Shown one piece after another: positions 1 through 43,171 of a DNA stretch of 43,171 nt; position 1 is the stretch's first letter; each line of letters opens with the position of its first letter. A program made the position numbers and the translations under genes. The stretch covers positions 1-43,171 of the IMG/VR virus record IMGVR_UViG_3300049717_000222; one strand, written 5' to 3'. This DNA comes from a virus. The notes under the pieces are model-generated. The model had not been told where the DNA came from. It made no database searches and saw nothing but the letters and a program-made list of their open reading frames with translations.

Positions 1-626
1 TGATCATAATTTACAGCATAGGGAGGATCTGTAACCATCAGAATCGGTTGTATATCCTTTAGCAATTTTTGAACAGTATTAGATAAAGTACTATCTCCGC
101 AAATTAACCTGTGGGTTAATCCTTTTGAGGTCAATTCAAATAAATCTCCTGGTTGGATATCAGTTTGAATTGAATTTACATCAGGTAATTCTTCATCTTC
201 ATTTATCTCCGGAATTTCAACATATTTTAAGGAACTTGGAAGATCCGCAACATTCAAGCCAAGTCCTTTAAGATCAATATCATCAAAAATGTCATTTAAC
301 ATCTCCACATCCCATAATCCAACCTGAATATTTGATGTGATATTATATTCTTTAAGTTCAGTTTCTGTTAACATTCTGTTCGGGATCCTGATATCGATCA
401 TTTCTTCACCTCGACCCAAAAGTTTAAGAACAGTAATTCTTTGATGCCCGGCAATGATCATATTATCCAGATTAATTGCCGGGATCTCCACCAGGTTAAA
501 CTTTTCAAGCGATCGCTGAAGCTGCTCCCGTTTTTTATCCGTTAAAACTCTTGGATTAAAAGCAAATGGAACGAGATCTTCCACTTTGCGTTTTTCAGTA
601 TGCCATTCTAATATATTTTCATTCAT
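1..626 (-). CDS. ParB-like domain / DNA methyltransferase, N-terminal part (gene crosses the window ends)
   Basis: This is the 5' part of a gene that leaves the window at base 1 and continues at 43171. The join is in frame and gives about 411 aa ending at 42420. Residues about 10-110 look like a ParB/sulfiredoxin-type domain: VEDLVPFAFNPR, then the AGHQR motif (nucleotide or phosphate binding in the family) and an ELKEYNI segment. Residues 160-205 enter the methyltransferase domain and include catalytic motif IV, DPPY. The ATG at 626 overlaps the stop of the preceding gene as ATGA. ParB-methyltransferase fusions are common beside phage terminases, where they probably protect or mark phage DNA; that role is inferred. 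At residue 204 this end reads Ala where the other end reads Gly. Confidence 0.85.
   Translation of the reverse strand, partial: MNENILEWHTEKRKVEDLVPFAFNPRVLTDKKREQLQRSLEKFNLVEIPAINLDNMIIAGHQRITVLKLLGRGEEMIDIRIPNRMLTETELKEYNITSNIQVGLWDVEMLNDIFDDIDLKGLGLNVADLPSSLKYVEIPEINEDEELPDVNSIQTDIQPGDLFELTSKGLTHRLICGDSTLSNTVQKLLKDIQPILMVTDPPYAVNYD
2..142. repeat. Terminal redundancy, left copy (matches 43031-43171)
   Basis: These 141 bases recur at 43031-43171 with one difference (G at 16, C at 43045). The last 126 bases are identical. The repeat lies inside one gene whose frame is preserved across the join, so it is best read as an assembly overlap of a circular or circularly permuted genome, not as a functional terminal repeat. 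Confidence 0.9.
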
Positions 627-1330
627 TTCTTTAGTGCTTTTTCAATTTCTTCAAGTTCAAGTTTGTATTTTTCAAGTATCTCAAGATTTTTGGCTCTCAT
701 TTCTGGAGTCTTTGCCTTTTCAGATAACCGGGAATATTTACTGATATAGGTTCGAATGGTTAACCTGCGGGAAATCAAATCACCTTTATCCATTTCTTCG
801 ATATTCCTTTTAATAGGTTCCGGACGAATAGGTTTCGATGGTAAAACCCCATGTTTATCATAATGACCAAGCCTTTCATAAGCATCCGATATTGAATCTG
901 ATATTTCCAGGATTCTTAATGCATTGGTCAATCTCTGATCATTGGTAGGTATATATTCCAATGTGGCATGGAGATTATCACGCTCTTTTAGCATCATTTT
1001 TATTTCTTCAAAGAGCACTTTAGCATCTTCCTGGAGTGGCCGGTGAATATTAGCCTCAAATTTCGGTTCAATTACAGATTTTATTATTTTAGGCTCTATA
1101 ATCTTTGCAATTATCGGTTTTCCTATTATTGGCTTCGGAAGTGAATGAATCTCAGGGGTATTTATCAGTTTCTTAAGTTCGTATTCCAATATTTCTTTAT
1201 TCCTGGTAGAAGCTGATCCACGCCGGAGCATCATTTTTTGATTTGGACTACTACCATATTTTTCATACAAGGTCACCCCGGCATTATATTCCATCCCTGA
1301 ATCAAACCAATGTTTTATTTCTTCAATCAT
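623..1330 (-). CDS. Hypothetical protein upstream of ParB-methyltransferase
   Basis: A 235-aa soluble protein of no function I can name. Residues 60-90 are a proline/isoleucine/lysine-rich linker with repeated KPII/EPKII units. The C-terminal half is charged and helical (EKAKTPEMRAKNLEILEKYKLELEEIEKALKK), probably coiled coil. It overlaps the upstream glycosyltransferase by 8 nt and the downstream ParB-methyltransferase by 3 nt (ATGA), so it is translated as part of the glycosyltransferase-to-terminase operon. Its position might suggest a DNA-packaging accessory role, but no sequence feature proves this. Confidence 0.7.
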   Translation of the reverse strand: MIEEIKHWFDSGMEYNAGVTLYEKYGSSPNQKMMLRRGSASTRNKEILEYELKKLINTPEIHSLPKPIIGKPIIAKIIEPKIIKSVIEPKFEANIHRPLQEDAKVLFEEIKMMLKERDNLHATLEYIPTNDQRLTNALRILEISDSISDAYERLGHYDKHGVLPSKPIRPEPIKRNIEEMDKGDLISRRLTIRTYISKYSRLSEKAKTPEMRAKNLEILEKYKLELEEIEKALKK

Positions 1331-2030
1331 TTAATGACTTTTTTTGCTTGTTCAAAAATTCATACCACTCCGGAGCTTTCCGATTTGGCGCAAATGAAAA
1401 ACTTTTTTGATGTACCCGGTATTTCATCAATACCTGTTGATGATTATAAATGGTGTATCCTGCTTTGAGAAATTTTATCCATAAGGCAAAATCCTCAGCT
1501 AATGTTGGAGGGATATTCCCATATCCACCAAGTTTCAAAATAGTATCACGCCGGTACGCAATGCCAGGATGATTAACAAACCAATATTCTGCTGCTTCAC
1601 TGGCTGCATATTCTTTTGTCACTTCAAATGGATGATGAGAATACCATTCCCGGGACTGTGAAATCAAATGAATCTGGATCCCACAAATATGCCGGTCCGG
1701 ATAAGTAGAAAAAAAATCATTATGAACTTCAAGAAGTTTTGGATCTGCAATATCATCGGCATCCATCCGGACAATAAGTTCATTTTTGCAAAAGGAAAGT
1801 CCAAAATCCAATGCTGCAGCAATACCGTTATTTTCTTTGGTTCTGACAATGCTTAAACAACATTCTCTCTTTATGCCATAAAGAAAATCCGTCAATTCCC
1901 CTTTTTGGTTGTTATCATCAACAATGATAAATTGGAATTCTCTATGGGTTTGAGCAATAATGCTGTCAACTGCTTGTTTGACCCATTCTAATGGAGTATT
2001 GTAAACCGGCATTAAGACTGATATCTTCAT
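1323..2030 (-). CDS. Family 2 (GT-A) glycosyltransferase
   Basis: A compact GT2 enzyme of 235 aa. The N-terminus ISVLMPVYNT is the usual first strand and nucleotide-binding start, FIIVDDN (res 34-40) contacts the nucleotide, RMDADD (res 89-93) is the metal-binding DxD, and LAEDFALW near residue 180 fits the catalytic-base ED motif. There is no membrane segment, so it probably acts in the cytoplasm on a nucleotide-sugar donor; the acceptor is unknown. It overlaps the two-domain transferase upstream by 4 nt. The third transferase-type gene in a row, it may glycosylate a virion protein or alter a host surface glycan; the sequence does not decide. Confidence 0.85.
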   Translation of the reverse strand: MKISVLMPVYNTPLEWVKQAVDSIIAQTHREFQFIIVDDNNQKGELTDFLYGIKRECCLSIVRTKENNGIAAALDFGLSFCKNELIVRMDADDIADPKLLEVHNDFFSTYPDRHICGIQIHLISQSREWYSHHPFEVTKEYAASEAAEYWFVNHPGIAYRRDTILKLGGYGNIPPTLAEDFALWIKFLKAGYTIYNHQQVLMKYRVHQKSFSFAPNRKAPEWYEFLNKQKKSLND

Positions 2031-3430
2031 TTTTTTGAATTTAATTTGTCATCATGCCAATGGATCCTGAATAACGGATTTTTAGTCTGACTCTCAGGAA
2101 AGACTGATGGCTGAATTTTCATCAACCGGCAGATAACAGGAAATGAGATCTGGTCCTGATACGTATATTTGACATTTTCAAACCACCAAGCCATCATTAA
2201 TGACTGCAATGATTTTGTCATTCTTCTCATCATCACTCCACAGGCATATAATCCGGCATGTTCCGGATGAAATTTCCTGTAAGCTGCAATCTGGCCATGG
2301 ATATCTTCATTCTGATATTTTATAAGTGGCAGTGAAGCATTTGCCTCATCATAAATGCAGTTTCTTTCAGGATGTTTATAAAGTAAAATATCAGATTTAA
2401 AATGATCAATGCAATGCTGGATGAATAGTGATGATTTTATTTCAATGGAAGCATCAATAAAAATCATGATATCATATCTTGATAATTCTTTGCATTCCCA
2501 GGGCATTATCTTGAAATATTTAGCTTTCATCCTGGGTGCCAGATCTTGTCTGGGAAGATTGGTCTGAATTATCTGAACGGATTCGGTGTTGGAATTTGAC
2601 AATTTTGAAATATCCACAGAATTGGGATCATCTGTCAGGCAAAAATAATCTGCCGGCATGGTCTGCCTTGGAACAGGTAAAAGAGGTGAATAATTTCCGT
2701 AAATGGTTGTATAGACAGCAATTTTGTTTCTTTTTTTAAAATCATACACTCTTAAAGAATCTGAAACAATTTCATTCCAGCCTTGACCATATTTTTCTTT
2801 CATTCCCCCATCCAATTCAATTTTTGCCGTATCTTCATATTTGACAAGATTGTCCTGGCTATGAATTGTCTGCTGTCCTAAATGCCAGAATGAACTTCCA
2901 TCATCACAATACATTTTAATGCCGCCTTTCATCATCCTAAGAGCATAATCAAACTCAACTCCATATCCTCTTACAAATCTTTCATCAAATAAACCAACCT
3001 TCTCAAAAACATCCCTACGGATCACCGGTGCCGTAAATTCAATGCAATGAACCTGCCGTATATTGCCGGTGGCATGATTATGACATTCCCGAATCCAGCA
3101 GTTATATGACGGAGTGATCATCGGAATATCCTTTTTCGACATTACCTCTTCAATTCTTTTTACAGATGAATCTTTAATGACGATATCGGAATTCATCAGC
3201 CAGAAAGCCTGAAAATCGGTGGTTGAAATAAGATGTTGTATGATACGGTTCCAGTTTGGTGTAAATCCCAGGTTATCCGGATATCTGTAAATTTGATTGG
3301 TAAGAGAATATATGGAAAGATCAATATTTGAACCGTTATCCACTACAATAGCATCAGGCACCATCCGGCATAATCTGTCTGTTAATTCAGGTGTGTTATA
3401 ATGCAGGATCAGCTTGGCTATTTTCATCAT
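2027..3430 (-). CDS. Two-domain glycosyltransferase: GT2 fused to a DUF616-like domain
   Basis: 467 aa with two modules. Residues 1-225 are GT2-like: AKLILHYNTPE start, AIVVDNGSN, the DxD-like FWLMNSDIVI, and GLFDERFVRGYGVEFDYALRM, the usual acceptor-side motif. From about residue 235 a second module begins (KIAVYTTIYGNYSPLLP) with FCLTDDP, RMKAKYFKIMPW, MIFIDASI and ACGVMMRR, a pattern I recognise from DUF616/TOD1-like transferases. Phages usually carry single-domain enzymes, so the fusion suggests one protein adding two sugars or a polymerase-like activity; this is inference. Either of two adjacent ATGs could be the start. It overlaps both neighbours by 4 nt. Confidence 0.8.
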   Translation of the reverse strand: MMKIAKLILHYNTPELTDRLCRMVPDAIVVDNGSNIDLSIYSLTNQIYRYPDNLGFTPNWNRIIQHLISTTDFQAFWLMNSDIVIKDSSVKRIEEVMSKKDIPMITPSYNCWIRECHNHATGNIRQVHCIEFTAPVIRRDVFEKVGLFDERFVRGYGVEFDYALRMMKGGIKMYCDDGSSFWHLGQQTIHSQDNLVKYEDTAKIELDGGMKEKYGQGWNEIVSDSLRVYDFKKRNKIAVYTTIYGNYSPLLPVPRQTMPADYFCLTDDPNSVDISKLSNSNTESVQIIQTNLPRQDLAPRMKAKYFKIMPWECKELSRYDIMIFIDASIEIKSSLFIQHCIDHFKSDILLYKHPERNCIYDEANASLPLIKYQNEDIHGQIAAYRKFHPEHAGLYACGVMMRRMTKSLQSLMMAWWFENVKYTYQDQISFPVICRLMKIQPSVFPESQTKNPLFRIHWHDDKLNSKK

Positions 3431-4182
3431 TTTTCAAATCTTGATTTCTTTGGAAAGGAATTCATCAAAAATGCCTTAAGATTGTCATTCAATCCGGCAT
3501 CATTATGATTGAGATATAATTTCCCTTTGCATTTTTTCTTCAGATCGCCGGTTGAAGAGGTATAGAATTCATTGTCTTCATTGTTAAAAAATTGAATCCC
3601 TTTGCAATCATGATAAAGAACTGGTTTTGAATTCACAAAAAAAACATTATAATATAAAGTTGAAGTCAAAAGTCTTTTTTCCAGAGCATCATAAACTGAA
3701 ATGATCCAGAGCATCTTTTCCCGTTCAAATAATTCAGGAAAATGAGTCTCCGTATTCCATCCATGATATCCTTTCCATTTCACGATCCGGATGGTCCGGT
3801 AAAGTTGCAGCCACCAGGTACCGGTTCTCTCCGGTAAATAATCGCTGTCATACATGGCTTTGAATTTGCCAATTTCCTTTAAATTAACTTTATCCAAAAG
3901 ATAGATATCATCATACATCCTGATAAACTTTCTTCCTGCATCAGGATGATTCAGATAAATAAGAATTTTACTGATTGCATCAAAAACGGTATTTTCACTC
4001 ATCCCTTCACACCGGGTATGAGGAATAAAAGTCACTTTTTTAGGATCTATATACTCGGGTAGATCTCCGACAATGAAAACCCTGAATTCTTCTTTTAAAT
4101 TTTTTTGAAGTGATCTTAAGGAATACCGCAATTCATCCCATGATGCCTCTCGTAAAAAGTATGGATAGTAAACATCAATCAT
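3427..4182 (-). CDS. Stealth-like sugar-phosphotransferase / glycosyltransferase
   Basis: 251 aa. WDELRYSLRSLQKN (res 15-28), FIVGDLPEYI, a His-Thr-Arg segment and RMYDDIYLL resemble conserved region 2 of Stealth proteins (sugar-1-phosphate transferases of capsule synthesis). TETHFPELFEREKM fits the later His-Pro region. It lacks the first Stealth block (YTWVDGSD type), so it is a short variant. It is the first gene of the transferase operon. A strong phage-type promoter (4187-4222) puts the -7 box 4 nt before the ATG, so the mRNA should be nearly leaderless. A terminator separates it from the capsid-side genes upstream. Confidence 0.6.
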   Translation of the reverse strand: MIDVYYPYFLREASWDELRYSLRSLQKNLKEEFRVFIVGDLPEYIDPKKVTFIPHTRCEGMSENTVFDAISKILIYLNHPDAGRKFIRMYDDIYLLDKVNLKEIGKFKAMYDSDYLPERTGTWWLQLYRTIRIVKWKGYHGWNTETHFPELFEREKMLWIISVYDALEKRLLTSTLYYNVFFVNSKPVLYHDCKGIQFFNNEDNEFYTSSTGDLKKKCKGKLYLNHNDAGLNDNLKAFLMNSFPKKSRFEK

Positions 4183-4186
4183 GCAA

Positions 4187-4222
4187 CAAAACTATTAGTG
4201 CAATTGCACGGAATAAAGGACA
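4187..4222 (-). promoter_or_regulatory. Phage-type promoter (TGTCCTTTA-N19-TAGTTTTG)
   Basis: On the minus strand TGTCCTTTA (4222-4214) is followed after exactly 19 nt by TAGTTTTG (4194-4187), a full match to the Bacteroidota -7 box TANNTTTG. The ATG of the Stealth-like gene starts 4 nt later. It is one of six matching sites in the window. Confidence 0.75.
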
Positions 4223-4223
4223 C

Positions 4224-4250
4224 AAAAAAACCCGCGTGCTGCGGGTTTTT
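4224..4250. terminator. Bidirectional intrinsic terminator
   Basis: Stem ACCCGC/GCGGGT around a 5-nt loop (4230-4246), with an A7 tract on one side and T5 on the other, so it can act in both directions. It ends the head-gene transcript just before the promoter of the glycosyltransferase operon. The stem bases recur in the terminator at 30413-30436, which also sits directly upstream of a phage-type promoter. Confidence 0.85.
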
Positions 4251-4281
4251 AGTACCAATCAAGGTGAGGCTACTATGGAAA

Positions 4282-4983
4282 TTACCAGCTTGCAGAACTG
4301 GGGTCATAATTTATCTGTCCTTCATAAAATCCCATTGGCAGACTTTGAACAGATTTAAAGGTGATCGTTGAACCTTTATCTTTGGAGACATCTTCTCCCC
4401 ATGCACTATCTAATGCATCAATTACGACAAGGTTGCAAGGTTCACCGAGTAAATATCTTTTATTGTTTGCACAATTCTGGATGATGACCAATCCTTTGAA
4501 TGAAATCCCATGAGCAGCAATCCATGCTTGGATGGCTTTTTCCCATCCGGGATAAAAACCGGCAAGGGATAACTCATAACCGCCACAATCATCATTACTA
4601 CCCTTGACTTTTTTCTGATCAGGTTTCATCGTTTTTTGAGTCATATAAAAACGATGCATATGCTTACCGGCTTTCAAAGGAATATTGTCGGAAATGGTAA
4701 CTCCGTCAGCTTCTCTGTCCGGGAAATTATCCCAATCGATATCATCATTATGAATAAGAATGACATTAGATGAAATACCACCACCACCACCTACATTATC
4801 TCCGGCAGGTCGTGCCAGGTCCATGAGGGAAGTTGCGAGTACACCCGATGGTTTGGGAAAAACGATACTGGCTATGACCAATGCTCCCATTGTCAATGCC
4901 GGATCCCATCCGGTGGCAGCGGCGATGCCGGCTCCTGCCAGCATCGCAACTAATATGATCGATAAAATTTTTGCTATTTTCAT
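4282..4983 (-). CDS. Membrane-anchored putative head-associated protein
   Basis: A 233-aa protein I do not recognise. I chose the ATG at 4983 over an upstream TTG because it begins a good hydrophobic N-terminus (MKIAKILSIILVAMLAGAGIAAATG). A second hydrophobic stretch follows (LTMGALVIASIVF), then a Gly5 linker (GDNVGGGGGISS) and a soluble domain of about 160 aa with ESL-poor, aromatic-rich sequence and three Cys. It lies 56 nt after the major capsid gene and before the terminator, so it is the last gene of the head transcript. A head decoration or minor capsid role is inferred from position only; a membrane or lysogeny function is possible given the hydrophobic N-terminus. Confidence 0.65.
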   Translation of the reverse strand: MKIAKILSIILVAMLAGAGIAAATGWDPALTMGALVIASIVFPKPSGVLATSLMDLARPAGDNVGGGGGISSNVILIHNDDIDWDNFPDREADGVTISDNIPLKAGKHMHRFYMTQKTMKPDQKKVKGSNDDCGGYELSLAGFYPGWEKAIQAWIAAHGISFKGLVIIQNCANNKRYLLGEPCNLVVIDALDSAWGEDVSKDKGSTITFKSVQSLPMGFYEGQINYDPSSASW

Positions 4984-5039
4984 TTCAATTGTATTTAGGG
5001 TCAATCGTTTCTGTTAATTAGAATCGAATTGAACCAAGA

Positions 5040-6008
5040 TTAAAAACTTGCACTCTTTTCATCTCCGGAGATTGAAGCAAAAATGGCTTCTTCAACTGCA
5101 AATCCAACAGCTTCATGCCAGTCAGCAAAAATGGAGATCACCCTTTTTATTGATTCAATACGGAGAGTGCTCGGACCATCATTCACCTTTGTCAATTTGA
5201 TGAAGTTTTCCTGTGGTGTGGCAAAGATCATATCCTGGCCAGCCATGCTCGGAAGTGGAACGAGTGTCAGATTGGTTCCATCAATCATGTGATCTTCCAT
5301 ACCTTTATAGGTAGGATCGATACCGAGCAGATCTCTCTTTCTGCGCAGGTAAGCGCGGAACCATTTCCGGCTCATGTAAATGTTCATCGGGACAGATTGG
5401 TAAACTTCCTTCATGTTATCTGCAAAGGCTTCAATCTGGTTGAAGATATCCAGATGAGTAAAGGTTCCAAGACCAATGAAATTTACTTTTGAGGTTCCTG
5501 CATTGTATTTGTTCTGGATGATGGTGCAGAAACCATCCATTGATAGGCCGGTATCCTGAGCAACACCATCAACAGGGGCTGCATACACACCGTTTGCAAT
5601 TATCTTGAGTTCCCTGTTCTCAGCGATCTTGGGCATGATCAGTTTTTCAAGAATATACCGGGTAATCGGCCATTGAGACCTTTCTACATTCTCTGTGACC
5701 AGAAATCCGAGCCAGCTTCCAACAACATCATCCGGAGTTAGGTCGATATCGAATTTATGCCGGCGATGAACAGTGGAAATGGGTGTGAAGGCAGCCGTTC
5801 CTTTCGGTGTCCATCCCTGTTGAAATCCCTGAACGATATCATCAATCACTGCTTTTGAAGCGCGATAATCATCATCCTGAATGATATGAGTCATAAATTT
5901 CTCCGAAACTGTGTCCTGCAGCAAGAGAGTTTTTATGTAACTCTGATTTTTCCCAATCCAGGAACCAAATTCGGAAACTAATTGGGTAATGTTGATTGTT
6001 GGAGGCAT
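5040..6008 (-). CDS. Major capsid protein (HK97-type, putative)
   Basis: 322 aa, directly downstream of the protease-scaffold gene, which is the standard protease-capsid order. The sequence has features I associate with Bacteroidota phage coat proteins: a helical N-terminus (INITQLVSEFGSWIGKNQSYIKTLLL), a long alpha/beta body including FDIDLTPDDVVGSWLGFL and NIYMSRKWFRAYLRRKRDLLGIDPTY, and the C-terminal ISIFADWHEAVGFAVEEAIFASI. There are no membrane segments or enzymatic motifs. The fold itself was not tested. A weak copy of the phage-type promoter (6025-6060) lies just upstream and could give extra transcription of this highly needed product. Confidence 0.75.
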   Translation of the reverse strand: MPPTINITQLVSEFGSWIGKNQSYIKTLLLQDTVSEKFMTHIIQDDDYRASKAVIDDIVQGFQQGWTPKGTAAFTPISTVHRRHKFDIDLTPDDVVGSWLGFLVTENVERSQWPITRYILEKLIMPKIAENRELKIIANGVYAAPVDGVAQDTGLSMDGFCTIIQNKYNAGTSKVNFIGLGTFTHLDIFNQIEAFADNMKEVYQSVPMNIYMSRKWFRAYLRRKRDLLGIDPTYKGMEDHMIDGTNLTLVPLPSMAGQDMIFATPQENFIKLTKVNDGPSTLRIESIKRVISIFADWHEAVGFAVEEAIFASISGDEKSASF

Positions 6009-6024
6009 TTTATTTAGGTTTTAG

Positions 6025-6060
6025 CGTTAATACTCAAGTTTATTCCTCATACGAAGGATG
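6025..6060 (-). promoter_or_regulatory. Weak copy of the phage-type promoter before the capsid gene
   Basis: On the minus strand CATCCTTCG, then exactly 19 nt, then TATTAACG. Spacing and the TCCTT and TATTA cores match the six better sites, but each box has several mismatches. It lies 16 nt before the capsid ATG. Treat it as a possibility. Confidence 0.3.
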
Positions 6061-6067
6061 TGGTGAC

Positions 6068-7171
6068 TTAATTTTCAGGTTCTTTCTGTGAAGCAATATC
6101 ATCAGCAATCTGATTGTGAGCGAATTCATCCTTCGGATCCTTTTCAGAGTCGATTTTATCCTTATCCTTTTTTGCTTTTGTCTCTCTTTCAGCATCTTCA
6201 GCTTTGAAAGCTGCAAAATCAGCTTTTACCTGATCCCGCTCTGCAGTGACAGTTTGAAGATTGGCATTTGCAGTTGCCAGATCAGTTGTCATCTGGGTTT
6301 TTTCTGCACTGACTGATGTCACTGAATCTTCAGTGGTCTTTTTTTCGTTCTGCATGTTGGTAATTGCAGCAAGGATATCCTCAATGGTAGCTTTTTCGTC
6401 TAATCCAAGAAGATCCTTAATTTTCTTTAAATCGTTCATAGTCGAATCGTTTTCTATTTTTGGTGAAATATTGAAGGCGCTTTTTAAATGGTCAATAAGG
6501 TTTCCCATGAAATTATTCTTGACAGGATTATCTTTCATGTATGCCTGAACAATCTGAGCATAGGTCATATTCTCAATATTATCAGGTAATTTGCCAGGAG
6601 TATTCTCAATAACATCAATAATTTTATCATCAAGAGCTGCCTGAGCTGATATGAGATGATCCTTATAATCGAAATATTTTGCTTTTATTTGAGAAGAAGT
6701 TAAACCGGTCTTATCCACCATGCATTGTATAAGAGAATTTTCATAAGTATCCAAAAATTCTGCACTCTCCCGGAAATCTTGAGCATTTCCGAATTCAAAC
6801 ATTGAAGGTGAATGGAAAAGTGTCAGTGAATTTTTGGCAGCATGTCTGGTTTTCCCGGCCTGCAGAATAATACTGGCCATTGAATATGCGATGCCATCAT
6901 TATAGGTATGTATATCTTTGGGAGATTGAAGGATGCAATTAAAAATAGGTAACCCTTCATTAATATCTCCCCCCGGAGAATTGATCCTTATATTGATTCG
7001 ATCATATTGTTTCTCCAGGTTTTTGAATTCTGAAACAAATTCAGAAGCAATCGTATCATCAGGTTGCTTGAACCATCCACTCGATCCTATCATCCCATAA
7101 ATGAAAACATCAACCTCATTGGGATTGGATGAATTGGTCTTAATATTCCAGAATTTATTAGTCGATAACAT
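6068..7171 (-). CDS. ClpP-like head maturation protease fused to a scaffold-like tail
   Basis: 367 aa. Residues 18-210 are a ClpP/S14-type serine protease: INSPGGDINEG (res 64-73), catalytic Ser97 in GIAYSMASIIL, and catalytic His120 in LTLFHSP. Residues 240-367 are a charged coiled coil (long Thr/Ala/Glu/Lys stretch ending KDEFAHNQIADD), as in scaffold domains. The enzyme probably cleaves scaffold and capsid N-termini during prohead maturation and then itself. A phage-type promoter (7204-7239) lies 32 nt upstream of the ATG, giving the one clearly leadered transcript of that promoter set. The capsid gene follows 59 nt downstream. Confidence 0.88.
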   Translation of the reverse strand: MLSTNKFWNIKTNSSNPNEVDVFIYGMIGSSGWFKQPDDTIASEFVSEFKNLEKQYDRINIRINSPGGDINEGLPIFNCILQSPKDIHTYNDGIAYSMASIILQAGKTRHAAKNSLTLFHSPSMFEFGNAQDFRESAEFLDTYENSLIQCMVDKTGLTSSQIKAKYFDYKDHLISAQAALDDKIIDVIENTPGKLPDNIENMTYAQIVQAYMKDNPVKNNFMGNLIDHLKSAFNISPKIENDSTMNDLKKIKDLLGLDEKATIEDILAAITNMQNEKKTTEDSVTSVSAEKTQMTTDLATANANLQTVTAERDQVKADFAAFKAEDAERETKAKKDKDKIDSEKDPKDEFAHNQIADDIASQKEPEN

Positions 7172-7203
7172 AAAATAAGATTGTTCTGCTCTTTTTGTGG
7201 CTA

Positions 7204-7239
7204 CAATATTATTAAAGCATCAATCTTTAATAAAGGACT
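7204..7239 (-). promoter_or_regulatory. Phage-type promoter (AGTCCTTTA-N19-TAATATTG)
   Basis: Minus strand: AGTCCTTTA (7239-7231), 19 nt, TAATATTG (7211-7204). It lies 32 nt upstream of the protease ATG and would drive protease, capsid and the following gene as far as the terminator at 4224-4250. Confidence 0.7.
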
Positions 7240-7264
7240 GAAATATTAATGAAATGAGGATTAT

Positions 7265-7762
7265 TCAACTCGTAGTGCCGGGATCGCCATCTCCTATTTG
7301 AATGAAAAGAGCTGGTTGCTGAAAGTCTCCCTGGAAAGTTAATTGATAACCGTTGAATCCGGGAACATCTCCCGGAAGTAATAGCAGAAATGAACTGGTC
7401 ATTGCCTGGTCCATATTTCCAAAAAGCCTTATGGTACTGTTTTTATCTGTCACTTTTACAACGATCTTCCTTCCATCCATTTCCCCTAATTGCTGTTCCA
7501 CTTCAATTCTGCTTTTGGGGATCAGCATTGTAATTTTATAGTCATATAGTGGTCCGGGATCATCATCCTTCCGGTCCGATGCAAGCGAAATTGATCCATC
7601 AGTAGCATAGATATCATTCCATGCTTTTCCGGTTTTCAGAGTTACCACTGCAATTAAAGTAGCGGGGGAAAATACCACCGATTGAATGTCCTTTTGATAA
7701 ACCCATTGAACAGGGTTAATTCCCCCGATATTTATACCTGAATGAATATTGATATTTCTCAT
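7265..7762 (-). CDS. Putative virion protein, function unknown
   Basis: 165 aa, predicted beta-rich (VVFSPATLIAVVTLKTGKAWNDIYATDGSISLASDRKDDDPGPLYDYKITMLIPKSRIEV), with no signal peptide or membrane segment. The pattern of a beta-sandwich with an IRLFGNMDQAMTSSFLLLLPGDVPGFNGYQLTFQGDF core would suit a tail-tube, head-tail or decoration protein. It is first in the head region, 93 nt upstream of the protease gene, with the protease's own promoter in that gap. I do not recognise a named family. A long AT-rich leader region (7763-7965) precedes it. Confidence 0.65.
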   Translation of the reverse strand: MRNINIHSGINIGGINPVQWVYQKDIQSVVFSPATLIAVVTLKTGKAWNDIYATDGSISLASDRKDDDPGPLYDYKITMLIPKSRIEVEQQLGEMDGRKIVVKVTDKNSTIRLFGNMDQAMTSSFLLLLPGDVPGFNGYQLTFQGDFQQPALFIQIGDGDPGTTS

Positions 7763-7965
7763 TGTTTCAATATATTAAATCCATTAAATACAATTGATAC
7801 AGTCTAAAACTTTTTGAGACAAAAGTCCCCTTAAACTGAGATATTTATAATTTGTCTATTTAAGTATTTTATATTATTAATAATAAATGTGTTATATGTT
7901 TTATATTATTTAGATTCATTATTTATTAGAAAAACAAAAGATTTTCGTCAATTTTTAATCAGTTT
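7763..7965. other. AT-rich intergenic region between regulator and virion genes
   Basis: 203 bp without a gene, very AT-rich, with repeated TTATATTATT-like words on the plus strand. It contains the imperfect inverted repeat GAGAC-AAAA-GTCCC. No perfect TTG-N19-TANNTTTG site was found, although a poor match (TTTG, 20 nt, TATCAATT on the minus strand) could serve gene 7265-7762. Confidence 0.4.
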
Positions 7966-8286
7966 TTATTCTGATTCTATTATTTTTTGCCCACGAATCC
8001 TTTTAGTTGTATAATTTGGATAAACTTTAAAGAAATTATCAATATCCTCTTGAATAAATCTAATTTTTGAGCTTCCAGGAATCTTCCTCGAAGTAAGGTG
8101 ACCTTTCTTAATCAGATTATAAATATAGGGAGTAGAGCATTTTAATAATTTTGAGACATCTCGGACAGAATAATATTTAGGATTTGTTTTTGGTAATCTG
8201 GTATCCAATACACGTTGAACAGATTGCTCAATTATTTCTTGTAAATCTGATAAAGTAATAATGACTATTTTAGTTTGTTTGTCCAT
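7966..8286 (-). CDS. MerR/excisionase-type helix-turn-helix protein
   Basis: 106 aa. Residues 38-92 form a HTH_17/excisionase-like winged helix: YYSVRDVSKLLKCSTPYIYNLIKKGHLTSRKIPGSSKIRF (the motif spans several segments) followed by a helix with the usual 'FIQEDIDNFF' end. The N-terminus is a short helical region that might dimerise. It overlaps the preceding gene by 22 nt. It could be an excisionase, but it is 10 kb from the integrase and is served by a promoter of the same type as the structural genes, so a role as a transcriptional activator of later genes is just as likely. Confidence 0.75.
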   Translation of the reverse strand: MDKQTKIVIITLSDLQEIIEQSVQRVLDTRLPKTNPKYYSVRDVSKLLKCSTPYIYNLIKKGHLTSRKIPGSSKIRFIQEDIDNFFKVYPNYTTKRIRGQKIIESE

Positions 8287-8768
8287 GTTCCCGTAATATT
8301 TAAATCTTTCATAAATTTACTTCTTTTCTTCATATTTATCGAATTAAGATATCTTTGGTAATCTTTTTTAAGTTGATCATAACAATCAATTGGCAAACGA
8401 TATTTTTCAATAAAAAAATTAATCGCAAACTTCTTTGGATATTTATCGATTAAAGCTGAATCAATCTCAGAATAAAAAACTTCTATGAAAATACTTTTCA
8501 ATACATGAATTAATATTTTTTGACTTAATGGAGAAATATAATTATAACTACGGACGTCTTTCGTTACAAAAAAAGGTAATCTAATCTCCATCACATTTTC
8601 ACCAGTTGGCGGAATATAATCTGAAAGAGGAATCTCGATATGTCTTTCAAGCATTCTATTTATTCGATGCTTTGTTGGAAATAAAATTGGTTTAGTACCA
8701 AAATTATATTCAAAAAATTTTATTAGATAAGAAGGACATGTAAAACTTACGATCGTTTCTGATGGCAT
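8265..8768 (-). CDS. Hypothetical protein, possible late regulator
   Basis: 167 aa, not recognised. It is basic and rich in aromatic residues (FFEYNFGTKPILFPTKHRINRML; YPKKFAINFFIEKYRLPIDCYDQLKKDYQRYL), looks mostly helical, and its C-terminus KKRSKFMKDL could bind nucleic acid. There are no membrane segments. A phage-type promoter (8773-8808) ends 4 nt before the ATG, so its mRNA should be leaderless. The helix-turn-helix gene overlaps its end by 22 nt, so the two proteins may work together. Confidence 0.65.
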   Translation of the reverse strand: MPSETIVSFTCPSYLIKFFEYNFGTKPILFPTKHRINRMLERHIEIPLSDYIPPTGENVMEIRLPFFVTKDVRSYNYISPLSQKILIHVLKSIFIEVFYSEIDSALIDKYPKKFAINFFIEKYRLPIDCYDQLKKDYQRYLNSINMKKRSKFMKDLNITGTWTNKLK

Positions 8769-8772
8769 AGTG

Positions 8773-8808
8773 TAAAAGTATATAGGTTAGTACTGTATTT
8801 AAAGGTCA
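8773..8808 (-). promoter_or_regulatory. Phage-type promoter (TGACCTTTA-N19-TACTTTTA)
   Basis: Minus strand: TGACCTTTA (8808-8800), 19 nt, TACTTTTA (8780-8773), then CACT and the ATG of gene 8265-8768. It differs from the best sites by A for T at the third base and A for the last G of the -7 box. Spacing is identical. Confidence 0.65.
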
Positions 8809-8815
8809 GTTTTAT

Positions 8816-9127
8816 TTAATTAAATTTATATCGATCGTTTTCTTCAATAATAATCGTTGTAAATGGAAATCCTGTTTTTGGAACTTGCTGAATCGCCTCA
8901 AGTAACCCACATGACGAAGTAAAAACTATATGTTTCTCGCCATTGATAGAAATTTGAAGGTGAAGGCATTTATCGCATCCTCTTTCCTTAAAGGCATTAA
9001 CCTTTGAATCCTCAATCTTCCAATCATGAATTACTATCTCCTTTCCCAATATTTTTGAGATCTTTATTTTATCTCCAACAAAACTCTTAGCATTTATAGT
9101 GATATTAAATTGATCGAACCGGTTCAT
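8816..9127 (-). CDS. Small protein overlapping the DGR reverse transcriptase; candidate accessory factor
   Basis: 103 aa. It looks like a small beta-barrel: FVGDKIKISKILGKEIVIHDWKIEDSK, then CDKCLHLQISINGEKHIVFTSSCGLLEAIQQV and PFTTIIIEEN, a strand pattern that would suit an OB fold. It holds a CxxC pair (CDKC). The ATG at 9127 lies inside the reverse transcriptase gene, a 23-nt overlap in another frame, so translation is coupled. No Avd-like four-helix protein is visible near this DGR, so this gene is the natural candidate for the accessory role, for example binding RNA or single-stranded cDNA. That function is inference. Confidence 0.7.
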   Translation of the reverse strand: MNRFDQFNITINAKSFVGDKIKISKILGKEIVIHDWKIEDSKVNAFKERGCDKCLHLQISINGEKHIVFTSSCGLLEAIQQVPKTGFPFTTIIIEENDRYKFN

Positions 9128-10073
9128 TTAAAAGTTTTTTTAGTAAATTTTTAGAATTACAATGCAATGCCCATCCTGTATATGATGCAATGGATTGCTT
9201 ACTTGGGTTCCGGGAAAGCATCCGGGCAAAATTCTGTTTAATGGTTTTTCTCAGTAATATATGAGTATGAAAGAAAACATAACCGACAAAATCAATACCA
9301 CGGGCATCAACCGGGAATACCTGGTAATTATCTTTTACTACCAGTTTCAATTTTTGATCAAAATAGAGTCGGATATCAGCCAAGATTTGATGTAAGCAAG
9401 ATTTATTGTCGCAAAGGATCACAATGTCATCGGCATATCGGAAATAATATTTGACTTTCTTTTCCTCTTTGATCCAGTGATCAAAGTAGGTCAAATAGAA
9501 ATTGGCAAAAAACTGACTCAGATAATTTCCGATCGGAAGGCCATCGGTAGAGTCTATAATCTCATCCAGAAGCCATAATAGATCCCGATCCTTGATCTTT
9601 TTGCGTAATAATTGTTTTAAGATATCATGATTGATGGTAGGATAGAACTTCCTAACATCTAATTTTAAGCAATATTGGGTACCCTTAATATTTTTGAGTG
9701 CATTCTTAACGGCATTTGCTGCAGCATGGATACCTTTTCCTTTAATGCAACTATAAGTATCAGCTGTAAATGCGGAAACAAATAATGGTTCCAGGATGTT
9801 CATTACTGCATGATGAGTAATCCGGTCCGGAAAGTATGGTAATTTGAATATGATTCTCTCTTTGGGTTCATATATCGGGAATGTAACATATTCAGATGTT
9901 TTATAGGTTTTATTCTTAAGCATTTCATGAAGTTTCAGAATATTATCTTCCCGGTACCGGTCATGCTCAATAATACCAGGTTGTTTTAGTTTTCCTTTCC
10001 GTGCAATTGAATCTGCAAGCATCAGGTTATCTATGCTGTAAATTTGTTCATATAAATTTCCTTTTCTTTTCAT
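9105..10073 (-). CDS. Diversity-generating retroelement reverse transcriptase
   Basis: 322 aa, the usual length for DGR enzymes. Motifs: N-terminal region (NLYEQIYSIDNLMLADSIARKGK), motif A with Asp139 in YCLKLDVRKFYP, motif B as IGNYLSQFFANFYL (res 181-194), motif C with catalytic YADD (213-216), and the C-terminal IDFVGY and ASYTGWALHCNS. The IGxxxSQ form of motif B is typical of DGR enzymes, where retrons and group II introns have QGxxxSP. It copies the template-repeat RNA (10175-10261) with errors at adenines, and the cDNA then replaces the variable repeats. There is no maturase, endonuclease or retron msr/msd region. The gene is 100 nt downstream of the template repeat. Confidence 0.95.
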   Translation of the reverse strand: MKRKGNLYEQIYSIDNLMLADSIARKGKLKQPGIIEHDRYREDNILKLHEMLKNKTYKTSEYVTFPIYEPKERIIFKLPYFPDRITHHAVMNILEPLFVSAFTADTYSCIKGKGIHAAANAVKNALKNIKGTQYCLKLDVRKFYPTINHDILKQLLRKKIKDRDLLWLLDEIIDSTDGLPIGNYLSQFFANFYLTYFDHWIKEEKKVKYYFRYADDIVILCDNKSCLHQILADIRLYFDQKLKLVVKDNYQVFPVDARGIDFVGYVFFHTHILLRKTIKQNFARMLSRNPSKQSIASYTGWALHCNSKNLLKKLLNEPVRSI

Positions 10074-10174
10074 GGCCTTTGCTTTATAAGATCGTTTTCA
10101 TCTGTTGATTACCAACGCTCTTTTTATTTTCTTGATTTTTTGCCATGTGGGCATGGTCTATATTGCTAATTAAA

Positions 10175-10261
10175 CAAACTCGCGAACTGACATTCGTATT
10201 CGTATTATCGTAGTTGTAATTCGAATTCGAAAAGTCGAACCTGGAACTGGACGAAAGAACT
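10175..10261 (-). repeat. DGR template repeat (TR)
   Basis: About 86 bp, homologous to the variable repeats at 10374-10460 and 10791-10871. Between 10180 and 10254, 15 of 22 plus-strand T positions (A in the sense strand) differ in VR1 and 16 of 22 in VR2, while none of the 53 non-T positions differ in either. Read as protein, the diversified codons are mostly AAC/AAT (Asn), TAC (Tyr) and AGT/AGG, which is normal for templates. The 3' end (IMH*-like, 10175-10190) differs from both variable repeats at further positions that the two share. Confidence 0.95.
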
Positions 10262-10291
10262 ATCAGCTTATGCAACATACCACCTTTCATT

Positions 10292-10705
10292 TTATTCTGA
10301 GATCAAAAAGAATTCAACATATTCCTTTCCGAATTGTTCTCCTATATACAGAGCCTTTTCCGATGTATCAGTGCAAAGGCGCGAACCGACAACCGTACGC
10401 GTAAGATCGAAGTGGTAAATCGAAGACGAAAAGTCGAACCCGGAACCGGACGAAAGAACTTTAAACCAGGGATAATACTTATACTGATTATAATCATTCC
10501 AATTGGGAGTCCATCCATTATTGATGGCTTTGAAGATTATATAAAGTTTATAGCAATTGATAATTGCTTTTTGGAATGAAGTCGGGATCATGGATACATC
10601 CGGCAATTTTTCAGGATCAATATTTTCCTTTTTACAGGCATCTTCAAAGGATTTGATTGTTTTATAATCAAATTTTTCTTTTGCTTTTGTGGTTTTTGGT
10701 GACAT
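10292..10705 (-). CDS. DGR target protein 1
   Basis: 137 aa. Residues 15-70 are a helical domain (IKSFEDACKKENIDPEKLPDV; AIINCYKLYIIFKAINNGWTPNW) shared with target 2. Then comes NQYKYYPWFKV and the variable segment (SSGSGFDFSSSIYHFDLTRTVVGSRLC), followed by a constant helical end (EKALYIGEQFGKEYVEFFLI). The fold is probably the C-type-lectin-like one used by DGR targets, with the conserved GSGF and VGSRLC motifs framing the diversified loops; that assignment is from family memory. It lies 4 nt downstream of target 2 and just upstream of the template. There is no signal peptide, so if it reaches the virion it must assemble in the cytoplasm. Confidence 0.9.
   Translation of the reverse strand: MSPKTTKAKEKFDYKTIKSFEDACKKENIDPEKLPDVSMIPTSFQKAIINCYKLYIIFKAINNGWTPNWNDYNQYKYYPWFKVLSSGSGFDFSSSIYHFDLTRTVVGSRLCTDTSEKALYIGEQFGKEYVEFFLISE
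10374..10460 (-). repeat. DGR variable repeat 1 (VR1)
   Basis: Aligns to the template at an offset of 199 bp without gaps. It has 15 substitutions at template adenines and none elsewhere between the borders. The 3' (low-coordinate) end reads GTCGGTTCGCGCCTTTGC on the sense strand, identical to VR2 but not to the template, as expected for the initiation-of-mutagenic-homing (IMH) site. Confidence 0.95.
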
Positions 10706-10709
10706 GGTT

Positions 10710-11297
10710 TTACTTTTTTATGGTGAATAGATCTCTATGAATTTCAATGAACTGCCTTCCGAAATAATTAGCCAATTCTTCAGTTTTTAAGCAAAGGCGC
10801 GAACCGACACCCGTACACGTAAAATCGCAGCCGCAATGCGAATCCGAAAAGTCGAACCCGGAACCGGACGACCATTTAAACCATGGCCACCATTTTCTTT
10901 CATTTCTATCATTCCAGTTTGGTTCCCATCCTTCATTAAGGACCTTTGCTATCAGTTTTAACTTTTTGTAAGCAAATTCATCCTCTGAATCATAGGAATG
11001 TTCTACATTATCAGGATCTATTCCTAATTCATGACAGGCATCCTCAAATGTCTTAATGCGGTCAATGATCTTTCCTGAGAAACATTCTTTACCAAATGTC
11101 TCTATCAGGATCTCTTGAAACCATTTAGGTACATCCTTAAATAGTTTTAATGCTTTTGATTTTTCTAATTGTAGTGTTTCCATGTTTTCCTTGTTTTGAT
11201 TGGTATTAATTGATTTTGAATTATTATTAAGAATTCCTTTCATTCCTCTTTCAATTATATCATGAAAATGTTCCTTAATTGCACTCATATTCTCCAT
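10710..11297 (-). CDS. DGR target protein 2
   Basis: 195 aa. The N-terminal 60 residues are Asn/Lys-rich and look like a linker or coiled coil. The shared helical domain follows (IKTFEDACHELGIDPDNV; AYKKLKLIAKVLNEGWEPNW), then ERKWWPWFKW and the variable segment SSGSGFDFSDSHCGCDFTCTG, the constant VGSRLC, and a helical end (EELANYFGRQFIEIHRDLF). It currently shows an unusual number of Cys at variable positions (three). The ATG shares one base with the stop of the small membrane-protein gene upstream (TAATG). The two targets share the constant scaffold, so they may be alternative binding subunits or a heteromer. Confidence 0.9.
   Translation of the reverse strand: MENMSAIKEHFHDIIERGMKGILNNNSKSINTNQNKENMETLQLEKSKALKLFKDVPKWFQEILIETFGKECFSGKIIDRIKTFEDACHELGIDPDNVEHSYDSEDEFAYKKLKLIAKVLNEGWEPNWNDRNERKWWPWFKWSSGSGFDFSDSHCGCDFTCTGVGSRLCLKTEELANYFGRQFIEIHRDLFTIKK
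10791..10871 (-). repeat. DGR variable repeat 2 (VR2)
   Basis: Aligns to the template at an offset of 617 bp. It has 16 substitutions at template adenines and none at other bases. Homology stops about 6 nt earlier at its 5' (high-coordinate) end than in VR1. It shares the IMH-like 18-mer GTCGGTTCGCGCCTTTGC with VR1. Confidence 0.95.
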
Positions 11298-11458
11298 TAT
11301 TTAATAATTTGATGATATCCATTCATAAATTCAGCAGCATCCCGGCCCCATTCAACCGGAGATTGGAAATAAATAAACAAGGTATATAAGAGTATCACCG
11401 CTAAGATAAAATAACAGATTGCGGCACTAAACTCCTTAAATTTATAAATCCAATTCAT
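11297..11458 (-). CDS. Small membrane protein in the DGR operon (53 aa)
   Basis: A 53-aa gene. The ATG overlaps the preceding stop (ATGA, 11458-11455) and its stop shares one base with the ATG of DGR target 2 (TAATG). The product has one clear membrane helix (FSAAICYFILAVILLYTLFIYF, within res 10-31) and a short soluble tail (SPVEWGRDAAEFMNGYHQIIK). The tight coupling on both sides is the best evidence that it is real. Its function is unknown. A membrane partner for the DGR targets is conceivable, since the targets have no export signal. Confidence 0.75.
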   Translation of the reverse strand: MNWIYKFKEFSAAICYFILAVILLYTLFIYFQSPVEWGRDAAEFMNGYHQIIK

Positions 11459-11733
11459 GCTGCAGATTTTATGTAAATCCTGTTTTCTTCAAAAAATGCT
11501 TTCAATTTCAGAGCTGTCGTTTCTTCTCCAATTTTATGAACCTCAAAAACTCCAGAATAGAAAGTATGAATCAAATATTCCATTCCTATCTTCTTTCTTC
11601 CATTAAGGTGAAAATCCTCCATTTTCCCGGGCCTATATCCTTCCGGAAGTTTTTCAAAGTATGGAAGATTCAGTTTATCGACCTTTGGTTCCATAATTTT
11701 TTTTTTTGCCTTTTCCAAACGGTGAAAACCCAT
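11455..11733 (-). CDS. Hypothetical protein downstream of the putative origin
   Basis: 92 aa, no recognised family. It has a basic N-terminus (MGFHRLEKAKKKI), then PYFEKLPEGYRPGKMEDFHLNGRKKIGMEYLIHTFYSGVFEVHKIGEE and a short helix (TALKLKAFFEENRIYI), probably a small alpha/beta domain. The ATG at 11733 lies within the first of the 8-bp repeats (11732-11775), so repeat-binding protein or origin activity could affect its translation. ATG codon 14 is an alternative start. The small membrane-protein gene overlaps its stop. Confidence 0.6.
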   Translation of the reverse strand: MGFHRLEKAKKKIMEPKVDKLNLPYFEKLPEGYRPGKMEDFHLNGRKKIGMEYLIHTFYSGVFEVHKIGEETTALKLKAFFEENRIYIKSAA

Positions 11734-11847
11734 CCCTACATCCCTACATCCCTACATCAAACTACATATCCCTACGGTAAACTACATTTATTTTGGTATT
11801 AACTGTTTGATTTTTAGTATTATAAATATTTGTAGGGATGTAGGGAT
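11732..11847. repeat. Cluster of 8-bp repeats, candidate replication origin
   Basis: ATCCCTAC occurs at 11732, 11740 and 11748 (perfect tandem, 8-bp period) and at 11768. Its reverse complement GTAGGGAT occurs at 11832 and 11840. The related words ACTACAT lie at 11761 and 11781. Between the two arms is an AT-rich core (11787-11831). This inverted arrangement of iterons around AT-rich DNA, 48 bp downstream of the replicative helicase gene, fits a replication origin; a hairpin regulating transcript 3' or 5' ends is the alternative. Confidence 0.55.
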
Positions 11848-11894
11848 GAATTTTCATTATTTTTGTAATTTTTTACTAAAAAAATATTTTTTTG

Positions 11895-14018
11895 TTAAAA
11901 AGGATCATTTTTCTGACTTTCTGTCCTGTTGTCTGCATTTATGTCAGGTTGAACCTCAATAGGCAGTCGGTCAAGATTCACCTGCCTACCTAAAATATCA
12001 TAGTCAAAACAGTAACAACTTGAAATTGTATCTTTAAATCTTACACTATTCTTATAACCGAGATATGATTGATGATGCTTGATATAATGCATAAGACTCA
12101 CCAGATCCACTCCATTCTTTCCATATTGCCTCCTGTGAGCTTCCATGTAAAGGGAATGTGAATGTGATAATCGAAAGAATAGAACAGATTTTGGATTATT
12201 CCACGTAGGATGAACCTTCTGTTCCGAACGGTTCATATATTCCATATCCATTACCGATGAAATCTTAAAATCAACATCGGCTGATATGAGTTTCTGATCA
12301 AGCAAAAATTCCATCATGGACCAGAAGGTACTTAAGGCTTCTGAACTGCTTATCTGCGCCGTTAATTCTATGATCATTTCCTTTGAAGTTTTATAGATCT
12401 GATCATAAGTGAAATTCAGCTCCAAAGGAGCTGTTTGATTCAATATGATCTTAACCGGTGCCAGGATACAGCAAAAGTTCCGGACCAGTCTTTCATCGAA
12501 AGATTTATTCTCCTGCAGGAGATCATCTTTGATGTTCTCCATTATTTCCGAAAAAACCATCCCGTATTCCTTATCGACAGTTTCCCGGTGGCAAATTAAC
12601 TCGCCAATTAAGCTGCTGAGTCCTTTCAACTCCAACGATTTCAATCGGTCGTATTTTGCCATTTCATCTGCAGAATATTTTTTCTTTTCAAATGAAAGAA
12701 GGATTGATCTCGTAAAAAGTGCATTGTCATCGCGGGTAGGCAGGTACTGGCCGGAAATAATACAGGATGAGTTTACTTTTGTAATTTCGGTCCGGGAGTC
12801 TTTAGTCATTTTCCCTTTTTCATGACCCATTCCATCATAAGCACTCTTTAGACTTTGAAATCTCTTCTCATCCGTATCATTGGTATATTCATCAAACCAA
12901 ACCATTGCATTCTTTATCCTGGATAATCTTCTGAAGAATCCTACCTGGGTACCTGAGTTCAGATTAAATGCCGGGAGGTTGTTAAAGAAAACATTTGAAA
13001 GTGACCAGGCTAATTGACTCTTGCCGGATTGTTTTTCTCCGAAAAGGAACAAATGAGGAAAGATTTTATATTTCTCATAGATGAGATCCCGGAAAGCTGA
13101 AGCGATCATAAATGCGATCGCAATGATAGCTTTCTCTCCATATACCTCTATCATCAGCTTTGTCCAGTCCCCGAATTTAACTGGTGATTCCTGCCAGATG
13201 AAATAACGGTCATTCTCATATTCATCATCATCCTCACGAACATCACTGTAAACAATGGAAAAGGCCGGTGAGAAGTATTTCAGTTTTTTATGATCAGTGA
13301 TTCCGTATTGATCAACCGGTTGCCATTTACCATTGTAGATGCCATTGGCAAATGCATAAAAACCCTCCCGTTGCCAGCCAAGTGTCCTGAGCTCGTTACA
13401 AACCGGAAATTCATTACTGATATTCTCCAGGATCTTCATGAAGTGAACCTTGGACCCAAAGAAGATATAATTCCCTTCCGAGAAAACTGATTGCTGGAAC
13501 TGATCTATTGAAACGAAATTCTTTGAAGGGATATCAAGAATGCGCTTAACTCCAAATTCATTTTCAATTTCAACCAGTCGTTTATTATCGGTTTTTGAAT
13601 ATATATGGAATAAAGGTCGAATAGTAAAGTTAGATCCCCGAAAAAGTCCGGAACCGGTTATAAAGAAATATTGACCTTTGTGGGAAAAGAAACCCATCTT
13701 CCTTGCAAGTTTCTGATCGATGTCATCGGGAAGATCTACCTCATGAATTTCGATGTCGACAGACTTAAGAGATGAACGTATTGCTTTTATTTTGTCCTTA
13801 AAAGTTTGTTTGGAGAGTTTGTATTTCTTGGAAAGTTGACCAATGTAAATTTCTTCAGTTACTGAGTCATTCAACTTCACAAGCATATCACAGATCGAAT
13901 TGATTGCCTCTCCAATTTTCTGAGCATTTCCACCGGCTTCTGATAACAACTTTTCGGAAGTGATCATTAACATTTCTTCATCAATCAATTCAACGGAGGG
14001 GAGATCTATATCATTCAT
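11895..14018 (-). CDS. P-loop replicative helicase (DUF927 / SF3-like)
   Basis: 707 aa. Walker A GEKQSGKS (res 327-334) and Walker B AMVWFDEYTN (res 371-380), followed by SRTEITKVNSSCIISGQYLPTRDDNALFTRSILLSF, which fits sensor-1 and arginine-finger regions of hexameric helicases in phage and plasmid replication modules. Residues 20-85 contain a helix-turn-helix-like segment (LSKKYKLSKQTFKDKI). No primase active site (Toprim or AEP) is visible, so priming would depend on the host or on another gene. It is the largest early gene and ends next to the repeat cluster that may be the origin. It overlaps the upstream gene by 8 nt. Confidence 0.75.
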   Translation of the reverse strand: MNDIDLPSVELIDEEMLMITSEKLLSEAGGNAQKIGEAINSICDMLVKLNDSVTEEIYIGQLSKKYKLSKQTFKDKIKAIRSSLKSVDIEIHEVDLPDDIDQKLARKMGFFSHKGQYFFITGSGLFRGSNFTIRPLFHIYSKTDNKRLVEIENEFGVKRILDIPSKNFVSIDQFQQSVFSEGNYIFFGSKVHFMKILENISNEFPVCNELRTLGWQREGFYAFANGIYNGKWQPVDQYGITDHKKLKYFSPAFSIVYSDVREDDDEYENDRYFIWQESPVKFGDWTKLMIEVYGEKAIIAIAFMIASAFRDLIYEKYKIFPHLFLFGEKQSGKSQLAWSLSNVFFNNLPAFNLNSGTQVGFFRRLSRIKNAMVWFDEYTNDTDEKRFQSLKSAYDGMGHEKGKMTKDSRTEITKVNSSCIISGQYLPTRDDNALFTRSILLSFEKKKYSADEMAKYDRLKSLELKGLSSLIGELICHRETVDKEYGMVFSEIMENIKDDLLQENKSFDERLVRNFCCILAPVKIILNQTAPLELNFTYDQIYKTSKEMIIELTAQISSSEALSTFWSMMEFLLDQKLISADVDFKISSVMDMEYMNRSEQKVHPTWNNPKSVLFFRLSHSHSLYMEAHRRQYGKNGVDLVSLMHYIKHHQSYLGYKNSVRFKDTISSCYCFDYDILGRQVNLDRLPIEVQPDINADNRTESQKNDPF

Positions 14019-14409
14019 TCGAAGTAGTATTATCAGGGTGTCTTATTTCTTTATTACCGGCATTTATCAATTCATCTACAATTTTTGAATTTTCCTCAAA
14101 AGTGCCATTAAGTTTCATTTTTCTAATGGCTTCATAGGGGATCAATCGCTTCTCAATTTCATCGATATAGAATTTTAGATATTTATTTTCATGTTCAAGA
14201 ACCCGGTTCTTTTTATCGATAAACTGAAAGTCTTGAATATACTGCCAGGCAAAAAGCATGGTCTCAGCAACATTTGACCAAAATTTATAGGAATCAGTTT
14301 CTCCGGTTTTCGATTTCTGTTTGGCAAGTATATCATTGATCTCTGCTAATTTGTTAAGAAGCATTTCCGGAGCATCGTTATAAAGGCTATTGTTGATGGT
14401 ATCACTCAT
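14011..14409 (-). CDS. Hypothetical coiled-coil protein of the early operon
   Basis: 132 aa, predicted helical with a probable coiled coil (KKNRVLEHENKYLKFYIDEIEKRL). No membrane segment and no known motif. It overlaps the helicase start by 8 nt and the preceding membrane-protein gene by 4 nt. A helicase loader or replication accessory role is suggested only by position. Confidence 0.6.
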   Translation of the reverse strand: MSDTINNSLYNDAPEMLLNKLAEINDILAKQKSKTGETDSYKFWSNVAETMLFAWQYIQDFQFIDKKNRVLEHENKYLKFYIDEIEKRLIPYEAIRKMKLNGTFEENSKIVDELINAGNKEIRHPDNTTSNE

Positions 14410-14759
14410 TTCAGGCAGGAATGTATTATATGATAAACCTTGGAAATATCAGGTGATTTCCCTTCTTCAGTTTTTAATGATTTGGAGAATTCAATCGTTT
14501 TATCCATTGAATATTTCTTCTTATCCCAAGTCATTTTAGTAATTAGACCAAAGAGATATTTTTTTTCAGCATTGTGAATGTTTAATAAAGAATCATACTG
14601 CTTTTGAATTTTCCTTATTTTCATTCGAATTTTGAAGAATTTGATAATAATTATCAATAAGATGATCAGCGATGCGATTAAAATAATCCCATGGATCTTC
14701 AAATAAAGATCGGAGTTCAAAAACTGCCTGATCTGATGTAAAATGTCAATGTAATTCAT
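14406..14759 (-). CDS. Small membrane protein with cytoplasmic coiled coil
   Basis: 117 aa. One strong membrane helix (IHGIILIASLIILLIIIIKFF, res 23-43) is followed by a basic stretch (KIRMKIRKIQKQYDSLL) and a helical tail. Topology is probably N-out, C-in. The function is unknown. Early-expressed single-span phage proteins can act in superinfection exclusion or in anchoring replication; neither can be shown here. The stop overlaps the next gene by 4 nt. Confidence 0.6.
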   Translation of the reverse strand: MNYIDILHQIRQFLNSDLYLKIHGIILIASLIILLIIIIKFFKIRMKIRKIQKQYDSLLNIHNAEKKYLFGLITKMTWDKKKYSMDKTIEFSKSLKTEEGKSPDISKVYHIIHSCLK

Positions 14760-14770
14760 GATTTTATTTT

Positions 14771-14950
14771 TTAATGTCTGTATAAAAAAACTTCATAATA
14801 ATTTCTATTTTTCTGGCTCAAAACCCGATCTTCATCCTCTTTCCTCTTATTCCTTTCATCATGCTTTTCTGCAAATTCAGCAAGTTTGTAACCTTTTCCA
14901 ATCCAAACGAAAGGCTTAAAATAATTCGTTTTATCGCTCTTAATCTTCAC
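14771..14950 (-). CDS. Short basic protein with GTG start (59 aa)
   Basis: A 59-codon gene. The GTG at 14950 overlaps the preceding stop as GTGA, typical of translational coupling, and the frame fills the otherwise empty gap to 14771, ending 12 nt before the next gene. The product is highly charged (KLAEFAEKHDERNKRKEDEDRVLSQKNRNYYEVF) with an aromatic N-terminus (NYFKPFVWIGKGY). There is no ATG alternative of useful length. The function is unknown. Confidence 0.65.
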   Translation of the reverse strand: MKIKSDKTNYFKPFVWIGKGYKLAEFAEKHDERNKRKEDEDRVLSQKNRNYYEVFLYRH

Positions 14951-15333
14951 TCAATCTCAGTAATTTTAGCAATTTCATCGAGATCTAAAATTGGAGTATA
15001 TTTTTCATTCTTTTGAAAGAGAAGAAAAGTTAGATATTGAGTATCCCAATCGATATCTTTCTTTTTGTACATCGTTTTAATGAGTGCCTGGCATTGCGTG
15101 ACGGAATATCCGGTATCAATAGCAGCCACAAAAGAGTTGATGTCCTTAAGTTTCATATTCCTTAAGTCAATGAGAGTGGCATAGCAGAAAAATGAAGGAA
15201 TATTCTTTTTTTGAAGATCGATTTCAAAAACTTCTCCTATCCTGAATCTTTGATCATTCCTTAACCGGAGTGTGGTAAAATATTTACCGACCAGCTTATT
15301 ATTCCAGTTATATGAGAAAATCAACTTATCCAT
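14947..15333 (-). CDS. ASCH/PUA-like domain protein (putative)
   Basis: 128 aa. The pattern NKLVGKYFTTLRLRND-RFRIGEVFEIDL, then YATLIDLRNMKLKDINSFVAAIDTGYSVTQCQALIKTMYKK and TFLLFQK resembles small ASCH-fold proteins of Bacteroidota phages: the barrel's Thr-(V/L)-R segment, 'GEVFEI', and a 'DTGYS' helix. Such domains bind RNA or modified nucleotides, but the fold call here is moderate. It overlaps the upstream gene by 8 nt and shares its stop with the GTG-started gene. Confidence 0.6.
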   Translation of the reverse strand: MDKLIFSYNWNNKLVGKYFTTLRLRNDQRFRIGEVFEIDLQKKNIPSFFCYATLIDLRNMKLKDINSFVAAIDTGYSVTQCQALIKTMYKKKDIDWDTQYLTFLLFQKNEKYTPILDLDEIAKITEIE

Positions 15334-15541
15334 TATGACGTTCGTTTTTATTTAGTTCTGCTTCAATGGCATTAATTAATTCATGCAATCGGAGAATTTC
15401 CTGATCCTTATCTTTTAAAGTAATATTCTGACCATGATATTTTAAATCAAATGAAGGATCATCTATTATGTCAATTCTTTCAAAAAAAATTGATTTCATT
15501 AATATTAGATCAGGATATGAAAAATTTGAAAATGCTGTCAT
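15326..15541 (-). CDS. Hypothetical small early protein (71 aa)
   Basis: 71 aa, not recognised. The N-terminal half is hydrophobic/aromatic (FSNFSYPDLILMKSIFFERIDIID) and the C-terminal half is a charged helix (KDQEILRLHELINAIEAELNKNE), possibly a coiled coil. It is coupled on both sides (4-nt and 8-nt overlaps). Confidence 0.55.
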   Translation of the reverse strand: MTAFSNFSYPDLILMKSIFFERIDIIDDPSFDLKYHGQNITLKDKDQEILRLHELINAIEAELNKNERHNG

Positions 15542-15801
15542 ACTTTTGATTCTGATGCCGGGGGAGGCGATTTAAACTTCAATTGGTAGGACATTTCGCG
15601 AAGTGCTTTTGGTGAAAGGGGCCGTTTTGCGGTCGACCCCTTTTCATCGAAATTCTTCACAACCTCAAGCTGTTTATCAGTAGGTGATCTGTTATGAATG
15701 TCAGAGGATATTATATCCTTTTCATTCATCTCCTTAGTTAGTGAAGCCTGTGGAAAATCTTCTTTATCGTTTCCGAAAAGATCAAGTTCTAATTCTTCCA
15801 T
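15538..15801 (-). CDS. Hypothetical acidic early protein (87 aa)
   Basis: 87 aa, acidic N-terminus (MEELELDLFGNDKEDF), then a low-complexity polar middle and a basic C-terminal region (KRPLSPKALREMSYQLKFKSPPPASESKV). Probably largely disordered. The last codons coincide with an 18-bp sequence repeated just upstream of the integrase gene (15547-15564 and 17599-17616). It is 2 nt from the LuxR-type regulator gene and overlaps the next gene by 4 nt. Confidence 0.6.
   Translation of the reverse strand: MEELELDLFGNDKEDFPQASLTKEMNEKDIISSDIHNRSPTDKQLEVVKNFDEKGSTAKRPLSPKALREMSYQLKFKSPPPASESKV
15547..15564. repeat. 18-bp direct repeat, copy 1
   Basis: TGATTCTGATGCCGGGGG, identical to 17599-17616. 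This copy lies at the 3' end of gene 15538-15801. The two copies bracket the tRNA, the lysogeny switch and attP. Confidence 0.7.
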
Positions 15802-15803
15802 GG

Positions 15804-16367
15804 TTAGATTATGTTTTTGTCTTGAGCGAAAGTTGCAATTCCGACTTTACTATGAGCACCAACTTTCTTTTCTATATGAATCCTGTGAATAGCAACCGTA
15901 TGGATGGAAATTCCAAGAATGGAAGCAATTTCTTTATCTGCAAGGTCCTTGGCTATTAATTTCGTTATTTCAGTCTCTTTCTTTGTAAGGATCCCATTGA
16001 TCCCTTCCGGCATGTGACACAGTTTGCCTTCATGTTTACAGAAATCCTTATAACAACAATCCCAATATTCATGTCTGGAAATACCGTTATTTGTAATATC
16101 TGCTTTACCATCAAACCCACCGAAATTGCAATAAATGTATTTTTCAAGTTGCTCAACTGGATCAATGATTCCAAGTTCATGGAGAGCCTGGATAGCTTTT
16201 GGCTGGTTATCAAGTTCAGATCTGACAAGATCTAAGGTGAGAAGATCGATGTCAATAAATGGATGAGTAAATCCATTCTGAAGAAAAAACACTTCTCCAT
16301 TTTTAACAAAGAATTCGATTTGAGGATCGGCGATGCCGGCCGGTAAAGATGCTGTTGGTTTTTTCAT
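15804..16367 (-). CDS. LuxR-type HTH regulator with Cys cluster
   Basis: 187 aa. The C-terminal 60 residues are a LuxR/GerE helix-turn-helix (LTKKETEITKLIAKDLADKEIASILGISIHTVAIHRIHIEKKV). The middle holds a Cys/His-rich stretch (CNFGGFDG, then WDCCYKDFCKHEGKLCHMP) that could bind zinc or an iron-sulfur cluster. The N-terminal part reads as a small domain (VKNGEVFFLQNGFTHPFID). There is no receiver domain. It is an early-operon gene directly after the tRNA and is likely to control later early genes or the lysis-lysogeny choice; sensing of metal or redox through the Cys cluster is speculative. Confidence 0.8.
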   Translation of the reverse strand: MKKPTASLPAGIADPQIEFFVKNGEVFFLQNGFTHPFIDIDLLTLDLVRSELDNQPKAIQALHELGIIDPVEQLEKYIYCNFGGFDGKADITNNGISRHEYWDCCYKDFCKHEGKLCHMPEGINGILTKKETEITKLIAKDLADKEIASILGISIHTVAIHRIHIEKKVGAHSKVGIATFAQDKNII

Positions 16368-16395
16368 AGTAGTGAGGTTTAAAATTTCGATTTTG

Positions 16396-16468
16396 TTGCG
16401 CGGGATGGATTCGAACCACCGGCCTTTAGGTTATGAGCCTAACGAGCTGACCACTGCTCTACCGCACA
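16396..16468 (-). tRNA. tRNA-Met (CAT anticodon)
   Basis: 73 nt with a complete cloverleaf: acceptor TGTGCGG/CCGCGCA (one G-T pair), D stem GAGC/GCTC, anticodon stem TTAGG/CCTAA with loop CTCATAA, and the T arm with TTCGAAT. The discriminator is A and CCA is not encoded. The U1-A72 pair and absence of three G-C pairs in the anticodon stem exclude an initiator tRNA. It should be elongator Met, or Ile2 if the C34 is lysidine-modified. It starts 4 nt after the Cro-like gene and ends 28 nt before the LuxR-type gene, so it is part of the early transcript and must be processed from it. Confidence 0.93.
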
Positions 16469-16472
16469 ATAT

Positions 16473-16727
16473 TTATAAAGAGGATATTTTAATACTCCTC
16501 TTAATTTCTTTTTTATTTCTCTTTTGAGCTATTTGAAATGATAAATCCAAAACAATATCATTGAATCTTTGTCCAGACAGAATTCTATTTATATGAGCAA
16601 TTGATAATTCAATACCAATTTTCCTCAATTCACTTTGAATTTCCTCAGTAAAACCAAGCCCGTTGATCTTTCTATTCCGATATTTCTGAATAGGCTTAAG
16701 GTTTGAAGGTATTTTGTATTTGCGCAT
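16473..16727 (-). CDS. Cro-like DNA-binding protein
   Basis: 84 aa, basic. The segment ELSIAHINRILSGQRFNDIVLDLSFQIAQKRN is an XRE-type recognition region of the kind found in Bacteroidota phage Cro-like proteins. The N-terminus RKYKIPSNLKPIQKYRNRKINGLGFTEEIQSELRKIGI would supply the first helices. It is divergent from the CI-like repressor across 157 bp and starts the early operon, as in a classical genetic switch. A consensus promoter (16799-16828) lies upstream. Confidence 0.75.
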   Translation of the reverse strand: MRKYKIPSNLKPIQKYRNRKINGLGFTEEIQSELRKIGIELSIAHINRILSGQRFNDIVLDLSFQIAQKRNKKEIKRSIKISSL

Positions 16728-16742
16728 AACCTTTTTATATTA

Positions 16743-16773
16743 TTGTTTTAAAAGAATCTTTGACGTAATTTTG
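16743..16773 (+). promoter_or_regulatory. Candidate promoter for the CI-like repressor
   Basis: TTG (16743-16745), 20 nt, TAATTTTG (16766-16773) on the plus strand matches TTG-N19/20-TANNTTTG. It would give the repressor mRNA a leader of about 105 nt and face the early promoter head-on. Confidence 0.5.
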
Positions 16774-16798
16774 ACACATTCAAGGCGTATTTGAGTCG

Positions 16799-16828
16799 CA
16801 AATATAAGACAGAATTTCGTATATGCAA
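16799..16828 (-). promoter_or_regulatory. Early promoter (consensus Bacteroidota type)
   Basis: Minus strand: TTG (16828-16826), exactly 19 nt, TATATTTG (16806-16799). A perfect consensus site. It should start the cro-tRNA-luxR early transcript and lies where a CI-like repressor would bind. Confidence 0.75.
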
Positions 16829-16845
16829 GATAAAAGTTAATATTC

Positions 16846-16859
16846 TTCTAAATTTAGAA
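16846..16859. promoter_or_regulatory. 14-bp perfect palindrome, candidate operator
   Basis: TTCTAAATTTAGAA, a perfect dyad between the early promoter and the CI-like start codon. It is a candidate binding site for the CI-like or Cro-like dimer. Confidence 0.45.
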
Positions 16860-16884
16860 TCATTTTAACATATAAATTTTCTAT

Positions 16885-17265
16885 ATGTCTTTAGGTCAGC
16901 AAATTAAGAAATTTTTGGATTTGAAAGGAGTATCACAAATAGAATTTTGTTCTAAGGCGGGTATAACTGAATCAAGATTATCAAACATTATTCATGACAA
17001 ACATGACCCGAGATTTACATTAATCAAAAAAATTCTTTCAGCATATCCTGATTTAAGTCCAAGCTGGCTTATTCTTGATGAAGGAGATCCATTAATCTCA
17101 TCTTTAGAAGTTCGGGAACCTCTAAGTAAATATTCATCTGATATTAAAAGCCTATTTGAAGAAAATGAAAAATTAAAGGAACAATTGGAGGATAAGAAGA
17201 AAATAATCAAACTCCTGGAGTTACAGTTGAATATTGATGAAGATAAAAAGAAAGACGTTGGTTGA
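16885..17265 (+). CDS. CI-like repressor (XRE HTH with coiled coil)
   Basis: 126 aa. Residues 5-60 are an XRE helix-turn-helix (KKFLDLKGVSQIEFCSKAGITESRLSNIIHDKHDPRFTLIKKIL), followed by the PSWLILDEGDPL motif common in Bacteroidota phage repressors. The C-terminus is a coiled coil (FEENEKLKEQLEDKKKIIKLLELQL) that would dimerise the protein. There is no S24 peptidase domain, so induction cannot go by RecA-assisted self-cleavage; an antirepressor or another signal is expected. It is one of only two plus-strand genes. Confidence 0.85.
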   Translation: MSLGQQIKKFLDLKGVSQIEFCSKAGITESRLSNIIHDKHDPRFTLIKKILSAYPDLSPSWLILDEGDPLISSLEVREPLSKYSSDIKSLFEENEKLKEQLEDKKKIIKLLELQLNIDEDKKKDVG

Positions 17266-17390
17266 GAGTTGTATATAAAGTACCCCCTACCCCCATAACA
17301 CAAACACTCGTTATATTCATCTTTTATACGATACAAGCAAATTTAAGTTTCTTCAAAATACCTGTTAATGAATTAATTGAGATGATATTC

Positions 17391-17578
17391 TGAGCCAAAA
17401 ACTGAGCCAAAATCACCATTATTAACCCAAAAATGAACAATTTTCAAACCGTAACTATTTAACATTCAATAACGCGAGTAATACATACGAATCCTCTCCC
17501 CGCTACAACAAATCAAATACGGCACAATTGATGGGCATTTCCAAAATCCGGAACCATAAATTGAGCCACAATGAGCCA
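17391..17578. promoter_or_regulatory. Candidate attP with four integrase arm sites (within the gene-free 17266-17632)
   Basis: The 367-bp gap upstream of the integrase contains TGAGCCA four times, as two pairs: 17391 and 17403 (12 bp apart), 17562 and 17572 (10 bp apart). Paired direct repeats flanking a core are the standard arm-type layout of tyrosine integrases. Midway, 17488-17508 (CGAATCCTCTCCCCGCTAC and two more bases) reads like the 3' end of a tRNA gene (half T loop, T stem, acceptor), the usual target. It matches 16 of 21 bases of the phage's own tRNA 3' end. The core identity needs a host attB to confirm. Confidence 0.55.
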
Positions 17579-17598
17579 CGCTGAATAAGTAAAACTCA

Positions 17599-17616
17599 TG
17601 ATTCTGATGCCGGGGG
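17599..17616. repeat. 18-bp direct repeat, copy 2
   Basis: Identical to 15547-15564. This copy ends 16 nt before the integrase ATG, where it could act as an operator or affect ribosome loading. Confidence 0.7.
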
Positions 17617-17632
17617 GCAAAATCAACGAATC

Positions 17633-18751
17633 ATGGAAAACTACAAATCAGCAAAACTGTTCGATGCCGATGGAGACCTCTCCAAACGCTGGAACGTTTA
17701 TTTCTTCTTCAAAGATCCTACAACCAACAAATTTATCCGCTGGCGCGAATGGATATCATTGAAAGTCCCCACACGTAACCAGCGATATGAGATAGCCAGG
17801 GAGAAGATCAAGCGCATCAATACAAAATTGACCCTTGGATTCAATCCTTTCTCCGATAAGGACCGGGGACAAATGAAAATCCTTGAATCCCTTGATTATG
17901 CCTTTGATTGTAAAGTGAGATCCACTCGGCGGCGGACCTTCATGTCCTATAAGAGTCACTTAAAAAGATTCAAAGCATTCTTGAAGATCAATAACCTTGA
18001 CAATATAGCCATCTCAGATCTTAATTCCCGGCATGCTCAGGAGTTCCTTGACTGGTACCAGGTAACCTATAAGATAGCCAACCGCACTTATAATAATGTA
18101 CGAATAAACATGGTTGCCATCTTCAATTTCCTAAAGAGGAGAGAATTTGTTCTGGCCAACCCATTTTCAAAAGTCGATAAACTTGCAATCGAAGAACCTG
18201 ATATTATTGCACTGAATACCTGGGAGAGAAAGATCATCCATGACCGGTTGCCCGATTATAATCATGATCTATTCATAATTGCCGAACTCATCTTTAATTG
18301 TTTTCTACGGCCCCAGGAATTGGTACGTTTACAAGTCAATCATTTAAAAATCGAAGCTGGTAATATCATTGTTCCCGGAAATGTCAGTAAAAACAAAAAG
18401 AATGAAGTAATCCAGATGCCAAAAGGATTGATAAAAAAATTAGCCGGTTTCGATCTGAATTTTCCCGGAAACTATTATCTCTTCTCCACAAACCTTAAGC
18501 GCGGGAAAAAGCAGATATTCCCCCAAAGGATCACAGAGCACTGGAATAAGTTCTGCCTTACATATGGACTGAACAAACCTATCTATGCATTGAAACATAC
18601 AGGAAATGGAATGGCGATCGAAAAAGGGATCAATATCCGGGATATCCAACTGCAGAACCGACATCATAATTTACAGGTCACTCAGCAATATCTTGATCGG
18701 TTCAGCAAGATCCCTTCAGAGAAGTTAATTAATCAGTTTCCAGAGCTGTAG
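17633..18751 (+). CDS. int: Tyrosine recombinase / integrase
   Basis: 372 aa. N-terminal arm-binding region (res 1-70, WNVYFFFKDPTTNKFIRWREW), SAM-like core-binding domain (res 85-185) and a catalytic domain. Catalytic residues: Arg226 in FLRPQELVRL, Lys in SKNKKNEV near 255, KHTGN (res 321-325) where many families have HxxRHT, His345, and the nucleophile Tyr353 in QQYLDRF. The KHTG variant is one I know from Bacteroidota integrases. It should integrate the circular phage genome at a host attB, using the arm sites upstream. The 3' end overlaps the convergent gene 18729-19022 by 23 bp. Confidence 0.92.
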   Translation: MENYKSAKLFDADGDLSKRWNVYFFFKDPTTNKFIRWREWISLKVPTRNQRYEIAREKIKRINTKLTLGFNPFSDKDRGQMKILESLDYAFDCKVRSTRRRTFMSYKSHLKRFKAFLKINNLDNIAISDLNSRHAQEFLDWYQVTYKIANRTYNNVRINMVAIFNFLKRREFVLANPFSKVDKLAIEEPDIIALNTWERKIIHDRLPDYNHDLFIIAELIFNCFLRPQELVRLQVNHLKIEAGNIIVPGNVSKNKKNEVIQMPKGLIKKLAGFDLNFPGNYYLFSTNLKRGKKQIFPQRITEHWNKFCLTYGLNKPIYALKHTGNGMAIEKGINIRDIQLQNRHHNLQVTQQYLDRFSKIPSEKLINQFPEL

Positions 18752-19022
18752 GAGCCACCTCTTTTACCAAATCATAATGATCATCAGTTTTCCATCTGAA
18801 AACCGGAACATTTCCTACAACCCCCATTTCATACGAATATCCCAATTTCTTTAATTCATCAACAATATCTTCTTTCATAAAGATCAATCCCGGATGAAAG
18901 CTGTTGATTGAATTGAATATATGTTCGGTTGTAAAAAGAGCAACCTTCTTTGAAAAGGTATTTGCCGGAGGGAATTTATCCTTAAATTCCTTTAAAACAT
19001 CTGTTAAAGTTTCCATTGGCAT
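18729..19022 (-). CDS. Hypothetical protein with structured RNA leader (97 aa)
   Basis: 97 aa, not recognised. Mixed alpha/beta: helical N-terminus (LTDVLKEFKDKF), then KKVALFTTEHIFNSINSFHPGLIFMKEDIVDELKKLGYSYEM and VPVFRWKTDD. Either the ATG at 19022 or the one two codons later may be used. It has its own leader (structured RNA 19034-19142) and probably its own promoter box (19146-19153), and a terminator separates it from the tail operon. It is thus a separate unit that could be expressed in the prophage, next to the integrase, as a moron would be. The 3' end overlaps the integrase gene in the opposite direction. Confidence 0.65.
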   Translation of the reverse strand: MPMETLTDVLKEFKDKFPPANTFSKKVALFTTEHIFNSINSFHPGLIFMKEDIVDELKKLGYSYEMGVVGNVPVFRWKTDDHYDLVKEVAPTALETD

Positions 19023-19033
19023 ATATTAAAAAA

Positions 19034-19142
19034 TCCCGGTAGTTGGTGCATACAGATCTCAAAGGAAACCTATATGTGGGGAATAAATCCCCACCTACCG
19101 GGACAATGCCCGGTTCCTTTGATCTAAAATCTGTATGCACCA
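19034..19142 (-). ncRNA. Structured RNA leader, long stem with two hairpins and a possible switch
   Basis: Outer stem of 14 perfect base pairs (19044-19057 with 19129-19142), then an inner 11-bp stem with one bulge (19059-19070 with 19112-19122). Inside are a 7-bp hairpin (GTGGGGA/TCCCCAC, 19076-19082/19088-19094) and a 5-bp hairpin (98-102/109-113 of the 19-kb block). In addition TCCCGGTAG (sense of 19095-19103) can pair perfectly with CTACCGGGA (sense of 19034-19042), which is followed by a U6 run. That alternative excludes the inner hairpin and resembles a terminator switch. It is the 5' leader of gene 18729-19022. Confidence 0.65.
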
Positions 19143-19145
19143 TAG

Positions 19146-19153
19146 CAAAGATA
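19146..19153 (-). promoter_or_regulatory. Possible -7 box (TATCTTTG) before the structured leader
   Basis: Minus strand TATCTTTG is a full match to TANNTTTG and would start transcription within a few bases of the outer stem of the RNA. No -33 TTG is present at 19-21 nt, where the terminator stem lies, so strength is doubtful. Confidence 0.4.
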
Positions 19154-19185
19154 AAAAAAAGACGGCAAAACCGTCTTTTTTTTTT
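19153..19185. terminator. Bidirectional terminator after the tail operon
   Basis: AAGACGG/CCGTCTT stem with an A-rich loop, flanked by A8 and T10 tracts. It ends the tail-fibre transcript 15 nt after gene 19200-20012. Confidence 0.9.
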
Positions 19186-19199
19186 AAAGGAAATATTTA

Positions 19200-20012
19200 T
19201 CAATATTTAATTAATAATTTGGGAGGTGTTGGTGAACTTGTGGAGGCTGCTAAAAAGCAAGCTGCCACCAAAGCATAATACTTTGTGTTGCCCATAGAAT
19301 TGGTAAAGGATAAGGTAAAGGTTTGAGTACCCGCAGTTGAGGAAAGATTATTTCCCTCCCAATCCCAATGCCCCGAATCATATTGGAATATCGTAATGCC
19401 ATCATTGGCAGTTGTAGTGCCGAAGTTTACATTCTCTGACATTAAGCCAATGAAAATTAAACTGCCGGATTGAGGTGAAAAACTATTTGAAGTCAATGAG
19501 GTAGTATTATTTCCTAATGCACACATAGGAGTCATGGCAACATCAAGGGGATCTGATGTTGATTTTATCCCGGAATATTCTGTGGCTTGAAATCCTACAT
19601 CTCCAAAATAATCATTTGTAATAATGATAGAATTTGCACCGGCAAGGCAATTATAACAATACCAAATTTGAGAGTAAGAATCCAAGTTTGCCCCGCTTGA
19701 TGCTGCTGAAAGAGACGAATATGAATTACCATGAGTGTCCGTTACAGTTAAACTAAAAGTGCCACCAGCAACTGTCTTACCTCCTACCCAAACGACAATG
19801 AGATTCCCTGCTGAATTAGAAGAACCAAAAGGATAAGAGGTGCCTCTAACAGACGGATACTGATGAAAACTCTGGACTTTTGTTATAGATCCGGTACTCA
19901 TTGCCGTAGTCATTAAAACCGCCTTTGTAATTCCCCCCGTTTTAGTTACAATAGCTTTTTGTGCAAAGCAAGATGCAGAAATTATTAAAAATATCAGACT
20001 AAGTTTTTTCAT
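19200..20012 (-). CDS. Secreted-type beta-sandwich tail-tip protein (putative receptor binding)
   Basis: 270 aa with a clear signal peptide (MKKLSLIFLIISASCFAQ). The mature part is Ser/Thr/Gly-rich and beta-stranded: NSAGNLIVVWVGGKTVAGGTFSLTVTDTHGNSYSSL, IWYCYNCLAGANSIIIT and DVGFQATEYSG resemble the jelly-roll/galactose-binding-like domains seen in Bacteroidota phage and surface proteins. It is the last gene of the tail operon, 1 nt after the large fibre gene, the usual place for a receptor-binding protein or fibre chaperone. Why a phage tail protein needs a signal peptide is unclear; see findings. Confidence 0.65.
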   Translation of the reverse strand: MKKLSLIFLIISASCFAQKAIVTKTGGITKAVLMTTAMSTGSITKVQSFHQYPSVRGTSYPFGSSNSAGNLIVVWVGGKTVAGGTFSLTVTDTHGNSYSSLSAASSGANLDSYSQIWYCYNCLAGANSIIITNDYFGDVGFQATEYSGIKSTSDPLDVAMTPMCALGNNTTSLTSNSFSPQSGSLIFIGLMSENVNFGTTTANDGITIFQYDSGHWDWEGNNLSSTAGTQTFTLSFTNSMGNTKYYALVAACFLAASTSSPTPPKLLIKY

Positions 20013-20013
20013 C

Positions 20014-23000
20014 TTACATGGCTGTTGTCCTACTCATCTCGATTACTGAGGTGGTGGAATAAATTAAATAATTAATTACAAAAGTCATACCTGTAGAAGT
20101 TCCCGTTGATAAAGTGCCTTGTGATTTCAAATTAGTACTAAAAGTTATTGTATAAGAGGAACTTCCTGATGTGGTAACAACAAGTTGAACTATTGAACCC
20201 ACACAACCACCGGGTATTGTACCCATAGCGATTGTACCTGTCGCATTTGGAGTTAACGTATAAATATTTGTGCCAAGCACAGGAGTCCAGGTAATAGAAC
20301 CGCTTGGAGTCAATGCTGTTGGAGTAGCATAGAGAGGTTGGGAGTAAAGTTGAGTATAAGCTGTCGTTGCAATCTTTGTGCTATTATCGGCCTTTGTCTG
20401 AGTTGTTGCATTCGTAGCCGATGGTAATGTTGAAGTTGCACCCATGGCAGAAGATGATGTAGCTATTAGGATATTTCCTGTTGCTACGGTTGAAGGCATC
20501 GTATATGGTGACCAGGTTGGAATCCCTGAGCTATTTGCGAATAAAATATCATACGTTGCAGTTGGTGCGGATGTCGTTCCAACTGCACTCGTGGAACTGG
20601 CACCTAATATTGCTCCTGTAGCTACGGTAGAAGGTAATGTATAAGGTGACCATGTCGGAATACCCGAACTATTTGCGAATAAAATGTCATAGGTAGCTGT
20701 GGGTGCGGATGTCGTTCCAACTGCACTCGTGGAACTGGCTCCAAAAATCGCACCAGCTGCTACAGTAGAAGGTAAAGTATATGCCGACCAGGTCGGAATG
20801 GCAGAGGCACCAGAAAATAATGCTTTATTAGCAGTTGCCGTTGCTGCCACAATTCCTGTTGCATTGGCTCCCGTTTGATAAGGTATTGCACCCTGTGTAC
20901 CACCGGCTATATTGGCCGTCCCATCAATAGATGTTATGCCCGTTAAAGACTGTGATCCTGTGCCTCTATTAATTGCTATTGAAGTTGAACCGAGATAAAA
21001 TGTTTGTGCTATCGGCGCATACACCCCTGATGGATTTCCCCATCCATAAGCAGTTTGTCCATTATTTATTCTTGAATCATTCCCTACCGCTGCAGTTGAA
21101 CCACTTGTGCCAAACCCCGGAAAGGTAACCAAGGCGTTCCACGTTGAACTGTTATCAGGGATATATGAGTAGGTATGTGATCCTGTCCTTGTAAGAAGAC
21201 CGTTTGAACTCCATATATTATCCAGATTTGTTCCGGTTATAGCAGTAAGATATCCCAATCCGGTCCATGGAGTTGAATAAGAAAAACCTCCTGTCCCATT
21301 ATTAATTAAAGCACCAGGTCCATTTGCCAGATTCAGGATTGCATTAAGATTGGGATAACTAATGGTATCACCTTTATTCCATTTAGCTGCTAATTGCGAA
21401 GCTGCTAATATTTTCGTCTCAGCTATAGTGGTATCTAATTTTATTGTTCCTGTTGTTGTCAATGGGAATTGAGTAGAAGATAATCCGTTGCCTATACCAA
21501 TACTGGTTACAGTCCCAGTTGATCCTGATGAAAGTTTCTTCATATAAACAAAACCGGTTATTGGGTTCCGCCAGAGAGCGGAATCAGCAACACCTGATGT
21601 TGTTAAAGATTTTTTCAACGATAAATAATTTTTTATTTGAGTAGTATCAGAATTAAACTGCAAAAGAACATGCGGGAATATTCCGTAAATTAAAGATGTA
21701 TCCCTTCCACCAACATCATTATGAATAATAAGTTTATTACTACCTATTTCATAATAACCTGCACGCATCCCAATGGTTACATTTCCGGAACCGGTTGTAT
21801 TTTTAAATAAAACATTGTACCCAATTCCTGTATTAGTTTGTCCGCTGGACACATTGAACATGGATCCTTGTCCTACCGCCGTATTATAATCTGAGGTAAC
21901 ATGATTAAGGGATTTCGAACCAATAGCTGTATTATAATTACCCGTTGAACCTTGCTGCATTGCATCTTCCCCAAATGCAACATTTTCTACGCCTGAATTA
22001 TTAGTTTGTAACGATGCTTGTCCAACAGCAGTATTAAAACCATTATGGACAGCACTCGATAATGCAAGATCACCAAAGGCAGAATTATATGGTGCATCAA
22101 TGTTTTTTTGAAGTGCAAAAGAACCAAATGCAACATTTCTTATACCTGTATTATTTTCAGCACAACGATAACCGAATGACGTCGTTCTATACACACTATC
22201 AATAATTCCTGAGAACTTATTATATATACGAAAAATCAAAGGAACAGTATCAGTGGTACCAATAAAATTTGCTCTTGTTGTGCCAGAATTTCCATTAAGA
22301 CTCCAATTCGCTCCTGCAGTTTTTTTTATTAAATTTCCACTACCATCTAATCCTAATAGGGTACCTGATCCGCTCAATGCGGTGAATCTGGCATGCTGAG
22401 TATAAGTTGTATCCCAGGGAAAAGAATAGTGTCCCAGATTTGCCGATGAAGAGGAAAAGAAATAAGGCATTCCATCAGGAGAGGCAGAAAATCTTTTAAA
22501 AAATAAGGTGTCGAAACCCTCAAACGGAGGTGGTCCGGACCCACCGCTCTGTTTATTGTATAAAGTAAATAAAAGTTGATGATGGCTTACATCAAAAATT
22601 ACTTTTGAATTGGAATTCTGAGTACTATCCTGGATAATGACAGAATTACCACTTGTTTTTATGATCCCGGTTCCAATAAGGTAAGATCTGCAAGCCTTGA
22701 AATCTTTTGATATCGTTGTATCATAATTTGATAGTTGACCGTTAATGCCGTCAAATGTCCATGTTGAAGTATTTAACGATGCTTGTAATACTTCAAATTT
22801 TGATGAATCCGCAATTATGATCATTGATCCGGATGGTTTTAATGTATATGAACTAAATCCGTCTATCGGCAACCCTTCTGCCGAAACCACTGTCAAATCA
22901 TAAGTACTCAGGTTTTTAACCATAATGTTACCAACAATATTTTTGACAGAATCAATTGTCATGGTCTGGCCTGCAGGTCCATTAAAAAGATATAAAGGTA

Positions 23001-23637
23001 TTGACCCATCGGCTGTAAAACTGGATGTTATTTCCGTTATTGGTATCGGAGTCGGACCACCTCCGGATCCCACATTCGGGTAAATATTGATAGCATATAA
23101 TCCTCCTTCACTAAAATTTGCAGTCGTAGAAGTACTTCCCAAAGTTAATTGGCTTACATCTACTGTAATATCTCCTGTTAACTGTGAATTATTCGCCGGG
23201 TTTAACCTAAAATTACTGAATCCTGTCTTTGGAGTCAGACTGCTTGTAGTCATGCTCATCACAATGGCTCCTGTATCCTCTATCGTTGGAGAAAGAGAAA
23301 TATCTACCTCATAATGGTATGCTCCTCCTGAATAAGTACCATTGACAAATTTTGTCAAATGATAAAAGGATCCAATATATTGACTGGTGGTTCCGAATTT
23401 CTTTACTGCCTTTCTCAGCGATGCATATTTTGTCCCGGCCATCGGTCCAAGGTAAATTGCTGTAGGAGCAACCGCCAAATATAACTCATCGAAATTATGA
23501 TCGCATTTTACAAATGCATCACGAACCGGATCACCGGTATGATCATTAGGTGAGGTTCCGACATTAATATGTTGTTCTTGACAATAGCCGGAAATGACTA
23601 TGAAAAATAGTGCCAAAATAAAAAATAGTGCTTTCAT
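20014..23637 (-). CDS. Large tail fibre / adhesin with repeats
   Basis: 1207 aa. It begins with a signal-peptide-like segment (MKALFFILALFFIVISGYCQ) and then INVGTSPNDHTGDPVRDAFVKCDHNFDELY, a typical fibre N-terminus for this host group. The middle has repeated NTAIGxxSL/NTAVGQGSM units (about res 490-620), as in trimeric adhesin heads. The C-terminal third carries 46-aa repeats (IPTWSPYTLPSTVATGAIL) and ends in a compact beta domain (SSYTITFSTNLKSQGTLSTG). It is almost certainly a trimeric tail fibre. No depolymerase motif is evident. It is second to last in the tail operon, so it probably contributes to host recognition together with the next protein. Confidence 0.8.
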   Translation of the reverse strand: MKALFFILALFFIVISGYCQEQHINVGTSPNDHTGDPVRDAFVKCDHNFDELYLAVAPTAIYLGPMAGTKYASLRKAVKKFGTTSQYIGSFYHLTKFVNGTYSGGAYHYEVDISLSPTIEDTGAIVMSMTTSSLTPKTGFSNFRLNPANNSQLTGDITVDVSQLTLGSTSTTANFSEGGLYAINIYPNVGSGGGPTPIPITEITSSFTADGSIPLYLFNGPAGQTMTIDSVKNIVGNIMVKNLSTYDLTVVSAEGLPIDGFSSYTLKPSGSMIIIADSSKFEVLQASLNTSTWTFDGINGQLSNYDTTISKDFKACRSYLIGTGIIKTSGNSVIIQDSTQNSNSKVIFDVSHHQLLFTLYNKQSGGSGPPPFEGFDTLFFKRFSASPDGMPYFFSSSSANLGHYSFPWDTTYTQHARFTALSGSGTLLGLDGSGNLIKKTAGANWSLNGNSGTTRANFIGTTDTVPLIFRIYNKFSGIIDSVYRTTSFGYRCAENNTGIRNVAFGSFALQKNIDAPYNSAFGDLALSSAVHNGFNTAVGQASLQTNNSGVENVAFGEDAMQQGSTGNYNTAIGSKSLNHVTSDYNTAVGQGSMFNVSSGQTNTGIGYNVLFKNTTGSGNVTIGMRAGYYEIGSNKLIIHNDVGGRDTSLIYGIFPHVLLQFNSDTTQIKNYLSLKKSLTTSGVADSALWRNPITGFVYMKKLSSGSTGTVTSIGIGNGLSSTQFPLTTTGTIKLDTTIAETKILAASQLAAKWNKGDTISYPNLNAILNLANGPGALINNGTGGFSYSTPWTGLGYLTAITGTNLDNIWSSNGLLTRTGSHTYSYIPDNSSTWNALVTFPGFGTSGSTAAVGNDSRINNGQTAYGWGNPSGVYAPIAQTFYLGSTSIAINRGTGSQSLTGITSIDGTANIAGGTQGAIPYQTGANATGIVAATATANKALFSGASAIPTWSAYTLPSTVAAGAIFGASSTSAVGTTSAPTATYDILFANSSGIPTWSPYTLPSTVATGAILGASSTSAVGTTSAPTATYDILFANSSGIPTWSPYTMPSTVATGNILIATSSSAMGATSTLPSATNATTQTKADNSTKIATTAYTQLYSQPLYATPTALTPSGSITWTPVLGTNIYTLTPNATGTIAMGTIPGGCVGSIVQLVVTTSGSSSYTITFSTNLKSQGTLSTGTSTGMTFVINYLIYSTTSVIEMSRTTAM
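20435..20830 (-). repeat. Tandem 138-bp repeats inside the fibre gene
   Basis: About two and a half units of 138 bp (46 aa). Bases 20564-20601 and 20702-20739 are identical over 38 nt. The identity suggests recent duplication or gene conversion. Confidence 0.8.
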
Positions 23638-23638
23638 A

Positions 23639-25288
23639 TTATAATTGTGTTTGATCTGCTGTTTGTTCTGTTGAATCTGCTGTTATATATGTATTGTCTG
23701 CTGTAAATGGGACAGGTTCATCACCTCCGTTATCGTCTCCAGCATCTGGGATAGGTGAATAAAAAATATCCTGGTATGATCTTCTGTATTCTATATTGTA
23801 TTGAAGATTATCATTACCATCCTTACTTTTCAGCACCTTTTGTACTGTCATGATCACCGAATAACAGCGTCCATTAATGATCTCATAAATTTCAGTACTT
23901 CGAAACATATCCCTCATCCATTCCAGATAATCTTTAGAAAACCATCCTGTCGTACCGGTGAAGGTTTGCTGCTCTGTGGTCTGGAAAGTTTTATCCGGAG
24001 AATTATAAACGGTTTCAACCTCTTCTAAAATGATATTCCCCTGGTTATATACATATTCAAGATCACTTTCTATCAATCCTTTGAAAAGAGCCACATCATA
24101 CCATCCAAATGAGTTACGGAAAATAAATTGACGGTCATATTCGCGGGTCCGGGTATCAAGATTAAAAGTAAATACCTCTGAAACAATGCCAGAAGAATTA
24201 CTCATCCATACCCTCCATCCTTGAACCGTCTTTGCTGGTTGAATATTTGAAAGATTTAAATCCGTATATCCAACTTGAAGTTCAATCACCCCAAAATTTG
24301 GTAAAGAAACGGCATTCAGAGTAATCGTCTGATTTGTTCCATCTGTAAACATGACTTGGATGTACGGCGTCAATGAAATATTTGCCGGATCTGAAACAAG
24401 GAAATAAAGTCTCTCTAATAGGTCGATCGTAGTTGTTTTCTGCCTCGGGGCCCAGGTCAGAAACCGTTTTTTATTATTGACATCATCAAAGAATCCCGAT
24501 ACCTGTTCATTCCACCATGCAAGTGTTTCCCGCGATAATCCTCCCATCACTGCATAATGAAAATCATCAATATAAAGCCGTTTTGAAACACCGATATACT
24601 TTTCGGCAAAGGCCATTCGAAACTTCTTTATCCCATTCGCAAAATCTGCAGTCTTATTGGCATTAGCCGGAATAGTAAAATGAGGAGGAATAAATCCTTC
24701 CAAAAATGAATTCAAATATTCTGAAACATCAAATTGAACCCGGCCGTTTGAATCCGGCGGCCTTAAATCTTCTCCGATAATATCATCATTCTCATCAAGT
24801 ATCTGTGCCAGGATCCCGAACCCGGGATAAAGTTGACTATCCACTCCGGTTATTTGATGATATTGACTGATCCCGGTTACATTCACATTTGTAAAAGTCA
24901 TGGAGTAAAATGCTCCGGGATTCTTTGCAGTAAAGAGAATTGACGGAACAGTATTGGATATTACGATATCATAATTTGTATGTAAAAAATAGTTTTCACT
25001 CATGGCAGTGCCAACCTTAGCGCACCATGTTGTCGGAGTATCACCGCCGGCGGCCGACGGAATCGAAAGACCTAAATCATTATTATCATTAGCAATGATA
25101 AAATCAAACACCTGGTTCATGAATGAAAGCTGAAAAGTATGACCAAGTGTCTGATCAATGTCAGTAAACTTTAATTCACAATATGGTTTTACACCCGCTG
25201 CAGCATATAAAGCATCAGAAATAACATTAAACCTTATAGGGTTCCCGGCAAAAATGACTGAAGAGGGATGCTTTTCAATTGTGATCAT
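23639..25288 (-). CDS. Tail protein (distal tail / baseplate, putative)
   Basis: 549 aa, beta-rich, no signal peptide. It contains FTDIDQTLGHTFQLSFMNQVFDFIIAND near the start, VQFDVSEYLNSFLEGFIPPHFTIPAN, and a C-terminal end of repeated TADxT units (FTADNTYITADSTEQTADQ). I recognise the general type as a conserved Bacteroidota tail protein encoded between the tail hub and the fibre, but cannot name a domain. A phage-type promoter starts just upstream with a 5-nt gap to the ATG, so fibre-region genes have their own transcript. Confidence 0.7.
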   Translation of the reverse strand: MITIEKHPSSVIFAGNPIRFNVISDALYAAAGVKPYCELKFTDIDQTLGHTFQLSFMNQVFDFIIANDNNDLGLSIPSAAGGDTPTTWCAKVGTAMSENYFLHTNYDIVISNTVPSILFTAKNPGAFYSMTFTNVNVTGISQYHQITGVDSQLYPGFGILAQILDENDDIIGEDLRPPDSNGRVQFDVSEYLNSFLEGFIPPHFTIPANANKTADFANGIKKFRMAFAEKYIGVSKRLYIDDFHYAVMGGLSRETLAWWNEQVSGFFDDVNNKKRFLTWAPRQKTTTIDLLERLYFLVSDPANISLTPYIQVMFTDGTNQTITLNAVSLPNFGVIELQVGYTDLNLSNIQPAKTVQGWRVWMSNSSGIVSEVFTFNLDTRTREYDRQFIFRNSFGWYDVALFKGLIESDLEYVYNQGNIILEEVETVYNSPDKTFQTTEQQTFTGTTGWFSKDYLEWMRDMFRSTEIYEIINGRCYSVIMTVQKVLKSKDGNDNLQYNIEYRRSYQDIFYSPIPDAGDDNGGDEPVPFTADNTYITADSTEQTADQTQL

Positions 25289-25293
25289 GAAAG

Positions 25294-25329
25294 CAAAATA
25301 AATCTAAATGGATTCTTTTTTAAAGGACA
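25294..25329 (-). promoter_or_regulatory. Phage-type promoter (TGTCCTTTA-N19-TTATTTTG)
   Basis: Minus strand: TGTCCTTTA (25329-25321), 19 nt, TTATTTTG (25301-25294), then 5 nt and the ATG at 25288. It drives the distal-tail, fibre and tail-tip genes. Confidence 0.7.
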
Positions 25330-25332
25330 GAA

Positions 25333-27027
25333 TCAGGGACAGGGATAACATTCAAGAATTGCCGGTTGAATGGTATCTTTCTTAATACATACCTGGATAT
25401 CTTTAATCAGGTATTTTATCCCATTGATCCTATACTTTCTAGAGAAATCAAAATTAGCCAGTTCTGCAAATGACATCTGCTTTTCAATCTTCACCAATCT
25501 TGCACTTACTTTGAAATTCAGATATTCCTTCCAGAATTTTTCAAATAATCCTTTTGCTCCTGGATAAAACAATGAGAAATTATCCGTTGCATTATTACTA
25601 TCAGTATAGTTATAGTGAATATCTATTAATGTATAACTTTTCGGAATAGTAAATAATAACCTGGGTACGATCTTTTTCCAATCCTCTAACTTGTTTCCGC
25701 ATTCCATACAAAGGTTGATTGGATTTCCATTTGGATCTACAGCATTTACATTCATATGCAATGTAGATAACTTTGAAGAAGTGGATTGTTTTGGCTCCTT
25801 TATTGCATCTTTGAACATAAATTGACTCTGAAGTTGCCATTCAGCAGAATAAAAATTTTGCCAGTTTTTGGTAGGATCCATAAAATAATAACACTGATCA
25901 TCTTCTACATAATATGAATCACCTATCTGTCCGATAGGCCATGCTGGAAGATCTATCCTATTCTGAACATATCCTTTTACTGTGGCAGCAAAATTACCAT
26001 CGAGAATTTTTAAATTTGCTAATTTATCATCATCTCCATCAAGTTCCATTGAAAGGCTATATCCGAAAATATGATCTTCAAGAGCAGTTTGAACTAGTGT
26101 GATATTCTTAGAAAATTCGATATAGGTAGGATCCAGAAGAATATTTTTTATAGGAACAATTCTGATTTTGTTCTTTATACCATCGATAAAGGTTACTGAA
26201 CAAAAATAATTTTGAATGGAGGTTAGGAAATCAGATATAAAAATCGATGGAACATGATCATTCAGATCTATTTTGGTAACATCAAAATATCTGTTTCCTA
26301 CCTGACAATTATTACAATTTAAAGAATTAAAAAGAACTAACCGGCTAAGATCATCATGAGAAGTAAAGAGATCATCAATAAGATCATATCCAAGCTGCTT
26401 TGCAATACGGGTGTATATATATTGGATATAAAGCATGGGAACCAAATTGGTTCTTAAACCTGGATGCGGAGATTCAGTGAGTAACATTAATCTATAAGAT
26501 TGATCCCAGGTATGCCAATCGTTAATAAATTTTAATTGAGTATTATCAGTTGCGGGATCTAGATATTCATCATTAAAAAGAAAAGGAAATGCAATAGCGG
26601 ACTGAGGGAATTTTCCACTTCCAGTGGAATTGAAATAGGATAAAGCCTCCGCTTCATTATCAAAATCAAGTGATCCCATATCAATTTGAGTCAAAAGTAG
26701 GTTTTTGGCCAGATTATAAAAAGAAAATGGATCATTAATGATAGATCCTTCAAAATGATCCTTATCCGAAATTTGAGTAAAAATGACTCCACTAAATAAA
26801 ATGTGTCCGTTCCATAGAAAGGTAGCCGGATTTTGTAAATATGGATCAGTTGTTGATTCAATCCGATGCCTGAAGCCTAAAATTGCTTTATTCAAAGGAG
26901 TATTCGGCATCTTAAAAGGATATGAATAAGATGTTAAAGCATTAAATATCGGGTTTATCAGGTTTAATGTAAATGAAAAATCATTATCAAGATGAACCGG
27001 TTTTCCATCGATCTGAAGTGAAAGCAT
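25333..27027 (-). CDS. Tail hub / tail-tip structural protein (putative)
   Basis: 564 aa, beginning MLSLQIDGKPVHLDNDFSFTLNLINPIF and FPFLFNDEYLD, with a large beta-rich body including ISDFLTSIQNYFCSVTFIDGIKNKIRIVPIKNI (res 270-300), which resembles the hub domains of siphovirus distal tail proteins. There is a CxxC pair (CMEC). It directly follows the tape-measure gene (15 nt), the standard position of the distal-tail protein. No hydrolase motif was seen. Confidence 0.7.
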   Translation of the reverse strand: MLSLQIDGKPVHLDNDFSFTLNLINPIFNALTSYSYPFKMPNTPLNKAILGFRHRIESTTDPYLQNPATFLWNGHILFSGVIFTQISDKDHFEGSIINDPFSFYNLAKNLLLTQIDMGSLDFDNEAEALSYFNSTGSGKFPQSAIAFPFLFNDEYLDPATDNTQLKFINDWHTWDQSYRLMLLTESPHPGLRTNLVPMLYIQYIYTRIAKQLGYDLIDDLFTSHDDLSRLVLFNSLNCNNCQVGNRYFDVTKIDLNDHVPSIFISDFLTSIQNYFCSVTFIDGIKNKIRIVPIKNILLDPTYIEFSKNITLVQTALEDHIFGYSLSMELDGDDDKLANLKILDGNFAATVKGYVQNRIDLPAWPIGQIGDSYYVEDDQCYYFMDPTKNWQNFYSAEWQLQSQFMFKDAIKEPKQSTSSKLSTLHMNVNAVDPNGNPINLCMECGNKLEDWKKIVPRLLFTIPKSYTLIDIHYNYTDSNNATDNFSLFYPGAKGLFEKFWKEYLNFKVSARLVKIEKQMSFAELANFDFSRKYRINGIKYLIKDIQVCIKKDTIQPAILECYPCP

Positions 27028-27042
27028 ATTTTTATTATATTA

Positions 27043-29760
27043 TTAAATGTTTTTTATGAATGAATCAGATGTATTAGAAACTTCATTTTTATCAGTTGAT
27101 GCTAATGATTGAATCGTGTTTATTCTGTCTTGTTGCCTTCTAAGATCATCAAATACTACATTTGAAGTTATGCCATGTTTAAAAATATTATTTAATGTTT
27201 CAATAGCCGTAGAAAGACGAGGATCTACAGCAACTATCATTTTTGGTTGAATATTTGAAGGAGTGTTACTTGAAATGTAATTTCCGGTTGCATATTGAGG
27301 AACCCTGGCAAACTTAATAGCCTCCAATACACTGGGATAGTTCATTTGAATATTTCTTAATGTTGGTGCATCCACAACTAATTCAGGACCGGCTTCTGCA
27401 ATTAAAGTAGGTTTTGTATAGATACCAGTCTGAGCTTTTCCACCCCAATCGGCTGAATAACTTTTTCCATCATCCTGTCCAATCACATCATATTTACCTT
27501 TGGCTGCGGCCGGTACAGGTTCAGCGATTAATGCTGCAAGTTGGATGCCATCCAAAGCAGCAATGATAGCAGGGAAAATAACATCTGCAGGAGGATTGAT
27601 ATTTGAAGCCATGATAACGGCTTGGATAAAGGCAATAGTGGCATTAAATACCGCTATTTCTTTGGCTCTTACAGCTTGCTCATGATCTAATTTCTTTTTC
27701 TTATCTGCATATTCCTGATCCATCGCGGAAACTGCAGTATTATATTGATCCTGGGTTATCTGTTTTGCATCCAGTTGTTTTTGAAGATTCGCTTTTTTCT
27801 GATCATTTACATCTTGATCTTTCTGCAATTCTTGGTTCTCATAATCATTATAGGTTTGATTAATCTGGGATAAAGAATTCATAATAACCTTAGCAGCATC
27901 GAGCAGGTCTTTTAAATGTTTAAGATTTAATTTAGTAAGCGCTGCATCAGAATCTTTTTTAACTTGTTGTATTTGAGATTCGTTACCTTTATACATATCC
28001 AACTCTTTCTGGAGTTCGATTTTTAGAAGTGCACGTTTTTGATCATAACTTCTTGTTACATCATTTAGATCAACCCCGGCATCTTTCATAAATTGATTTC
28101 CACTAAGTTCTGTTGGAGTTTTTTCAGTAACCGGCTTATCACTTTTTTCATCTTTATCATCTAATTGATGTCTTAATTCAGTATATTTAGCAGTGATAGC
28201 GGTTTTTTGTTGTTCTGTAAGAGTATGATCGGTAAGTTCAAGTTTTTCTGATACCTCAAGTAATTTTAAATTATCTGCATACCATTCGGCTTTTGAGCCA
28301 AGACCTTCATTATCTTCTTTAACATAGCCATCCCATTTCTCCTTTTCAGTTTTTAAAGCAGCCTGAAGATTCTTGTCATCATATTTTGCATTTATTGCAG
28401 CAGCTCTTTCATTTGCCAAAACCAGGAGATCTTCTCTTAATTTATTTTCTGCAACACTATCCCCTTTAATCTGGTCTATTTTTTCTATAAAATCCCGTTC
28501 ATTCTCAGATAATTCTTTATCCCTTTGATCGGTTATCAGTTGAACAGTGGCTTTTTCTATCTCTTGTTTGATCTCAAGAAGTTTATGCTGATATTCTTCA
28601 TATTTCTTTTGATACGCATTATCTTCATTGGCTAATCCTGCCATTGTGCTTTTCTTCTGAGATAGCATCCTTCGGGTAGCTGAATTATAAGATATTTCGG
28701 CATCTGATATAGCTTTTTTGGAATCAATTAAGTCTTTAATAACCGCTGGAATACCTGTGTTTTCATCAATCTTTCCCCCTACCTGATAGAATTCTTTTAC
28801 TTTTTCTGCCAGATCCTTATGAAATCCTGCAGTTTGTTCGGCTGCAGTAGTCAATTTTTTAAGTCGGTTAACTTCAAATTCGGCCTGACTTTCCGCTGTT
28901 TCATTATTTTTATCTTTTGCCGACTGCAATTTATTCTCCGCTTTGGTTAGCAGATCTAAATTTGTATTATATATTTTATAATACTCTCTCTGATCGGCAT
29001 TCATATTTGTAATTGCAACGGCTTCATCGGCAGTCAATTTTAAATGTACAGTTGCTTTGTCAAATGCAATATTTGCTGTCAATTCCTGTTGTTTTGCAAC
29101 CTTAATATCATTATCCATCACCTGATGCATCAGGTCAAGATATTTCTGAATTGCCTCAATCTTACTTTCTTTTGAAGTGGCAGTATAAATATCCTCATAA
29201 AGGGAAGTTGCCTGAGCTCTGAGTTGAGAATTTTTAATAGAATTGGTTAAGAGCATCAGGTTTAATTTCTCCTGTTGATCGACAAGATCCTTTGCCAGTT
29301 TACTTGCTGTTTGAAAATTTGAAAACATATTTGACCAATCCCCGGTGTTAATTGATACAAATAAAGAGTCATAACCAGCTTTAAGTCCTTCAATAGTTCC
29401 CTTTAAAGTAATTGACGTTCCCCAGGTACTATTCATCACTTTTTCAATCCCTTGAAATGCTGCATAGCCAGCAGCTCCGATTGTTCCCAAAACAACGCCA
29501 ATGCTTAAAATATTAGAGGATAATTCTTTAAGGACATTCCCGCTTTCATTTGCCTTCTGTGTAACATCACCCAGTCGGTCCTTCATCTCGTTTAATTTCT
29601 TTTGACCGTCTGCAAACTCGGATGAATTAAGTGGATCTTTTATTTTATTAAGTTCTGCTGTGAGTGCCCGAACTCCCGCACGAATTTCATTTATTGAAGC
29701 ATTGGCCTGTTGACCATTCAAAATGACATCAACCCTGGCCTGTTCTGTTTTATTTGCCAT
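27043..29760 (-). CDS. Tape measure protein
   Basis: 905 aa, the longest head-tail protein apart from the fibre. Almost entirely helical with long coiled coils: ELNKIKDPLNSSEFADGQKKLNEMKDRLGDV; LQKDQDVNDQKKANLQKQLDAKQITQDQYNTAV. There is a hydrophobic pair of segments (SIGVVLGTIGAAGYAAFQG, res 87-105, and VFNATIAFIQAVIMASN near 700). The C-terminus has the AEAGPELVVDAPTLRNI region typical of tape measure ends. A siphovirus is implied. It lies 1 nt after the gene 29762-30190. Confidence 0.9.
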   Translation of the reverse strand: MANKTEQARVDVILNGQQANASINEIRAGVRALTAELNKIKDPLNSSEFADGQKKLNEMKDRLGDVTQKANESGNVLKELSSNILSIGVVLGTIGAAGYAAFQGIEKVMNSTWGTSITLKGTIEGLKAGYDSLFVSINTGDWSNMFSNFQTASKLAKDLVDQQEKLNLMLLTNSIKNSQLRAQATSLYEDIYTATSKESKIEAIQKYLDLMHQVMDNDIKVAKQQELTANIAFDKATVHLKLTADEAVAITNMNADQREYYKIYNTNLDLLTKAENKLQSAKDKNNETAESQAEFEVNRLKKLTTAAEQTAGFHKDLAEKVKEFYQVGGKIDENTGIPAVIKDLIDSKKAISDAEISYNSATRRMLSQKKSTMAGLANEDNAYQKKYEEYQHKLLEIKQEIEKATVQLITDQRDKELSENERDFIEKIDQIKGDSVAENKLREDLLVLANERAAAINAKYDDKNLQAALKTEKEKWDGYVKEDNEGLGSKAEWYADNLKLLEVSEKLELTDHTLTEQQKTAITAKYTELRHQLDDKDEKSDKPVTEKTPTELSGNQFMKDAGVDLNDVTRSYDQKRALLKIELQKELDMYKGNESQIQQVKKDSDAALTKLNLKHLKDLLDAAKVIMNSLSQINQTYNDYENQELQKDQDVNDQKKANLQKQLDAKQITQDQYNTAVSAMDQEYADKKKKLDHEQAVRAKEIAVFNATIAFIQAVIMASNINPPADVIFPAIIAALDGIQLAALIAEPVPAAAKGKYDVIGQDDGKSYSADWGGKAQTGIYTKPTLIAEAGPELVVDAPTLRNIQMNYPSVLEAIKFARVPQYATGNYISSNTPSNIQPKMIVAVDPRLSTAIETLNNIFKHGITSNVVFDDLRRQQDRINTIQSLASTDKNEVSNTSDSFIKNI

Positions 29761-29761
29761 A

Positions 29762-30190
29762 TTATTTAGCTCCTAAATCTTCTTTAATGATGGGTCCTAT
29801 TCCATCAGCATATTTCTGTCCCACAATCTCCGATAATCGCATAACCTCATGAGCCAAAGTCTTTGAATACCATTTCTTCGGCTTTCTTCTGTTTCCAACC
29901 ATCTTTCCAACTAACCTCCTGCTCGATGCATTGTCTCGCACCCCACCGATTCCGGTTCCCCGGCCGACTCCCATATCCACAAACCGGCCATAATATAAAA
30001 AGGTAAACTCAATCTTGGTTAAATCTCCATTTGACTGGGCAATAACATTGTCAACAAAACTCGACCAAAGATGACTTGATCTCACCGCTCTCAAATTAAC
30101 AAGCCGTTCCCTCCAGTTCTTAATGGTAATATCTGCCCATGCCTTGGCAATTTGCGGATTATCTATTTTCTGTTTCAGATCATCAGCCAT
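29762..30190 (-). CDS. Tail completion / neck-type protein (putative)
   Basis: 142 aa, basic and helical at both ends, with a Gly-rich centre (GRFVDMGVGRGTGIGGVRDNASSRR) and KPKKWYSKTLAHEVMRL. This pattern matches HK97 gp10-like or tail completion proteins in position and general look. It lies between a 59-aa gene and the tape measure, with 1-nt gaps on both sides. Confidence 0.6.
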   Translation of the reverse strand: MADDLKQKIDNPQIAKAWADITIKNWRERLVNLRAVRSSHLWSSFVDNVIAQSNGDLTKIEFTFLYYGRFVDMGVGRGTGIGGVRDNASSRRLVGKMVGNRRKPKKWYSKTLAHEVMRLSEIVGQKYADGIGPIIKEDLGAK

Positions 30191-30191
30191 C

Positions 30192-30371
30192 TCAAGTCAG
30201 TTCTATCTTGGTAACAATGATCTTCTCAACAGAATCATCAGTATTTTCCTTAATCTTTTTTAAAGCCACCTGCTTTGCACCACGCCGGGTCATAGCATCA
30301 ACTTCTATCTCCCTGGGATAAAAAGTCTTCTCGGCAACCTTTATCTGATAATAAACTCGCCATGTTTTCAT
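30192..30371 (-). CDS. Short tail-region protein (59 aa)
   Basis: A 59-codon gene starting 4 nt after a strong phage-type promoter (30376-30411) and ending 1 nt before gene 29762-30190. The product is MKTWRVYYQIKVAEKTFYPR, then VDAMTRRGAKQVALKKIKENTDDSVEKIIVTKIELT, a small basic alpha/beta protein. Placement before the neck-type and tape-measure genes would suit a tail assembly factor; this is unproven. Its leaderless start is notable. Confidence 0.75.
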   Translation of the reverse strand: MKTWRVYYQIKVAEKTFYPREIEVDAMTRRGAKQVALKKIKENTDDSVEKIIVTKIELT

Positions 30372-30375
30372 AATA

Positions 30376-30411
30376 CAAAGAAAAACAATGCCAATAGGTA
30401 AATAAAGGACA
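30376..30411 (-). promoter_or_regulatory. Phage-type promoter (TGTCCTTTA-N19-TTTCTTTG)
   Basis: Minus strand: TGTCCTTTA (30411-30403), 19 nt, TTTCTTTG (30383-30376), TATT, then ATG. It drives the tape-measure transcript and follows directly after a terminator. Confidence 0.7.
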
Positions 30412-30412
30412 T

Positions 30413-30436
30413 AAAAAAACCCGCATTGAGCGGGTT
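30413..30436. terminator. Terminator after the moron gene
   Basis: AACCCGC/GCGGGTT stem with a 5-nt loop and a run of seven T in the minus direction. It ends the 30460-30765 transcript just upstream of the phage-type promoter at 30376. Confidence 0.88.
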
Positions 30437-30459
30437 GTGAAGATGAATTTATAAATTAA

Positions 30460-30765
30460 TCATTCCTTCGGAAAATCTTCTGTATTAAATCTTCTCCGGT
30501 AAAAATCAGCATGAATTTCAATCAATTTACATATGAGCCTTATAGTAAAAAAGTAAGACTCAAGATCTTCGGTAATATCTCCTTTAGATAAAACCGCATG
30601 ATCTAAAGCGCCATCTAATAGTTTCCGCATTGTGTGAAACGGTTCATCGTGGATCATGATCTCTTCTAAAAGTACAATAAATTCTTCGGTAACAGGAAAT
30701 TTGTTGATGAGTAACACATCCTTACCCCGCAAAGATAAAGATGTCAGTTTTGCTTTGTTTGACAT
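30460..30765 (-). CDS. Moron-like gene product (101 aa)
   Basis: 101 aa, helical, no recognised family (LLINKFPVTEEFIVLLEEIMIHDEPFHTMRKLLDGALDHAVLSKGDITEDLESYFFTIRLICKLIEIHADF). It is the only gene between its own canonical promoter (30902-30931), a structured leader (30787-30869) and its own terminator (30413-30436), inserted between tail genes that use another promoter class. The start has an AGGAG Shine-Dalgarno, 9 nt before the ATG, which is unusual in this host group. It is therefore likely made from host RNA polymerase, possibly in the prophage. The function may concern host fitness or phage exclusion. Confidence 0.7.
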   Translation of the reverse strand: MSNKAKLTSLSLRGKDVLLINKFPVTEEFIVLLEEIMIHDEPFHTMRKLLDGALDHAVLSKGDITEDLESYFFTIRLICKLIEIHADFYRRRFNTEDFPKE

Positions 30766-30786
30766 TGTGAAGTTCTCCTAATGAAA

Positions 30787-30869
30787 AAATCCTCAAGCCT
30801 GTCTCGGTTCTAGTAACCGTCAGCTCCTCACGGAAACTGAAGACTTGAGGATTTCTTCTATATAGAAGA
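30787..30869 (-). ncRNA. Three-way-junction RNA leader with GNRA loop
   Basis: Outer stem of 11 perfect pairs (30787-30797 with 30844-30854). Inside are hairpin 1 (CGGTT/AACCG, 30805-30819) and hairpin 2 (CAG+TCC/GGA+CTG, 30821-30839) capped by GTGA, a GNRA tetraloop on the minus strand. A 16-bp perfect palindrome (30854-30869) abuts the 5' side. A U-run follows the outer stem, so it can also act as a terminator, and the sense word TCCTCA could pair alternatively with TGAGGA. GNRA supports the minus strand as the RNA strand. It leads gene 30460-30765. Confidence 0.65.
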
Positions 30870-30901
30870 TGAATAAACATTGGAACTAGATTTAGACTCT
30901 G

Positions 30902-30931
30902 CAAATATAAGAATCTAAAGGCAAATGTCAA
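30902..30931 (-). promoter_or_regulatory. Canonical host-type promoter of the moron
   Basis: Minus strand: TTG (30931-30929), exactly 19 nt, TATATTTG (30909-30902). Same -7 box and spacing as the early promoter at 16799. It starts just after the stop of gene 30937-31512. Confidence 0.75.
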
Positions 30932-30936
30932 GAATT

Positions 30937-31512
30937 TTATTTAATATGCTTGAAAAAGCCACCAATTTGAATACCAGCAATTATAGTTTTCTGTGCTGTA
31001 TTAAATCCAAGTTGTAACCCACATCGAAAACCTTTTAATCCGGCATAATAAATAGCTCCGAAATCAACTCCTGGTGAGGCATTATCGGTTACTTTAGCTA
31101 TAGTATAAACTTTTTGGTTACCTGCAGTTGTCGAAGTATAAGTTGCCACAACCCAATCTCGATAATTACCTGTTGAATATCCTCCATAGATATAAAAATT
31201 TTCAATCATTTTAAAAGTTAGTCCTATATTAATATTTTCCCAATCTTCTTTATTTTCAGTTGAATAAAGCGAATATCCGGTGGCGGGAATATGACTATCT
31301 CTTGTTCTGTCAATAAAAATACCTTCAATACTTCCATATATCCCAACAGGATAAATGATGTTATGAACATAAATGCCAAATCCAATTAGACTATTGGCAA
31401 TCGCAGGTTGGTAAGAAATCATTAAAGATGTTCGATATACAGTATCATTTTTTGATTGTGTATATCCAAACAATGCGCTAAATAATAAAATTGTAGTAAT
31501 AATCCTTTTCAT
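30937..31512 (-). CDS. Outer-membrane beta-barrel-like protein
   Basis: 191 aa from the ATG at 31512; the upstream ATG at 31539 would hide the signal peptide. Signal peptide MKRIITTILLFSALFGYTQ, then alternating strands with Gly/Tyr-rich turns (LIGFGIYVHNIIYPVGIYGSIEGIF; NFYIYGGYSTGNYRDWVV; GVDFGAIYYAGLKGFRCGLQLGFN; TIIAGIQIGGFF). The pattern suits a small outer-membrane barrel. Lying among tail genes without a virion motif, it could change the surface of the infected or lysogenic cell, such as receptor masking or superinfection exclusion. That function is inferred. Confidence 0.6.
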   Translation of the reverse strand: MKRIITTILLFSALFGYTQSKNDTVYRTSLMISYQPAIANSLIGFGIYVHNIIYPVGIYGSIEGIFIDRTRDSHIPATGYSLYSTENKEDWENINIGLTFKMIENFYIYGGYSTGNYRDWVVATYTSTTAGNQKVYTIAKVTDNASPGVDFGAIYYAGLKGFRCGLQLGFNTAQKTIIAGIQIGGFFKHIK

Positions 31513-31514
31513 GG

Positions 31515-31535
31515 CCATGAGTTTTAAAAACCCAT
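31515..31535. repeat. Imperfect inverted repeat before the barrel gene
   Basis: CATGAGTTTT-A-AAAACCCATG with G-T mismatches, placed just upstream of the ATG. It may shield or regulate the start of gene 30937-31512. Confidence 0.4.
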
Positions 31536-31591
31536 GCAAGTTAAAAATAAATTTGAGGAGAAAAAATAGTATTTAAAGAGAATGATATATT

Positions 31592-32104
31592 TTAATACCC
31601 GCTCATTCCCTCTTTCGGCTCATCAAGCCATATAGCAGCATTGTAAACAAGATCCGAAACCTGGTAGAATATATCTGAGGTAAACATCACTCCCCAGTCG
31701 TTATCATAAACCGGCCCCATCATTTCATACTTTATCGAATTCATATCAATATCGGCCAGGTCATTCGAGCAGGTCTGAACATCATGCCTTATCTTCGAAA
31801 TAACCTGCAACCCAATCTGGAAAGATGATGCCATTGCATCCATCTCTGCCTTGTAATCGTTCAGTTCATTAACGTGCTGTAGTATGATAAACCCGTTCTT
31901 CAGGTTATTGAGAATATTATCATCATTCCCTGCAGCAATATCACCGGTTAACGCAGTAAGCACAAGTGCCGGATATTGTAATTTTGAGCGCACATCACCT
32001 TCAAGTTCATTAATATCCATGATATAAAAACCCTGAATATCCTTATGCCGGCCGGCAATGTCCTTGAAATAACCGATATAATTGGTAATATTGAGATCTT
32101 TCAT
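31592..32104 (-). CDS. Tail-region protein (170 aa)
   Basis: 170 aa, with no obvious signal or membrane segment. Alternating helices and strands: IDMNSIKYEMMGPVYDNDWGVMFTSDIFYQVSDLVYNA. In position it lies between the phage-conserved gene 32101-32907 and the barrel gene. It could be a tail terminator or minor tail protein. The start overlaps the preceding stop by 4 nt. Confidence 0.6.
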   Translation of the reverse strand: MKDLNITNYIGYFKDIAGRHKDIQGFYIMDINELEGDVRSKLQYPALVLTALTGDIAAGNDDNILNNLKNGFIILQHVNELNDYKAEMDAMASSFQIGLQVISKIRHDVQTCSNDLADIDMNSIKYEMMGPVYDNDWGVMFTSDIFYQVSDLVYNAAIWLDEPKEGMSGY

Positions 32105-32907
32105 CTTTTTTTCTCCTTTTCAATCTGCTGTTCTAACCTGAAATAATCAATTGCCTTTTGCTCCATTCCCATAAACACGTTGTACATATTGCTATTCATA
32201 ACCCGGTCTATCGATTCATCATCCGTATTACCATTTGCCAGACCAATTACTAAACTTGCCCATCCAAGATTTTCATCTCCAATCCCATTCTTCTGCCGGT
32301 AAATATTCGGAAATCTTGCCGGTAAACTTCCAAGAACCCCGGATACAAACAAAAAGATGCTGTATTTAACATCCTTATTCACCCGTGCCATTTGTTTGGT
32401 GCATACTGGTAAGGTGCGGTCCATTAATTTGATCCGGGGATCACTGGAAGAGGTAAAGTGTTTACGGATAAACCATACAAATTTCTTTTGCCGGTATAAT
32501 ATAGCAGCTATCTCGTTAAGGCAATGATCATCCTTGCTCTTGATATAGGCTTCATAACTGAGTTGTACCTTTATAAATTCTCCAAAAGTGCAGTAACCCA
32601 TCCCGTCATCAGGTCCGTAATACCATTTACGGCCGGTCCTTACCCTTGGAATCTTGTTTTGAGTCAGATCTACATGAGTAATAAGGAAATTAGTCGTTTC
32701 GGCCAGAAAATAAGCATCTTCATTATTAATTTTGGTAAGAAGACGCTTTTTGATATTCAGGAAGTTAGCTAATGCCCGTATTTTGAATTCTGTCACAGGT
32801 AATTTGCGGGAAAACAGGTTTGATACGAAAATCAACTGCTTTTTAGTCAGTTCATCCCACTTTGAGGGCAATTCTCGCTTTATTGAGCCAATTTCTACTA
32901 TATTCAT
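32101..32907 (-). CDS. Hypothetical phage-region protein (268 aa)
   Basis: 268 aa from the ATG at 32907, which overlaps the u-spanin stop as ATGA; an ATG at 32997 is 90 nt too far inside that gene. Mostly helical with many basic and aromatic residues (LTKKQLIFVSNLFSRKLPVTEFKIRALANFLNIKKRLL) and segments EFIKVQLSYEAYIKSK, GWASLVIGLANGN. No function can be named. It may be a tail or head-tail assembly protein by neighbourhood. Confidence 0.6.
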   Translation of the reverse strand: MNIVEIGSIKRELPSKWDELTKKQLIFVSNLFSRKLPVTEFKIRALANFLNIKKRLLTKINNEDAYFLAETTNFLITHVDLTQNKIPRVRTGRKWYYGPDDGMGYCTFGEFIKVQLSYEAYIKSKDDHCLNEIAAILYRQKKFVWFIRKHFTSSSDPRIKLMDRTLPVCTKQMARVNKDVKYSIFLFVSGVLGSLPARFPNIYRQKNGIGDENLGWASLVIGLANGNTDDESIDRVMNSNMYNVFMGMEQKAIDYFRLEQQIEKEKKR

Positions 32908-33458
32908 AGTAAAATCCTGCCTTTTATCTTCTTGTAGATGAAATATACGGCCACTATCACGCCCAACCCCCCGATTATGCCAAGGATAAGGCCCCAAGTA
33001 TTGTTCCTTTTGATCTTTTTACTGACTGTATCAGTGGATTTAGCCACATTAATCTGATCATTCTTCTTCAGATCCGACTGTGTATTTTGCTGTTTTTGCT
33101 CCGTTTTATTCTCATATTCCTGCCTTTTTACGGTCCTGTTGATGCGGATCGGCACGGTAACGGTAATCATTTTCCCCTGGTCGACCACCGTTGGATCTAT
33201 ATTCTTGGCCGGAATAATGACTTTTACGGTCGTATCCACCGATTCTGTAGTCTCAGTAGTGGAAGTTATCTGATCATGAGTATCGGTTTTGATTTGAGTA
33301 TTGGTTTTTAACTCATCATGGTTCTTGGCAATTGAATCCGTTTGAGTCTTATTCTTCTGGATATCCTTTGAAACAGTGCATCCTGAAATAAACATACTGA
33401 TCAGAAACAAAAGGATGATCAATCCAACAAAGCAAAGATCGGTAGAATGTTTTTTCAT
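32904..33458 (-). CDS. Unimolecular spanin (u-spanin)-like lipoprotein
   Basis: 184 aa. It has an N-terminal lipoprotein signal with a lipobox (LISMFISGC, Cys27) and a C-terminal membrane helix (NTWGLILGIIGGLGVIVAVYFIYKKIKG, res 153-180). The middle is Thr/Lys/Gln-rich, with a predicted strand-helix linker. Outer-membrane lipid anchor plus inner-membrane helix in one protein is the topology of u-spanins such as phage T1 gp11, which fuse the inner and outer membranes in lysis. It sits near the endolysin and holin candidates. The alternative is an ordinary lipoprotein with a spurious C-terminal helix. Confidence 0.75.
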   Translation of the reverse strand: MKKHSTDLCFVGLIILLFLISMFISGCTVSKDIQKNKTQTDSIAKNHDELKTNTQIKTDTHDQITSTTETTESVDTTVKVIIPAKNIDPTVVDQGKMITVTVPIRINRTVKRQEYENKTEQKQQNTQSDLKKNDQINVAKSTDTVSKKIKRNNTWGLILGIIGGLGVIVAVYFIYKKIKGRILL

Positions 33459-33459
33459 C

Positions 33460-35349
33460 TTAATGGGATAATGGAGGACATTGACAAGTGAAAGAATTAA
33501 CGGTCACCGGAAAAGTGAATGTACCGGCATTGGTTATGCAGGTGACATTTCCATTCTGATTAACGGCTCCCGTTGTCACCGTCACCGATGAAGAATATTT
33601 TCCTTTTGTAATAACCCATCCTGATGGCACCGACCATATATAGGTCGATAATCCGGTCAGGGGAGTAATGAAGTAAATCTGATTCTTTAAATTCGGATGT
33701 TGTACTGTTGTCCCGGATATAGAATAGGATATTGTTGAAGCTGAAGTTGTAAAACTAACCTGACTGCCGTACGCTGTGCCGGCGCTATTGGTTGCATAAG
33801 CTCGTAAATAATAAAGAGTACTGACAGTCAATCCGGTAAGACTACTCGAATATGTTCCGGTACCGGTTCCATCTGTGGTATGACTATTTGAAATAGTAGG
33901 ACTGGCACTCGTACTCCAGCACACTCCTTTTGCTGTAACCGTTGCACCGCCATCAGAAGTCACATTTCCACCCCCTGAGGCAGTTGTCTGCGTAATGCTT
34001 GTAGCAGAAGTTGTGTTTATAGTGGGAATCACTACAACCGGAGGTGAGCCTACCTGATACTCTACCGGCCCGATATCTATGGCCGATCCTGAAACCCTGG
34101 GATTCCCCAAATAGTCTGTCATAATGAATGAAGCTGAATAACCTGCATCTTTCAATGGCGAAGTCACTTGAAAATTTCCAAGTGTATCAGTAAACTGTGC
34201 AGTAGCAATCGAAGCATTCTCATAGTTGTTTCGCTGAATGGTATTGCTTGTAGAAGTTTCAATATATCCGGATCCTGGATTCAGGACGACATTGTTTTCA
34301 ATAACATTCCCAACTGATGCTGTCGAATTAAAATCTATTCCGTAACTCTTTGGCGAGACAATCAGATCATTAATAAAATTAATGGCATACCCTGTTGGAG
34401 AACCTGAAACATCTCCAACATAGATTCCATGAGCCGATGATTGAGAGCCTCCATAATCTGGATACCAGATCTCGTTATTGAAGATGTTACCTGCAAATGC
34501 AAACACATCCATTCCATCTTCCTTACATCTGAAAGCAGTATTACCATAAACAAAACAAGAGTCTCCACCGCCGATCATAAACCCGGCATTTTGGCTTGGT
34601 GTATCCGATGTTCCTGCATAAAGAACCAGGTTGTTATAGATCCTGCAGTCCTGAGTGGCCGAGCTCACCTGGATCCCATCCCACCCCGCATGATCAACTA
34701 TATTATTATAAATCCTCACATGAATTAAAACTGACGGCCAAAGAATACTATCGTTTCCGCTACAGGTAACTCCCCATCCTGTATAATGAGTATTCCCTAC
34801 ATACATTCCTTCGTTGGTGGTATGACCCAACCAACAATCATGAATTACTGTATTATACTGAGTAAAGTTTGAACGATAGGCATATCCACCACATGCAGGG
34901 TCAGTCTTATAAAACAATCCAGCCAATGCTGTACTATCAATTCTTATGTGATCAACCTCTACATCGGAGGAAAGATCACCAACCGACATCCCGGCACCCC
35001 CCGATGACTTCGAAACATTGAACCCATAGAAGGTTCCTATTGTTCCTATTCCCGTAAACCGACAGAATGTACAACCTCCGACCTTTATCCCATAGGTGAA
35101 ATTTGTGTGAATGATAACCTGTCCACCTTTGTTCATGAAAATTATTGGATGTAATGCCGTTCCTGTGAAATTCTTGACATAGATGTAATCGTAATTTCCA
35201 TGTGTGAAAAATAAAGTATCTCCGGGTCCTACTGCATTGTAAGGCGCTGATGTTCCAACCAGGTAATTTGTATTTGCCGGAACTGTAACATTACCGGCAA
35301 TTCCTTGAATTGCTAACAATGCAAGGAATAAAAAGAGTAATTTTTTCAT
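33460..35349 (-). CDS. Secreted right-handed beta-helix protein with Fn3-like and PKD-like ends
   Basis: 629 aa. Signal peptide (MKKLLFLFLALLAIQGIAG), then a beta-helix region of about 400 aa with repeated asparagine ladders (RIYNNIVDHAG; CRIYNNLVLYAG; NIFNNEIWYP; VIENNVVLNPG), then an Fn3-like domain (KGVCWSTSASPTISNSHTTDGTG; LTGLTVSTLYYLRAYATNSAG) and a PKD-like C-terminal domain. It resembles pectate-lyase-type or polysaccharide-processing proteins. No catalytic residues could be assigned. In phage it could be a tailspike depolymerase, but the signal peptide suggests export from the cell. Confidence 0.75.
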   Translation of the reverse strand: MKKLLFLFLALLAIQGIAGNVTVPANTNYLVGTSAPYNAVGPGDTLFFTHGNYDYIYVKNFTGTALHPIIFMNKGGQVIIHTNFTYGIKVGGCTFCRFTGIGTIGTFYGFNVSKSSGGAGMSVGDLSSDVEVDHIRIDSTALAGLFYKTDPACGGYAYRSNFTQYNTVIHDCWLGHTTNEGMYVGNTHYTGWGVTCSGNDSILWPSVLIHVRIYNNIVDHAGWDGIQVSSATQDCRIYNNLVLYAGTSDTPSQNAGFMIGGGDSCFVYGNTAFRCKEDGMDVFAFAGNIFNNEIWYPDYGGSQSSAHGIYVGDVSGSPTGYAINFINDLIVSPKSYGIDFNSTASVGNVIENNVVLNPGSGYIETSTSNTIQRNNYENASIATAQFTDTLGNFQVTSPLKDAGYSASFIMTDYLGNPRVSGSAIDIGPVEYQVGSPPVVVIPTINTTSATSITQTTASGGGNVTSDGGATVTAKGVCWSTSASPTISNSHTTDGTGTGTYSSSLTGLTVSTLYYLRAYATNSAGTAYGSQVSFTTSASTISYSISGTTVQHPNLKNQIYFITPLTGLSTYIWSVPSGWVITKGKYSSSVTVTTGAVNQNGNVTCITNAGTFTFPVTVNSFTCQCPPLSH

Positions 35350-35939
35350 GGTTTTCGATTATCAATTATTATTATATCATCCTCCCTGACGATATACCAA
35401 TATGGAACTAATTTAGTATCGTTGGAATATTTATCAGGGTATACCCACTTAAGAACCTGGTGTGTTGTCTCATAACAATTTTCACAAGCCATACCCATAA
35501 GCGGAAATAGGTTAATGTTCAGATAGGCATAAAGAAGCCAAAGAACAAGCGTTAAATATCCATAGGTAACAGAATGCCATTCAAGTTCCAGGCATCCATC
35601 TAAGGATTTAATCTCCTGTTCAGTTGTGAAATCAGGGGAAGCGAGTATAATAAAATTATCATCCATTGAATAAGCATCAAGGAATTTAGTTGGCTTAAAT
35701 CCCTGGGAGATACTTTCATAAATCCTCCATTTCCCGGCTTCAAATTGAAGTGTCCCCCAATGAGAATTAATCCATTTACCAAGAATCTTAGGAATAGGTA
35801 TCTTATCTGTCAGTTTCTTTTTTTTAGCGACATGCTTCATTACTGAAATAATAGACCGGCTTAAAAATGAAGTACCGGCAATACCGAATCTCATTCCGTT
35901 TCTTAATTTTCCCGTTGGAATAGGAAAACTCATAATCAA
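35346..35939 (-). CDS. Permuted NlpC/P60-like (YiiX-type) putative amidase
   Basis: 197 aa. HWGTLQFEAGKWRIYESISQGF (res 57-78 region) matches the His-Gly...Glu motif, and GMACENCYETTHQ later supplies the Cys; this His-before-Cys order is that of permuted NlpC/P60 (YiiX/LRAT) enzymes. A hydrophobic stretch (LTLVLWLLYAYLNINLF) lies between them. It may be a second peptidoglycan-cutting or lipid-processing protein in the lysis cassette. It overlaps the holin-like gene by 4 nt and the beta-helix gene by 4 nt. Confidence 0.55.
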   Translation of the reverse strand: MIMSFPIPTGKLRNGMRFGIAGTSFLSRSIISVMKHVAKKKKLTDKIPIPKILGKWINSHWGTLQFEAGKWRIYESISQGFKPTKFLDAYSMDDNFIILASPDFTTEQEIKSLDGCLELEWHSVTYGYLTLVLWLLYAYLNINLFPLMGMACENCYETTHQVLKWVYPDKYSNDTKLVPYWYIVREDDIIIIDNRKP

Positions 35940-36262
35940 GAAGATTTAATTTCTGTTGATTTGTCTATTGATTTATCTATTGTAGTGGTTGCGGTTGAAG
36001 TTTCAATCTTTGCTCCGCCGATCATAGATCCTTTTGGTGAAAACCATTCCGGTACTGTAAGACCCCACATTCCAAAAGTAAATCCTATTGTTCCATACCA
36101 AATTACATCTGATATGGTTGTTCCGCTTAAATGAGCGGCAACTTCCTTATACATAAGAAAGAGGCCGAAATAAGCCCCTATTCTCTTACTGCTGGCTACT
36201 AATCCTTGATCTTCGAAGAATCCGGCAAACCATGAGATAAAAGTTTTTAAGTTTGCATTCAT
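35936..36262 (-). CDS. Holin-like membrane protein
   Basis: 108 aa. It has an amphipathic N-terminus ([13 protein letters not shown]) and hydrophobic segments around residues 27-45 and 55-75 ([34 protein letters not shown]), then a polar Ser/Thr/Lys-rich C-terminus, as in class II holins. It overlaps the endolysin by 4 nt. Confidence 0.65.
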
Positions 36263-36780
36263 GTTGAAAATTTAAAATCGTTTAACCTATTCACCCAGCC
36301 ATCAATGAATCTTTGCTGATCGGGATCATTTTTGACAATATTGTTTAGAAAATTTACTCTCGCATTGAAAATCTTGGCAAACAACTCATCCTGCTTGGCA
36401 AGATTAAGTACAGCGATCGTCTTTGGACCTACAATACCATCTGCCACGACTCCCAAAATATGTTGTGGAATAATGATTCCCCATTTACCTGATCCCCAAA
36501 CCCAGTCAACCACTATGTTTGCTATTGACTGATTGATGATATTATCAGCTTTCCAGCGATCCCAATAGTATATTTTTAAAACTTTTGTAGCATCATCCCG
36601 GGTCAAAAGTTTAAGATCGTCAACATCGATATCACTATCACCGTCTTTATCATACCCGCACTGTCTCCATGTATTCAAAGTAATACCCATGTTGGTAGCA
36701 CCGCCATGATCCTGTGGGTCATCCACAAAACCACCCTCCCATTTGAAGATGATCGGTGCCAATAATTCAACCTTTGCCAT
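36259..36780 (-). CDS. GH108 endolysin (N-acetylmuramidase-type)
   Basis: 173 aa, typical GH108 length. [28 protein letters not shown] (res 12-38) contains the catalytic Glu15 in the EGG motif and the DHGGAT block. An EF-hand/dockerin-like insertion follows ([17 protein letters not shown]), common in Bacteroidota members, and [15 protein letters not shown] is the PG_binding_3 motif. It cleaves the cell wall glycan. There is no signal peptide, so it depends on a holin. It overlaps the next gene upstream by 14 nt. Confidence 0.93.
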
Positions 36781-37039
36781 TTAATTTAGCTATATCAACT
36801 GCATTAATATTGATCTTTTCCCACATTTTTTCATGATCCTCACGGTTTTCATGCATTGACTGATCAATAGATTCTGATTTTGTGTGAAAAGATTTCCGGC
36901 ATTCATCACAATTTGCCTTTATCGCTAAGACAGTATTTATCTTTACGATAAACTGCTTTAAATAAATCGTTCCAAATGGTATAAATACTACTTCAAAAAA
37001 CTTTATAAAATCAAGACCACTTGAGACTTGAATGTTCAT
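36767..37039 (-). CDS. Small membrane protein with CxxC motif, lysis region
   Basis: 90 aa. A hydrophobic N-terminus ([24 protein letters not shown]) is followed by [14 protein letters not shown] and a charged helix ([14 protein letters not shown]). Holin/antiholin pairs often include such a short protein; the assignment is tentative. It overlaps both neighbours. Confidence 0.5.
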
Positions 37040-37245
37040 TGGATCAGAAATATTAAAAGTTGTGCAATTACAGCCGTTTGAATGAAGTTCTTTAAATTAA
37101 AAAATCCCTTTTCGGCATCAATTACTATCTGATCGAAGATAGTCTGTCTGGATGCTGATACCTGATCCCATTTGAACATAATAACAAACCATGCAATAAT
37201 TGTAATGACTAACCCGGTAGTTTGTAGTATTAAGTTTATTGTCAT
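37036..37245 (-). CDS. Holin-like two-span membrane protein (69 aa)
   Basis: 69 aa when starting at the ATG at 37245; a longer frame from 37326 would overlap the DUF6712 gene by 59 nt. Two hydrophobic segments (LILQTTGLVITIIAWFVIMF and FIQTAVIAQLLIFLI) flank a charged loop (DQIVIDAEKGF). A candidate holin or antiholin alongside 35936-36262. Confidence 0.6.
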   Translation of the reverse strand: MTINLILQTTGLVITIIAWFVIMFKWDQVSASRQTIFDQIVIDAEKGFFNLKNFIQTAVIAQLLIFLIQ

Positions 37246-37267
37246 TTCTATTATATTTTTATGGGGT

Positions 37268-38269
37268 TTATGCAACAAATATTCCTCTTGTCTTATCATT
37301 CTTAAACTGACCTCGATCCATCTCATTCACACCTGTAGCAATCATTGCCGTTGAGTGGAAATAAGTAGCATATTTTGTTTCGGAAGCATTACTATCAAGA
37401 TATTCCTGCAATCCTTTCAGTTCTGCCAAGCCATCCGACTCGTTTGCCTGTTGCATCACCGATACCCTGTCCCGGTTTGCGAATGCTTTCCCTTGAACCT
37501 TATCGAATGTATTTGCCGATGTCTCAAACACTCCCCAGTCAAGTACATCTATTTTTATCTCCTGTAGTGCGCGGGCCATGGTGAGATGAGCCAAAGGAGC
37601 GCGGATAAGTTCAATCACTTTTTTATCATCCTCCGAGAGATCTCCGCTTCCGCTTCCATTCATCTTTGCTTTCAGCTCATTATAATAAGGAAGGCCAAGA
37701 GTGGGAAGGATAAACTTGTTTTCAATGCTGACAATAATCGGCTTGATGGAAATAAATACTCTCCGGCTTTCCCGGATGTCGATCGCCTTCTGAAAATCTT
37801 TCGCATTCGGAATAAAGGTGTCAAAATTTGGAGATTCATATTCCGGGAATTGAACTTTATTGTCATCCAGGTATTTCAAAACGATATCCATTGCCACATT
37901 TGCCCTGGCAAGCCATGATTCTTTCACATTCTGGATCATGAATTGAGGAGCGGTCTTATGAGTTTCGGTCTGTGATACCTGTATTCCTGCACTGGAGACA
38001 AGTACCGACATCTCATCTGATCCTATCCAGAGTGCATATAATGCAATTGGAACCCGGATCTTGGCAAGTACCGGATCATATTTTAACGAATCATACGATC
38101 CGCTTCCATTTACAATATTATCCAGGAGTTTATAAAACGAATCTCCGATGAAAGGGACTATATATTGTGCCTCTGCCTGATCAACATAAGGTTGCCAATT
38201 TGCCAAATCATTGGAAATATTGATAGCCGAAGCTGCCTTTATCTGTTTGATGTCATTAATGAGTGCCAT
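37268..38269 (-). CDS. DUF6712-like phage structural protein
   Basis: 333 aa. Repeated layout of two similar halves: YVDQAEAQYIVPFIGDSFYKLLDN / IVSIENKFILPTLGLPYYNELKAKM, each with helices and a 'V-P-I-A-L' or 'RAPLAHL' core. It matches the DUF6712 type that follows portal genes in Bacteroidota phages and may be a head-tail connector. The ATG overlaps the portal stop by one base (TAATG). Confidence 0.75.
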   Translation of the reverse strand: MALINDIKQIKAASAINISNDLANWQPYVDQAEAQYIVPFIGDSFYKLLDNIVNGSGSYDSLKYDPVLAKIRVPIALYALWIGSDEMSVLVSSAGIQVSQTETHKTAPQFMIQNVKESWLARANVAMDIVLKYLDDNKVQFPEYESPNFDTFIPNAKDFQKAIDIRESRRVFISIKPIIVSIENKFILPTLGLPYYNELKAKMNGSGSGDLSEDDKKVIELIRAPLAHLTMARALQEIKIDVLDWGVFETSANTFDKVQGKAFANRDRVSVMQQANESDGLAELKGLQEYLDSNASETKYATYFHSTAMIATGVNEMDRGQFKNDKTRGIFVA

Positions 38270-39627
38270 TAACTTTGATTTGAGTCAATACGTTGTGCTG
38301 TTTTTGATGGATGCTGGTCCTGAGTCTGGCTTGTATCCACATTCACATAATCAAACTCGATGGTGGGATCCCAATGATTGAAATCCCGTATAAAATACAA
38401 TGGTTGTAATGTCTTCTGTCGGTAAATACCCATATTGGCATTAAGCAGCCAGTATGCTTCACGTTTGTTGGATCCGGACCCGGATGACATCCTACCACCG
38501 CCTCCTGGAATGCCTTCACCACCGATAATCGCCGGGTCGACACCGATTCCAAAAAGAAGTTCAGAGTTGGCAGCCTGTGAATCCGGTAAATAAGCTCCAT
38601 CCTGGAGTTTATTGTCGATCACATTAATTGTCCATCCATCCTTTAATTTCTTCTCGATGGGATCCCAGGTAAGAAAGGAAACAAAACTCTTCCCTGAATT
38701 CTCAACATCCGAAAGAAAATCGTTCAGATCATCAAGGGTCTGTTGAATTCCTTGTGCTTTCTGTTCCTTCGTATATGAGGGGGATGGATATTTGTTTTCA
38801 AAGTAATAATCCGGTATCTGAACATGATATTTAATGGTCATCTGATTCTTCATCAGGGCATACTTCAGGGCCGGAACCTTGGAGGCAATTTCCATCCATT
38901 TATTTACACGAAGTGAATTCCATGCGGCCAGCGAATAATAGGTAGTATTCGGAGTCTTATAACAAATCTGCATGGCAAATTTCCCATCCGGATATGTTAT
39001 CCCATTATACTGATCAGGATCCCACATTGGAATATCCTGAACAATAGCCGGGTTATAAATATTTGGGATGATATCCCATTGAGCCGAATAAAAAAGGGTC
39101 TTGATCTTGAAATCAACTTTATCCATCTGCGAAACTCGGCAATAAGCTGCATCCTTTACAAAAACTCGGTTTATCTTATCCTTTCCCCTGTTGAGAATGA
39201 TCTCGAGCCAGCCGTTATAGAAAGTCTCCAATGCCAGGATAAGATCCGGCCATACAAAGTTGATCTTGTTAAGATTGAAGAAAGCCACCACCTCCGGATC
39301 TGTCACTATTTCTTTTTTCATCTCTCCGGTAACAGCATCCTTGATATTGCGATAAGCAATGATTCCCCGGCCAAAATGTACCGTTTGCCTTTGCTCTATT
39401 GCCTTCGATGCAACATGGCATTTGCCCAGATCCTCCAGAACATGTTGTGGAAACAAATTGTCATCTCCCCAAACTGAATATGGTAACCCGGTCCAGTCCC
39501 TGGGCAACGCTGGCTTATCCTTGGATGTATCCTTATCTGGTTTTGTCAATCCTTTTCCGGTAACTATTGCCTTTCCACCTGGTAGAATTGCATAACCTTC
39601 TGAAATTAATACGGGATCTCTTTTCAT
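38269..39627 (-). CDS. Portal protein (putative)
   Basis: 452 aa from ATG 39627; an upstream TTG codon is less likely. Features of portals: a Cys/His-free alpha-rich body, LPYSVWGDDNLFPQHVLEDL near the start, a beta wing, and a C-terminal segment (GGEGIPGGGGRMSSGSGSNKREAYWLLNANMGIYRQKTLQPLYFI) typical of Bacteroidota portal-like proteins. Its place between the terminase region and DUF6712 supports it. The ATG overlaps the stop of the preceding gene (TGATG). Confidence 0.8.
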   Translation of the reverse strand: MKRDPVLISEGYAILPGGKAIVTGKGLTKPDKDTSKDKPALPRDWTGLPYSVWGDDNLFPQHVLEDLGKCHVASKAIEQRQTVHFGRGIIAYRNIKDAVTGEMKKEIVTDPEVVAFFNLNKINFVWPDLILALETFYNGWLEIILNRGKDKINRVFVKDAAYCRVSQMDKVDFKIKTLFYSAQWDIIPNIYNPAIVQDIPMWDPDQYNGITYPDGKFAMQICYKTPNTTYYSLAAWNSLRVNKWMEIASKVPALKYALMKNQMTIKYHVQIPDYYFENKYPSPSYTKEQKAQGIQQTLDDLNDFLSDVENSGKSFVSFLTWDPIEKKLKDGWTINVIDNKLQDGAYLPDSQAANSELLFGIGVDPAIIGGEGIPGGGGRMSSGSGSNKREAYWLLNANMGIYRQKTLQPLYFIRDFNHWDPTIEFDYVNVDTSQTQDQHPSKTAQRIDSNQS

Positions 39628-39959
39628 CAAAAACAAACTTTTTGGCCGTTAAATCCGATAATCAACCGGATATGAATCTTTCTTATCTGCCCATTTGATA
39701 ACAATAGATTTCTTGTTGAATTGACCCAATGTTTAGGGGCCTTTGGTATCTTTGCAATCTCACTCTTTGCATTTCGCGTATCAAAAACAACTTTTCCATT
39801 CCTTTTCCCAACACATTTACAGACATCCTTCAGCTCTATTATCTCTCCTCCGATTTGTTTTGCTCTATCAGCCGTTACAAACTTGATATCGAACCTTACC
39901 GGATTATTATTTCTATCCAGCTTGTCCATTATTTCAAGAACCTGGCCGAGTCGAATCAT
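39627..39959 (-). CDS. Hypothetical protein before portal (110 aa)
   Basis: 110 aa, no recognised family. It is basic (VGKRNGKVVFDTRNAKSEIAKIPKAPKHW, RKIHIRLIIGF) with a small beta-rich N-terminus (FDIKFVTADRAKQIGGEIIELKDV). A phage-type promoter ends 4 nt before the ATG, so it is the leaderless first gene of the portal-lysis-tail transcript. The portal start overlaps its stop. Confidence 0.6.
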   Translation of the reverse strand: MIRLGQVLEIMDKLDRNNNPVRFDIKFVTADRAKQIGGEIIELKDVCKCVGKRNGKVVFDTRNAKSEIAKIPKAPKHWVNSTRNLLLSNGQIRKIHIRLIIGFNGQKVCF

Positions 39960-39963
39960 ACTA

Positions 39964-39999
39964 CAATAATACTTTGCACCTCATTTTAAATAAAGGACA
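39964..39999 (-). promoter_or_regulatory. Phage-type promoter (TGTCCTTTA-N19-TATTATTG)
   Basis: Minus strand: TGTCCTTTA (39999-39991), 19 nt, TATTATTG (39971-39964), TAGT, then ATG. It drives the portal, lysis and anterior tail genes. Confidence 0.72.
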
Positions 40000-40311
40000 G
40001 AATATTTACACTTGTTTTTTTAGATAAGATTGAAAAGAAAGTCTATTACATATATCCTTTTCAACTAAATCATATTAAAACCTGATTTTTTCAATTTTGA
40101 CAGAATTTTTTTTATAAAATCCTCATTTTTTGATTTTTGACCTTAAAAAATTTGATTTTTTTGACTTTTTTGTGAAAATTGACCCCGCCGCGCCCTATCG
40201 CGCCGGTGAAATTGCATTGCCCGGAATCGGAATTATATGAAACGCCATCCCAGCCTGGTCATAGACCGGATATAGTCTAATCAATTGAATTAATGTTTGT
40301 TTGATTGATGA
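40000..40311. other. Gene-free region after terminase; candidate packaging (cos/pac) site
   Basis: 312 bp without a gene between terminase and the phage-type promoter at 39964. Bases 40090-40180 hold a run of T-tracts ending in TTGA on the plus strand (A-tracts on the other), repeated about every 9-11 bp, which would curve DNA. It is followed by a GC-rich island (40181-40210) with CGCGCC at 40189 and 40199 (10-bp spaced), very unlike the AT-rich surroundings. Bent DNA beside a GC island next to terminase genes would suit cos or pac. No other gene or RNA is seen here. Confidence 0.4.
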
Positions 40312-41808
40312 TCACTTCAAGATCATCATGTTGAATGTGGGGATCTGTTCATTCAATAGTATCGGACTATAAATCCAATAATAAAGGTTGTCAACGGCAT
40401 CACTGAGGTCGGTTGCCTTCCATCTTGGTTGATCAATCTTTCGTTCAGATGATTTGTCTTTCTTGAATTCACTTGGTAGTATCGGTGCATTATCCATAGA
40501 GACAAATGACTCCATTGCATTGTTCATATTGATTGCAAATGCTGGTACTTCTGGGAAATTACCAGATAGAAACTTAGACCAGAACTGGAACTTATCCATG
40601 TGAGATGCCTCAAACAATTGTGCACGATTATAGACGGTCCATCCTGCCTTTTGCAATAGAGTCGTCACATCATCAAAGTAGGTTTGTCTTGAAGATGCAT
40701 CATTCTTCCGGGTTCCATCAGATCCACCATATAGATATACTGTCTTATCCCGATGATACTGATAATAATCTATGAACTTCTTTACAAGTATAGGCAGGAT
40801 CTCATTCTCAACATAGAAGTTCTTAATGATTGGAAATCTGTTCACAGATTTGTGATGCTGTCCAATGATGCAACAATTTTGAGTTGATCCAAAGTCAAAA
40901 GAAAGATAGAGTGGTTCATCCTTTAAATCATCTTTGTCTCCTCTGCAATCCATTAGAGGAGTTGTTTTGGGATTTATCTTTTGTTGATCATAGAATGAAT
41001 AATCATAAGAATCATAATAACAGTGTCGTTGAGAAGAAAGTTCAGGATAAAAGCCACTTATATTTCTTCTCCTTCTTTGATTCTCAATCTCAATATCATA
41101 GACAATTTTTGGAAGATTTCTTTTTTCATTCCGCAACCATTTCTCTCCCAATATCTTGATATTTTCTTTGGCACTTGCTTCCATAAACATATAATCTTCT
41201 GGATATTCAATTGCCATCTTCTCAATATCAAAAACCCAGTCACCATCCTTTGTCAATGGTTGGGATCCCATGAATAATTCGAAACTATGTATTTTGATCT
41301 TTCCAAAATGCTCCCGATTACCCCGTATGGCGGGACGTAAATCAGAATCTATTGCCGTTTTTTTAAGTTTTGTCACCTCATCAAGCATCATACCATCATA
41401 ACTTCCACTTCTGATCATCTCCGGCCGGTCAAAGGATCCGAATTCAATGGTGAATCCATTAAAAAAATGAATACAATGTGAATAATCTAATGGCGGTTGA
41501 TATGCCTGGTCCCAGTTCCATCTTTTTGGAGCCCGGGTACCAATGAAATAATGGATATTCTGATATAATCCCCTCCGTTCCCAATGTGCAATTATCGGAC
41601 CCATGGATTTATTCTTAATGTGAAAATATGTCAATCCACCAAAAAGAACTTTTCCTCTGGGCATATAAGTCATTGCCTTGATAATTTCATCCGCAAATAT
41701 TGTAGTCTTTCCAGTTCCACGACCCCAAATGCACATTTTATAAGGTTTGGAAGAAAGTTTGACTGCTAATTGCGGGAAATTGTAATATGGTGCCGGTTTA
41801 ATTTCCAT
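40312..41808 (-). CDS. terL: Terminase large subunit
   Basis: 498 aa. ATPase: Walker A GRGTGKT (res 29-35) and Walker B MMLDE (res 140-144). Nuclease: LSFDFGSTQ near residue 300 supplies the first Asp, GGSDGTRKND the middle acid, and ATDLSDAVDNLYYW the last Asp. It packages DNA into the prohead through the portal. It overlaps the small-subunit-like gene by 11 nt. Confidence 0.95.
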   Translation of the reverse strand: MEIKPAPYYNFPQLAVKLSSKPYKMCIWGRGTGKTTIFADEIIKAMTYMPRGKVLFGGLTYFHIKNKSMGPIIAHWERRGLYQNIHYFIGTRAPKRWNWDQAYQPPLDYSHCIHFFNGFTIEFGSFDRPEMIRSGSYDGMMLDEVTKLKKTAIDSDLRPAIRGNREHFGKIKIHSFELFMGSQPLTKDGDWVFDIEKMAIEYPEDYMFMEASAKENIKILGEKWLRNEKRNLPKIVYDIEIENQRRRRNISGFYPELSSQRHCYYDSYDYSFYDQQKINPKTTPLMDCRGDKDDLKDEPLYLSFDFGSTQNCCIIGQHHKSVNRFPIIKNFYVENEILPILVKKFIDYYQYHRDKTVYLYGGSDGTRKNDASSRQTYFDDVTTLLQKAGWTVYNRAQLFEASHMDKFQFWSKFLSGNFPEVPAFAINMNNAMESFVSMDNAPILPSEFKKDKSSERKIDQPRWKATDLSDAVDNLYYWIYSPILLNEQIPTFNMMILK

Positions 41809-42430
41809 CGGGTATTATTTCAGCATCAGAAATATTCATCATATCAAGGTAATCTTTGATCGGCGATTTATCAATAAGCCCTTGGATTTTATTTTGAAGT
41901 TCAAGTACCTGTTCTTGTGCCTTCTTGTCAATTTGTTTGAAGAAGGGAGAATTGATAAATTGAATAGTAATTGAAAGCATCTGCATCGGTGGTTGAATTT
42001 TTGATGGATCTGGAAGATCGATATCTTCCCGGTCCACACCGGTTATTTTGATCAAGTTTGCAACGGCACGGTTCATTTGATCTATGTCAGATTTTGAAGC
42101 TGCCAATTGGTAATTTTTCATTGCCAATTCATAAAGAATATATCTCGATGCCTCTTTTTTGGTTTTTATTACATCTCCGAAAAGTTCAAGTGCAGATCTG
42201 ATATCTCTGTATGCCTGTCTCGGAGTATAATTGAATTGGCTGATCAATCTATCCTTTGCCTGTTCATTAGAATGATATTTACAAAGAAGGGTAAATGCCG
42301 ACTCCAACCTTATTCTTATTTCATCTTCTTTTTGACTTAATTTTATATTATCATCAATAAAATATTGACGAATCTTTTCTAAAGTATTATTAAAGCCTTC
42401 TGATGATAATAATAGATCCTTATTGGACAT
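41798..42430 (-). CDS. Terminase small-subunit-like protein
   Basis: 210 aa. The N-terminal half is helical with a helix-turn-helix-like segment (KDRLISQFNYTPRQAYRDIRSALELFG), followed by an extended Pro-rich and helical C-terminus (DREDIDLPDPSKI; KAQEQVLELQNKI). It lies just upstream of terL, as small subunits do, overlapping it by 11 nt. It would bind the packaging site and load TerL. Confidence 0.75.
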   Translation of the reverse strand: MSNKDLLLSSEGFNNTLEKIRQYFIDDNIKLSQKEDEIRIRLESAFTLLCKYHSNEQAKDRLISQFNYTPRQAYRDIRSALELFGDVIKTKKEASRYILYELAMKNYQLAASKSDIDQMNRAVANLIKITGVDREDIDLPDPSKIQPPMQMLSITIQFINSPFFKQIDKKAQEQVLELQNKIQGLIDKSPIKDYLDMMNISDAEIIPDGN

Positions 42431-43171
42431 CGGTTTTCCTTTCTATTTTTATCTCCGGATCCAGCTTTTTCATTCTGTCAATTATCATTTGGCAATATTT
42501 AGGATCTATTTCGATCATGAAACAATTTCTGTTCAATTGATGTGATGCAACCATTGAAGTACCTGATCCTCCAAATGGATCATAAATAGATTCTCCTTTT
42601 TTGGTATTATTTATGATTGGTCTTGCCATGGCTTCAATTGGCTTTTGAGTACCATGTGAAGTCATTGTATCTTCATGAGAATTAAAAACATTTAATCCCC
42701 TGATTTCCCAAGTTGTACTTTGATTCCGGCCACCATACCAATTGCTGTTTTTACCTTTTCTTACGGCATAAAGACAAGGTTCATGTTGCCAATGATAATC
42801 TCCGCGGGAAAGCACAAATGTTGATTTTACCCAAATAATCTGACTTCTGATATCGAATCCGCAATCAGAAATATCCTTCATTATGATATCCTGAAAACGT
42901 GATGCATGCCAGATATACATGATATCTCCCGGAAATAATGAATAGGCATCTACCCATGTTGGAATATCATCATTATTTACCGCTCCATTTCGTTTACCAT
43001 GGACGGCATTAATCTTATCCCTCCAGGTAGGATCATAATTTACACCATAGGGAGGATCTGTAACCATCAGAATCGGTTGTATATCCTTTAGCAATTTTTG
43101 AACAGTATTAGATAAAGTACTATCTCCGCAAATTAACCTGTGGGTTAATCCTTTTGAGGTCAATTCAAATA
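42420..43171 (-). CDS. ParB-like domain / DNA methyltransferase, C-terminal part (continues at base 1)
   Basis: The rest of the gene that begins at 626. It encodes methyltransferase motif IV DPPYG (res 200-204), the Trp/His-rich target region (GDYHWQHEPCLYAVRKGKNSNWYGG) and motif I as DPFGGSGT (res 359-366) after IV, so it is a beta-class N6-adenine/N4-cytosine amino-methyltransferase. The ParB-like N-terminal domain could target or regulate it. It may protect phage DNA against restriction. It overlaps the small-terminase gene by 11 nt. Confidence 0.9.
   Translation of the reverse strand, partial: FELTSKGLTHRLICGDSTLSNTVQKLLKDIQPILMVTDPPYGVNYDPTWRDKINAVHGKRNGAVNNDDIPTWVDAYSLFPGDIMYIWHASRFQDIIMKDISDCGFDIRSQIIWVKSTFVLSRGDYHWQHEPCLYAVRKGKNSNWYGGRNQSTTWEIRGLNVFNSHEDTMTSHGTQKPIEAMARPIINNTKKGESIYDPFGGSGTSMVASHQLNRNCFMIEIDPKYCQMIIDRMKKLDPEIKIERKTDVQ
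43031..43171. repeat. Terminal redundancy, right copy
   Basis: Matches 2-142 with one mismatch (43045). Confidence 0.9.

Follow-up and report, generated by a model that had tools for sequence, protein, structure and literature searches.

What does a phage diversify when its reverse transcriptase (RT) stands next to one template and two altered copies of it? Diversity-generating retroelements (DGRs) of phages are generally understood as diversifiers of tail receptors with C-type lectin targets. The locus discussed here lies in viral DNA of 43,171 nucleotides (IMG/VR record IMGVR_UViG_3300049717_000222, positions 1 to 43,171), the whole of which is called the window. Judged by its sequence, the element is a genuine DGR of a known kind, because the differences between template repeat (TR) and variable repeats (VR) are restricted to adenines, the RT is of the DGR type, the RNA of the TR covaries, TR and VRs show a fixed difference at their 3' ends, and near-identical relatives diverge in the same A-restricted manner. 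The features that go beyond routine are a conserved, active design with paired small targets, a gene context that is not that of the tail, and a candidate accessory gene.

The window was compared with 168 further loci, taken from viral contigs and from genome contigs, the latter scanned with the RT. TR/VR pairs were detectable in 148 loci, the window included; these and the following numbers count loci, not independent lineages, as one phage is in some cases represented by more than one contig, and some VRs are lost at contig ends.

Template and variable repeats

The three repeats were recomputed as ungapped alignments:

10180-10254, minus strand: template repeat (TR)
10379-10453, minus strand: variable repeat VR1, in target gene B; 15 of 22 A changed, 53 of 53 other positions identical
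10797-10871, minus strand: variable repeat VR2, in target gene A; 16 of 22 A changed, 53 of 53 other positions identical

The probability that all differences fall on A by chance is 7.5e-11 for VR1 and 8.7e-12 for VR2 (hypergeometric). Adenines at codon positions 1 or 2 and AAY codons are the usual DGR design. Here, 21 of the 22 TR adenines occupy these positions, and six codons are AAY. At four of the changed A sites (TR codons AGT, AGG, AGT and CGA), VR1 and VR2 agree in their base (G, G, G and C, respectively), and these are positions that are largely conserved in the relatives. They are probably fixed differences between template and target and not random changes, so that the number of random changes would be somewhat below 15 and 16. 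The identity of VR1 to the TR extends some 7 nt further in the 5' direction, to 10460. The 43-kb window was found to hold no further copy of the TR, the closest candidate agreeing at 28 of the 53 non-A positions.

Reverse transcriptase, 3' boundary and RNA

On the 3' side of the repeats the following elements are seen:

9105-10073, minus strand: DGR reverse transcriptase (322 aa, phrog_1423) with the motifs IGNYLSQ and YADD
10089-10153, minus strand: structured RNA 3' of the TR, with a hairpin (10141-10144/10150-10153) and a stem (10089-10095/10115-10121)
10174-10188, minus strand: candidate IMH* at the 3' end of the TR, AGTTCGCGAGTTTGT
10373-10387, minus strand: candidate IMH of VR1, GGTTCGCGCCTTTGC
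10791-10805, minus strand: candidate IMH of VR2, GGTTCGCGCCTTTGC, coding for GSRLC

The RT matches the profile of phrog_1423 with 1.3e-124. Its best match among solved structures is PDB 8ub7, “Reverse transcriptase” (1.5e-45), which we take to be the RT of the DGR of Bordetella phage BPP-1. By these matches and its motifs, it is a DGR-type RT next to the TR. In a tree of 128 RTs, built by a quick method and with many open forks, it falls inside a group with small targets, mostly from Bacteroidota and some from Ignavibacteriota. The earlier note had described two repeats that align without gaps to 10180-10254, with all 15 and 16 differences at template adenines and the 53 other positions unchanged, and an RT with IGxxxSQ and YADD; the recomputation returned the same repeats and counts, and both motifs are indeed present.

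The candidate IMH segments of the two VRs (10373-10387 and 10791-10805) show fixed differences from the candidate IMH* segment of the TR (10174-10188). CGCCTT, a part of the candidate IMH, which encodes the conserved GSRLC, is located at the 3' end in 221 of 259 VRs and in none of 148 TRs. The VRs thus appear to carry an IMH at their 3' end and the TR a differing IMH*.

An alignment of 74 sequences supports two principal helices, plus a short inner helix, in the RNA downstream of the TR. Changes on both sides were seen in 10 of 12 base pairs, and 96% of the cells are paired. The covariation score, 0.575, exceeds all shuffle controls (0.212 in shuffles, at most 0.128 when the partners were slid). 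We infer that this structure serves the RT. A 68-aa ORF over the TR (10084-10290) was rejected as a coding gene, since both the TR and the covarying RNA lie within it. The Rfam families RT-17 and RT-14 both cover a structured segment between TR and RT, as here; the window's copy scores just under their cut-offs, and the Rfam records name no function. The match to RT-17 (10078-10158) is full-length and reaches 36.8 bits, below the gathering cut-off of 40.4 bits. In one relative, L084, the RNA reaches 44 bits, above the cut-off, and sits exactly between the DGR template and its RT (5918-5999 of that locus), which suggests that RT-17 represents the 3' portion of the template RNAs of DGRs.

The paired target genes

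Both VRs lie in small genes:

10710-11297, minus strand: target gene A (195 aa, phrog_11581), upstream member of the pair; VR2 is residues 143-167
10292-10705, minus strand: target gene B (137 aa, phrog_11581); VR1 is residues 85-109

B starts 4 nt past the stop of A. Both match phrog_11581 only, a family without functional annotation in PHROG, and neither matches tail protein families or solved folds. In typical DGR variable proteins the VR lies at or near the C-terminus; in A and B alike, 28 residues follow it. In the predicted model of B, confidence is high along most of the chain and low in the VR; the scaffold is helical (helices 20-26, 42-62, 115-124 and 126-133). The model matched no PDB fold and, otherwise, uncharacterised viral proteins only. 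A C-type lectin fold at the VR was likewise matched neither by PDB fold nor by sequence, the VR being the part of the B model with low confidence. Weak matches of A to metallo-beta-lactamase models and of B to Cas6b were judged to be due to chance.

The pair is common. Exactly two VRs are found in 88 of the 148 loci, three or four in 11; the two-VR loci usually represent the same cassette as the window's and come mostly from Bacteroidota. In the common layout, about 195 and 610 nt separate the TR from the starts of the two VRs upstream of it, and the RT begins about 100 nt downstream of the TR. Organisms in the genome records include Prolixibacteraceae, Flavobacteriaceae, Weeksellaceae, Sphingobacteriaceae and Chitinophagaceae. 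In a tree of the targets without their VR residues, which has few columns and rough bootstrap values, upstream and downstream genes are largely two lineages: one side holds 73 of 79 B genes plus 5 A genes, and 10 label changes compare with about 53 in shuffles. In 90 pairs, B mostly starts within 15 nt of the stop of A. From this tree and the short gaps, A and B are read as old, co-inherited paralogue lineages in fixed order, not as recent duplications. In two Dyadobacter loci (L123 and L130), a single TR seems to serve three to four small-target VRs of the same family, spread across about 13 kb; one of these VRs belongs to a degenerate-looking gene. In three other loci (L004, L049 and L132), additional members of this target family, whose VRs are A-restricted, are found at a distance of 3-5 kb from the cassette.

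Are A and B tail proteins after all? They might be small, virion-attached receptor-binding proteins of a phage that switches its tropism, as BPP-1 or the Bacuni phages do. Most targets of phage DGRs annotated so far are tail proteins (PMC8144416; PMC12629997), and the sister clade of the RT targets a tail protein that carries the same VR motif. The absence of a tail-family match in A and B speaks against it, as does their place in the window, between a primase-like gene and the head genes. Nor are tail-fibre families among the commonest known neighbours of the cassette in 29 relatives, which are primase, ATPase, Mu Gam, methyltransferase and head protease. A small virion protein would still be compatible with each of these three observations, and many virion proteins, too, are without family matches. 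Such a role in tropism is quite possible, yet we would bet against it.

Comparison with known systems

BPP-1 (mtd/avd/bRT) shares with the present element the A-specific mutagenesis from TR to VR, a homologous RT, the fixed 3' difference between TR and VR and a structured RNA after the TR. It has, however, one tail-protein target, whereas here two small targets continue for about 28 residues past the VR, and it has avd, whereas here no Avd was found and a different small gene follows the RT.

The sister RT clade, also of Bacteroidota (e.g., L134, L140 and L148), has a related RT, A-restricted variation and the same VR motif ending in GSRLC; in L148 a phrog_19665 gene, the family of the window's small gene, is found about 400 nt downstream. 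In contrast to A and B, its target is a single protein of about 470 aa (phrog_5302), annotated as a tail protein. A C-type lectin label for these large targets was dropped in favour of the PHROG tail annotation, as neither Pfam nor PDB gave a match. In a profile comparison of A/B with this target, the 28-column VR motif alone aligns (94.5%), and no homology was found outside the VR. This suggests that VR and IMH are a portable unit that can be carried on different scaffolds.

One template with two target genes is also known from Bacuni phages (PMC8143477) and tentaclin phages (PMC10743442). There, one of the targets may be distant, and the targets are adhesins of the C-type lectin or Ig type; here they are adjacent small paralogues that keep their order across many genera. 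Bacuni phages moreover have Avd, which was not found here. The DGR of the archaeal virus ANMV-1 (PMC4372165) resembles ours in a phrog_19665-like gene directly downstream of the RT, but differs in its single target, AdtA, and its very divergent RT. An ORF is marked as Avd in the ANMV-1 paper (PMC4372165).

A candidate accessory gene

A further gene follows the RT:

8816-9127, minus strand: candidate DGR accessory gene (103 aa, phrog_19665), overlapping the end of the RT gene by 23 nt

Avd is an accessory protein that is present in most, not all, DGRs. In the window, neither Avd (PF05635) nor HRDC (PF00570) was found, the search for Avd being a weak one, since Avd sequences diverge; there is also no ORF of the size of Avd between targets and RT. 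Of the relatives, in turn, 139 have a homologue of phrog_19665, whose median distance from the RT start is 946 nt; no other neighbour in the window, RT and targets apart, is shared by as many as 15. In about 100 non-redundant loci, the homologue is no more than a few tens of nt away from where the RT match ends. It is single-copy in 12 of 12 whole genomes, and in the three that were checked by coordinates (G001, G002 and G004) the copy is located at the DGR. A phage collection gave only two matches, both directly downstream of DGR RTs: ANMV-1 (L171, KP703175.1, 3950-4246) and vir525 (L172, 3995-4282). Both are archaeal viruses, and in both records the gene is unnamed. We propose from this linkage to DGR RTs that the product of 8816-9127 serves where Avd serves elsewhere, as a functional partner of the RT. 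It is predicted to be a compact alpha/beta protein, for which Foldseek gave no significant match. An OB-fold, suggested by the order of strands and helices, was supported neither by Foldseek nor by profile search. Wu et al. (NAR, 2018) have reportedly surveyed DGRs. One DGR-associated protein without Pfam family had been suggested in earlier work (PMC10053308), and the accessory gene may, thus, already have been flagged in an earlier survey.

The earlier note had called the element a complete DGR with one template and two adjacent targets. The DGR, its single TR and the adjacency of A and B, 4 nt apart, hold. “Complete” should be qualified, as Avd was not found in the weak search mentioned and the probable accessory gene lies outside the interval given, which started at 9105 and, thereby, omitted 8816-9127, a part of the cassette. 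That the targets are unlike tail proteins and form an ancient, conserved pair is additional to that note.

Activity of the lineage

Near-identical pairs of loci provide a means to tell the action of a DGR from ordinary divergence. L084 and L087 differ in their VRs at 11 of 47 sites opposite TR adenines and at 0 of 122 other VR sites; outside the VRs, no difference is seen at 80 TR sites or at 1846 sites elsewhere. Only one of their VRs has changed, which implies that the two VRs can be rewritten separately. L106 and L108, from two Elizabethkingia species, differ at 23 of 36 VR sites opposite TR adenines, 10 in one VR and 13 in the other, and at 0 of 116 other VR sites; the corresponding counts outside the VRs are 0 of 80 in the TR and 61 of 1862 elsewhere. 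The same A-restricted behaviour is observed in the clade with large targets (L140/L141 and L149/L166). As read from these comparisons, the DGR lineage is active, because near-identical relatives differ almost solely at template-A positions.

Could the element of the window's own phage nevertheless be genuine but dead, with frozen VRs and the pattern a relic? An exact 22-mer search yielded no near-identical sister contig of this phage, which leaves room for such a reading. It is improbable, though: the RT is intact with its motifs, RNA and IMH signals are retained, close families are active, and decay would have blurred the 53 non-A positions that are identical in both VRs. The window's own copy is presumably active, too. 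That there is no DGR at all, just ordinary paralogous repeats with an unrelated RT (of the retron, group II or defence type) beside them, can be dismissed. A and B are indeed paralogues, and the RT does match generic RT models in PADLOC and, with scores far under the cut-offs, models of group II and defence RTs. But the A-restriction is strict (P about 1e-11 for each VR), the TR stands apart from the target genes as a third copy, the RT matches phrog_1423 and 8ub7, and the arrangement recurs in 148 loci, with A-restricted divergence between near-identical genomes.

Proposed mechanism and significance

Our preferred reading, the proposed mechanism included, is that a temperate phage of the Bacteroidota type uses the DGR to diversify two small, co-expressed paralogues; we put its probability at roughly 0.7. 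The RT (9105-10073), possibly with the small protein from 8816-9127 in the role of Avd, would bind a transcript that contains the TR (10180-10254) followed by a folded 3' tail (10089-10153). The RT would copy the TR and err at adenines, and the cDNA would replace the VR of A or B by mutagenic retrohoming, the 3' boundary of which would be set by the IMH (GGTTCGCGCCTTTGC) that is absent from the TR. A and B might then act jointly as a variable ligand-binding module outside the standard tail receptor.

A bolder version is doubtful. It holds that A and B assemble into a two-chain hypervariable module, in loose likeness to paired antigen-receptor chains: one template would diversify both chains independently and create combinatorial surfaces on a scaffold other than the C-type lectin, used in phage-host or phage-phage conflict and not in tail-receptor binding, and phrog_19665 would replace Avd.

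With a widespread, active lineage whose paired small targets, kept in fixed order, are unlike tail proteins, the question of what other needs for diversity phages have becomes accessible to tests, and related RTs with a tail target in one clade and paired small targets in the other offer a clean comparison. The candidate accessory protein is common to phages of bacteria and viruses of archaea, and the covarying RNA ties Rfam RT-17 to DGR template RNAs.

Two other features of the window may be mentioned. Upstream of the target operon, past the primase-like gene, the segment 11723-11856 contains (A)CATCCCTA repeated in tandem and an imperfect inverted repeat of 48 nt; these could be origin iterons or operator sites. 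Near the contig end, a run of glycosyltransferase-like genes occupies 1323-4182 (e.g., 1323-2030, MKISVLMPVYNTPLEWVKQAVDSI).
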